From Planctomycetota bacterium (lineage in GTDB: Bacteria; JAJVIF01; JAPKYR01): DNA of 37,932 nt. Numbering within the stretch: the stretch's first letter is position 1; the number at the start of each line of letters is the position of its first letter. A program made the position numbers and the translations under genes. Of the stretch, positions 1 to 37,932 are shown one piece after another. The stretch is taken from the NCBI GenBank assembly GCA_030614715.1, contig JAUWTM010000020.1, positions 1 to 37,932 of the forward strand, given 5' to 3'. The notes beneath the pieces are model-generated. The model did no database searches. It saw only the letters and a program-made list of their open reading frames with translations, and was not told where the DNA came from.

Positions 1-171
1 ACCGAGGACTTCGAACGTTCCCTTCATGCTTGCCGTGTGTTGCGACACCACCGTAATGAAGTAGAACCATCCACCAAGGATTATGAGAAGGAAAAATGCC
101 ACTGCATACGCCACCGGGCTGACGAAGTAGGCTTTTAATTCTCGTGATGCAACTGTTGAGATATTTTTCAA
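1..171 (-). CDS. ABC-2 type transporter permease, N-terminal 57 residues (partial)
   Basis: The reverse strand from a TTG at 171 runs open to the window edge. The peptide begins LKNISTVASRELKAYFVSPV and continues into a hydrophobic segment (about residues 19-39) and a short polar stretch. A short cytoplasmic start, the 'RELKAYFVSP' phrase and a first membrane helix are typical of ABC-2 permeases of the GldF-like type. The TTG overlaps the TGA stop of the upstream ATPase gene by two bases (TTGA), so the two are almost certainly translationally coupled and form one exporter. The substrate is unknown. The rest of the gene lies outside the window. Confidence 0.8.
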   Translation of the reverse strand, partial: MKNISTVASRELKAYFVSPVAYAVAFFLLIILGGWFYFITVVSQHTASMKGTFEVLG

Positions 172-1139
172 TTCAGACGCCCCCTTCCCTTGATCCCGCC
201 TTCGTCACGGGTGAGCATAAGGAAGATGTCCTCGAGCGACAGTGAGTAGGGCCGCATCTCGTGCAGCCCGAATCCACCCTGAACGATAGCCCCAGCGACT
301 CCCTCACGGACGTCGCTGTCAAGATTTGAGTGGACTACATACTCATGCCCGCCACCAGCAAGATCCATTTCCTGCCGCTGCTCGACTGCAAGTACACCAG
401 GCACCTGTTTGAGAGCCATCATGATTGCCTTCTGGTCGCCGCGAACGTTGACCTGTGTCATCTGGCTTTTTGTGAGCTGCTTGGTCAGGTTCTCGACCGA
501 GTCTGCTGCAACGAGTTGCCCTTTATTAATGATTATGATCCTGTCACAGATCATTGAGACCTCAGGAAGGATATGAGTCGACACGATTACGGTATGCCCG
601 AGCCCGAGTTCCTTGATGAGGTCGCGTATCTCGTGAATCTGCCTCGGATCGAGCCCTGAAGTGGGCTCGTCAAGCATCAGGACCTCCGGGTCTCCGAGTA
701 GCGCCTGTGCAAGACCTGTACGCTGACGGTATCCCTTGGACAGTGTTGAGATGATCCTGTCCTTAACGTTGTCCAGTCCGCACTGGCCGGTCGCGCGCTT
801 AATAGCTGTACCTCGAAGCCTTGGGTCGAGTCCCTTGACCTTCCCGACGAACTCGAGATAGTCGCTGACGCGCATGTCCATGTAGAGCGGGACGTTCTCC
901 GGAAGGTAACCGAGCCGTTTTCGAACTTCAAGTGAATCTTCGAAGATATCGAAACCCGCGATACGGGCGGTACCGCGCGTCGGTGGCATGTAACAGGTCA
1001 GCATCCTGAGTGTGGTGGTCTTACCTGCTGCATTGGGTCCGAGAAAGCCGAGAATCTCACCGCGATCGATCTCGAAACTGATGCTCTTGACCGCGGTAGT
1101 ACTGCCGAATTTCTTTGTAAGGTTTTCAACTTCAATCAT
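168..1139 (-). CDS. ABC transporter ATP-binding protein (GldA-like)
   Basis: This is a 323-residue ABC ATPase that would power the permease encoded just downstream. Visible motifs are Walker A GPNAAGKTT (34-42), signature LSKGYRQR (133-140), Walker B and D-loop VLMLDEPTSGLDP (153-165), and an H-switch in IVSTHILPEV. The Walker A has Ala where Gly is usual before AGKT, and the signature is LSKGY rather than LSGGQ; I recall both as common in the GldA-like exporter ATPases. About 100 residues follow the nucleotide-binding fold, as in ATPases paired with ABC-2 permeases. The frame is open upstream to 1175, but I chose ATG 1139 because the protein then starts MIEVENLTKKFG, the normal family start, with AGGA upstream. 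The exported substrate cannot be read from the sequence. Confidence 0.9.
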   Translation of the reverse strand: MIEVENLTKKFGSTTAVKSISFEIDRGEILGFLGPNAAGKTTTLRMLTCYMPPTRGTARIAGFDIFEDSLEVRKRLGYLPENVPLYMDMRVSDYLEFVGKVKGLDPRLRGTAIKRATGQCGLDNVKDRIISTLSKGYRQRTGLAQALLGDPEVLMLDEPTSGLDPRQIHEIRDLIKELGLGHTVIVSTHILPEVSMICDRIIIINKGQLVAADSVENLTKQLTKSQMTQVNVRGDQKAIMMALKQVPGVLAVEQRQEMDLAGGGHEYVVHSNLDSDVREGVAGAIVQGGFGLHEMRPYSLSLEDIFLMLTRDEGGIKGRGRLN

Positions 1140-1901
1140 TATGTTTATCCTGAATAACGATACGGCAAACGACATTCGATCGCCACACGTACGATCATAA
1201 TTAGTATCTGGAAGGGTAGGTGGATTTTCGCATAATCAAATTTAATACCGTCCAAGATATATAGATAGTAGAACGATCAAAAAGGTTTAATTTTTCCCAC
1301 ACAAGACGTTACTTCTTCGATTCACCAGAGATCAGATTATCAGAAATCATAAATGCTGATTCTCAGAGACATACATTCTGGCAGAATCAAAAAATCAACG
1401 TATCGACCTTTAATGCTCGAAAATCACAGAATTAGTAAAAAAAATATTTAATGTTGCTTAAATAAAATCTTCGTTATCCCACTCAGTACACCTCCGAACT
1501 GCCTGCAAGTCAGTACATGCTTAATAACGTAGCGGATATAGCTTGAACATGATAGAATTAGCGTAGAAGGCTTATGAACACAGGGATTGGGACCATCAAG
1601 CCGGTACCAGGGATGCTAGATCGAATTGAACCTGGGAAAGATTTTGGTGGCAGGTGATCGATCTATGGTCATTTTTTGGTAAATCCAGTAACTTTAAGTT
1701 AACCAGATATGTGAAAAAATCATCTAAAAGATGTTGACCTAAAAGGCTCAAGATTCTACAATGTAATGGGTCCAATCAGGATTCAATGTTGATTTTAATA
1801 CTTGACCATTGTGACGTTTCGCCTGAAAAAACGGCGGTGTGGTTCGTTGTACTGTAAACGGATACGATGGAAAAATTAATGATAACCGTGGAGGTTACAA
1901 G
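1140..1901. other. AT-rich intergenic region, no gene recognised
   Basis: This 760-base region separates the ABC operon (reading left) from the 1902 lipoprotein gene (reading right). It is clearly more AT-rich than the flanking genes and contains only short, uncompelling open frames. I see no tRNA, no strong terminator and no sigma-54-type -24/-12 element. It probably holds the two divergent promoters, but I could not pick them with confidence. Confidence 0.5.
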
Positions 1902-3575
1902 ATGTTCAGGTTACCCCTAATTGCTGTCCTTCTTCTCGGAGCATTGCTGGCGCTCGCATGCTCTGGAGGAGGAGCGAATGTTACCCCAACCACGCCCGAT
2001 ATAACCGGGCAGGCCGGCAATGTTGAAAACCACGTGGCTTGGGGAGTTTTTGATATTGCGTTGGATGCCGAGACAGGTTCTGCAGAAATAATCTGGAACC
2101 GTCAGGCGGAAGTCCATCTCAATGTAACAGGCTCGGTAACACCTCCGGGCTGCTACACATGCGTAAACGTTGTGGATTCCTTCTACGATGTCCCCGCGCT
2201 GAAATTCTACCTGCAGGTGGCGTTCATAAATCCGACTCACATTACCGGATACGACGTCCGCGCGGTGATCAGCAACACGGGAGGAGACAAGGTTCTGCTG
2301 AATTCTGACGGAATCACCGAGGTCTGGGGCGCACCGATGCCCTTCAAGGCCATCAACGTTGATCCCGAACGCACATTCGGTCCGTTCGAGGCTCACGGCA
2401 GGATGTTCGAATTTTACTTCCCGCCGGGAGAGAAGTTCTCGACAATGACATACATCGTCGACGCGTCATGGCCGACAAATGTTGATGAACCGTTGATCGA
2501 GGAAGGTAACTCGCCGATGGTGATCAACAACGGCTTCTCGACGACATACATTCAGACCAAAATCATGGATCACCAGGGTGACCTGAACGTCCAGATGGTC
2601 ATCGCGGACCTCGTGCTTCTCAACGGAAGCCCGCAGACCTTCCTGTTCGACGACGGACTGCATAATGACGGCTTCGCCGCCGACGGGATATTTGGTACAG
2701 ACCTGTTCACCGTACCCAATACTGTCCCCACAAGCATCTACATGATCAACGTATTTGCGTTCGACCTTGGAGGTCACATGGGATGGGGTCAGGTTCCGGT
2801 GTTCGTATCCGATCAGGGTATCGGACCCAACGAGCCTCCTGTAATCGACAGCATTGTTACGGACAGGACAACAGCCAACGGAGCCAAGAACGAGAAGGTC
2901 AAGATCACTGTCAATGCACATGATCCTGACGACTCCAACCTTGGTTACGAGTTCGAGGGAACGGGAACATTCACCCCGGGTCCGAACGACAACGAGGTCT
3001 TCTGGAAGCCGTCGTCCACCAGTACCGGACCGCAGTTAATCAATATTACGGTAATGGATACAAAGGGCGGCCAGGACACAGGGCAGGTTACACTCTGGTC
3101 CACGAACCTGAGCGTTGTCCTGGGCTCCACCGGTGGAATGATCCCGAACGGCACCCTGCCGTCGATCGTCCCCTCGGATACCCTCAACATGAGTTCCGAC
3201 TTCCAGGGCCAGGTGGTCTACATCAACATCTGGGCGACATGGTGCGGATACTGTGTAGCCGAGATGCCGGATCTCACCGCGGTATATAACCAGTACAAGA
3301 GCACCCCGGGCTACAACCAGATTTTCCTCAATCTGCAGGAGTCCGAGAGCACCGCGAACAATTTCATCAACTCGCATAACTACGCGTGCACGTACTGGGC
3401 CATGGATACCAACGGTTCCTACTTCAACTCACTGAAACCGTTCAACGGCTCAGGCTCAAGCGGAATTCCGCAGCACTTCGTGTTCGACCGCGACAACCGC
3501 TGCAGATACGGGAAGGTCGGAGCGTTCATGTCAGGTACCCAGGAACTAGAGGGAGTAATCGAGCAGCTACTGTAA
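1902..3575 (+). CDS. Lipoprotein with shared N-terminal module and C-terminal thioredoxin-like (TlpA-type) domain
   Basis: This is a 557-residue lipoprotein. The signal sequence is MFRLPLIAVLLLGALLALAC with the lipidated Cys at 20. Residues about 45-300 match the module shared by the lipoproteins at 6353, 7570, 9330 and 11729: an opening like VAWGVFDIALDAETG, then NPTHITGYDVRAVI, the FKAIN segment and a MDHQGDLN strand. A DDG...ADGIFGTD segment resembles acidic Ca-binding loops of extracellular anchor domains, followed by an Ig/cadherin-like stretch. The C-terminal ~145 residues are redoxin-like (QVVYINIWATWCGYC) with the CXXC cysteines at 448 and 451, as in TlpA/ResA. ATG 1902 was chosen over an in-frame GTG at 1839 because GGAGG sits 7 bases upstream and a lipoprotein signal starts there. 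A terminator follows. Unlike its relatives it has no visible sigma-54 promoter. A thiol-disulfide role outside the cytoplasm is inferred. Confidence 0.85.
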   Translation: MFRLPLIAVLLLGALLALACSGGGANVTPTTPDITGQAGNVENHVAWGVFDIALDAETGSAEIIWNRQAEVHLNVTGSVTPPGCYTCVNVVDSFYDVPALKFYLQVAFINPTHITGYDVRAVISNTGGDKVLLNSDGITEVWGAPMPFKAINVDPERTFGPFEAHGRMFEFYFPPGEKFSTMTYIVDASWPTNVDEPLIEEGNSPMVINNGFSTTYIQTKIMDHQGDLNVQMVIADLVLLNGSPQTFLFDDGLHNDGFAADGIFGTDLFTVPNTVPTSIYMINVFAFDLGGHMGWGQVPVFVSDQGIGPNEPPVIDSIVTDRTTANGAKNEKVKITVNAHDPDDSNLGYEFEGTGTFTPGPNDNEVFWKPSSTSTGPQLINITVMDTKGGQDTGQVTLWSTNLSVVLGSTGGMIPNGTLPSIVPSDTLNMSSDFQGQVVYINIWATWCGYCVAEMPDLTAVYNQYKSTPGYNQIFLNLQESESTANNFINSHNYACTYWAMDTNGSYFNSLKPFNGSGSSGIPQHFVFDRDNRCRYGKVGAFMSGTQELEGVIEQLL

Positions 3576-3599
3576 CCAGTTCATAATAAAGGAATTCAA

Positions 3600-3623
3600 G
3601 GACACCCGATGGGTGTCCTTTTT
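3600..3623 (+). terminator. Rho-independent terminator of the thioredoxin-lipoprotein gene
   Basis: Stem GGACACCC / GGGTGTCC with a GAT loop, followed by five T, 25 bases after the stop codon at 3575. Confidence 0.9.
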
Positions 3624-3716
3624 GTTTGTGCAAATACATGAGATTCACGCTCGGGACGATATTTACAGAGTGTCCGGAGTGTTCCCATACTTCGGAAGAC
3701 AACTTAATATCGACAC

Positions 3717-3746
3717 AAAAAAACATCCCCTCGATGCAGAGGGGAC
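3717..3746 (-). terminator. Rho-independent terminator of the acidic PPC-repeat gene
   Basis: Read on the reverse strand, stem CCCCTC / GAGGGG (3727-3744) with a six-base loop is followed by a run of seven T (3723-3717). It lies about 40 bases after the stop of the minus-strand gene and closes a convergent pair. Confidence 0.88.
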
Positions 3747-3783
3747 GTTGATTTTTCAGTTCATTTGTAAGACTGACTGGATT

Positions 3784-5487
3784 TTACTCCTGCGTCAGGA
3801 TCAGGTGGAAGTACCCGATGTCGCAATCCAGCCAGTACCCGTAGACCTCCACTATGTAAGTGCCACCGCGCCGTGGAACATCGATCCTGCACACAGGCGA
3901 GTTATTTGCCAGATAGTCCTCTGACTCTAAATTGTAATCTTCATCGAAGACTGTCATGTCTAAGTCCATCAGACAGATGTCATCGCCCTGGGCGTAAACG
4001 TAATAAACACCCTCATCCAGTTCGAATTCGATCGTCCAGGGATTTTCATCGTCCATCATGACGTAATCAGTGTATGTGTCGAGGATCTCCTCGCCATGCA
4101 GTTCGAGCATGTTGTACGCCGTATCTGAGAGCCATTCTGCGTTATCAATGAGCTCGTATTCATCACCGCTCCAGGCGTAATCACTCTCGTAGTCAGTAAA
4201 TTCCTCGTCATAGTACATCTCATCCGTTTCTGTCAGAACGAACACGAAGTACCCGTCATCGAAACCCGGCATTGTCGAATAAAGGGATACTTCAACCATA
4301 ACGGTATCCGCAGCATCGAGCGTGAACCAGACCATGGGGTAATCGTCCATTAAGGTGTCCTCATCCATGAGATCGCCGTAGGAATCATAAACAGCCATGT
4401 CGATATCGGTGAGTGCAAGACCTCCCATGGCCTCACACCAGTAACTTCCCTCATCGAGCTCGAACAGGTATTCCTGGTAAACCATGTCAGTGTCGATCTC
4501 GGCAATGAACGCAGAGTGGACTTCGTCACCGGAGGAATCGGACATCTCCAGGATCCATTCGAGCTCCCCCTCGATGTATTCCCTTCTGGCATCCTCGTCA
4601 ACGTCACTCATCAGGGACACCATGTAGCTGACGTAGCATTCTATAATTTCATCACCTTCGGTCCAGACCTCGAAATCGATGGTGATGTCCTGCCTGTCGT
4701 TGACCGCGAATTCACATAATGGGTAAGGATCTTCCATGTGATCGTCATCAAGCATCGCTCCATCCTCGTCGTAGACTGAGATGTCGAGATCGAAGCAGCG
4801 TGTGTCCACCTGGGCGTAGGTCTGGTAGAAACCAGGGCTCAGTGTGATTTCAAGTGAGTAGAGGTTATCTTCCACGTAGACAACGTCAGTATCGATGACC
4901 TCGTTTCCGAAATCTTCCTCATTGATTGTGAAATACACTGGATTTTCCGAAACCTCATTATAGTAGTCGTCATCACTACCATCTTGCATCGGTGTATCCA
5001 TCGGAGTGTCCAACACGTATCCTTCAGCCCCCGACCACTCGTTGACAGAGCCCTCGTCCTCGGCGGCAAGGACAATACAGAAATCACCGGAGGTGTAGCC
5101 TTCCTCGAACGACCATGCCTGAACCTGTACTTCCACAATTGTCCGTTCATCAAGGCGAATGACGACTATCGGGATCTTGTCACCGTACGTGTCACTGCCC
5201 AGTTCGATTCCGTCAGGATCGTAGATAAACATGTCAAGATCCAGGACATTCAGACCACCGGATGAGTAGAAATGGTAGATACCGGGATCCAGATCAGCGG
5301 TGTAGTAGACATCCTCGTCCGTGATACCTGCGATGTAGGTGCCGAGAATGTTGTAACCGTTGTTTTCAGCGATCTCTGTCCATTCAGCTGCTTCGTTTTC
5401 AATGTAATCTGACTCTTCGTCAGCGAAGGCCGGAACACTTAAGAGCAGCAACGAGATCAGTGCAATTAATGTTAGGGATATTCTCAC
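3784..5487 (-). CDS. Secreted, highly acidic protein with four PPC-like repeats
   Basis: This 567-residue protein has a cleavable signal peptide ending ...LLLLSVPAFA (residue 22). The rest is dominated by Asp, Glu and Tyr. I see four diverged copies of one beta-sandwich unit at about 57-142, 197-292, 329-420 and 470-566. Each has a D/E-rich start, an aromatic strand after 'L(D/S)(P/E)G', the anchor motif LDLDMFIYD (82-90), FDLDISVYD (232-240), TDIDMAVYD (360-368) or MDLDMTVFD (507-515), and a closing strand such as GYFHLILTQE. This pattern resembles bacterial pre-peptidase C-terminal (PPC) domains, but no catalytic domain is attached. The start is GTG at 5487 with AAGGAG upstream. It is transcribed alone with its own terminator. 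The function is unknown; a surface or matrix protein is a guess. Confidence 0.8.
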   Translation of the reverse strand: MRISLTLIALISLLLLSVPAFADEESDYIENEAAEWTEIAENNGYNILGTYIAGITDEDVYYTADLDPGIYHFYSSGGLNVLDLDMFIYDPDGIELGSDTYGDKIPIVVIRLDERTIVEVQVQAWSFEEGYTSGDFCIVLAAEDEGSVNEWSGAEGYVLDTPMDTPMQDGSDDDYYNEVSENPVYFTINEEDFGNEVIDTDVVYVEDNLYSLEITLSPGFYQTYAQVDTRCFDLDISVYDEDGAMLDDDHMEDPYPLCEFAVNDRQDITIDFEVWTEGDEIIECYVSYMVSLMSDVDEDARREYIEGELEWILEMSDSSGDEVHSAFIAEIDTDMVYQEYLFELDEGSYWCEAMGGLALTDIDMAVYDSYGDLMDEDTLMDDYPMVWFTLDAADTVMVEVSLYSTMPGFDDGYFVFVLTETDEMYYDEEFTDYESDYAWSGDEYELIDNAEWLSDTAYNMLELHGEEILDTYTDYVMMDDENPWTIEFELDEGVYYVYAQGDDICLMDLDMTVFDEDYNLESEDYLANNSPVCRIDVPRRGGTYIVEVYGYWLDCDIGYFHLILTQE

Positions 5488-5827
5488 AACCTGTCTCCTT
5501 TTCTGGCGTCATGTCCTCCAATGAATGGAGGCTGCAGTTGGTTAGGACAGTTTATCAGATTTAAATAAATCGGCAAGCTAATTTGGCGATCGGACATGAG
5601 CCGGAGATCTTGTTCACCGGTATAAAAACTCCTTATCCACCTTTAACCCGGGTTGTTAAATTTTGCACTGGCTGAATTCCAGGCTGTTAAAATCTGCTCT
5701 CAAAGTGAAAGAGTCAAAATTTACTTACAAACGTAAAATCTGACAGGTGAAATTATTACACATGGATTACCTTTATTGATGCTGGTTACACGGCACGCAT
5801 GCGATTTCCCGGATAAATTCCGACAGT
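5488..5827. other. Divergent intergenic region upstream of the acidic protein and the sigma-54 cassette
   Basis: This is AT-rich non-coding sequence. Close to the GTG of the minus gene is a small inverted repeat (CCTCC...GGAGG, about 5516-5532) in its 5' leader. The remainder (5640-5827) should contain enhancer-type activator sites if the 5828 promoter is a true sigma-54 promoter. I could not define such a site, though TGTTAAA/AAATTTAC-like AT-rich words recur here. Confidence 0.4.
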
Positions 5828-5843
5828 TGGCACGTCTTGTGCA
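5828..5843 (+). promoter_or_regulatory. Sigma-54 promoter of the small 64-aa gene
   Basis: TGGCACGTCTTGTGCA matches the -24/-12 consensus (TGGCACG-N4-TTGCW) with GG at 5829-5830 and GC at 5841-5842, exactly 12 bases apart. The expected start of transcription is near 5854, 26 bases before the ATG. Confidence 0.8.
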
Positions 5844-5879
5844 TTATACGTCAGCGGTTAATAACCGGGAGACCGAGAT

Positions 5880-6074
5880 ATGAGATCAAATCAAAGCAAA
5901 TTACTAATCGTACTGGTGCTGATTTCGCTCGTGGTCGTTATGAAATTCATCAGTTTCGCGACCGATCCGGCAAATGAAAATCTACAAAGCAAAGCCGATT
6001 ACACGATGCTTTGCAGCGATTTGGGTATAGAAAATATCAAGGTGATCAACATTGGAGGTTACGTCGTATCGTAA
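5880..6074 (+). CDS. Small membrane or secreted protein of 64 residues, unknown function
   Basis: I do not recognise this protein. Residues 1-7 are polar and basic (MRSNQSK), 8-28 are strongly hydrophobic, and the remaining ~36 residues are polar and end VINIGGYVVS. It could be an uncleaved membrane anchor or a signal peptide without a lipobox. It is likely real because it has a perfect-spacing sigma-54 promoter at 5828, GGGAG 8 bases before the ATG and its own hairpin terminator just downstream. The same arrangement is used by the four lipoprotein genes that follow. It would be co-regulated with them and may serve them as a partner or signal peptide, which is an inference from position only. 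Confidence 0.65.
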   Translation: MRSNQSKLLIVLVLISLVVVMKFISFATDPANENLQSKADYTMLCSDLGIENIKVINIGGYVVS

Positions 6075-6110
6075 TAGACATAAACCAGCATCGCCACAGA
6101 TCGAATAAGG

Positions 6111-6158
6111 GGAGCACCGACTGGTTTGACAAGCAGGACCGGTGCTCCCTGATCTTTT
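6111..6158 (+). terminator. Terminator of the small 64-aa gene
   Basis: Stem GGAGCACCG (6111-6119) / CGGTGCTCC (6140-6148) with a 20-base loop; CTGATC then five T follow. It lies 37 bases after the stop codon. Confidence 0.7.
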
Positions 6159-6291
6159 TCCTCTCATACTGAGAGATTTCCTACCCGTACACCAATAATC
6201 TGAAAATTTACTGTATAAATTCGAAGACTGTAAGCCTTTAAACAGTGGCGTCACAGGCATTTCCACATGGATAAATGGAAATTACGCAGAC

Positions 6292-6307
6292 TGGCATATC
6301 GTGTGCA
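6292..6307 (+). promoter_or_regulatory. Sigma-54 promoter of the lipoprotein gene at 6353
   Basis: TGGCATATCGTGTGCA, with GG at 6293-6294 and GC at 6305-6306 (12-base register). The -24 box has T in place of the last C. Predicted transcription start is about 6318. Confidence 0.72.
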
Positions 6308-6352
6308 TAACAGGTTGTTGAAATCGTATCCAGCCCGGAAGGAGCACCCGTT

Positions 6353-7288
6353 ATGAAAACTCTCACGAACACCCTGATAGCGACCCTTGCAGTGATTGCC
6401 GCACTTGGCGCATTCGGATGCGGCAGTTCATCGCACGACCCGGTAATCCCGGATGAAAGCACAGCTCAGAATATCATCGATATTGCCGGATTCACCGGTG
6501 ATGAAACCGGTCACTACATTATGGCCAGGTACCAGGTAACTATCAATCCTGCAAACGGAACCATAGAGGCTGTCGAGGACCGAATTGCAGACGCGCACTT
6601 CAACATCTCGAAATTCGTCAAGCCTCACGTGAAATTTGAAAACGTCTTCTATAACCCTATCCCGTTTATGCCTTACACGACGTTCCAGATGACAATAACT
6701 AACCCGACACAATGGAGTGTGTACGACGTAAGGGCGATCTATTGCGAGGTTCCGGGTTCGAGCGATTACCTGGTAAATCCCGATGACTATACAGCGTGGT
6801 TCAATTACGCGGAGGGCCAGATCAACGGTTTCAAGGCATTCGCGAAACAGGCCCAGAACAGGCGCTTCGGTGCCGGAGAGACCTACTTCGAAACCTTCAA
6901 CGTCTACTGCCCGGATTTTCCGGATCCAACGGTCATGGACATCATAGTCACGTGTTCGTTCCCCGGAAACTGCGAAGATCCGTACGAGATCTCGGACCAG
7001 GCAATGAGCGGATCAGTCGATCCCTTCACCGGAGCTGAGTTCTCGGTCAACATAAAATGCCACCAGGGCATCCCGGAGTTCGTTTACGTCGACACAACCG
7101 CAATCAACGGCAATCCAACCTACCTGACACATCAGGGCGGAGATAAATGGACCGGCACCATCTACGCGCCATATTTCGGGGCTTCGGGCTGGTACACCTG
7201 CAGGATCGTCGCCGATTGCTATTACGGATCTGCCCAGTATTACTACGGAGAAACCCTGTATGACCTGATAGATATAGAAATTCAGTAA
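6353..7288 (+). CDS. Lipoprotein, shared-module family, minimal form
   Basis: This 311-residue lipoprotein has signal MKTLTNTLIATLAVIAALGAF-GC with the modified Cys at 23. After a low-complexity linker rich in Pro, Asp and Ser, the whole body is the family module. It opens with a strand ending NPANGTIEAVEDRIADAHFN, followed by KFVKPHVKFENVFY, TNPTQWSVYDVRAIY, the NGFKAFAKQ segment, CSFPGNCEDPYEISDQ, a VYVDTTAINGNPTYL strand and a closing GWYTCRIVADCYYG. Paired Cys in the CSFPGNC segment suggest a disulfide. The module looks all-beta. It is the closest relative of the next gene, and the two appear to be a tandem duplicate. AAGGAG lies 8 bases before the ATG, with a sigma-54 promoter upstream and a terminator downstream. 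I do not recognise a named domain; a cell-surface role is inferred. Confidence 0.85.
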   Translation: MKTLTNTLIATLAVIAALGAFGCGSSSHDPVIPDESTAQNIIDIAGFTGDETGHYIMARYQVTINPANGTIEAVEDRIADAHFNISKFVKPHVKFENVFYNPIPFMPYTTFQMTITNPTQWSVYDVRAIYCEVPGSSDYLVNPDDYTAWFNYAEGQINGFKAFAKQAQNRRFGAGETYFETFNVYCPDFPDPTVMDIIVTCSFPGNCEDPYEISDQAMSGSVDPFTGAEFSVNIKCHQGIPEFVYVDTTAINGNPTYLTHQGGDKWTGTIYAPYFGASGWYTCRIVADCYYGSAQYYYGETLYDLIDIEIQ

Positions 7289-7323
7289 CCCGTCCGGGCA
7301 TCACGTTCCGAATATATATTCCC

Positions 7324-7356
7324 AGGCACCGGCATCCATCCGACCAGCCGGTGCCT
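7324..7356 (+). terminator. Hairpin terminator of the lipoprotein gene at 6353
   Basis: Ten-base-pair stem AGGCACCGGC (7324-7333) / GCCGGTGCCT (7347-7356), followed by a weak tail (CTCTATATT). Confidence 0.65.
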
Positions 7357-7510
7357 CTCTATATTAATATGAAATTTCTCTCAGATTGAAAGGAATCCGA
7401 ACCGCTTGTAAAACGGTGGCAAATTATACAGATTTAAGGACTACCCGTAAGGCCCATCAATACAGAGATTCAGACAAATTTGCATGGTGTAACAGGGAAT
7501 TAATCAAGGA

Positions 7511-7526
7511 TGGCACTGTTAATGCA
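7511..7526 (+). promoter_or_regulatory. Sigma-54 promoter of the lipoprotein gene at 7570
   Basis: TGGCACTGTTAATGCA, with GG at 7512-7513 and GC at 7524-7525. Predicted transcription start is about 7537. It overlaps an upstream in-frame ATG at 7510, which rules that ATG out as the start of the gene. Confidence 0.8.
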
Positions 7527-7569
7527 TTATAACGGTCAGACGTATCCAAACAGTGAAGGAGCGACCGTT

Positions 7570-8502
7570 ATGAAAACTTTATCGAACTCAATTATCGCAA
7601 TCCTGGCAGTTGTAGCCCTCCTCGGCGCATTCGGGTGCAGCAAGGGCACACCGGACCCCGTCACGCCCGATGATCCCACGGCGAACACCGTCCCGGAGAT
7701 CACCGGACTCGAGGAGAGCGGTCATTTCATGCTTGGACAGTACACACTGGTCTTCGATCCCGTAACCGAAACACTCGAAACGATCGAGTCAAGGACTGCC
7801 GACAAGCATTTCAACATCACAAAATTCGTCAAGCCCTATGTCAAGTTCACAAACCTCTACTACAGCTCGTTTCTTGAACAACTCTCATTCGACATGAGCA
7901 TTACCAACCCGTCCATCTACACCGTATTCGATGTTCGGGCAATCTACATGGAAGCACCCGGATCGAGTATTTATCTCGACAACGCTGATGACTACACGAT
8001 GTGGTTCAACTATTACCAGTACATGACCAACGGTTTCAAGGCGTTTGCCAAGAACACTTACAATAGAAGCTTCATGCCCGGTGCGACGCACACACAGACA
8101 ATGTACTTTAACCTGCCAGTATGGGAGACTCCTGCGGACCCCGCGACCTTCGATATCATCGTTTCCTGCTCGTTTCCCGGTAACTGCGATGATCCGTACG
8201 AGATCTCCGGTCAGCAGGCGTATTATTCAGTAGATGTGCCCGGTGGAATCGTGATCGAGACCAAGGTATACGATCACAACAACGGTCCCAACTGGGTCAC
8301 TGTGGATACATGGCAGATCAACGGCGGCTGGACCTGGCTTACAAAGTATCCCGACAACAAGTGGCAGGGCGTTGTATACAACACCCAGAACGCACCTGCA
8401 GGCTGGTACTACTGCCAGATCAGTGCCGATAACTATTACGGTTCCGAGCAGGACTATTTCGGAGAGGCGTTGTTCGACTACGTCTGGATACAGGTGCAGT
8501 AG
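7570..8502 (+). CDS. Lipoprotein, shared-module family, minimal form (tandem paralogue)
   Basis: This 310-residue lipoprotein has signal MKTLSNSIIAILAVVALLGAF-GC with the lipid Cys again at 23. It follows the 6353 protein through its full length: FNITKFVKPYVKFTNLYY, TNPSIYTVFDVRAIYMEAPGSS, the NGFKAFAKN segment, CSFPGNCDDPYEISGQ and a final GWYYCQISADNYYGSEQ. Differences are spread along the chain, as for an older tandem duplicate. The frame is open back to 7510, but the sigma-54 -24 box lies there and AAGGAG (7556-7561) precedes ATG 7570, so 7570 is the start. A strong terminator follows at 8549. The function is not known. Confidence 0.86.
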   Translation: MKTLSNSIIAILAVVALLGAFGCSKGTPDPVTPDDPTANTVPEITGLEESGHFMLGQYTLVFDPVTETLETIESRTADKHFNITKFVKPYVKFTNLYYSSFLEQLSFDMSITNPSIYTVFDVRAIYMEAPGSSIYLDNADDYTMWFNYYQYMTNGFKAFAKNTYNRSFMPGATHTQTMYFNLPVWETPADPATFDIIVSCSFPGNCDDPYEISGQQAYYSVDVPGGIVIETKVYDHNNGPNWVTVDTWQINGGWTWLTKYPDNKWQGVVYNTQNAPAGWYYCQISADNYYGSEQDYFGEALFDYVWIQVQ

Positions 8503-8548
8503 ACAAGAAAACATCCAACCAGACTTCGTCACAAACCGGAATCACGTG

Positions 8549-8577
8549 ATCCGGCCCGCTCAAGGGCCGGATTTTTC
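8549..8577 (+). terminator. Rho-independent terminator of the lipoprotein gene at 7570
   Basis: Stem ATCCGGCCC (8549-8557) / GGGCCGGAT (8564-8572) with loop GCTCAA, followed by TTTTC. Confidence 0.88.
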
Positions 8578-8614
8578 TTTCAATTTACCTGACAACAACG
8601 GCATACACCACTGC

Positions 8615-8689
8615 CACGTCCCGTCCTCATCAATCCAGCCCGGAGGGGTAATGTCCACATCACCCGGCGTGAGCACGTCCCGTCCTCAT
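8615..8689 (+). repeat. 16-bp direct repeat pair
   Basis: CACGTCCCGTCCTCAT occurs identically at 8615-8630 and 8674-8689. Confidence 0.85.
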
Positions 8690-8694
8690 CGCTT

Positions 8695-8717
8695 GCGGTG
8701 ACAGTCACCCGGATTTG
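8695..8717 (+). repeat. 23-bp direct repeat, copy 1 (copy 2 at 8983-9005)
   Basis: GCGGTGACAG followed by (T/GG)CACCCGGATTTG appears at 8695-8717 and 8983-9005 with one or two differences. The copies bracket the two twin-hairpin elements and the MITE-like element. Confidence 0.75.
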
Positions 8718-8724
8718 CCCTTAT

Positions 8725-8778
8725 GTAGCACGCGCGTCCCGCGCGTGATTACCGGTCGCATGCACGTCACGTGCATGC
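8725..8778. repeat. Twin-hairpin dispersed element, copy 1
   Basis: Hairpin A is CACGCGCG-TCC-CGCGCGTG (8729-8747). Hairpin B is the near-perfect palindrome GCATGCACGT-C-ACGTGCATGC (8758-8778). They are joined by ATTACCGGTC. The architecture matches the element at 23286-23336, including the GTCGCAT junction before hairpin B. Confidence 0.75.
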
Positions 8779-8791
8779 TTTTCTTGAAAAC

Positions 8792-8883
8792 GGTTAAAGG
8801 GGACAGGCAACGTTTTTGCTACAGCGAAAGTGGACACATCAGCAGGACAGGCAGACGCAAAAAAGTGACAGTCCCCTTTAACC
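8792..8883. mobile_element. 92-bp MITE-like element with terminal inverted repeats
   Basis: The left end begins GGTTAAAGGGGACAGGCAAC (8792 onward). The right end, read from 8883 backwards, begins GGTTAAAGGGGACTGTCAC. The ends share a perfect 13-base terminus and then diverge slightly through a T-run and GC for about 28 bases in total. No coding capacity is visible. It is too short to encode a transposase, so it would depend on one in trans. Confidence 0.65.
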
Positions 8884-8929
8884 TCCTTCAACTTTGAATT
8901 TTATTTTAAATCTGAATCTATTACGTAGC

Positions 8930-8970
8930 GCAGTCTGCCAGACTGCAGTACCGCGGACGGCCCTGTCCGC
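8930..8970. repeat. Twin-hairpin dispersed element, copy 2 (diverged)
   Basis: Hairpin A is GCAGTCT-GCC-AGACTGC (8930-8946) and hairpin B is GCGGAC-GGCCCT-GTCCGC (8953-8970), separated by AGTACC. It is preceded by TACGTAGCG, comparable with TATGTAGCA before copy 1. Confidence 0.55.
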
Positions 8971-9043
8971 TATTCCTCGACAGCGGTGACAGGCACCCGG
9001 ATTTGGCTCCATAGGTTACTGTAGTAAGTCAAGATCACCGTTT

Positions 9044-9097
9044 CGCCAAATCCGTCCGCCAGTCCCCTATATACGCCAAATCAGTCCGCCAGTCCCC
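9044..9097 (+). repeat. Tandem 24-bp repeat, period 30
   Basis: CGCCAAATC-N-GTCCGCCAGTCCCC occurs at 9044-9067 and 9074-9097 with a single mismatch. Confidence 0.85.
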
Positions 9098-9251
9098 GCG
9101 AGTATATCGAAGTTTCGCTCTCAAATTGACAGAATCTCGGAAAAGTACATTTTCAGTACAGTATTCCATCTGAATTAATTATCGCAATAAACCCGCATAA
9201 ACAGTGGGATACAGGCCAAATACCGGAATATTTCCAAATATCTGCATTAAG

Positions 9252-9267
9252 TGGCACCCAACGTGCA
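9252..9267 (+). promoter_or_regulatory. Sigma-54 promoter of the lipoprotein gene at 9330
   Basis: TGGCACCCAACGTGCA, with GG at 9253-9254 and GC at 9265-9266. Predicted transcription start is about 9278. Confidence 0.8.
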
Positions 9268-9329
9268 TTTATCAGGGCAGCATTCTCCATTTGCTACGTA
9301 ACGCTCAAATTTCCAAGGAGGAAATCAAA

Positions 9330-11372
9330 ATGACTAAGAAATATTCCCCCCTACTGATCATCTTAGCGATATTCGCGATGTTTGCTGCATTCGGTTGCGG
9401 CAACTCGTCAAATCCCGCAACCCCCGAACTGGCCGGAGCCAACGACCTTGAGCTGGCAGGCGATTCGGAGGTTTCAGAGGGCTCGAGCGTCTGGGCAATC
9501 TTAGACGTGACCTTCGACCCCGAAACCAACACCATGGAAGCGGTGGAAGTTCGCAATGCGGAAACCCATTACGACATCACGCCGTTCGTCGCACCGTACT
9601 GCCTTTTCTCAGGCATTTATTACGACGCTGCGACCCAGTACCTGGAATTCGACCTGGAAATGATGAATCCATCCGCTATCGACGTCTGGGACGTCCGCGT
9701 TCTGATGCTTGCCGATCCGACAATCGGATGGGAACTTCTGAACGTCGATGACTACACCAAGCTTTTCAGCCCGTTCCCGCCGTCACAGGTCAATCCTTTC
9801 ATCGCTTATGCCGAGTCAGTACCACTTAGAGAATTCGGTGCCGGCCTGATTCACATTGAGAAGTTCGAGATGCGAACTCCCCTCGTTATCCCGTCACCGC
9901 TCGGATTCAGGCTACTCGTCGAGTGTTCACATCCCAGCAACTGCGAAGACGTGTACTTGATCGACAACCAGACACTGAGCAATCCCATCAGCGACACTGT
10001 CGTTGGTTACATGTCAGTTGACGTTTTCGACTGGCAGGGTAACATCGGCCAGGTCTACGTTGACACGACACCGATCACCGGTGGCCTATCATGGCTCGGT
10101 AACACCGGCGGCGACACCTACGAAGCCGGTATTTTCAATTCAGCCGGTGCCGCACCTGGCAAATACATGTGCATGATCACTGCTGATTCCTGGTCGAGTC
10201 CCGATAACCTCTACGATTTCCTTGAGATTGAAGTTATTCCGGGATCCACCACGTCAGGTGGCTGGGACGGAACAGACTACAACATCAACGGTGGCTGCGG
10301 CATGGACCTTGGCGTCATCGCAGATCCCGGCGGACCCCGCGACAGCGAGATCCTGATGGCCGGTAACAACATTGCCGCCTGCGATGCTGTCATCAAGTAC
10401 GATCCTTACTATGCTGCGAATTCACTCTACGTAGCTCTCGACAATTACGATCCCGACAACGACGACTACCAGCCTTACCCGATAGACCGAATCGATGCAG
10501 CTGACGATGGCGCGTTCAGCTTCACGAACACAAACCCCGATATTTTCATCGGTGGTGCGATCTGGATATACAACTTCATGGTATGGACCTGCTTCGACAA
10601 TATCCCGCAGGCCTACATGGGTCCGTCCCCGATGGAGAGCCGGTATTACTTCGATCTCTCCTACATGGACATTCAGCCCCGACCTGCCGACGTCTGCGAC
10701 GACTTTGAGCTTGGTCAGTACGCTCTCTTCACCTCGACTTACACTTACGCTCCTGAGGACCTGTTCCTGATCGGCACGATGCCCGGAACGTACACTCACG
10801 ACCTCGTCAAGTTCAAGGCCAACATGGACACGTTTGCCGGTATCGGTGACGGACTGGTCGATCCTGACGGAATCCTCGGAATCGACACCATCGAGTTCCA
10901 CAATGACGTCGACGGCGTGCGACTCTACGTGCTTGAGAGCAATGGCGGACTCCCTCAGGTCGAGGTTTTTGAGATTCACGACACGAAGTCGGGCTTCGAT
11001 AACGATGCGATCTCTCACATCATGACCATAGATATTGATACGACTCCCCTGATCGATTACGGGTGGATCGAAATGCTCGGTGCTCTCGACATCGAGATCC
11101 TTCCGATCAACAACGACTACGATCTGAACCCGAACGATCACACCGTGTGTGTGCTGGTCGACTGGTACGGAAGCCCTTACATGAACGGCGAGATTTTTCT
11201 CTACAACGCCCAGACCGGTGCTTTCCTCGAGACCGTTGGCGATGCCCTCAACATCGCACTCGAGAACACCTCACCTCATCACCTTGACACCGATGACGGT
11301 GACTGGGAGATCCATGTAAGCCATACCGATGCATCGGGTGTTAACCTGGTGACAGTCTTTGATCACAGTTAA
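9330..11372 (+). CDS. Lipoprotein, shared-module family, with a large ~370-residue C-terminal domain
   Basis: This 680-residue lipoprotein has signal MTKKYSPLLIILAIFAMFAAF-GC, lipid Cys 23. Residues about 45-305 are the family module: VWAILDVTFDPETN, ITPFVAPYCLFSGIYY, NPSAIDVWDVRVLM, a VNPFIAYAE segment, CSHPSNCEDVYLIDNQ and GKYMCMITADS. Residues ~310-680 form a second domain not present in the shorter relatives. It is rich in Asp, Tyr and Gly, with recurring strand-like segments (DSEILMAGNNI, NSLYVALDNYD, VCVLVDWYGS, EIFLYNAQTGAF), suggestive of a beta-propeller. I could not assign a family. AAGGAGG (9315-9321) places the start at ATG 9330 rather than the in-frame ATG at 9204, which lies upstream of the promoter. 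It ends at a strong terminator. Confidence 0.86.
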   Translation: MTKKYSPLLIILAIFAMFAAFGCGNSSNPATPELAGANDLELAGDSEVSEGSSVWAILDVTFDPETNTMEAVEVRNAETHYDITPFVAPYCLFSGIYYDAATQYLEFDLEMMNPSAIDVWDVRVLMLADPTIGWELLNVDDYTKLFSPFPPSQVNPFIAYAESVPLREFGAGLIHIEKFEMRTPLVIPSPLGFRLLVECSHPSNCEDVYLIDNQTLSNPISDTVVGYMSVDVFDWQGNIGQVYVDTTPITGGLSWLGNTGGDTYEAGIFNSAGAAPGKYMCMITADSWSSPDNLYDFLEIEVIPGSTTSGGWDGTDYNINGGCGMDLGVIADPGGPRDSEILMAGNNIAACDAVIKYDPYYAANSLYVALDNYDPDNDDYQPYPIDRIDAADDGAFSFTNTNPDIFIGGAIWIYNFMVWTCFDNIPQAYMGPSPMESRYYFDLSYMDIQPRPADVCDDFELGQYALFTSTYTYAPEDLFLIGTMPGTYTHDLVKFKANMDTFAGIGDGLVDPDGILGIDTIEFHNDVDGVRLYVLESNGGLPQVEVFEIHDTKSGFDNDAISHIMTIDIDTTPLIDYGWIEMLGALDIEILPINNDYDLNPNDHTVCVLVDWYGSPYMNGEIFLYNAQTGAFLETVGDALNIALENTSPHHLDTDDGDWEIHVSHTDASGVNLVTVFDHS

Positions 11373-11396
11373 CTCGGACTCCTGATATACACGGAC

Positions 11397-11430
11397 GCCG
11401 GCCACCTCACGGTGGCCGGTGTTTTTTTTT
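11397..11430 (+). terminator. Rho-independent terminator of the lipoprotein gene at 9330
   Basis: Stem GCCGGCCACC (11397-11406) / GGTGGCCGGT (11411-11420) with loop TCAC, followed by G and nine T. Confidence 0.92.
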
Positions 11431-11452
11431 ATACAAACTGCCCCCCTGCCTA

Positions 11453-11494
11453 CAATGCCCCAACCTACAGTGCCCCAACCGTCAGGGAGGGGGT
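11453..11494 (+). repeat. Dispersed ~42-bp repeat, copy 1 (inverted copy at 18273-18315)
   Basis: The sequence contains two TGCCCCAACC-type units followed by GTCAGGGAGGGGGT. The reverse strand of 18273-18315 carries the same series (two TGCCCCGAC units, then GTAAGGGAGGGGGT). Both lie just after a gene end in non-coding DNA, and in one frame both read ...APTVREGV. Confidence 0.8.
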
Positions 11495-11612
11495 CTGTTC
11501 TCTTTCTATACCCCACTCGCTAACGCTCGGGGCTCGGTATTATCCTTTCAATATGAGAGAAATCAGGAACCGCATTATCGGGAACCACATGCCCACTTCA
11601 AGCCATCCGCTG

Positions 11613-11654
11613 AAGCCCGCATGAATAGGGGGATAACGGGCTTGTTATTTTTTT
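11613..11654 (+). terminator. Terminator-like hairpin just upstream of the 11671 promoter
   Basis: AAGCCCG (11613-11619) / CGGGCTT (11637-11643), then GTTA and seven T. It has no gene of its own and lies 17 bases before the sigma-54 -24 box, so it may insulate that promoter from upstream transcription. The rest of 11431-11612 holds only the dispersed repeat. Confidence 0.5.
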
Positions 11655-11670
11655 AACAAATTCCCCGTAA

Positions 11671-11686
11671 TGGCACGATTTATGCG
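11671..11686 (+). promoter_or_regulatory. Sigma-54 promoter of the proline-tail lipoprotein gene
   Basis: TGGCACGATTTATGCG, with GG at 11672-11673 and GC at 11684-11685. It is followed by TTATACG, as at the 5828 promoter. Predicted transcription start is about 11697. Confidence 0.8.
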
Positions 11687-11728
11687 TTATACGTGATGCA
11701 TTCTAATCCCCTTGAAGGAGTAAATATC

Positions 11729-12934
11729 ATGAAACGGTTACCAACCACACTACTGATCCTCCTGATCTCGATCCTTCTGCTGGGTTCAGTCGCCTGTGGA
11801 TCCGCCGGTTCCAATCCCGCGACACCGAGCCTTTCGGGCAACAGCGCACCAGTTGTTGACACCGAAGGTACAGGCGTGCTGGGAGTCTGGGACGTGACGT
11901 TCGATCCCGATTCAATGACAATCGATGCCCTTGAATCGCGTGACGCAGCCCAGCATTTCAACATAACCGGCTTAGTCCAACCCACGATGACATTCGGAGT
12001 TGTATCCTACAACCCCGCGGCCGGAATCCTCATATTCAATGCTTTCATCACCAACCCATCCAATCTTGCAGTCTACGACGTCCGGACGCTCTTCCTGTCA
12101 GGTCCGGGACTGGGCTATCAACTGCAAAATCCCGACGATTACACGGCATTATTCAATCCCTACGGCCCCGGTATCGTCAATCCGTTCAAAGCATACGCCA
12201 AAACTGCGATAAGCAGGCAGTTTGGCCCCGGGTTGACCTACCAGGAACAGTTCCAGGTACAGATTCCCATCGGCTCTGCACCACCGTTCAGCTTCCAGCT
12301 GCTTGTCGAGTGCTCGTGGCCTGCAAACTGCGACGATGTCTATGAAATTTCAAATCAGACTGTCAGCAACATCGTAGACAACATGACATCGGCAATTATT
12401 TCCCTCGACGGATTCGATCACCAGGGAAATATCAGCGGAATTTATGTCGACACGACACCAATCACCGGAGGATTCACGAATCTTGTGATTTCCAGTACTA
12501 CAACATGGAAGGGCACAGTAATCAATTCAGCAGGTGCTCCCGCGGCAACTTACTCGTGCATGATTGTGGCGAACAGTGCCGGGACGCCCGACGCCCTTTA
12601 TGACTTTGTGAATATTGTGGTTGGGAACTCTTCAATGCCAGCCCCGCCCCCTCCACCCCCACCACCGGTAAATACCCCACCGCCAACAAGTCCAACACCG
12701 ATACAACCACCAACGGGTACGCCACCGCCCCCACCCGGACCGCCACCACCGCCGCCCCCAGTGCCGCCACCGACACCACCGCCTGTTCCGCCACCAGTTC
12801 CTCCGATACCACCGCCTCCACCGCCAAATCCGCCACCGCCACCACCGATACCTCCTCCTATACCTCCTCCGCCACCACCGGCACCGCCTCCTCCTCCACC
12901 GACGCCTAATCCTCCACCTAATCCCGGTGGTTAG
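11729..12934 (+). CDS. Lipoprotein, shared-module family, with a ~98-residue proline-rich tail
   Basis: This 401-residue lipoprotein has signal MKRLPTTLLILLISILLLGSV-AC, lipid Cys 23. Residues about 40-300 are the family module (VWDVTFDPDSMT, HFNITGLVQPTMTFG, NPSNLAVYDVRTLFL, VNPFKAYAK, CSWPANCDDVYEISNQ, IYVDTTPITGGFTNL, ATYSCMIVANS). From residue 304 to the end the chain is mostly proline with scattered T, N, V, I, A and G. Such a tail should be an extended polyproline-II rod and might span the cell wall or bind other surface proteins. AAGGAG (11714-11719) precedes ATG 11729, and the upstream in-frame ATG at 11693 lies before or at the expected transcript start. A strong terminator follows. 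Confidence 0.86.
   Translation: MKRLPTTLLILLISILLLGSVACGSAGSNPATPSLSGNSAPVVDTEGTGVLGVWDVTFDPDSMTIDALESRDAAQHFNITGLVQPTMTFGVVSYNPAAGILIFNAFITNPSNLAVYDVRTLFLSGPGLGYQLQNPDDYTALFNPYGPGIVNPFKAYAKTAISRQFGPGLTYQEQFQVQIPIGSAPPFSFQLLVECSWPANCDDVYEISNQTVSNIVDNMTSAIISLDGFDHQGNISGIYVDTTPITGGFTNLVISSTTTWKGTVINSAGAPAATYSCMIVANSAGTPDALYDFVNIVVGNSSMPAPPPPPPPPVNTPPPTSPTPIQPPTGTPPPPPGPPPPPPPVPPPTPPPVPPPVPPIPPPPPPNPPPPPPIPPPIPPPPPPAPPPPPPTPNPPPNPGG
12638..12931 (+). repeat. Proline-codon low-complexity tract
   Basis: Nearly 300 bases of CCN codons encode the proline-rich tail of the lipoprotein. The codons are mixed CCA, CCG, CCC and CCT rather than a single repeated triplet, so the tract is not a simple recent slippage expansion. 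Confidence 0.9.
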
Positions 12935-12955
12935 AGGAAAGGAAATAGAACATAT

Positions 12956-12985
12956 GCACCGACCGAACGGGGTCGGTGCTTTTTT
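12956..12985 (+). terminator. Rho-independent terminator of the proline-tail lipoprotein gene
   Basis: Stem GCACCGACC (12956-12964) / GGTCGGTGC (12971-12979) with loop GAACGG, then six T. Confidence 0.92.
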
Positions 12986-13116
12986 ATGTTCCGTTTAATT
13001 CTCGGACGTCGCATCAGGCACACCCCCGGCTCCCTTAATCGATTATAATAACGATGGTCGAGGGTTGATCATGTACGTATCCTGCACTTTCAGAGGGATG
13101 GGAACACCCGTAGAGG

Positions 13117-15246
13117 ATGGAAAAACCGAACGATAAAGAGATAAAGTTCGGAATGTTCGGAGGGGTTTTCACCCCGAGCGTGCTGACTGTGATCGGTGTA
13201 ATCCTGTTTCTCAGGACAGGATGGCTGGTCGGTAACACCGGACTCGGCGGCGCCTTACTGATAATTCTTATCGCGCATACGGTAACTGTCGCGACAGGCC
13301 TGTCGCTCTCATCAATTACGACAAACATCCGGATCGGTGCAGGGGGCGCGTACACGATTATCGCACGATCGCTCGGGCTCGAAGTCGGAGGTGCGATAGG
13401 AATCCCCCTTTACCTCTCGCAGTCAATCTCCGCAGCGTTTTACATTGCAGGATTCACTGAAGCGTGGATCGTGCTCTACCCCGAACACCCACCGCAGCTC
13501 GTAGCAGCCACGTCGTGGGCTGTACTCACGCTCATTGCATATATAGGAGCTCACTGGGCGATACGGATCCAGTACGTGATCATGGCAGCGATCGTCCTGT
13601 CACTCGCCTCATTCTTCATAGGGAATCCCGATATTGAAACAGCAACTCCCGAGTTGTGGGGCAGGTTTCAGGGCGCGCCGTTCTGGACTGCCTTCGCGAT
13701 CTTTTTCCCTGCAGTTACAGGTATCATGGCGGGTGTCAGCATGTCCGGTGACCTTAAGGATGCCAGGTCAGCCATACCGAAGGGAACGATGTGGGCGATA
13801 GGAATCGGATTCCTCGCCTATGTTGGCGCTGCGATCATTTACGCATACAGGGCTGGTACGGAAACACTCCTTGAAAATCCCGCGATCATGATCGACATCA
13901 GCACGCTCGGATGGACATTCTATGTCGGCGTCTTTGCAGCCACTTTGTCATCAGCACTTGGGTCGCTTGTTGGTGCACCAAGGACGCTTTACGCGCTGGG
14001 TGAACATGGTGTAATTCCGGGATCGAAGTTTTTCTCACAGAAGACGGTCACGGGGCAGCCTCGAAACGCGGTCATACTGACAAGTGCCATCACACTGGTA
14101 TTTGTTCTTGCTGGCACACTCGACACCATCGCCCAACTCCTGACCATGTTCTTCCTGATCACGTACGGAATGGTGAACCTGGTTACGTTCATCGAGAAAG
14201 TCACCGGCATAGTCAGCTTCCGGCCATCGTTCAGGGTCCCGACGTTTGTCTCGCTGTACGGCGCAGTGGCGTGCCTGTTCATCATGCTGGTTATCAGCCC
14301 GATCACCGGATTTCTCGCGATCCTGGTTACTGCGGGTATCTATTTCATGCTGGTTCGACTTGGCCTGAAAACCCGATGGGGCGATGTGAGGAGCGGACTG
14401 CTTTCAACGATCGCGGGATGGGCCGCACGCCAGGCAGTTCACCTGCCGCGACATGAAAAGTCATGGACTCCCGACATCCTGCTCCCACTTGAAGTACCCC
14501 GTGAGAGTTCAACCCTTATCCGGTTCGCACGCGATATCTGCTACCCGGGAGGAAGTGTCATCGCATTCAGCGTCACCGAAGAAGGGCATCGCAGCAAGCT
14601 TGTCGAACTGGACAAGGCTCTTGAACCGATTCGTAAGGACAAGCTGTTTTTCGTGTCGTCGGTAGTCGAGGGTGATGACTTTGTCGACAAGGCGCGCACG
14701 ATAATTCAGCTTCTCAGGGCAGTTTTCTTCCGTCCGAATGTGCTGCTGATCACACTCAGCGATGATCCCGACAAGGACGGTAAAGTGCATGAGATTGTCG
14801 GAACTGCAATCAATGAGAACATGGGAATCGCGATTCTCAAGCATCACCAGGAGATAGAGTTCGGGAACCGGCAGGTAATCAACCTGTTCCTGAGGGATAA
14901 GAGCCCGAACAAGGACCTTGCGATCCTGCTCGCGCTTCAGTTGAGGCGTAACTGGAACGATGCAAGGCTCAACCTCGTTTCACTCGCCGGGGACGACAAC
15001 GACAGGGTCACGCAGAGGGAATTTTTCGGAAACCTGAAGGAGGAAGCACGGCTACCATCGGGGACGTCGATAAATATCATCCAGGGTAAGTTCCCCGAAG
15101 ACCTTGCGAAGATGCCGGAATGCGACATCGCGATTTTCGGTACGGGCATGCAGATCTCGACGGACCAGATACGGACCATCTTCACACACAGCAAGGTGTC
15201 GTGCCTGTTTATCCGCGACTCCGGCTTCGAAAGCGCGTTTGTGTAG
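13117..15246 (+). CDS. SLC12-like (cation-chloride cotransporter / APC superfamily) membrane transporter
   Basis: This 709-residue integral membrane protein belongs to the APC superfamily. The start GMFGGVFTPSVLTVIGVILFLRTGW-like region (residues ~12-36) is the first-helix signature of cation-chloride cotransporters. It is followed by IGAGGAYTIIARSLGLEVGGAIG and about twelve hydrophobic segments up to residue ~430. Residues ~445-709 are a soluble cytoplasmic domain with alternating strand and helix segments, as in bacterial SLC12 relatives. Substrate ions or amino acids cannot be deduced. No clear SD precedes ATG 13117 at normal spacing, so the start could be a few codons off. It stands as a single gene between terminators and the LRR gene. 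No sigma-54 promoter is present. Confidence 0.88.
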   Translation: MEKPNDKEIKFGMFGGVFTPSVLTVIGVILFLRTGWLVGNTGLGGALLIILIAHTVTVATGLSLSSITTNIRIGAGGAYTIIARSLGLEVGGAIGIPLYLSQSISAAFYIAGFTEAWIVLYPEHPPQLVAATSWAVLTLIAYIGAHWAIRIQYVIMAAIVLSLASFFIGNPDIETATPELWGRFQGAPFWTAFAIFFPAVTGIMAGVSMSGDLKDARSAIPKGTMWAIGIGFLAYVGAAIIYAYRAGTETLLENPAIMIDISTLGWTFYVGVFAATLSSALGSLVGAPRTLYALGEHGVIPGSKFFSQKTVTGQPRNAVILTSAITLVFVLAGTLDTIAQLLTMFFLITYGMVNLVTFIEKVTGIVSFRPSFRVPTFVSLYGAVACLFIMLVISPITGFLAILVTAGIYFMLVRLGLKTRWGDVRSGLLSTIAGWAARQAVHLPRHEKSWTPDILLPLEVPRESSTLIRFARDICYPGGSVIAFSVTEEGHRSKLVELDKALEPIRKDKLFFVSSVVEGDDFVDKARTIIQLLRAVFFRPNVLLITLSDDPDKDGKVHEIVGTAINENMGIAILKHHQEIEFGNRQVINLFLRDKSPNKDLAILLALQLRRNWNDARLNLVSLAGDDNDRVTQREFFGNLKEEARLPSGTSINIIQGKFPEDLAKMPECDIAIFGTGMQISTDQIRTIFTHSKVSCLFIRDSGFESAFV

Positions 15247-15355
15247 GTAGTCCGGCAACTCGAATTAATTAGGATTCGGCAGGATACAAGTGGAACATGA
15301 AACAATTCAGTCTTTTAACCATCTAGTATGTTAATACAAACGCGGAGATGGTGAG

Positions 15356-17245
15356 ATGAGTTACAGGCATTCAGTATGGCTTGTTTTATTCACAATAACA
15401 CTGGTTATATTTCCTGCGGTGAGTGCATACGCTGATAATCCGGTATTTTTTCCGGATCTTGAGTTGGAATCCGCGATTCGCGAGTTGATAAAGAAGCCTG
15501 ACGGCGAGTTAATGGACTCAGATGTTACCGGCATTACTGAACTGGAATTGATGTACAGGAACATTGTCGATTTCGAGGGCATACAGAACCTGACTAGTCT
15601 TCAGAAACTGACCATCCACTCAGAGCATTGGATATACACAATGATGGAAGTAATGACTGAGTTTATGGGGAGCGAGGTGGAAATTTCAGGTGGTTATGAA
15701 GGACCACCGACAATTAATATCGATCCGATAGGGCAGGCAAACGGTCTGACCGATCTCACTATTGCGTCCAGTCATTTAGATAATATCTCCGTCCTGCAGA
15801 ATTTGCACAATCTCGAATCGCTGAATCTGGCGGATAATCACATCGGTGACCTGTCTCCTATTTCTGATTTTTATCAGCTCAAGCGCCTGTATGTATCGAG
15901 AAATCCAATCAATAACTTTTCCACGTTACATGGACTTACAAACCTTGAATACCTTGGCGTAGCGGATACCGGAATGGTTAGTCTCGGTCCTGTCGAGCAC
16001 TGCACTAACCTTGTTGAATTAAATGTAACGAAGAATCCGCTGGAGTACATCGATCCACTGGGCAATTTCACTGGACTGGAAATACTGGATATGTCATTAT
16101 GCGGTTTGCATGATATACAACCTGTCGGGAACCTGGGCAATTTAAGAAACCTCAGCCTTTGGTCAAATAATCTAACGAATATCTTACCACTTGGGAATCT
16201 GACGCATCTCCGTACCGCCAACCTTTCCAGCAACCGTATTTCCGATATCGCACCGCTGGCTCGTTGTAGTGAATTGGTATACCTGGACCTTGGGTACAAT
16301 AATATCGAAAGCCTTGTGTCTATCAACGGCTTTCCACTATTGAAGGTATTGAACCTGAGCCATAATAACATTAACGATCTCACACCACTCGCATCCTGCA
16401 CTGGAATTGTAGATCTGAACATCGGCAACAATCCGGTTGAGAACGGTGCACCGTTGAGTTATTTAACGGACATTGAAATTTTTAGACTTTCTGGCACCGA
16501 AATTAATGATCTTGAATTTCTCATGCCAATGCAACATTTGGAAATTCTGGATATCGGTAACACGAAAGTATCTGATATATCACCTCTGGCAGAAGTAATA
16601 TCACTGGAAGAACTGGAAATCGGAATTACTCAAATAGCGGATTACTCACCACTTGGGAATCTACAAAACCTCGAAAGGTTAAGCATTAGATCGAGTAATG
16701 AGGAGCCGGTAATAATAGATCTTCAAGGTATTTCAGGTCTCGTAAATCTCAGTGATCTTGAACTGTGGTACTGTCAATTTGACGACCTTTCATTCTTAGA
16801 AGGGATGTTAGGCTTAACCAGTCTCGATTTTCACATGAACGAACTGGATGAGTTCCCGGCGTTCGAGGGCCTTATTAATCTTAGAAACCTTGATGTCGAA
16901 GGCAACCCTTTGACGTCTGTACCAGTTGTTAATTGTTATCCGTCACTAGAATCCCTTAATCTGGGGTTCAACGACATTTCAGATATAGATAATCTCGTCA
17001 GCAATTGCACTATCACATACGTGGATTTGCAATCTAATGAGATTGAAGACATCAGTGCTCTTTTGGAAATGTCTGCACTGGAATCAGTTTCATTATTGGC
17101 CAATCCGCTGAATTCCTACGCTTTTGAAGTTGTTATTCCGGAACTTGAAGCACGAGGCGTAAGTGTTTCATGTAATACCGAATCGGAAACCAGCACACTG
17201 ACCCAGTCAACTTGTGGACAACCGAGTGAGAATTCTGTTGATTGA
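15356..17245 (+). CDS. Secreted leucine-rich-repeat protein (internalin/SDS22-like)
   Basis: This 629-residue protein has a signal peptide (MSYRHSVWLVLFTITLVIFPAVSAYA). A short cap follows (FFPDLELESAIRELIKKPDG...DVTGITEL), typical of the region before internalin-type LRRs. Then come roughly 18-20 repeats of about 22 residues with the pattern L..L..L.L..N.I.D..PL, for example LESLNLADNHIGDLSPIS and LKVLNLSHNNINDLTPLA, to about residue 600. The tail is polar and carries no recognisable membrane or wall anchor. GGAG lies upstream of ATG 15356. The gene is visibly more AT-rich than its neighbours (AAT, GAT, TTG and ATA codons are frequent), which hints at acquisition. LRR proteins of this kind bind proteins; the ligand is unknown. 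Confidence 0.87.
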   Translation: MSYRHSVWLVLFTITLVIFPAVSAYADNPVFFPDLELESAIRELIKKPDGELMDSDVTGITELELMYRNIVDFEGIQNLTSLQKLTIHSEHWIYTMMEVMTEFMGSEVEISGGYEGPPTINIDPIGQANGLTDLTIASSHLDNISVLQNLHNLESLNLADNHIGDLSPISDFYQLKRLYVSRNPINNFSTLHGLTNLEYLGVADTGMVSLGPVEHCTNLVELNVTKNPLEYIDPLGNFTGLEILDMSLCGLHDIQPVGNLGNLRNLSLWSNNLTNILPLGNLTHLRTANLSSNRISDIAPLARCSELVYLDLGYNNIESLVSINGFPLLKVLNLSHNNINDLTPLASCTGIVDLNIGNNPVENGAPLSYLTDIEIFRLSGTEINDLEFLMPMQHLEILDIGNTKVSDISPLAEVISLEELEIGITQIADYSPLGNLQNLERLSIRSSNEEPVIIDLQGISGLVNLSDLELWYCQFDDLSFLEGMLGLTSLDFHMNELDEFPAFEGLINLRNLDVEGNPLTSVPVVNCYPSLESLNLGFNDISDIDNLVSNCTITYVDLQSNEIEDISALLEMSALESVSLLANPLNSYAFEVVIPELEARGVSVSCNTESETSTLTQSTCGQPSENSVD

Positions 17246-17282
17246 AATTTACGAGTATTTCTGAGAAGCGTTTAAACATCCC

Positions 17283-17291
17283 TGCTATAAT
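17283..17291 (+). promoter_or_regulatory. Extended -10 promoter, possibly giving a leaderless mRNA
   Basis: TGCTATAAT is a perfect extended -10 element (TGnTATAAT). Transcription would begin near 17298, which is the GTG start codon of the transferase gene. No SD is visible before that codon and no good -35 is present. Confidence 0.5.
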
Positions 17292-17297
17292 TACGCA

Positions 17298-18266
17298 GTG
17301 AGTTTATCACCCGGATACGCATCGTTGCTCGCAGGACTCGTCGCGTTCGTCGTGTGCGCGATAATGTCGCCTGTAATCATACGATTCGCGACCAGGCGCG
17401 GCGTGGTGGATAAACCGAGCGAGCACAAACAGCATAAGAAGCCCGTCCCGACACTGGGCGGGACAGCCGTGTTCTCAGGCGTGATCGCATCGGTTTTCGT
17501 GTGCTTCCCGTTCCTTCCCGAGGATTTAACATCCAACGAGATCTACATAGTCATGGGAATATCACTCGGCGCGTCGCTGAGCTTCATCATCGGCCTTTTC
17601 GACGACCTGTTCGGCTTGAAATGGTCACGCAAACTGATATTCCAGGTGCTGGTTGCGGCGGGAGGGATTCTTTTCGGTATAAAAATCGGCTTCCTGTCCG
17701 GTTTGAGTACCGATTACATCTATCTCCCTAGCGCAGCGACAGTAATTTTTACAATTGCGTGGGTTGTTGCGTTGATGAACGCGATAAACCTGATCGACGG
17801 CATGGACGGACTGGCTACAGGCATCGCAGCAATCGCTGCAGGGGCTTTCCTGATACTCGCGCTGGTACAGGGACAGATCGTAGCGGCGCTGCTGTCCGCT
17901 TCAGTACTCGGTGCGTCGGTGGGATTCATCTATTTCAACTTCCATCCTGCAAAGATCTTCCTCGGAGACGCGGGAAGCCTCCTGTTAGGATACCTGCTGG
18001 CTTCCATTTCAATCGTCGGACCGTTTAAAACCACAACCGCACTGACAATCGCACTGCCAATTCTGATTCTCGCACTACCACTGTTTGATACGTCCTTCGC
18101 GATACTTCGTCGCACGTTAGCAGGAAGAAAAATACACGAGCCGGATACCGACCACGTACATCACAGGCTCGCGAAGAAGGGTCTCGGGCATCGTGGAACG
18201 GTGCTTGTGCTGTACGGCGTAGCGTTCGTGCTTGCGATCGTAGCGGTTATCATCGGTATGCGGTAG
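17298..18266 (+). CDS. Polyprenyl-phosphate sugar-1-phosphate transferase (WecA/TagO/MraY superfamily)
   Basis: This 322-residue multi-pass membrane enzyme would transfer a UDP-HexNAc-1-phosphate group to undecaprenyl phosphate, the first step of a surface polysaccharide or glycan. Family motifs are in order: VDKPSEHKQHKKPVPTLGG (37-55), FDDLFGLKW (101-109) with the catalytic Asp pair, NAINLIDGMDGLATG (161-175), HPAKIFLGDAGS (216-227) and HVHHRL (286-291). About ten hydrophobic helices are visible. The HVHHRL motif and absence of MraY-specific sequences favour WecA/TagO over MraY. GTG 17298 gives the normal N-terminal helix. No glycosyltransferase neighbours are present, so the product glycan is undetermined. 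It ends without an obvious terminator, immediately before a dispersed repeat. Confidence 0.9.
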   Translation: MSLSPGYASLLAGLVAFVVCAIMSPVIIRFATRRGVVDKPSEHKQHKKPVPTLGGTAVFSGVIASVFVCFPFLPEDLTSNEIYIVMGISLGASLSFIIGLFDDLFGLKWSRKLIFQVLVAAGGILFGIKIGFLSGLSTDYIYLPSAATVIFTIAWVVALMNAINLIDGMDGLATGIAAIAAGAFLILALVQGQIVAALLSASVLGASVGFIYFNFHPAKIFLGDAGSLLLGYLLASISIVGPFKTTTALTIALPILILALPLFDTSFAILRRTLAGRKIHEPDTDHVHHRLAKKGLGHRGTVLVLYGVAFVLAIVAVIIGMR

Positions 18267-18272
18267 ATAATT

Positions 18273-18315
18273 TACCCCCTCCCTTACGGTCGGGGCACTG
18301 ACAGTCGGGGCACAG
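18273..18315 (-). repeat. Dispersed ~42-bp repeat, copy 2 (inverted relative to 11453-11494)
   Basis: The reverse strand has two TGCCCCGAC-type units and a GGGAGGGGG tail that align with 11453-11494 with a few substitutions. It starts 7 bases after the stop codon of the transferase gene. Confidence 0.8.
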
Positions 18316-18332
18316 TTATTTTGTTTAATTAT

Positions 18333-18353
18333 AAAAACCCCCGTTTCCGGGGG
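18333..18353 (-). terminator. Rho-independent terminator of the carboxypeptidase-regulatory-like lipoprotein gene
   Basis: On the reverse strand, stem CCCCCG / CGGGGG (18353-18338) with a GAAA loop is followed by five T (18337-18333). Confidence 0.88.
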
Positions 18354-18389
18354 CCGTTGCAACGTCATGTATCCGCGTCAGTTTGTTTA

Positions 18390-20144
18390 CTATTCCGGCA
18401 CAAGACCGAAGTCGAGGAAGTTCATTTCACCTTCCAGAACTTCCACGTAGCCGTCGTCCGCGATGTAGCCTGACGCCAGCGCCCAACCGCCGTTTGTTCC
18501 TGCGATGATATTCGGGAAGTAGTAGTCACCAAACTCATCCGCAAGTGTCATGAACGACATGATGTTCGGATCGGCCATGTTGTAGATCCAGACCAGCGAG
18601 TACGGAATCGCATCTCCAGTTACCGTGTCCATAACCGAGCCTGATAGCTCACCAACCGGGATATACTCGGGAACCGGGAAGACAATCATCACTGCTGCGA
18701 CGTTCTCGTTGGGAAGTACGTCCCACTCTCTCGCTGTCGGCAGGTATGCTGCTGAATCGACCCTGAGCTCGCACATTCCGAACGGGATGTCCCAGAAGGT
18801 GTAATAACCGTTTTCGTCGGATGGTGTCGCGATGCCGATGTCCGTTCCCAGGTACCTGAGCTGGACAATCGCACCCTCGACCGGATCACCGAAGCAATCC
18901 TCCACGAATCCCACCGCGTGGCCGCCGCCACCGGGCACCATCGTCAGGTTCTCCTCAAGGAGAGTCCCGGGAAGGATGAATCCGGCAGTCGCGCCGGGGA
19001 TGAATCCAGGCAGAAACCCGTAGAGTGTGAATCCGCCGGGAAGCAGGTCGCCAAAGTGGAAGTATCCACCGGGACCGCTCAGCTTGGCGTAAATAACCGG
19101 GTACTGGTAAGGCTCCTGGTAGATTGAGAGCTTGACCACGACGCCATTCATCGGCTCACCATTTTCGTCGGTGACGACACCGTGAAGGGTCGACTGCTCG
19201 ATCATGTGCATGATAACCGGCAACAGGTTGAGTCCGGGATTAATTTCATATGGGAAGCTGACCGGGTAGAAGTAATCGTGCTCTGCATGGATCTGACCCG
19301 TTCCCACAGGGATCGCTTCCATCTCGAAGATTCCGAAGATATTCGAGAGGTCGGCCCTGAAGACACCGGGTGCCGTGTACTGGACGTAGGCGTAAGGCAC
19401 CACACCGACGTTTGGTGACATCACGCGTCCGTAGATACGGCCGTATGACATGTTTTTCGGGATGTAGAAGTCCTTTTCAAGCGGTGTGCCGTCTTCCGGC
19501 AGGTCAACCGCGGCAAAAACCGGGTCGTGGAACTCGGCCATGACCGCGGCCAGGCAGTTTCCACCGGGGGCTCCGGCAAGGTAGTACTGCCCGTACTGCC
19601 CGGTGAAAGCATACGCGTAGTTTTCGCCCTGGATGACAATCACCAACGCGCCGGGAACCGCACCGTCCTCGTCGTAGACGAATCCGGCCATGATCCCGGG
19701 ACCCGGATCGTCAAAGTCCTGTGCGAACCTCTGGACCGGGCTGTATGGCTGTGAGTGGAACTCATTCCCGAGGATTCCGAACGAAATCTCATGTGGACCG
19801 TCCAGAATCGACGGGACCTCGAAATTCCCATCCTTGTCTGTGAAATCGGCAAGCTCACCGTCGATCCGGACCTCGATTCCGGCTACGGCGGCGTCACCGA
19901 ATGTAAAGTTGCCCTCCACGGCCTCGCCACCGGGACTAAGCTCGATGGCTACGTCCGGGTCGGCGGGGATCTCGAAGTCATCCGATGGGGCTCCTGTAAG
20001 TGTCAGGTCCGGTACGGCCTGACCCTCATTATTAGAGAGTTGATCAGGGACTGCCGGATTTCCCGCATCGCTGCCATTGGAACACGCTGTAAACGGTACA
20101 ATCAGCATGATAGCGATGATGATGAGGATGGCTTTTAAACGCAT
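18390..20144 (-). CDS. Lipoprotein with carboxypeptidase-regulatory-like (CarboxypepD_reg) repeats
   Basis: This 584-residue lipoprotein has signal MRLKAILIIIAIMLIVPFTA-C, lipid Cys 21. After a Pro/Asp linker, at least five transthyretin-like beta-sandwich units can be traced, each with the pattern 'G.V.D..G.P..GA.V.(I/L)......A.T...G.Y.F..(I/L)..G': GIMAGFVYDEDGAVPGALVI, YGRIYGRVMSPNVGVVPYAYV, LHGVVTDENGEPMNGVVVKL, AVGFVEDCFGDPVEGAIVQL and ELSGSVMDTVTGDAIPYSLV. Such units are common in surface proteins and as plug-associated domains; no catalytic domain is present. AAGGAGCC precedes ATG 20144. It is divergently arranged with the SBBP gene across a 259-base region in which I found no convincing promoter. 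Its function is probably structural or binding. Confidence 0.84.
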   Translation of the reverse strand: MRLKAILIIIAIMLIVPFTACSNGSDAGNPAVPDQLSNNEGQAVPDLTLTGAPSDDFEIPADPDVAIELSPGGEAVEGNFTFGDAAVAGIEVRIDGELADFTDKDGNFEVPSILDGPHEISFGILGNEFHSQPYSPVQRFAQDFDDPGPGIMAGFVYDEDGAVPGALVIVIQGENYAYAFTGQYGQYYLAGAPGGNCLAAVMAEFHDPVFAAVDLPEDGTPLEKDFYIPKNMSYGRIYGRVMSPNVGVVPYAYVQYTAPGVFRADLSNIFGIFEMEAIPVGTGQIHAEHDYFYPVSFPYEINPGLNLLPVIMHMIEQSTLHGVVTDENGEPMNGVVVKLSIYQEPYQYPVIYAKLSGPGGYFHFGDLLPGGFTLYGFLPGFIPGATAGFILPGTLLEENLTMVPGGGGHAVGFVEDCFGDPVEGAIVQLRYLGTDIGIATPSDENGYYTFWDIPFGMCELRVDSAAYLPTAREWDVLPNENVAAVMIVFPVPEYIPVGELSGSVMDTVTGDAIPYSLVWIYNMADPNIMSFMTLADEFGDYYFPNIIAGTNGGWALASGYIADDGYVEVLEGEMNFLDFGLVPE

Positions 20145-20403
20145 TTTACGGCTCCTTCCTTTTCATTGTTGGCAATTTAAGCATTTTCAGGGCTCACTGG
20201 TAGAGAATCGGCCCTCGTATGTGATACAGAGTCAAAGGCTGAAATGTTTCACTCGATGCATGCCAGGTAATAATAATTTACCCCGCAATGTCTATATAAA
20301 TACAGCTGCTTCTGCAATCAACAAAAGAAGCTGTTTGAATTTGAACTTGGAGCGGTTATCATTGTCCAAAGTGCGTATCCCCGCGTCCGGGAGGTCAGAA
20401 CCC

Positions 20404-21900
20404 GTGAGAAATCTTCAATGGCTGAGCGTATCCTGCCTTGTTGCAGTCCTTCTGTTTATTCCAGCTGAGTCAAGATCAATTATCGATCTCGAATCCGATT
20501 ACACCATGGGAGGAGAACTCGATTTTGCACTGACGTGGGGAGGTGAAGCGACCTACGACCGTGGAAACAAGGTGGCCGTGGACATTAATAATAATGTTTA
20601 CGTGGTCGGCATATTCTCCTTCGCGGTCGATTTCGATCCCGGCAGCAGCGTGGCCCTTGTCGAGAAGCACAACGCGTTTTTCCTCTCGAAATTTAATTCG
20701 TCCGGAGACTTCCAGTGGGTCAGGACATGGGACGGCTCTGCGATATGGTCGGAACCGTCGGTAGCGACTGATAATTTCGGCAATATCTTTGTAGCGGGAT
20801 GGTATTCGGGAAGCGAGGTCGATCTCGATCCCACCCGGAACGTGGAAAGCTACACAGCGATACAGAGCAACGCCTTTCTGTACAAATTCGATGCCAGCGG
20901 GAACTTCCACTGGCTGAAAACTTGGGGCGGCGAATGGTGGGCGGAGGCGAATGACCTGGACACTGACAACGCCGGTAATATCTACATTGCGGGCTGCTTC
21001 GGAGGACGTGCAGATATGGACCCAGGTCCAGAAGTCGCAGAGTATGAAGCCAGCGGACGGGTCGATTCGTACCTGTTGATGCTGAATTCATCAGGTGAGT
21101 TCAGATGGGTCCAAACGTGGGGAGGCGAAGGCGGTGAAGGTGTAGAGCGTGAAGCCGCGTACGATGTGAAATTCGGTCCGGACGGCAATCTTTACGTAAC
21201 AGGCGCTTACAACGGCTCTGTCGATTTCGATCCGAGCAGCAGCTGGGACGGTCATGAATCGCTCGGTTGCACCGACGCGTACTTTAGTAAGCTGGATGCT
21301 GACGGGAACCAGGTCTGGACAAAGACATGGGGCGGAGAAGGAGAGGATTTCGGATACTCGCTTGGTTTCGATGGTGTGGGGAATATCTACGTCGGTGGTT
21401 TCTGGGGTGAGAGGGTCGCCTTCAATCCTGCACGTCTCCGCGAAAGACGCCAGGCTGCAAACGTGCGCAGCGTGTTCCTGACCAAGTTCGATTCCGATGG
21501 TAATCACCAGTGGGCAAGAGGCTGGGGAACATCGATGGAGGAGGACGACATCGGAATCGCTGTAAGCTCTGACGGCTCAGTCGGCCTTGCAGGTAAGTTC
21601 TTCCTGAACGGTGACCTTCGCGATGAGATAACAGAAGAAGAGTATACCGATCTCTACCTGCTCAGAATCATCATGTGCGGGTTCGACGCCGACGGGAACC
21701 TGACCATGACCTGTCCGCTCGAACGCTTCGGGCCATCTTATGGAAGGGACGTGGCACTGGACTCCACAGGGAGTTATTACATCACCGGTGCGTACGATCA
21801 TTCAGTCGATTTCGATCCGGAATTCGGCTGGCAGAACGTGGACGAGCGAACCACCGCGGGTAATCTCGATATTTTCCTGATCAAATACGTGCCCGATTAA
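20404..21900 (+). CDS. Secreted SBBP-repeat beta-propeller protein
   Basis: This 498-residue protein has a signal peptide (VRNLQWLSVSCLVAVLLFIPAES). Seven repeats of about 65 residues follow. Each has an (F/H)(Q/R/H)W...TWGGE strand, a G.D.A.D..GN(I/L)Y(V/I)(A/T)G core and a VDFDPG-type turn: TWGGEATYDRGN, TWDGSAIWSEP, TWGGEWWAEAN, TWGGEGGEGVE, TWGGEGEDFGY, GWGTSMEEDDI and FGPSYGRDVAL. This is the SBBP (beta-propeller) repeat family, and seven copies fit one seven-bladed propeller. The frame is open back to 20077, but GTG 20404 starts a signal peptide and has GGGAGG about 10 bases upstream, so I chose it. The stop is only 9 bases from the converging aroA stop. Confidence 0.87.
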   Translation: MRNLQWLSVSCLVAVLLFIPAESRSIIDLESDYTMGGELDFALTWGGEATYDRGNKVAVDINNNVYVVGIFSFAVDFDPGSSVALVEKHNAFFLSKFNSSGDFQWVRTWDGSAIWSEPSVATDNFGNIFVAGWYSGSEVDLDPTRNVESYTAIQSNAFLYKFDASGNFHWLKTWGGEWWAEANDLDTDNAGNIYIAGCFGGRADMDPGPEVAEYEASGRVDSYLLMLNSSGEFRWVQTWGGEGGEGVEREAAYDVKFGPDGNLYVTGAYNGSVDFDPSSSWDGHESLGCTDAYFSKLDADGNQVWTKTWGGEGEDFGYSLGFDGVGNIYVGGFWGERVAFNPARLRERRQAANVRSVFLTKFDSDGNHQWARGWGTSMEEDDIGIAVSSDGSVGLAGKFFLNGDLRDEITEEEYTDLYLLRIIMCGFDADGNLTMTCPLERFGPSYGRDVALDSTGSYYITGAYDHSVDFDPEFGWQNVDERTTAGNLDIFLIKYVPD

Positions 21901-21909
21901 TTAAGCGGG

Positions 21910-23235
21910 TCAATGGTACTCGACCAGGTCTGCCATCTTCTCGAAAAAGTCGGGAAAACTGATCCGTACGCAATCCGAATTGATTATCTTAACGGGTTCT
22001 GACGATAACCATCCCGCGACCGCCGCACTCATAGCGATTCTGTGATCGCCCTTAGTGTCAATCGTGCCGCCCTTAAATACCTGTCCACCCTGACCACTCA
22101 AACCGTCCCGGTGTTCATTGACATCGGCACCAAGATTCCGCAGCATGGATGCAGTTGCTGATATCCTGTCCGTTTCCTTCTCTCGAAGCCTTGCGGCACC
22201 GGTTATTTCCCATGGGCGGTCTGAAAGACAAGCAATCACCGCGAGCAGTGGCAATTCATCAATTAAGGCAGGAATCCGCTCTGGATCGACCGGCACATTT
22301 TTCAGTTTCGCACTCATTACGGCAATTTCACCGACGGGTTCTCCACCGGTGGCCTGTCCGGCATGTATGTCCTCGCGGGTCATCACGATCGTCCCGCCCA
22401 TAGCCTGCACGTGACGGTAGAACGCGATTCTGCCAGCGTTCATGCCGACGAAGGGAAGCGTGCAGGTGCTTTCGGGAAGCATTGTAGCGAGTACAAGCGG
22501 GTAAGCAGCGGATGATGCATCGCCGGGAACGACAATGTCATGTGGTGGAAGCGGCAGACGTTCACCGTAAACAGTGATTGTCTTCTCGATGCGGTCGATT
22601 GTTATCAGGTCATTCGGTACGAGAGTGTGAAGCAGCCTTTCGGTGTGATCGCGTGTCTGCAGAGGCTCATGGTATACGGTATCGCCCCTCGCGAAGAGTC
22701 CGGCAAGTATCACGGCAGACTTCAACTGTGCACTTGCTGTTTCAGCTTTTACCGATATCCCCCTGAGCTGAGTTCCCTTAATTTTAATCGGTGGACGTCC
22801 ACCCGATTGGGTCGAGATATCCGCTCCCATGTCCCTCAGCACCGATGCAATCCTGTATGCAGGTCGACTGCGGAGGGATTCATCGCCGGTGAGTATCGAT
22901 TCGAATTTCTGCGGTGCCAGGATTCCCGCCATCAGCCGCATTGTCGTGCCCGAATTACCGCAGTCGAGCGGATCGGACGGTTTCTCGAACTGGCCGTCCC
23001 TTCCCTCGACAATCGCGCTCTCACCGTCAGGTGCGAGGGTGATCGAAACACCCAGTGCCCTGAGAACCCGTATTGTTGAGCGTATATCATCGCCTGTCGC
23101 AAGATTTTCAATGCGACAGGTGCCGTTTGTAAGTGACGCGAAGATAAGCGCCCGATGGCTGATGGACTTGTCACCGGGCATCACACTCAGGCCGCGTGCA
23201 CGTACTGCAGGTTTAATTTCAAGCGTTTGAGTCAT
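21910..23235 (-). CDS. aroA: 3-phosphoshikimate 1-carboxyvinyltransferase (EPSP synthase)
   Basis: This 441-residue cytoplasmic enzyme of the shikimate pathway joins phosphoenolpyruvate to shikimate-3-phosphate. Visible signatures are PGDKSISHRALIFASL near the N-terminus, LDCGNSGTTMRLMAG, SLRSRPAYRI, SAQLKSAVILAG, RDHTERLL, GDASSAAYPLVLA, RLREKETDRI and KGDHRIAMSAA, so all substrate-binding regions are intact. RDHTE and SAQLK are features I associate with the class II type, but this is not tested. No SD is obvious before the ATG. It is not clustered with other aro genes. The gene converges on the SBBP gene and has a twin-hairpin repeat 50 bases upstream of its start. Confidence 0.97.
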   Translation of the reverse strand: MTQTLEIKPAVRARGLSVMPGDKSISHRALIFASLTNGTCRIENLATGDDIRSTIRVLRALGVSITLAPDGESAIVEGRDGQFEKPSDPLDCGNSGTTMRLMAGILAPQKFESILTGDESLRSRPAYRIASVLRDMGADISTQSGGRPPIKIKGTQLRGISVKAETASAQLKSAVILAGLFARGDTVYHEPLQTRDHTERLLHTLVPNDLITIDRIEKTITVYGERLPLPPHDIVVPGDASSAAYPLVLATMLPESTCTLPFVGMNAGRIAFYRHVQAMGGTIVMTREDIHAGQATGGEPVGEIAVMSAKLKNVPVDPERIPALIDELPLLAVIACLSDRPWEITGAARLREKETDRISATASMLRNLGADVNEHRDGLSGQGGQVFKGGTIDTKGDHRIAMSAAVAGWLSSEPVKIINSDCVRISFPDFFEKMADLVEYH

Positions 23236-23285
23236 GATTAAAGGGCTGCATATTATAACAATAAAAACCAGGCTTAGTTATGTAT

Positions 23286-23336
23286 CATGCGCGACTCGCG
23301 CATGAATATCTGTCGCATTTGCGACTCGCAAATGCG
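23286..23336. repeat. Twin-hairpin dispersed element, copy 3
   Basis: Hairpin A is CATGCGCG-ACT-CGCGCATG (23286-23304) and hairpin B is CGCATTTGCG-ACT-CGCAAATGCG (23314-23336), joined by AATATCTGT. Layout and the GTCGCAT junction match copy 1 at 8725. It lies between aroA and the stop codon of the PorV-like gene and could double as a terminator. Confidence 0.8.
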
Positions 23337-23341
23337 CGTAT

Positions 23342-24400
23342 CTACCCACCAAGGTTAAATCCAGTCGGATGATAATCGGAGATATCGTGGTCCCCAGAGA
23401 TTTCCGGAGCCGGAGACGGGAATCCATCGACCATCTGGTACATCAGGCCATCAACCCACGCTGAATCGCTTCGCCACGGCCCTATTTTGTATGACCAGCC
23501 GGATGTTGGAAGCCCATCGAACGATCCCCACCTTACCGCGAACCATTCACCAAGTTTTATTTCCACTCCCCAGTGTGAGCGAACGCTCTCAGTTACAGTC
23601 GCCTCTCCGTCCTCCGGCCATTCCTTGAGATCGATGCTCTCAGTATCACGAGCGATCAGAAGCCATGCGGTCGGACGTATCGACCATCCCGTTCTCAAAG
23701 TCTTTGTCCTTTCACCCGTGATATTTTCCCTGTACGGCAGGTAGTCGTAATCCATCTGCTCGAAAACAGCGCCGTACTGAAGTCCGGGAAGCACTGTCTG
23801 TTGAATACCAGCCGAGTAACCTTCACCAGTGCGACGCCAAGTTACGTCATCGGGCAGGTCATCGCCCCCAGTGAACAGGTGCTCGTTCATGCGGTGTGCA
23901 TACCCGATATATCCTCCCGGCCAGAGATGAAATCCAGCACCTTCTGATCTGTCGCCCGGACCCATCCCGAATAATCGCTCCCCGGGAACGGTATCCTGGT
24001 TTCTCGTACGATAATCGTAACCCAGCTCTCCCTGGAGCACCCATCCCGCACCCGCGGAGCCGAGTGGTAAGCCGAAAAACATGCCGTTCAGCGGGATGAT
24101 GAAGCTGGTCGGATCGGCGTCGAGCTGGTCGAGGTTATCAAGCTCTCCCGGGAAGTGATTACGTGAATGTGCATGCGATATCGACAGGTTTCTGATGCGT
24201 CCAAGCGCTGCAGGATTGTGGAATATGGCAGACGCGTCATCAATCCACGCAACTGTAGCTCCACCCATCCCGAGCGACCGGCTGGTGAGCCTGTGATACT
24301 CGGGATGTCCCTGCTTATAGCCACCTTTAACGGTCGAAGGCACTAATAAGCAGACCGTGAGCAGAAGGACAAGAATAGGTATGCGAACATTCAGGCGCAT
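23342..24400 (-). CDS. PorV/UPF0164-like outer-membrane beta-barrel protein
   Basis: This 352-residue protein has a signal peptide (MRLNVRIPILVLLLTVCLLVPSTVKG). The N-terminal phrase RSLGMGGATVAWIDDASAIFHNPAALGRI is the hallmark of the PorV/PorQ and UPF0164 barrel families, related to FadL-type proteins. Alternating hydrophobic and aromatic strands follow (for example AGWVLQGELGYDY and WGVEIKLGEWFAVRWGSFDG), consistent with an outer-membrane barrel. The chain ends FNLGG rather than with an aromatic residue. Its ATG lies 3 bases after the stop of the PspC gene, so the two are one transcript. Only weak ribosome-binding sequence is seen, consistent with coupled translation. Possible roles include lipid or hydrophobic compound passage, or a secretion-shuttle role as for PorV. 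No type IX secretion genes are in the window. Confidence 0.78.
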   Translation of the reverse strand: MRLNVRIPILVLLLTVCLLVPSTVKGGYKQGHPEYHRLTSRSLGMGGATVAWIDDASAIFHNPAALGRIRNLSISHAHSRNHFPGELDNLDQLDADPTSFIIPLNGMFFGLPLGSAGAGWVLQGELGYDYRTRNQDTVPGERLFGMGPGDRSEGAGFHLWPGGYIGYAHRMNEHLFTGGDDLPDDVTWRRTGEGYSAGIQQTVLPGLQYGAVFEQMDYDYLPYRENITGERTKTLRTGWSIRPTAWLLIARDTESIDLKEWPEDGEATVTESVRSHWGVEIKLGEWFAVRWGSFDGLPTSGWSYKIGPWRSDSAWVDGLMYQMVDGFPSPAPEISGDHDISDYHPTGFNLGG

Positions 24401-24403
24401 GGG

Positions 24404-24634
24404 TCAGGTTTCTGTTCCAGATGCGGTAGAGATTACTTCTCCATAAGGGACAACCAACGCAGCAATGATGTAAAAGACAAGTAGAGCAAGTCCGCTAGAG
24501 AGCGTGAAAAATCCGAGAAGGAAAAGGAGCCGGATTATCAACGGATCGATTTTAAAATACTCCCCGAGACCCGCGCAGAGCCCGAGAAAGACCTTGCCCT
24601 TTTTCTTACGGGTGAATCGACGGATGTCAGACAT
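24404..24634 (-). CDS. PspC-domain inner-membrane protein
   Basis: This 76-residue protein is almost entirely one PspC domain: KGKVFLGLCAGLGEYFKIDPLIIRLLFLLGFF, then a second hydrophobic helix LALLVFYIIAALVVPYGE. PspC proteins sit in the inner membrane and, in enterobacteria, respond to envelope stress. Here there are no other psp genes, so the role is open. GGGAGG is well placed before the ATG. It is the first gene of a two-gene unit with the PorV-like gene, which may suggest a link to outer-membrane protein load. Confidence 0.92.
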   Translation of the reverse strand: MSDIRRFTRKKKGKVFLGLCAGLGEYFKIDPLIIRLLFLLGFFTLSSGLALLVFYIIAALVVPYGEVISTASGTET

Positions 24635-24689
24635 TTGAACCTCCCGGATGACCGGTGAGTTAATGAGGGTATGGTAACAGATCGGGTAT

Positions 24690-24726
24690 AAAAAAGGGAC
24701 ACCCTGATTGCTTCTGTGGGTGTCCC
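24690..24726 (-). terminator. Rho-independent terminator of the 706-residue secreted-protein gene
   Basis: On the reverse strand, GGGACACCC (24726-24718) pairs with GGGTGTCCC (24704-24696) and is followed by six T. Confidence 0.9.
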
Positions 24727-24749
24727 ATTAATTTCGTTTCGTCTTTGAC

Positions 24750-26870
24750 TTACCAGTACGCAATGCCGTTCAAAAAGTAAGACAGGATTGGTACAAGGTT
24801 TTCACACAGCTCGATGGACATGTCCATCTGTATTTCTACGTAATCATCGGTACCTGTAACTTCCAGCATGCACGTCTCATCGTCACCGCTAAGCTGTGCA
24901 AGGAGCTCGAATATTCCTCCGATCACTGGAATTCCTTTTTCAGGAATCACGTACACAACATCCGCCATGCCCCTGAAAAGTTCCTGCCTGTTTACACGTA
25001 ATCGAAGGTTGGCGGGATCCAAACCGTCCGGTTCAAACAGCTCACCGGCTTCGATTGCGTCGCGTACCGCAAGTACATCCTCGCGCCACAAGCCTTTGAT
25101 GATCCAGCCGTCGGTCCATGCGACGGTCGGGCTTGCGGGACACAGCTCATCAATGACTACCCATGTGAACGCGTTCTCGTCATCGTAATGTGCCAGCATG
25201 AACGGCCAGTCGCGAACCAGCAGGCTCATAGTATCCATAACACTAACCAGAATGTACATGCCATCTTCGTTTTCAGCTTCAATGATGCCTGTCATGCCCG
25301 GGAAGTAAACGCCGTCGCCGCGATCCACAGAGCTTGTGAAGATAGCAAAAGCCTGGTCACCGAATTCCATCTCCTCGAGATTGCCGAGTCCCATTAATCC
25401 CAGCATTATTTCGGGATCAAATTCCTCACCGGACATGCCAAGCATGTCGGTCTTCATCCGAATCAGAAATTCGAACGCATAGTCAACGTAAGCCCTTGCG
25501 AAATCATCGGGATTAGCCCAGGCGATCTCGCCAATCAGCTCGAACGGACCATTTTCAGCGGTCATCAGAGGCTCCGGATCAGCGTTAAGAATCGACCCGA
25601 CCAGGCTTCTCGATGATTCACCCGACAACTCAACATGCCTTACCGTCCTGATGTTCCCCTGCTCGAGCCAGCAGGCGTTGCGGGAGTACGTTATGGCATC
25701 CAGACCAACTGTCTCCATGATCTCGCCGATCATACCTGCGGGATCGAACATATCGGATGGCATACCCATGTCACCACCGGTCATCGGACAGCACATCTCG
25801 CTGCAGATCGTCTCGTCCATGTGCTCAAGCAGGGCTGATACGTCGGTCTGATCGATGTAGAAAGCACCTTCGGTGACGAAATCGTCCGGGATATCGAAGG
25901 AAAAGCCGGTACCGGTCTCGTATCGCTCGACAGCAGCCATGACTTCATCAATTGTGTCATCGAAAATGAGATAGTGAATACCGGAAGCGAAGACGTAACT
26001 CTTGCCTTCCTGTGAGAAGTAGGTCCAGTCGCCTTCGTATATCACATCGAAACCAAAATCCTCGAGTTCGTTATCCATCATAAAATCACGAAGGCGGTCT
26101 GCAAGGTCTTTAGCCTGCACGTAACTGGTTTTCCAGCCTTCATGTACAACTGTGCCCCCGATTAAAAATGCTTTACTGAGATAAGTGGACCAGGAGTCTG
26201 GAGTGTATTCGTACGAGGTTGGCTCGTAGTAGATATCACCGTAACCGTACTCATCGTCCGGACCGATAAACCGAACCTCTTCACCGGTGTACGGGTTAAC
26301 TGGTATTGCCTCGAGGTAACCGAACTCCACGAGGTCATAGATCGATTCGGGATAATCGTACGGGTATTCCACTTCACCGGACTCTTCATCCTCGATGCTG
26401 CGGTAGTAATACTCACTAAGAGCGTCCTCAATCTCTTTCACAGCAATCGAAAATTCAGCATCAAGGATATATGCTGCAGTGTACCCGGTAATAATCGTCA
26501 GATCGTCCGCCGACCCGGTGTTCAGGACCATTAACGGATCTCCTGTAAGGAATTCCAGTTCCAGTGCCTGAACGCCCTGGAGACGGCTGAAGAAGGTCAG
26601 TACGTCCGGTTTCATGGTTTCGTCAGATATCAAGCCTGAAATTGAATCCAGGGCATCCAGAAAATGGGCGACATCCGCATCGCGCCATGTCATCCCGACA
26701 TCGTGCGCGTAATCCATGATTTCGTCCATGTCAACAGCAAGCACGCTTGCAGCGTCCTCGGACAGAAATCCAAGGACATCTGAATCCCCGTCCAGGGCCA
26801 TTACCTGCGTTGCACTGCAAAGAAAAAGTGATAAGGCGATGATCACGCCTGTAAGAAATTTTCGAGACAT
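24750..26870 (-). CDS. Large secreted acidic protein of unknown function
   Basis: This 706-residue protein has a signal peptide (MSRKFLTGVIIALSLFLCSATQVMA). I do not recognise the overall family. Its N-terminal part (LSEDAASVLAVDMDEIMDYA) resembles large exported proteins that score 'mass'-like quantities over the chain, such as DUF3352-type proteins, but this is weak. Around residues 145-210 is a segment with the look of the C-terminal half of type II pseudopilins: YPESIYDLVEFGYLEAIPVN-PYTGEEV, then GYGDIYYEPT. Three Cys cluster in ICSEMCCPMTGG. ATG 26870 has GGAGGAG directly upstream and is preceded by a clear sigma-70 promoter. The frame extends to 26927, but that lies within the promoter. 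Single gene with its own terminator. Confidence 0.7.
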   Translation of the reverse strand: MSRKFLTGVIIALSLFLCSATQVMALDGDSDVLGFLSEDAASVLAVDMDEIMDYAHDVGMTWRDADVAHFLDALDSISGLISDETMKPDVLTFFSRLQGVQALELEFLTGDPLMVLNTGSADDLTIITGYTAAYILDAEFSIAVKEIEDALSEYYYRSIEDEESGEVEYPYDYPESIYDLVEFGYLEAIPVNPYTGEEVRFIGPDDEYGYGDIYYEPTSYEYTPDSWSTYLSKAFLIGGTVVHEGWKTSYVQAKDLADRLRDFMMDNELEDFGFDVIYEGDWTYFSQEGKSYVFASGIHYLIFDDTIDEVMAAVERYETGTGFSFDIPDDFVTEGAFYIDQTDVSALLEHMDETICSEMCCPMTGGDMGMPSDMFDPAGMIGEIMETVGLDAITYSRNACWLEQGNIRTVRHVELSGESSRSLVGSILNADPEPLMTAENGPFELIGEIAWANPDDFARAYVDYAFEFLIRMKTDMLGMSGEEFDPEIMLGLMGLGNLEEMEFGDQAFAIFTSSVDRGDGVYFPGMTGIIEAENEDGMYILVSVMDTMSLLVRDWPFMLAHYDDENAFTWVVIDELCPASPTVAWTDGWIIKGLWREDVLAVRDAIEAGELFEPDGLDPANLRLRVNRQELFRGMADVVYVIPEKGIPVIGGIFELLAQLSGDDETCMLEVTGTDDYVEIQMDMSIELCENLVPILSYFLNGIAYW

Positions 26871-26898
26871 ATTCTCCTCCGGTCTCAGACTGGCAGTA

Positions 26899-26927
26899 AA
26901 TATATGATTATGAGTATCAAGTGTCAA
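26899..26927 (-). promoter_or_regulatory. Sigma-70 promoter of the 706-residue secreted-protein gene
   Basis: On the reverse strand, TTGACA (26927-26922) and TATATT (26904-26899) are separated by exactly 17 bases. The expected start is near 26892, giving a ~22-base leader containing the SD. Confidence 0.82.
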
Positions 26928-26985
26928 ATCATATTCGCCGCCGTTATTCTAAATCTACAATGATGCATACAGCATGTCAGATACA

Positions 26986-27008
26986 AAAATCCCCGCAAAG
27001 TTGCGGGG
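26986..27008 (-). terminator. Rho-independent terminator of the minus-strand cytochrome operon
   Basis: On the reverse strand, CCCCGC (27008-27003) / GCGGGG (26996-26991) with loop AACTTT, followed by A and five T. Confidence 0.88.
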
Positions 27009-27036
27009 AATCATTGTCAAAAATGGTCTGTTTTAT

Positions 27037-28881
27037 TTACCACCGGTAGCTGACTTCAAGCAGCAGGTCCTCGACCTCGTAGTCCAGGGCCGTAATGTTA
27101 TCGAAGTCACCTTCAATACGGTCATATTCCAGTGCCCATCGCCAGTTTTCATCGGGTTCGTAACCGAGACCCGCGAGGAACGACGTCTGGTCGTAACCCC
27201 AGGCCCCATCAACGTTGTATGTCCAGTAATCACCGTAGAAGTCCCAGTTGTCGCCCAGCATCCATGCCCAGCCGACACCGTATTCCTGGCCGTCCTGGTC
27301 AAAGGAGCCAAGTATCGGATGGGTGTTGTCGCTTTTGAACATACCGCCACCAAGGTAGAGGTAAACCTCGGGGGTTACCATGCCGGTCCAGTTGATCGAG
27401 AACCTGTCGACACCGCTTGTGCTCCCGCGGAGGCCGTTCTCGCGCTCCTGTGTCTCGTACTTGAGGAGCCAGTCACCACTGGAGATACCGTAGCCTGAGC
27501 CGGGGTTGTAGCGGAAAGTAAATGTGTAGTCCGATTCGGATTCCCACCAGAGAGTGGGGAATCCCGTTCCACCGTAGTCGGTCATCGGGAGGTCGTCGCG
27601 ATTGGTCCAGTCGAGATCGACCGAAAAATCGAAATCATCCGACATTTCCCAGCGTCCGCCGAAGTTCCAGTGGTTGGTCCTGATCGTATCCTCGAAGAAG
27701 ACATTCAATGGATTATCCGGCCTGTCGTTGTCCTGGAAGTACATGAAATTAGTGTACTGATCAGCGTGAGTGTATTCAGTCTTGTCGTATTCGTAAGCGC
27801 CGTAGAAATAGATATCATCCGAGGGTCGCCACTGACCTTCGAGGTCGAAGTTAAAGCTGTCACCGGCGGGATGCAGGTTGGATGGACCGTCGTTACGATC
27901 ATCGTAGTTGATCCTCGTAATTATATTGAACCCGTCGGTGCCCAGAGCATCGACGAACCGTCCGTACCCGCCGACATGGAATGTCTCAAGGTCCTCATTG
28001 TTGTGGACCTCCGCGACGTTATACAGAACGTTACCCTCGATGTAAGTTGAATCACCGAATGTACGACCGATACGAAACGAACCGGTGTTGTAATCGATAT
28101 CGCCTGCATCGCTGCGCATATCCTCGAAATGCCTGGTGTCGTACTCGACAGTGCCGTTCCAGCCGTTCATGTCGAACCTGTAGTAGAAATTCATCTGGCT
28201 GGATTCCCAGTCGGGTGTGGCACCGCTGTCACCAACCAGCTGTACCCCGTACTCCGTGAAGTTGTAATCAAGTCCGAATGTACCGGAGCTATCAGTGGGG
28301 ATATCGAAACCACCGGCAAATTCCCGTCGCGACGCCATCGAAGTGGATGGGATCTCAAAGAAATCGAAATCATAGAATCGTGCCCATGCCCAGACGTCGC
28401 CCGGACGCAGCCATTCGATTTCAGCATTAACGCCGCTGGTCCAGGAATTGGCGAGGTTAAACCAGACGATCTCGTCACCGGTGATCCAGCCCCTGTAGTC
28501 GATGTTCCTGACGTAAACGGAATCATCAACGTACGGGTCATGGTACCTTCTGAAGAAGAACGAATCCTCACCGCTCTCGGTAAGTTTGAGGACGAGGGAA
28601 AAGTCCAGATCGGAGTTGTCCGATTCGTCGAGGTATTCAGGATCGGCAACGATCAGGTCCTCGGGCTCGTCGTCATCGCCCTCGTCATCATCACCATCAT
28701 CGTCGTCTATATCCTCATCGACAACGTCTTCGTCACCCCCAGTGTCCTCCATTTGAATTTCGTCCTTCAGATCATCCGTGTCTGAAACGTCATCCTCTGC
28801 AAACGCTGCGGTTCCCAGCAGGAAAAACAATCCAGTAATAATTATTAAAAAGAGTGGGATCTTGAAATAATCGAATCTCAT
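27037..28881 (-). CDS. Outer-membrane beta-barrel of a porin-cytochrome conduit (MtrB/PioB/DmsF-like)
   Basis: This 614-residue protein has a signal peptide (MRFDYFKIPLFLIIITGLFFLLGTAAFA). An unusually acidic segment follows (about residues 30-75, with an EDIDDDDGDDDEGDDDE run). The remainder is many alternating aromatic/hydrophobic strands split by Asp/Asn/Gly turns and ends LLLEVSYRW, an aromatic C-terminal beta-signal. Its start lies 18 bases after the decaheme gene, the same order as dmsE-dmsF and mtrA-mtrB. On this basis it is assigned as the barrel that holds the decaheme cytochrome across the outer membrane. The N-terminal CXXC of Shewanella MtrB is absent. GAGGTG precedes the ATG. The family call rests on context and barrel features more than on a diagnostic motif. 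Confidence 0.75.
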   Translation of the reverse strand: MRFDYFKIPLFLIIITGLFFLLGTAAFAEDDVSDTDDLKDEIQMEDTGGDEDVVDEDIDDDDGDDDEGDDDEPEDLIVADPEYLDESDNSDLDFSLVLKLTESGEDSFFFRRYHDPYVDDSVYVRNIDYRGWITGDEIVWFNLANSWTSGVNAEIEWLRPGDVWAWARFYDFDFFEIPSTSMASRREFAGGFDIPTDSSGTFGLDYNFTEYGVQLVGDSGATPDWESSQMNFYYRFDMNGWNGTVEYDTRHFEDMRSDAGDIDYNTGSFRIGRTFGDSTYIEGNVLYNVAEVHNNEDLETFHVGGYGRFVDALGTDGFNIITRINYDDRNDGPSNLHPAGDSFNFDLEGQWRPSDDIYFYGAYEYDKTEYTHADQYTNFMYFQDNDRPDNPLNVFFEDTIRTNHWNFGGRWEMSDDFDFSVDLDWTNRDDLPMTDYGGTGFPTLWWESESDYTFTFRYNPGSGYGISSGDWLLKYETQERENGLRGSTSGVDRFSINWTGMVTPEVYLYLGGGMFKSDNTHPILGSFDQDGQEYGVGWAWMLGDNWDFYGDYWTYNVDGAWGYDQTSFLAGLGYEPDENWRWALEYDRIEGDFDNITALDYEVEDLLLEVSYRW

Positions 28882-28899
28882 GTTAGCACCTCATCTTGG

Positions 28900-29796
28900 C
28901 TAATCGAAGAACAGGGGATGAGTGTTGGAGCCGTGAACATCGACATGGCATCCTGAGCTCCAGCAGGTTCCCGGGTGATGAATGGATGGTTCCTTATCAG
29001 TGTGACACTGCAGGCAGAGACGATGAGGAAGCACCAGCAGGCTGTCCGTGTTGCTCCCATGTGCAAAGTGACAAGTTGTGCAGCCGTCGCCAGCTGTTGC
29101 GGCCGGATGATCGTATATGAACGGGCCTTCCTTATCGGCGTGACAGGAGAAGCAGAGCTCATCACTGTCAGCAACAAGCTGTCCGTCGTACACGCCGGAG
29201 TGCGGGTTATGGCATGAGTCACAACCCACGATGCCTTCATCCAGCGGATGGTGTGATCTCATGTTGAACTCGGCTCTTTTCTCCATATGGCACGTGTAGC
29301 AAAGCTCTTCACTGGATTCGTAAGTAAGGAAGTCATCGTAGTCTGAATGACCACCGTGACATCCCAGGCAGGAATCATCGAGCATGTAGTGTTCGCTCAG
29401 GTTCCATTCCTGCAAGTCGTAAGTACGAAGGTTTGAGTGACATTTCGAGCAGAGATCAGTAATTCCCTCAGCATCAAGCATGGGGGGATTGATAATTCCT
29501 TCGGGATCACCCATGTGGTTCCCTCCGGGACCATGACATCCTTCACAGCCGAACCCGTAGTATTCGGACCCGGTATCATTATCAATATATGCCTGGTGCG
29601 AGAAGAGCGATTCCGGAACGTAATCCCGATGACACATCACGCAGGTATCGCTACCTGTTAGATCTGCGTCGGCACCGGTATAACCGGCCATGTAATCATC
29701 TTCAGTAGTCCAGCCTGCGCTGGAGCTGAGCAGGATAAGTATTAATACTAAAAGACCTGCTCCTGGCAGGAACCAGGACAAGTTACGCTGGGGCAT
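28900..29796 (-). CDS. DmsE/MtrA-type decaheme c-type cytochrome
   Basis: This 298-residue periplasmic cytochrome has a signal segment (MPQRNLSWFLPGAGLLVLILILLSSSAGW). Nine CXXCH sites are visible: CVMCH, CEGCH, CSKCH, CLGCH, CYTCH, CDSCH, CFSCH, CTTCH and CLQCH. A tenth near the C-terminus has the rare form CWSSGCH (CX4CH), followed by VDVHGSNTHP. Length, heme number and the ending match the MtrA/DmsE/PioA family, which carries electrons through the outer membrane inside an MtrB-type barrel; that barrel gene follows directly. The first six heme regions match the hexaheme gene upstream (29930). GGGAGG precedes the ATG. A hairpin with a T-run lies between this gene and the hexaheme gene, so expression may differ from that of the first two operon genes. 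Confidence 0.9.
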   Translation of the reverse strand: MPQRNLSWFLPGAGLLVLILILLSSSAGWTTEDDYMAGYTGADADLTGSDTCVMCHRDYVPESLFSHQAYIDNDTGSEYYGFGCEGCHGPGGNHMGDPEGIINPPMLDAEGITDLCSKCHSNLRTYDLQEWNLSEHYMLDDSCLGCHGGHSDYDDFLTYESSEELCYTCHMEKRAEFNMRSHHPLDEGIVGCDSCHNPHSGVYDGQLVADSDELCFSCHADKEGPFIYDHPAATAGDGCTTCHFAHGSNTDSLLVLPHRLCLQCHTDKEPSIHHPGTCWSSGCHVDVHGSNTHPLFFD

Positions 29797-29822
29797 TTGA
29801 ACGCCTCCCTTACTGGGACTTT

Positions 29823-29873
29823 AAAAAAAATAACCCAATACCACAACGAAAACCGTGGCATTTCAACGGGTTA
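29823..29873 (-). terminator. Hairpin with T-run upstream of the decaheme gene (possible attenuator)
   Basis: On the reverse strand TAACCC (29873-29868) pairs with GGGTTA (29836-29831), with a second inner pair CCACGG/TTGTGG, and eight T follow (29830-29823). It lies after the true terminator of the hexaheme gene and 27 bases before the decaheme ATG. Confidence 0.5.
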
Positions 29874-29891
29874 CCTACTTAATAGATAGAA

Positions 29892-29918
29892 ACAAAGCCC
29901 GGATCATCAGATCCGGGC
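29892..29918 (-). terminator. Terminator after the hexaheme cytochrome gene
   Basis: On the reverse strand, GCCCGGAT (29918-29911) / ATCCGGGC (29904-29897), then TTTGTTT. It starts 11 bases after the stop codon. Confidence 0.78.
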
Positions 29919-29929
29919 TAATTTTCTAA

Positions 29930-30523
29930 TCATTCATGCGGATTATGGCAATCCGCGCATGTCATATCGGATCCCGGGACCCCATGATCACCGGCCTCAA
30001 GCTGGTCACCAACCTCAGCGTGACAGCTCGAGCACATTGCGTTCGCTCCATCTTCATGAAGGAACATATCATTGGATGAATGTCCGCCGTGGCAGGCAAG
30101 GCAGGACATACCGGCACCAAGGTGGGTTCCGTCCTCCCAGTCTCCCAGGTTGAATGATCCCTGGTCGTCGTGACATCCCGTGCAGTTGTCTGTGACATCA
30201 CCGGTTGACATCTCGGTGAATCGCAGAATCCCGTCAGCGTCACCCATGTGATCGCCGCCGGGACCGTGACAGGCTTCGCAACCGAAACCGTAATCTGCAC
30301 AGTCCTCATCACCATCAAAAGTATCGACGTGAGAGCCTTCCACCGCTGAATCGCGATGGCACATCGTGCACGAATCGCTTCCAACCATGTCTGCGTCAGC
30401 GCCAGTGTAACTGTCCATGTAATCCGAGTCCTGGCTGAATCCAGCCATTGAGAACAAGGTTACTGCCAGGAACACCATTACTGAGCTCACATACATAGTC
30501 AGGTTTCGTCCAGATTTTAACAT
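29930..30523 (-). CDS. Hexaheme c-type cytochrome, truncated relative of the DmsE/MtrA family
   Basis: This 197-residue periplasmic cytochrome has a signal peptide (MLKSGRNLTMYVSSVMVFLAVTLFSMAGFS). Six CXXCH sites are present: CTMCH, CEACH, CTGCH, CLACH, CSSCH and CADCH. The chain matches the first six heme regions of the decaheme protein encoded next (shared DYM-SYTGADAD, SDSCTMCHRD, YGFGCEACHGPGGDHMGD, SCLACHGGHS) and stops at CADCHNPHE, exactly where the decaheme continues after CDSCHNPH. A terminator follows, so the short form seems to be a finished gene rather than a broken one. GGAGG precedes ATG 30523; the frame extends to 30610 inside the previous gene. It could be a periplasmic electron carrier feeding the decaheme, which is an inference. 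Confidence 0.87.
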   Translation of the reverse strand: MLKSGRNLTMYVSSVMVFLAVTLFSMAGFSQDSDYMDSYTGADADMVGSDSCTMCHRDSAVEGSHVDTFDGDEDCADYGFGCEACHGPGGDHMGDADGILRFTEMSTGDVTDNCTGCHDDQGSFNLGDWEDGTHLGAGMSCLACHGGHSSNDMFLHEDGANAMCSSCHAEVGDQLEAGDHGVPGSDMTCADCHNPHE

Positions 30524-30590
30524 AGTCCTATCCTCCTTCAGGTCAGGACCTAAAAGATAATCGCTGTTATTTCGAATATTTGAACCCGCC

Positions 30591-31757
30591 CTATTCTGTG
30601 GTGGGCTCAAAATCGTTCAGAGAATCCATCAGAAGCTTCATGGTGTAATCAGGATTATGTATACCATGTGAGCTGTCAGCATCTACGAATTTAAGGTTGA
30701 ATGTAGCTCTCTCGTATGAAAGAGTCAGCTTGTCATCATCCGTTGCCAGATCAAGCTCGGCTTCCAGGTCGGCCATAAGTGAGATGATTGTGCTCTGAAC
30801 ACCCATGAAATCAAAACTCGTTGCCGACGCGTGGCATTCCTGGCACGCTTCAATGAGTGGCAGGAAAGTGTGACCGGCGATTGCATCTTCACCGTTGCCA
30901 GTAGCATCGAAAGGTGATGTCCACATGTGGCAGGCTGCACAGGCATCTTCAATGAATGAATGTGCCGAGTTTGTGTAATCCTCTCCCGGGTACTCATAAC
31001 CGCCCTGACCCTGTAACACGTCACCGTTCGGATGGTGCGGTGAGGATCCCGGACTGGCACCATCAGATGTATGGCACTCATAACATAGGGTCAGTACGTC
31101 TGCCCTCAACTGGTATTCGTTTTCACCAGAATGAGGATCGTGGCAGACAACACACGAAATGCCGTACTGGAAATCATCGGGCGTAGAATCCTCTGAAACA
31201 CTGTCTGCAAAAATGTAATCAGCAGAATGGCACTCAAGGCAATGCAGGCTGAAGTGTGAGTTTGTTTCTCTTGGCCCTGATAGTGAGGTTGCATGTGCAC
31301 TCGTTTCCCATTCTGTATAGGTCGGATGGTGCGATCCAACATGGCAGTCAGCACATAGTCCCGATCCAACATTTGCCGGGAGTGGATCGAACGTGACTAC
31401 ATGATCGCCACCAAGCCCGTGGCATCCCTCGCACTGTACGCCGCCGAATCTTTCTGCAACTGTAGGATCCGGGTCGTCGTAACCGCTGTTTGCCGGGTTA
31501 CCGTCCAATCCGACAGTATGGCAGGGTAAACAATGGTCTCCGGCATGGCCGGATGCCAGAAGGTCCGGTAAAGCAAAAGCATGTCGGGTCTGTGCCCATT
31601 CTGCTGCCGTGGACTTGTGGCAGCCTTCACAGACATCAACTGAAATGAACTGTGCTATGGTCGGATCGGTGGGAATCACACCGTCGCCGCCGTTACAAGC
31701 CACAGTAATTCCAAGCACTGCAAGGATCATTAAAAAGAGTGTTAACCTGGTTAGCAT
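30591..31757 (-). CDS. Nonaheme c-type cytochrome lipoprotein
   Basis: This 388-residue lipoprotein has signal MLTRLTLFLMILAVLGITVA-C, lipid Cys 21. Nine CXXCH sites are visible: CEGCH, CLPCH, CEGCH, CADCH, CLECH, CVVCH, CYECH, CAACH and CQECH. The C-terminal part (ATFNLKFVDADSSHGIHNPD) resembles the end of cytochrome c554/NrfA-related multiheme proteins, where the 'HGIHNP' histidine may serve as a distal ligand. It is the first gene of the minus-strand operon, with GGAGG before the ATG and a plausible sigma-70 promoter upstream. As a lipoprotein beside a barrel and a decaheme it may be the surface-exposed terminal oxidoreductase (the MtrC/OmcB position). Which membrane face it occupies cannot be read from the sequence. 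Confidence 0.88.
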   Translation of the reverse strand: MLTRLTLFLMILAVLGITVACNGGDGVIPTDPTIAQFISVDVCEGCHKSTAAEWAQTRHAFALPDLLASGHAGDHCLPCHTVGLDGNPANSGYDDPDPTVAERFGGVQCEGCHGLGGDHVVTFDPLPANVGSGLCADCHVGSHHPTYTEWETSAHATSLSGPRETNSHFSLHCLECHSADYIFADSVSEDSTPDDFQYGISCVVCHDPHSGENEYQLRADVLTLCYECHTSDGASPGSSPHHPNGDVLQGQGGYEYPGEDYTNSAHSFIEDACAACHMWTSPFDATGNGEDAIAGHTFLPLIEACQECHASATSFDFMGVQSTIISLMADLEAELDLATDDDKLTLSYERATFNLKFVDADSSHGIHNPDYTMKLLMDSLNDFEPTTE

Positions 31758-32118
31758 GAAGGTCCTCCACCTTAAAGAGATTTAACATGTTTGTAACGAG
31801 CGAAAATGCTAACATGCCCACCTGTGGAAGTCAATGTGAAAAGTTGAGCAAGGTTATTTATATTCAGGAAAACATTTACTTGAAATCTGTATGTGTCTGT
31901 TCAAGCGGGCTGCGATGAAATAGTGTCCTGTTTATCAATGCATGATTTACGCATGCGAGTGAGTGTTTACTTAGAAATCCCGCTGTACCGCTTGAATGTT
32001 GGATTCCCATGTGTTAGCGTCACAAATGTGTGATGGGACAATGCGGATTCCGGCTGTGAGTGTTCACTTACAACCGGTTTGTTATAAAAATCATAATATC
32101 GGAATTCACGGACATCTC
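31758..32118. other. Divergent control region between the two cytochrome operons
   Basis: This 361-base non-coding region serves both operons. Leftward it holds TTGACT-17-TAGCAT (31834-31806). Two imperfect 15-base repeats, GTGAGTGTTTACTTA (31959-31973) and GTGAGTGTTCACTTA (32056-32070), each near-palindromic, lie 97 bases apart. TCACA-AATG-TGTGA (32020-32033) is a perfect small inverted repeat. An AT-rich TATAAAAATCATAAT stretch (32084-32097) may hold the rightward -10. Confidence 0.6.
31806..31834 (-). promoter_or_regulatory. Candidate sigma-70 promoter of the minus-strand cytochrome operon
   Basis: On the reverse strand, TTGACT (31834-31829), a 17-base spacer, then TAGCAT (31811-31806). 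The predicted start is about 31799, 42 bases before the ATG at 31757. Confidence 0.6.
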
Positions 32119-33261
32119 ATGAGAAAAAGAAAAATCAAAAAGATGGGCAAGAACGGCCCTGACAGGCTGATATCCGTTGGATTGATCGTCGCCGTTATTG
32201 GGCTGACCATCATCCTGTCAGCCCCTGATGCGAATGCCCAGGACCGTGAGCCGGGACCCAATCCCGATAACAATACGTGCTTCATGTGTCACCATAATCC
32301 TAACCTTACCACGACTTTGCCTTCCGGTGAGGTAATCAACCAGGGTGTTGATGAGGATGCGTTCAACGCAGGCGTCCATGGCGAGGCCGGTTTATCGTGC
32401 CGTGAGTGTCACAGCAACATCACCGGATACCCGCATCCGGAAATTGACTTCGAGTCGCACCGCACATACACGATCGCCAGAAACACAACGTGCATCGAAT
32501 GTCATTCTGAGGTCACGGCAGAACTGAGCGGAAACGTCCATGAAATTGCACTGGCAGAGGGAGACCTTGAAGCCGCAGTTTGCACCGACTGTCATGGATC
32601 GCATGACACGATATCGCTGAGGCACGAAAGGTCGATTATTTCACACACCTGCCAGGGTTGTCATTCACAGATTTTCAACCTGTACAGGAACAGCGTTCAT
32701 GGATCCGCGCTCCTGGGAGAAGGCAATCCGGATGTCCCCGGCTGTGTCGACTGCCACGGTGCTCATACAATTAAAGGACCATCCAATGGTCAGTTTCACC
32801 TATTTTCACCCGAGATCTGCGCGAGATGTCACACCGACCCTGAGTTGATGGATCCGTACGGTATTAATACAAACGTGATGGACACGTGGGTCAGGGACTT
32901 CCATGGTACTACGGTAGTCCTGTTCCAGGAGGTCGCACCGGATCAGCAGACTGATAAAGCCGTCTGTGTAGACTGTCACGGGGTGCACGATATTCTCCCA
33001 CCTGATGACCCGAACTCTCACGTACTGAAAGAAAACCTGCTTGAGACGTGCAGGAAATGCCACCCGAATGCGTCGGTAAATTTCCCCGACGCGTGGATGA
33101 GCCATTACGACGCAAGCCTGGATTCAGCCCCGATAGTCTTCTGGGTCACATGGTTTTACAGGCTGCGTATACCTGCAGTAATCGGGGGAATGCTGGTATT
33201 CGTTGTTTCAGACTTCATCCGGCAGAGAATCGATATCAGGAAGGAGAAGAACAATGGATAG
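32119..33261 (+). CDS. Membrane-anchored nonaheme c-type cytochrome
   Basis: This 380-residue protein has a basic N-terminus and one hydrophobic segment (LISVGLIVAVIGLTIILSAP) ending at a likely processing site (ANA-QD). Nine CXXCH sites follow: CFMCH, CRECH, CIECH, CTDCH, CQGCH, CVDCH, CARCH, CVDCH and CRKCH. A C-terminal helix (IPAVIGGMLVFVVSDFI) should anchor it in the inner membrane with hemes in the periplasm. The stop overlaps the start of the cytochrome b gene by 8 bases, so the two are made together. The pair looks like a split version of Geobacter CbcL, in which nine c-hemes and a FdnI/HydC-type b domain are fused. The upstream frame starts at 31996, but residues before 32119 are not plausible signal sequence. 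No strong SD is seen, so the start remains a choice. Confidence 0.86.
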   Translation: MRKRKIKKMGKNGPDRLISVGLIVAVIGLTIILSAPDANAQDREPGPNPDNNTCFMCHHNPNLTTTLPSGEVINQGVDEDAFNAGVHGEAGLSCRECHSNITGYPHPEIDFESHRTYTIARNTTCIECHSEVTAELSGNVHEIALAEGDLEAAVCTDCHGSHDTISLRHERSIISHTCQGCHSQIFNLYRNSVHGSALLGEGNPDVPGCVDCHGAHTIKGPSNGQFHLFSPEICARCHTDPELMDPYGINTNVMDTWVRDFHGTTVVLFQEVAPDQQTDKAVCVDCHGVHDILPPDDPNSHVLKENLLETCRKCHPNASVNFPDAWMSHYDASLDSAPIVFWVTWFYRLRIPAVIGGMLVFVVSDFIRQRIDIRKEKNNG

Positions 33262-35458
33262 ATCAAGCCTCTTCCTGAGATTCCCGCTGCGATACAGAAT
33301 CGAGCACTGGATTCTCGCGGTTAACTTCACATTAATCGCTTTCACCGGACTGGTGCAATTTTTCGCTGACGCAACGTTCTCACAATGGGTTATCTCCCTG
33401 TTCGGTGGTATAGAAAACGTAAGGCACACGCACCATGTCTGTGCAATTATCATGATTGCCCAGACCCTGGTCCACCTCGGAGTGACTCAATACAGGGCTT
33501 TCATGACTCTCAAACCAAGTACAATTGCACCGGGCTGGCAGGACGCTGTCAACGCAATGCAGGCATACGCTTACAACTTCGGCCTTTCTAAAGAAAAACC
33601 GAAGGAAGGACGATACACGTTCGCAGAGAAAGCAGAGTACTGGGCGGTCATCTGGGGAACCGTCATCATGGCGGTTACCGGATTCATGATGTGGAATCCG
33701 GTCGCAACGACGAAAATACTTCCCGGTGAGGTTATTCCTGCCGCGAAAGTCGCGCATGGCCTCGAGGCGATACTGGCAGTCCTCGCTATCATTGTCTGGC
33801 ACTTTTATTTCGTACTGATCAAGCACCTGAATACGAGCATGTTCACAGGCTACATGACCGAGAAGCAGATGATGGAAGACCACCCGCTCGAACTTGCCGA
33901 CATTCGTTTCGGCCTTAAGCAAACAGTTGTAGATCCTGCAGGTAAGAAAAGGTTCTGGCAATTCCTCTTCCCGCAGTACCTCTTCATATGCGTGATAATC
34001 ATGGGCTGGGTAATCTGGTTCGCGTATTTCGAAAAAACTTCAGTTGAGGAAATAGTACCGCCGGAAAACGTGACCATTTTTTCACCAACGACCGAGGATC
34101 AGGAATTCAGGATGCATGGCAACGCCTGCGGTGACAGTGTCGATGATATCTCCTGGGATTCCTGCGTCTCGCAGGTCTTCACTGTGTTCTGTAACGGTTG
34201 TCATGGCATCGTCAGTTCAAGGGGAAATCTCGATCTCACCAGTTATGACTCTATGATGGAATCCGGTGTTGTCGTGCCAGGTAATCCGGACGCAAGCCGC
34301 CTTTTAAGAAAACTGACCGAAGAGAACCATGTGCCGGATTTCCCGCTTGAGGAAATTACACGGCTGTATGTCTGGCTTGTGCATGGAGCCCCGGAAACAA
34401 CCGATGATGAATGGGTTTATCCGTCCGGCGAACCAATGATTGCGTTCAACGAGGATGGAACTGAAGAGCTTGAGTCGGATGATGAAACTGAAGATGCCAC
34501 GAGCCTTACATGGGCATCCGGCATTGCAGAAATTTTCGAGGAATCCTGTGTCTCGTGTCATGGCACAATGCAGCTGGGCGGACTGGACCTTTCGACATAC
34601 GATGCGCTTATGGATTCAGGAGCCGTGGTCCCCGGTAATGCATCCGGAAGCAATCTCATCCAGAAAATGGAAGTCGGCACTCACCAGGCGACTCTTTCAG
34701 CTGACAAACTTGAGACTGTCAGGAACTGGATCGAAGCCGGCGCTCCCGCCGGTGATATCGTGCCGGAGCCTGTTGAGGAAGAAGTCGATGAGCCTGAAGA
34801 GCTCGACGAAGAGCCGGAGGAAATAGAGGAGCCTGCAGAGGTTGAAGAATTCTCTGAGGGTATTCCTGAATTCTACTGGGACACAGACATTGGGGAAATT
34901 TTCCAGGACCAGTGCGCTTCATGTCATGGTGCCGCCGCGATGGGGGGTCTTGATGTCCGGACGTATGATTCTCTCATGGATTCGGACCTGATCGTTTCGG
35001 GTGATCCGGATGCAAGTCCCCTTGTTGAGAAAATTGAAGTCGAGGGCCATCCTGGGACTCTTTCATCCGAAGACCTTTCCATGATCCGTGCGTGGATCTG
35101 GAACAACGCACCCGAGTTTAATCCGGCATCAGGTGGCGCAGTTGAGGAAGACGAAGAACCTGAACCTGCTGAGGAGCCTGAACCTGTTGAGGAACCTGAA
35201 GCTGCAGGCTACACGTGGACTAATGACATCTTCGCGTTTCTCGACGGTACATGTACTGGCTGTCACGGGGCTGGAGCGATGGGCGATGTCGATCTGACAA
35301 GTTACTCATCGATGATGGATTCGGGAGTTATGGCTCCCGGGGATCCAGATGGGAGCAGGCTTGTAACAGCTATTCGGGACGGGTCGCATTTCGCACAGCT
35401 TTCTGACGAGGAGATCCAGATGCTGATCGACTGGATAATCAGCGGTGCTGCAGAGTAG
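33254..35458 (+). CDS. Cytochrome b (FdnI/b561-like) fused to four monoheme cytochrome c domains
   Basis: This 734-residue fusion begins with about five transmembrane helices to residue ~260. His residues sit at helix positions expected for b-heme ligands (RIEHW, RHTHH, TLVHLG, VAHGLEA, IVWHFYF). Then come four copies of a ~75-residue c-type domain with CXXCH at residues 313 (CNGCH), 432 (CVSCH), 554 (CASCH) and 667 (CTGCH). Each continues 'G..LDLTSYD.LMDSG.VVPG.P..S.L..K......H...LS.....I..WI..GAP', the pattern of planctomycete-type cytochrome c (PSCyt1) domains. Linkers of Glu/Pro/Asp (about 500-530 and 635-655) separate later copies. AAGGAG precedes ATG 33254. It probably oxidises quinol and passes electrons to the nonaheme partner or directly to periplasmic acceptors. 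Confidence 0.87.
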   Translation: MDRSSLFLRFPLRYRIEHWILAVNFTLIAFTGLVQFFADATFSQWVISLFGGIENVRHTHHVCAIIMIAQTLVHLGVTQYRAFMTLKPSTIAPGWQDAVNAMQAYAYNFGLSKEKPKEGRYTFAEKAEYWAVIWGTVIMAVTGFMMWNPVATTKILPGEVIPAAKVAHGLEAILAVLAIIVWHFYFVLIKHLNTSMFTGYMTEKQMMEDHPLELADIRFGLKQTVVDPAGKKRFWQFLFPQYLFICVIIMGWVIWFAYFEKTSVEEIVPPENVTIFSPTTEDQEFRMHGNACGDSVDDISWDSCVSQVFTVFCNGCHGIVSSRGNLDLTSYDSMMESGVVVPGNPDASRLLRKLTEENHVPDFPLEEITRLYVWLVHGAPETTDDEWVYPSGEPMIAFNEDGTEELESDDETEDATSLTWASGIAEIFEESCVSCHGTMQLGGLDLSTYDALMDSGAVVPGNASGSNLIQKMEVGTHQATLSADKLETVRNWIEAGAPAGDIVPEPVEEEVDEPEELDEEPEEIEEPAEVEEFSEGIPEFYWDTDIGEIFQDQCASCHGAAAMGGLDVRTYDSLMDSDLIVSGDPDASPLVEKIEVEGHPGTLSSEDLSMIRAWIWNNAPEFNPASGGAVEEDEEPEPAEEPEPVEEPEAAGYTWTNDIFAFLDGTCTGCHGAGAMGDVDLTSYSSMMDSGVMAPGDPDGSRLVTAIRDGSHFAQLSDEEIQMLIDWIISGAAE

Positions 35459-35484
35459 GTTTATAAATCTAAACTAAAATATAA

Positions 35485-35531
35485 AGCACCAGCCCTTTTC
35501 CTGATTAATTGAACGGCTGGTGCTTTTTTTA
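35485..35531 (+). terminator. Rho-independent terminator of the plus-strand cytochrome operon
   Basis: AGCACCAGCC (35485-35494) pairs with GGCTGGTGCT (35515-35524) and is followed by at least six more T. Its position just before the stop of the converging gene may also help end that transcript. Confidence 0.88.
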
Positions 35532-36140
35532 TTCCTGGTTAGTTTCTTCTTCGGTAGGATCAGAGTCACCACTGTTTTCATCAGCGTCGGGAATATCGAG
35601 GAGGTCGAGTAGATTTTCAGGGACCGTGAACTCGTCGATCTTCCACCGTCCGTCCTCCAACTTCAATACGAAATCAAACGACAGCACCGAAGCATGTTCC
35701 AGGATGTTCAGGAGTTCCGGAGGCAGGTCCGGAATCTCACGGATATCATCCATGTCACCGGGACGTCGCTCGGTGATCGCAACACATGCAACCACCCTCG
35801 CTTCATTGTCGGAACCCACAACAGTCTCATATGTGGTGTCCCAGATCACTTTCTCCATGAACGCATGAATAGCGGGGTCATCCCTGAGTTCGTCCGCAAG
35901 GTCGAGAGCCTGCTCGCGACTCTCAACTGCAAGCGACGCAAGGTGTGGATGCTCAGTGTTGCGGTAATGTTCAGTGGTTATGGATTCAAGCGTCGATTGA
36001 GTTACAGTTCGTTCCCCCGAGAGAAGTTGAAGGTAGGTCCTGACAGTGCGGTCGGGTGTCGATGGGACACACGATACCTGAACCAGCATGAACAGGATGA
36101 GTGCTAAGGCTGTCGTTATCGCTTTGATTACGGTAGTCAG
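35529..36140 (-). CDS. Small lipoprotein of unknown function
   Basis: This lipoprotein has a hydrophobic signal ending MLVQVS-C. The mature part is mainly helical at first (RTVRTYLQLLSG...), then strand-rich (TYETVVGSDNEARVVACVAI, FDFVLKLEDGRWKIDEFTV), resembling NTF2-like or DUF4878-type small domains. It ends in an acidic tail. The frame opens at TTG 36173 with no SD, but GAGGAGAGG lies 6-14 bases upstream of an in-frame CTG at 36140. Starting there gives a conventional signal (M/L-TTVIKAITTALALILFMLVQVSC), so I place the start at 36140. The alternative is TTG 36173, giving 214 residues. The function is unknown. It converges on the cytochrome operon and ends just inside its terminator. Confidence 0.65.
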   Translation of the reverse strand: MTTVIKAITTALALILFMLVQVSCVPSTPDRTVRTYLQLLSGERTVTQSTLESITTEHYRNTEHPHLASLAVESREQALDLADELRDDPAIHAFMEKVIWDTTYETVVGSDNEARVVACVAITERRPGDMDDIREIPDLPPELLNILEHASVLSFDFVLKLEDGRWKIDEFTVPENLLDLLDIPDADENSGDSDPTEEETNQE

Positions 36141-36173
36141 GGATTCCCTCTCCTCACTACTTGTGTCTGACAA

Positions 36174-36797
36174 TTAAGTGTAACATGAATCAACGAAATT
36201 TGTGTTCAGTCCGAGCGAATCAAATCACCCTGGTTTTAGCGAACACTTTTATTCACGGGTTACATAAATAATAATCCCGGCATTGTTGTGCCGGGATTTG
36301 GGACTTATTTGGGGAGCGAGTATCCCCTGATATTTTTGTGATCAAATCATAGAGAGCCGGGTAAGCGGATTCACCTTGCTCAATTATCAGTCCGGATACT
36401 CGAAATTGGAGGACTCAGATGTCAATACATTAAACGGATACGAGAGGAGGATAAAAGGCCGGTCAGACAGATTACTAATATCACTTAATCATTATATACT
36501 ACATAAAACTCCCCTTGTCAAGAGACAGACCGTCTTCACCTTGATATTCCCGGTTAAAGTGATACGATAACTAATGAAATCCGGCACCAACCCTGATCAG
36601 ACAGGTGTGAATTGTATTCAGAGCCGGATCAATACCTCTGAGTCGTTGATGTTATGATGAAAAGACGAGTATAGCCCACGTTCCCAACTCCGTACCCCCC
36701 GGGAACCATTTAATTTTCCCACAGGGAAACAGAATGTTCGACATCGGGTCGTTCAGCCTGAACTTTCCCCCTTTATTCATTACAATAAGGAGCAGTT
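36174..36797. other. Intergenic region upstream of hflX, no gene recognised
   Basis: This 620-base stretch contains a 10-bp-stem hairpin AATCCCGGCA/TGCCGGGATT (36273-36298) whose reverse-strand tail is AT-rich (a weak minus-strand terminator at most). It also has a TTTCCC-ACA-GGGAAA hairpin at 36715-36729 near hflX. The only open frame (36376-36570, TTG start, no SD) is not convincing. It may carry a small RNA or remnants of a gene, but nothing specific can be supported. Confidence 0.5.
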
Positions 36798-37931
36798 ATG
36801 TCGTTTGAAACTCAAAATGCCATGCCGAATGCTGTACTTGTCGGCTTTACGATACGCAACAAACGCGATGAACGTAACGCACTCGACGATCCGCTCGAGG
36901 AGCTCAGGCTATTAGTCGACAGCATGGTTGTCGGGATAGCCGGGGAGGTCTTCCAGCGCAACATGACGATCGAAGGTCGCACCCTTATCTCGGCACATCT
37001 GCTTGAACTGGCCAAAAACGAGGTAGCAAGGACAGGTGCAGGACTGCTTTGTGTCGATGACACGCTTTCAGGGTCTCAACGTGCGAACATCGAAGATTAC
37101 GTCGGGTGTGAAGTACTCGACCGTACCGAGGTGATTCTCCAGATCTTCGCCCTCCGTGCACAGACCTCCGAGGGCATTCTCCAGGTAGAGCTTGCACAGC
37201 TGACATACTTACTTCCCAGGCTGAAAGGACGCGGTGGGCAGGAACTAAGCGCACTCGGTGGTGGTATCGGGACGCGCGGACCGGGCGAAACCAAGCTCGA
37301 GACCGACAGGCGGGTTATCAGGAAGCGAATCTCGAACCTCAGTAAGAAAATCGAGCAGCTCGGGCAGCGTCGAGAGGTCCAGCGACGTAAACGGCGTCAG
37401 TCAGGCGTCCCGCTGATAGCACTCGTGGGCTACACAAACGCCGGTAAGAGCACGCTCCTCAACACATTGTCAGGACCCGGCAAGCCGGAAGCGTACACGG
37501 ACGACAGGTTGTTCGCGACACTCGATCCCCTCACCCGGAAGGCGTACGCGGCACCGCTGGAACGCGAAGTGCTCATCACCGACACCGTTGGTTTTATCGA
37601 CCGCCTGCCGACAGAACTGGTCGCGGCGTTCAGGGCGACGCTTGAGGAAGCCATATTCGCCGACCTGCTGGTGATAGTGGTCGACGGAAGCGACCACGAC
37701 TGGCTTCGCAAGCTGGAAGTGGTCGAGAGAACACTCAGTGACATAGGTGCAGGCGGCATACCGAAGATGACGGTCTTCTCGAAATCAGACCTGTACCCCG
37801 ACCCATCCGAGGAGCCCGGTGAAATTGTCATCTCCGGGGGAGACCTCATGAACGGGCTTCGATTGTCCGCTGTCACAGGCGATGGCATCGATTCCTTCTG
37901 GGAAGACGTCTGCCAGGCATTGAAAGCATGA
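36798..37931 (+). CDS. hflX: GTPase HflX
   Basis: This 377-residue translation-associated GTPase binds the ribosome; in characterised bacteria it splits or rescues stalled ribosomes under stress. The N-terminal domain has LSGSQRANIED and VLDRTEVILQIFALRA (91-121). The glycine-rich switch GGGIGTRGPGETKLETDRR (154-172) and a coiled linker rich in Arg/Lys follow. The GTPase domain has G1 GYTNAGKST (211-219), G2 LFATLDP, G3 DTVGFI (262-267) and a G4 that reads SKSD (328-331) instead of NKxD. A C-terminal SAVTGDGI is the G5 region. AAGGAG sits 5 bases before ATG 36798. The gene is complete and ends one base from the window edge. Confidence 0.96.
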   Translation: MSFETQNAMPNAVLVGFTIRNKRDERNALDDPLEELRLLVDSMVVGIAGEVFQRNMTIEGRTLISAHLLELAKNEVARTGAGLLCVDDTLSGSQRANIEDYVGCEVLDRTEVILQIFALRAQTSEGILQVELAQLTYLLPRLKGRGGQELSALGGGIGTRGPGETKLETDRRVIRKRISNLSKKIEQLGQRREVQRRKRRQSGVPLIALVGYTNAGKSTLLNTLSGPGKPEAYTDDRLFATLDPLTRKAYAAPLEREVLITDTVGFIDRLPTELVAAFRATLEEAIFADLLVIVVDGSDHDWLRKLEVVERTLSDIGAGGIPKMTVFSKSDLYPDPSEEPGEIVISGGDLMNGLRLSAVTGDGIDSFWEDVCQALKA

Positions 37932-37932
37932 C

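What the first reader, a model, noticed from the sequence alone, without database searches (positions are those of the whole stretch)
5828..12934. Five consecutive genes each with a perfectly spaced sigma-54 promoter
TGGCA(C/T)-N7-TGC(A/G) occurs at 5828, 6292, 7511, 9252 and 11671. In all five the GG and GC pairs are exactly 12 bases apart, and each site lies 38-64 bases upstream of an SD and ATG. I found no acceptable match ahead of the other genes. Established knowledge: sigma-54 promoters need the -24 GG and -12 GC in this register plus an enhancer-binding activator. Inference: this is a dedicated regulon of individually transcribed genes, each closed by its own terminator, that puts surface lipoproteins under one switch.
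Basis: partly seen in the sequence, partly recalled or inferred. Interest (0 to 1): 0.75.

Follow-up and report, generated by a model that had tools for sequence, protein, structure and literature searches.

The report
Sigma-54 regulon for a lipoprotein clade
Five neighbouring genes in an uncultured bacterium, four of them predicted lipoproteins, each carry the same two-part switch (a distant enhancer palindrome and a sigma-54 promoter); the switch recurs elsewhere in the genome and in two relatives, and a likely activator gene has been found.

Summary
The five -24/-12 sites are real, with GG and GC 12 bases apart (the spacer is N6, not N7). Alone they would be weak: genome-wide the motif is no commoner than its backwards control (31 vs 28). 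Each site has a 15-bp palindrome, CTCTCA-N3-TGAGAG (at most 1 mismatch), centred 120-128 bp upstream: an enhancer.

The genome has 18 such palindromes. Thirteen lie outside frames of 300 aa or more, and all 13 face a -24/-12 site at 114-149 bp (one weak, 7 of 10); the other five lie in frames of 301-617 aa. The modules precede one clade of a very large lipoprotein family, other secreted or small membrane proteins, and a tiny ORF divergent from a GAF-AAA+-Fis activator gene. Two same-family genomes keep the activator (70-71%), its palindrome and divergent promoter, and modules before their closest lipoproteins, one with a changed -12.

The regulon reading holds, amended: gene 1 is no lipoprotein, only one clade of the family is controlled, and gene 2 lacks a clear terminator. 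It is a new member of a known kind. There are no expression data.

The parts
5697..5711 (.). Enhancer palindrome (UAS) of gene 1, CTCTCAAAGTGAAAG
   Evidence: 1 mismatch to CTCTCANNNTGAGAG, centre 125 bp before -24 GG
5828..5843 (+). -24/-12 promoter of gene 1
   Evidence: 10 of 10 consensus letters
5880..6074 (+). Gene 1, 64-aa protein with an N-terminal hydrophobic stretch, no lipobox
   Evidence: ORF, translation, no Pfam match above cut-off
6109..6150 (+). Hairpin after gene 1, T-run a few bases later
   Evidence: z -3.24
6161..6175 (.). UAS of gene 2, perfect CTCTCATACTGAGAG
   Evidence: 0 mismatches, 125 bp
6235..6250 (+). Second element of gene 2
6292..6307 (+). -24/-12 promoter of gene 2
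   Evidence: 9 of 10
6353..7288 (+). Gene 2, lipoprotein, 311 aa
   Evidence: no Pfam or NCBIfam match
7324..7356 (+). Hairpin after gene 2, no T-run
   Evidence: z -5.14
7378..7392 (.). UAS of gene 3, CTCTCAGATTGAAAG
   Evidence: 1 mismatch, 127 bp
7453..7468 (+). Second element of gene 3
7511..7526 (+). -24/-12 promoter of gene 3
   Evidence: 10 of 10
7570..8502 (+). Gene 3, lipoprotein, 310 aa
8548..8573 (+). Terminator-like hairpin after gene 3
9118..9132 (.). UAS of gene 4, CTCTCAAATTGACAG
   Evidence: 1 mismatch, 128 bp
9194..9209 (+). Second element of gene 4
9252..9267 (+). -24/-12 promoter of gene 4
   Evidence: 10 of 10
9330..11372 (+). Gene 4, lipoprotein, 680 aa, family domain plus an extra C-terminal part
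11393..11424 (+). Terminator-like hairpin after gene 4
11545..11559 (.). UAS of gene 5, CTTTCAATATGAGAG
   Evidence: 1 mismatch, 120 bp
11618..11633 (+). Second element of gene 5
11671..11686 (+). -24/-12 promoter of gene 5
   Evidence: 9 of 10
11729..12934 (+). Gene 5, lipoprotein, 401 aa, proline-rich C-terminal tail
12956..12979 (+). Terminator-like hairpin after gene 5

Best explanation
The five genes belong to one sigma-54 regulon. Each has its own -24/-12 promoter and, 120-128 bp upstream, one 15-bp palindromic enhancer (CTCTCA-N3-TGAGAG). The enhancer is most likely bound by a one-component activator (GAF, AAA+ sigma-54 domain, Fis-type HTH) encoded elsewhere in the genome, on contig C179. 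On an unknown signal the activator at the palindrome loops to RpoN polymerase at -24/-12 and opens the promoter. This switches on a clade of lipoproteins, a few other secreted or small membrane proteins, and a short transcript divergent from the activator's own gene. Shown by sequence: the motifs, their spacing, recurrence and conservation, rpoN, and the activator gene with a palindrome beside it in three genomes. Inferred: binding, looping, the signal, surface location.
For: Palindrome ahead of 5 of 5 window sites and of C214, C217, C183. Of 18 palindromes in the genome, 13 have a -24/-12 site of at least 8 of 10 letters at 109-154 bp, 0.27 expected; one of them (C95) is coding and dropped, and C213 (7 of 10) is added, giving 13 modules, all in frames of 222 aa or less while the 5 rejected palindromes lie in frames of 301-617 aa. 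Joint pattern: 8 hits in the own genome, 0 backwards; 6 hits in 38 genomes outside the family. rpoN present with AID, CBD, DBD. Of five strong activators only the C179 one has the palindrome in the stretches held, and its orthologs in G001 and G002 keep palindrome and divergent -24/-12 site; GAFTGA and SEATLYRWI identical in the three. In G002 and G001 the 6 module palindromes lie in frames of 34-87 aa, the other 7 examined in frames of 355-816 aa.
Against: Bare motif not enriched genome-wide (31 vs 28). The palindrome with 2 mismatches is not in excess (102 vs 121); with 1 mismatch it is barely so in G001 (6 vs 5) and G002 (8 vs 5). C12, inside the module clade, has no module. G001:C9 has TGT instead of TGC at -12. 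C227:4459 is a -24/-12-like site about 200 bp before a family lipoprotein with no palindrome ahead of it. Two palindromes outside long frames in G004 have no promoter. rpoN was not searched for in G001 or G002. No transcript or binding data.
Confidence: 0.8

Rival explanations
1. Same sigma-54 regulon and same palindrome, but the palindrome is bound by another protein (one of the four receiver-type activators or a non-sigma-54 regulator), and the C179 activator gene merely is another target.
For: Adjacency is the only link between the C179 activator and the palindrome; four other activators exist.
Against: Palindrome beside this activator in 3 of 3 same-family genomes; none in the stretches held around the other four; identical HTH stretch.
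Confidence: 0.15
2. The -24/-12 letters are half of a symmetric operator (GCAY-N5-RTGC) for some repressor and not a promoter.
For: GCAC and GTGC form a dyad at sites 1 and 4.
Against: Over 18 modules the base at -15 is free (G 11, A 2, C 3, T 2) and does not follow the left half, while the off-dyad T, G, G are invariant (the reading of compensation is mine). rpoN and activators are present.
Confidence: 0.04
3. The shared sequences are passive relics of recent duplication of one promoter-gene unit, not a selected regulon.
For: Module-bearing family members fall in one clade of 11 rows, and four are tandem in the window.
Against: Proteins have diverged to 36-51% identity to gene 2; spacer bases are near random while motif bases are near invariant; modules also stand before unrelated genes (C183, C7, C157, the C179 small ORF) and before lipoproteins of another genus.
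Confidence: 0.03
4. Chance or ordinary sigma-70 promoters.
For: Bare motif not enriched in the genome.
Against: 0 of 100 shuffles in the window; UAS-promoter pairing far above expectation; sigma-70-like sites 5 found vs 7.9 in shuffles.
Confidence: 0.02

Closest known systems
Sigma-54 regulons with UASs of Desulfovibrio vulgaris (PMC4641369, passages read)
   Same: UAS about 100 bp or more upstream of -24/-12; one-component GAF activators; activators divergent from sigma-54 promoters; some drive ncRNAs.
   Different: No lipoprotein is mentioned there (0 occurrences of the word); different lineage; palindrome and targets here found independently.
Sigma-54 as controller of the bacterial exterior, including Rrp2 of Borrelia (PMC3162934, passages read)
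   Same: Sigma-54 linked to envelope and lipoproteins.
   Different: That work concerns gene associations across genomes; in Borrelia the route runs through rpoS (abstract starts of PMC6719511 and PMC1976401). Here the lipoprotein genes themselves carry the promoters.
QseF-GlmY and CbrB-CrcZ (abstract start of PMC6075780; passages of PMC6296734)
   Same: A sigma-54 activator that drives a small RNA as well as protein genes; in QseF-GlmY the theme is the envelope.
   Different: The RNA-like block here has no Rfam match and no target was found; that it is an RNA at all is inferred.
PspF-pspA (recalled, not looked up)
   Same: Activator gene divergent from its sigma-54 target with the enhancer between them, allowing self-control.
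   Different: PspF lacks a GAF domain; other targets.

Membership tests
Sigma-54 (-24/-12) promoter | GG and GC 12 bases apart in TGGCAC-N5-TTGC-like context | tested here: met
   5 of 5 window sites; -15 is a purine in all five, not the usual T (consensus recalled)
Sigma-54 (-24/-12) promoter | rpoN in the genome | tested here: met
   One match with AID, CBD, DBD; RpoN-box-like SRRVITKYR read (box recalled)
Sigma-54 (-24/-12) promoter | Upstream enhancer and activator | tested here: met
   Palindrome at 5 of 5 sites; five strong activators. Binding not shown
Sigma-54 (-24/-12) promoter | Transcript start about 12 bases after GC, dependence on RpoN | not testable with these tools
   No expression data
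Sigma-54 enhancer-binding protein (C179) | Sigma54_activat domain, GAFTGA loop, Fis-type HTH | tested here: met
   PF00158 3.2e-69, PF02954 4.9e-6; GAFTGA
Sigma-54 enhancer-binding protein (C179) | Binds the palindrome | not testable with these tools
   Only adjacency in three genomes
Known lipoprotein families (Pfam, NCBIfam, PDB) | Match to a curated family or solved chain | tested here: not met
   Genes 2-5: 0 Pfam, 0 NCBIfam families; 33-row profile, 0 PDB chains at E up to 1
Known sRNA families (block divergent from the activator) | Rfam match above gathering score | tested here: not met
   Only a chance-level miRNA hit, E 6.2

The most novel reading that the evidence does not exclude
A three-part sigma-54 control unit (palindromic UAS, a second element fixed 57-62 bp after it, and the -24/-12 promoter) run by one GAF activator. 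It turns on a set of lipoproteins together with a new sigma-54-driven small RNA encoded divergently from the activator: a one-signal change of the cell envelope in an uncultured lineage with an exceptionally large lipoprotein repertoire.
Probability: 0.3. Interest if true: 0.65.

Novelty: new member of a known kind. Interest (0 to 1): 0.5.

Why it matters
It gives a complete, testable regulatory prediction (sigma factor, promoter, enhancer, activator, 13 modules) in an uncultured bacterium whose lipoproteins match no curated family. One relative, G002, appears to be a cold-seep MAG (CSMAG_1386; contig coordinates of L100 and G002:C490 coincide; catalogue paper PMC10491686 seen in a search listing only). 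It also shows how one clade inside a very large lipoprotein family became tied to a single switch and mostly kept it through duplication. The fixed second element and the conserved RNA-like block are new leads.

Tried and rejected
Bare motif as proof: rejected, not enriched genome-wide. Extended motif TGGCACN5RTGCATTATA with up to 3 mismatches: no excess (31+17 vs 31+29 control), though it led to C217.

C95 (G000) and C215 (G002): palindrome plus -24/-12 at 154 bp in homologous places. Rejected because both lie in a conserved open frame that looks like a glycosyltransferase by eye. Palindromes at C73, C118, C205 and C227:4789: in frames of 301-617 aa, no promoter. G003: one palindrome has a site of 8 of 10 letters at 130 bp, but in a 374-aa frame and without the T of TGC.

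The Ser/Thr kinase gene on C179 as first target: rejected. Its ORF starts about 440 bp beyond the promoter, behind a tiny ORF and a hairpin; it is not seen at this place in the G001 locus held, and the G002 contig ends too soon to tell.

RNA-like block: conserved in 3 of 3 same-family genomes. A pattern in the G000 register finds it once in G000; G001 and G002 are one base shorter there and so were not matched. Pairing with translation starts of 10-11 regulon genes is no better than with controls: negative. Helical phasing of the UAS distance: weak (R about 0.4).

Structure of the lipoproteins: never run; the queue was full at each of 9 tries. Taxonomic placement beyond the depositor's label of G002 ('Planctomycetota bacterium') was not worked out.
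Full report
OBSERVATION. The pattern that fits is TGGCAY-N6-TGCR: 5 hits in the window, 0.25 expected, 0 of 100 shuffles reach 5. The typed N7 pattern gives none. Each site is followed within 36-62 bases by an ATG with an SD-like sequence. The 4.29 Mb genome holds 31 hits in all, against 28 for the backwards control. Of the 26 outside the window, 25 were read in context: 19 lie inside an ORF of 80 aa or more (not counting C183, whose site lies in the extended frame of its own gene). C214:3159 and C183:11657 stand right before lipoprotein genes, C146:7817 before a pilin-like gene (my reading of the protein), and C35, C38 and C203 have no clear target. The 26th, C227:4459, lies about 200 bp before a family lipoprotein with no palindrome ahead of it. 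So the window cluster is unusual, but the bare motif cannot define a regulon.

THE MISSING HALF. Reading the upstream DNA of eight sites (five in the window, C214, C217, C183) showed a shared palindrome, CTCTCA-N3-TGAGAG, once each. Its centre lies 120-128 bp before the -24 GG in 7 of 8 and 141 bp in C183. With at most one mismatch it occurs at 18 places in the genome. Thirteen of the 18 have a -24/-12 site of at least 8 of 10 letters at 109-154 bp in one orientation; 0.27 would be expected. One of these, C95, is coding, with the same protein conserved in G002, and is dropped. C213 is a weaker case (7 of 10, 114 bp), kept because its palindrome is perfect and it has the second element described below. 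That leaves 13 modules: five in the window, C214, C217, C183, C157, C7, C22, C179, C213. The longest open frame through the palindrome is 29-222 aa in these 13 and 301-617 aa in the other five.

SPECIFICITY. A joint pattern (CTCTCA-N3-TGA, 107-137 bases, TGG-N9-TGC) hits 8 times in the own genome with 0 for its backwards control. It hits once in G002, not in G001, and 6 times in the 38 other genomes, at most once each; the backwards control gives 3 in those 38. The same pattern with one base too many in the spacer, run by mistake, hits 0 times in G000-G002, a check on the register. Allowing two mismatches, the palindrome is not in excess in the own genome (102 vs 121). With one mismatch it is barely so in G001 (6 vs 5) and G002 (8 vs 5), and not clearly in the same-class genomes G003 (2 vs 1) and G004 (3 vs 5).

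THE ACTIVATOR. The genome has one rpoN with all three sigma-54 domains. It has five strong activator matches and three weak ones. Four of the five carry receiver domains and one, on C179, a GAF domain. Only the C179 stretch holds the palindrome; it ends 15 bp before the longest reading frame, and the true start may be some 25-55 bp further on. On the other strand, 149 bp away, is TGGTGCCCTGTGTGCA. G001 and G002, the two same-family genomes, have orthologs (71% and 70%). They keep the palindrome, about 140-160 bp before the activator start, and a divergent -24/-12 site at 153 and 149 bp. GAFTGA and the HTH stretch SEATLYRWI are identical in all three. In G003 and G004 the best matches cover only the AAA+ and C-terminal part. 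Of their five palindromes three lie in long frames; one of these, in G003, has an 8-of-10 site at 130 bp in a 374-aa frame. The two outside long frames, both in G004, have no promoter.

CONSERVATION OF TARGETS. G002 appears to be the cold-seep MAG CSMAG_1386. Two of its lipoprotein genes have full modules: C490 at 119 bp and C209 at 121 bp. A third module, on C510 at 118 bp, ends at a contig end that shares 25 bases with the start of C199, which carries the third close lipoprotein. In G001 the single close lipoprotein has the palindrome, but its promoter reads TGGCAT-N6-TGTA. In G001 and G002 together the 6 module palindromes lie in frames of 34-87 aa and the 7 others held in frames of 355-816 aa; one more, G002:C570:7492, was not read. 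In a tree of 33 family members the module carriers lie in one clade of 11 (support 100/99). Of these, 9 have the module (G001:C9 with the changed -12), C199 probably through C510, and C12 lacks it. Of the 30 best-scoring family members in the own genome 6 have the site (three of the other 24 alignments begin well inside the protein, so their upstream region was less well tested). The family gives 155 matches in this genome, with 150 of 402 candidates scored and some proteins matched twice. A more distant relative, C22 (hhalign 99.1%), also has a module. The family member at the other end of the window (1839-3575) has none.

ARCHITECTURE. Over 18 modules (13 of G000 without C213, 4 of G002, 2 of G001), T, G, G and the later T, G are invariant, C at -12 is 17 of 18, and spacer bases are near random. 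The clade's proteins are 36-51% identical to gene 2, so the motifs are under selection. Most of these modules were chosen by the presence of the register, so its constancy is partly built in; the fair test is the 18 palindromes above. A second element, roughly CNCATAAANAGNGGGA, starts 57-62 bp after the palindrome in 11 of 19 modules. The motif score is 176.9 against at most 151.0 in 40 dinucleotide shuffles, and its crowding in one 5-bp window is 11 against at most 5. Eight of the eleven are related genes; C157, C7 and C213 are not. It could be a site for a DNA-bending protein or a second activator contact; not tested.

OTHER TARGETS. Gene 1 of the window (64 aa) and C157 (139 aa) look like small membrane proteins; C183 has PPC domains; C7 looks like another lipoprotein. 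C213 has no ORF close by; a secreted-looking protein starts about 370 bp on, behind a hairpin. The divergent C179 promoter leads to a 38-aa hydrophobic ORF (35 aa in G002; in G001 I see no ATG ORF there, reading). It then leads to a block of about 65 bases with a GC-rich hairpin, conserved in all three genomes while its flanks are not. It looks like the 3' part of a small RNA; Rfam has no match, and no preferred pairing with regulon starts was found.

MECHANISM AND STANDING. Best reading: the GAF activator senses a signal, binds the palindrome, loops to RpoN polymerase and opens each promoter; its own palindrome, near its start, may let it control itself (inference). Sigma-54 regulons with UASs, one-component GAF activators, and activators divergent from sigma-54 promoters, some driving ncRNAs, are known in Desulfovibrio (PMC4641369 passages). 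Control of the envelope is a known sigma-54 theme (PMC3162934 passages). The kind is known; the member is new. No paper on this palindrome or lipoprotein family surfaced in the searches, which is weak evidence of absence. Everything rests on sequence; transcription and binding remain to be shown.

Noticed in passing
whole genome G000 (155 matches); window 1839-3575 is one of them: A very large lipoprotein family in one 4.3 Mb genome; most members examined have no sigma-54 module, and the family has no Pfam, NCBIfam or PDB match.
   Followed up: partly
G000:C179:8408-8440 (-) and hairpin to about 8380: Block of about 65 bases divergent from the activator gene, conserved in three genomes, Rfam-negative; candidate sigma-54-driven small RNA.
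   Followed up: partly
G000:C146:7817: TGGCATAGGAATTGCA not inside an ORF of 80 aa, ahead of a pilin-like gene: perhaps a target of another activator.
   Followed up: no
G000:C227:4459: TGGCACTTTCCTTGCA about 200 bp before a family lipoprotein, without the palindrome: perhaps a second sigma-54 input or chance.
   Followed up: partly
window 8600-9100: Intergenic stretch between genes 3 and 4 with repeat-like phrases (CGTCACGTG, GTCTGCCAGACTGC, CCGTCCGCCAGTCCCC); similar phrases seen near C12 and C179. Possibly dispersed repeats.
   Followed up: no
window 12640-12934: Gene 5 ends in a long proline-rich tail (P-rich with N, T, G, V), unlike its paralogs.
   Followed up: no
window 15356-17245: Leucine-rich-repeat protein of 629 aa, next to a cation-chloride cotransporter-like gene at 13117-15246.
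   Followed up: no
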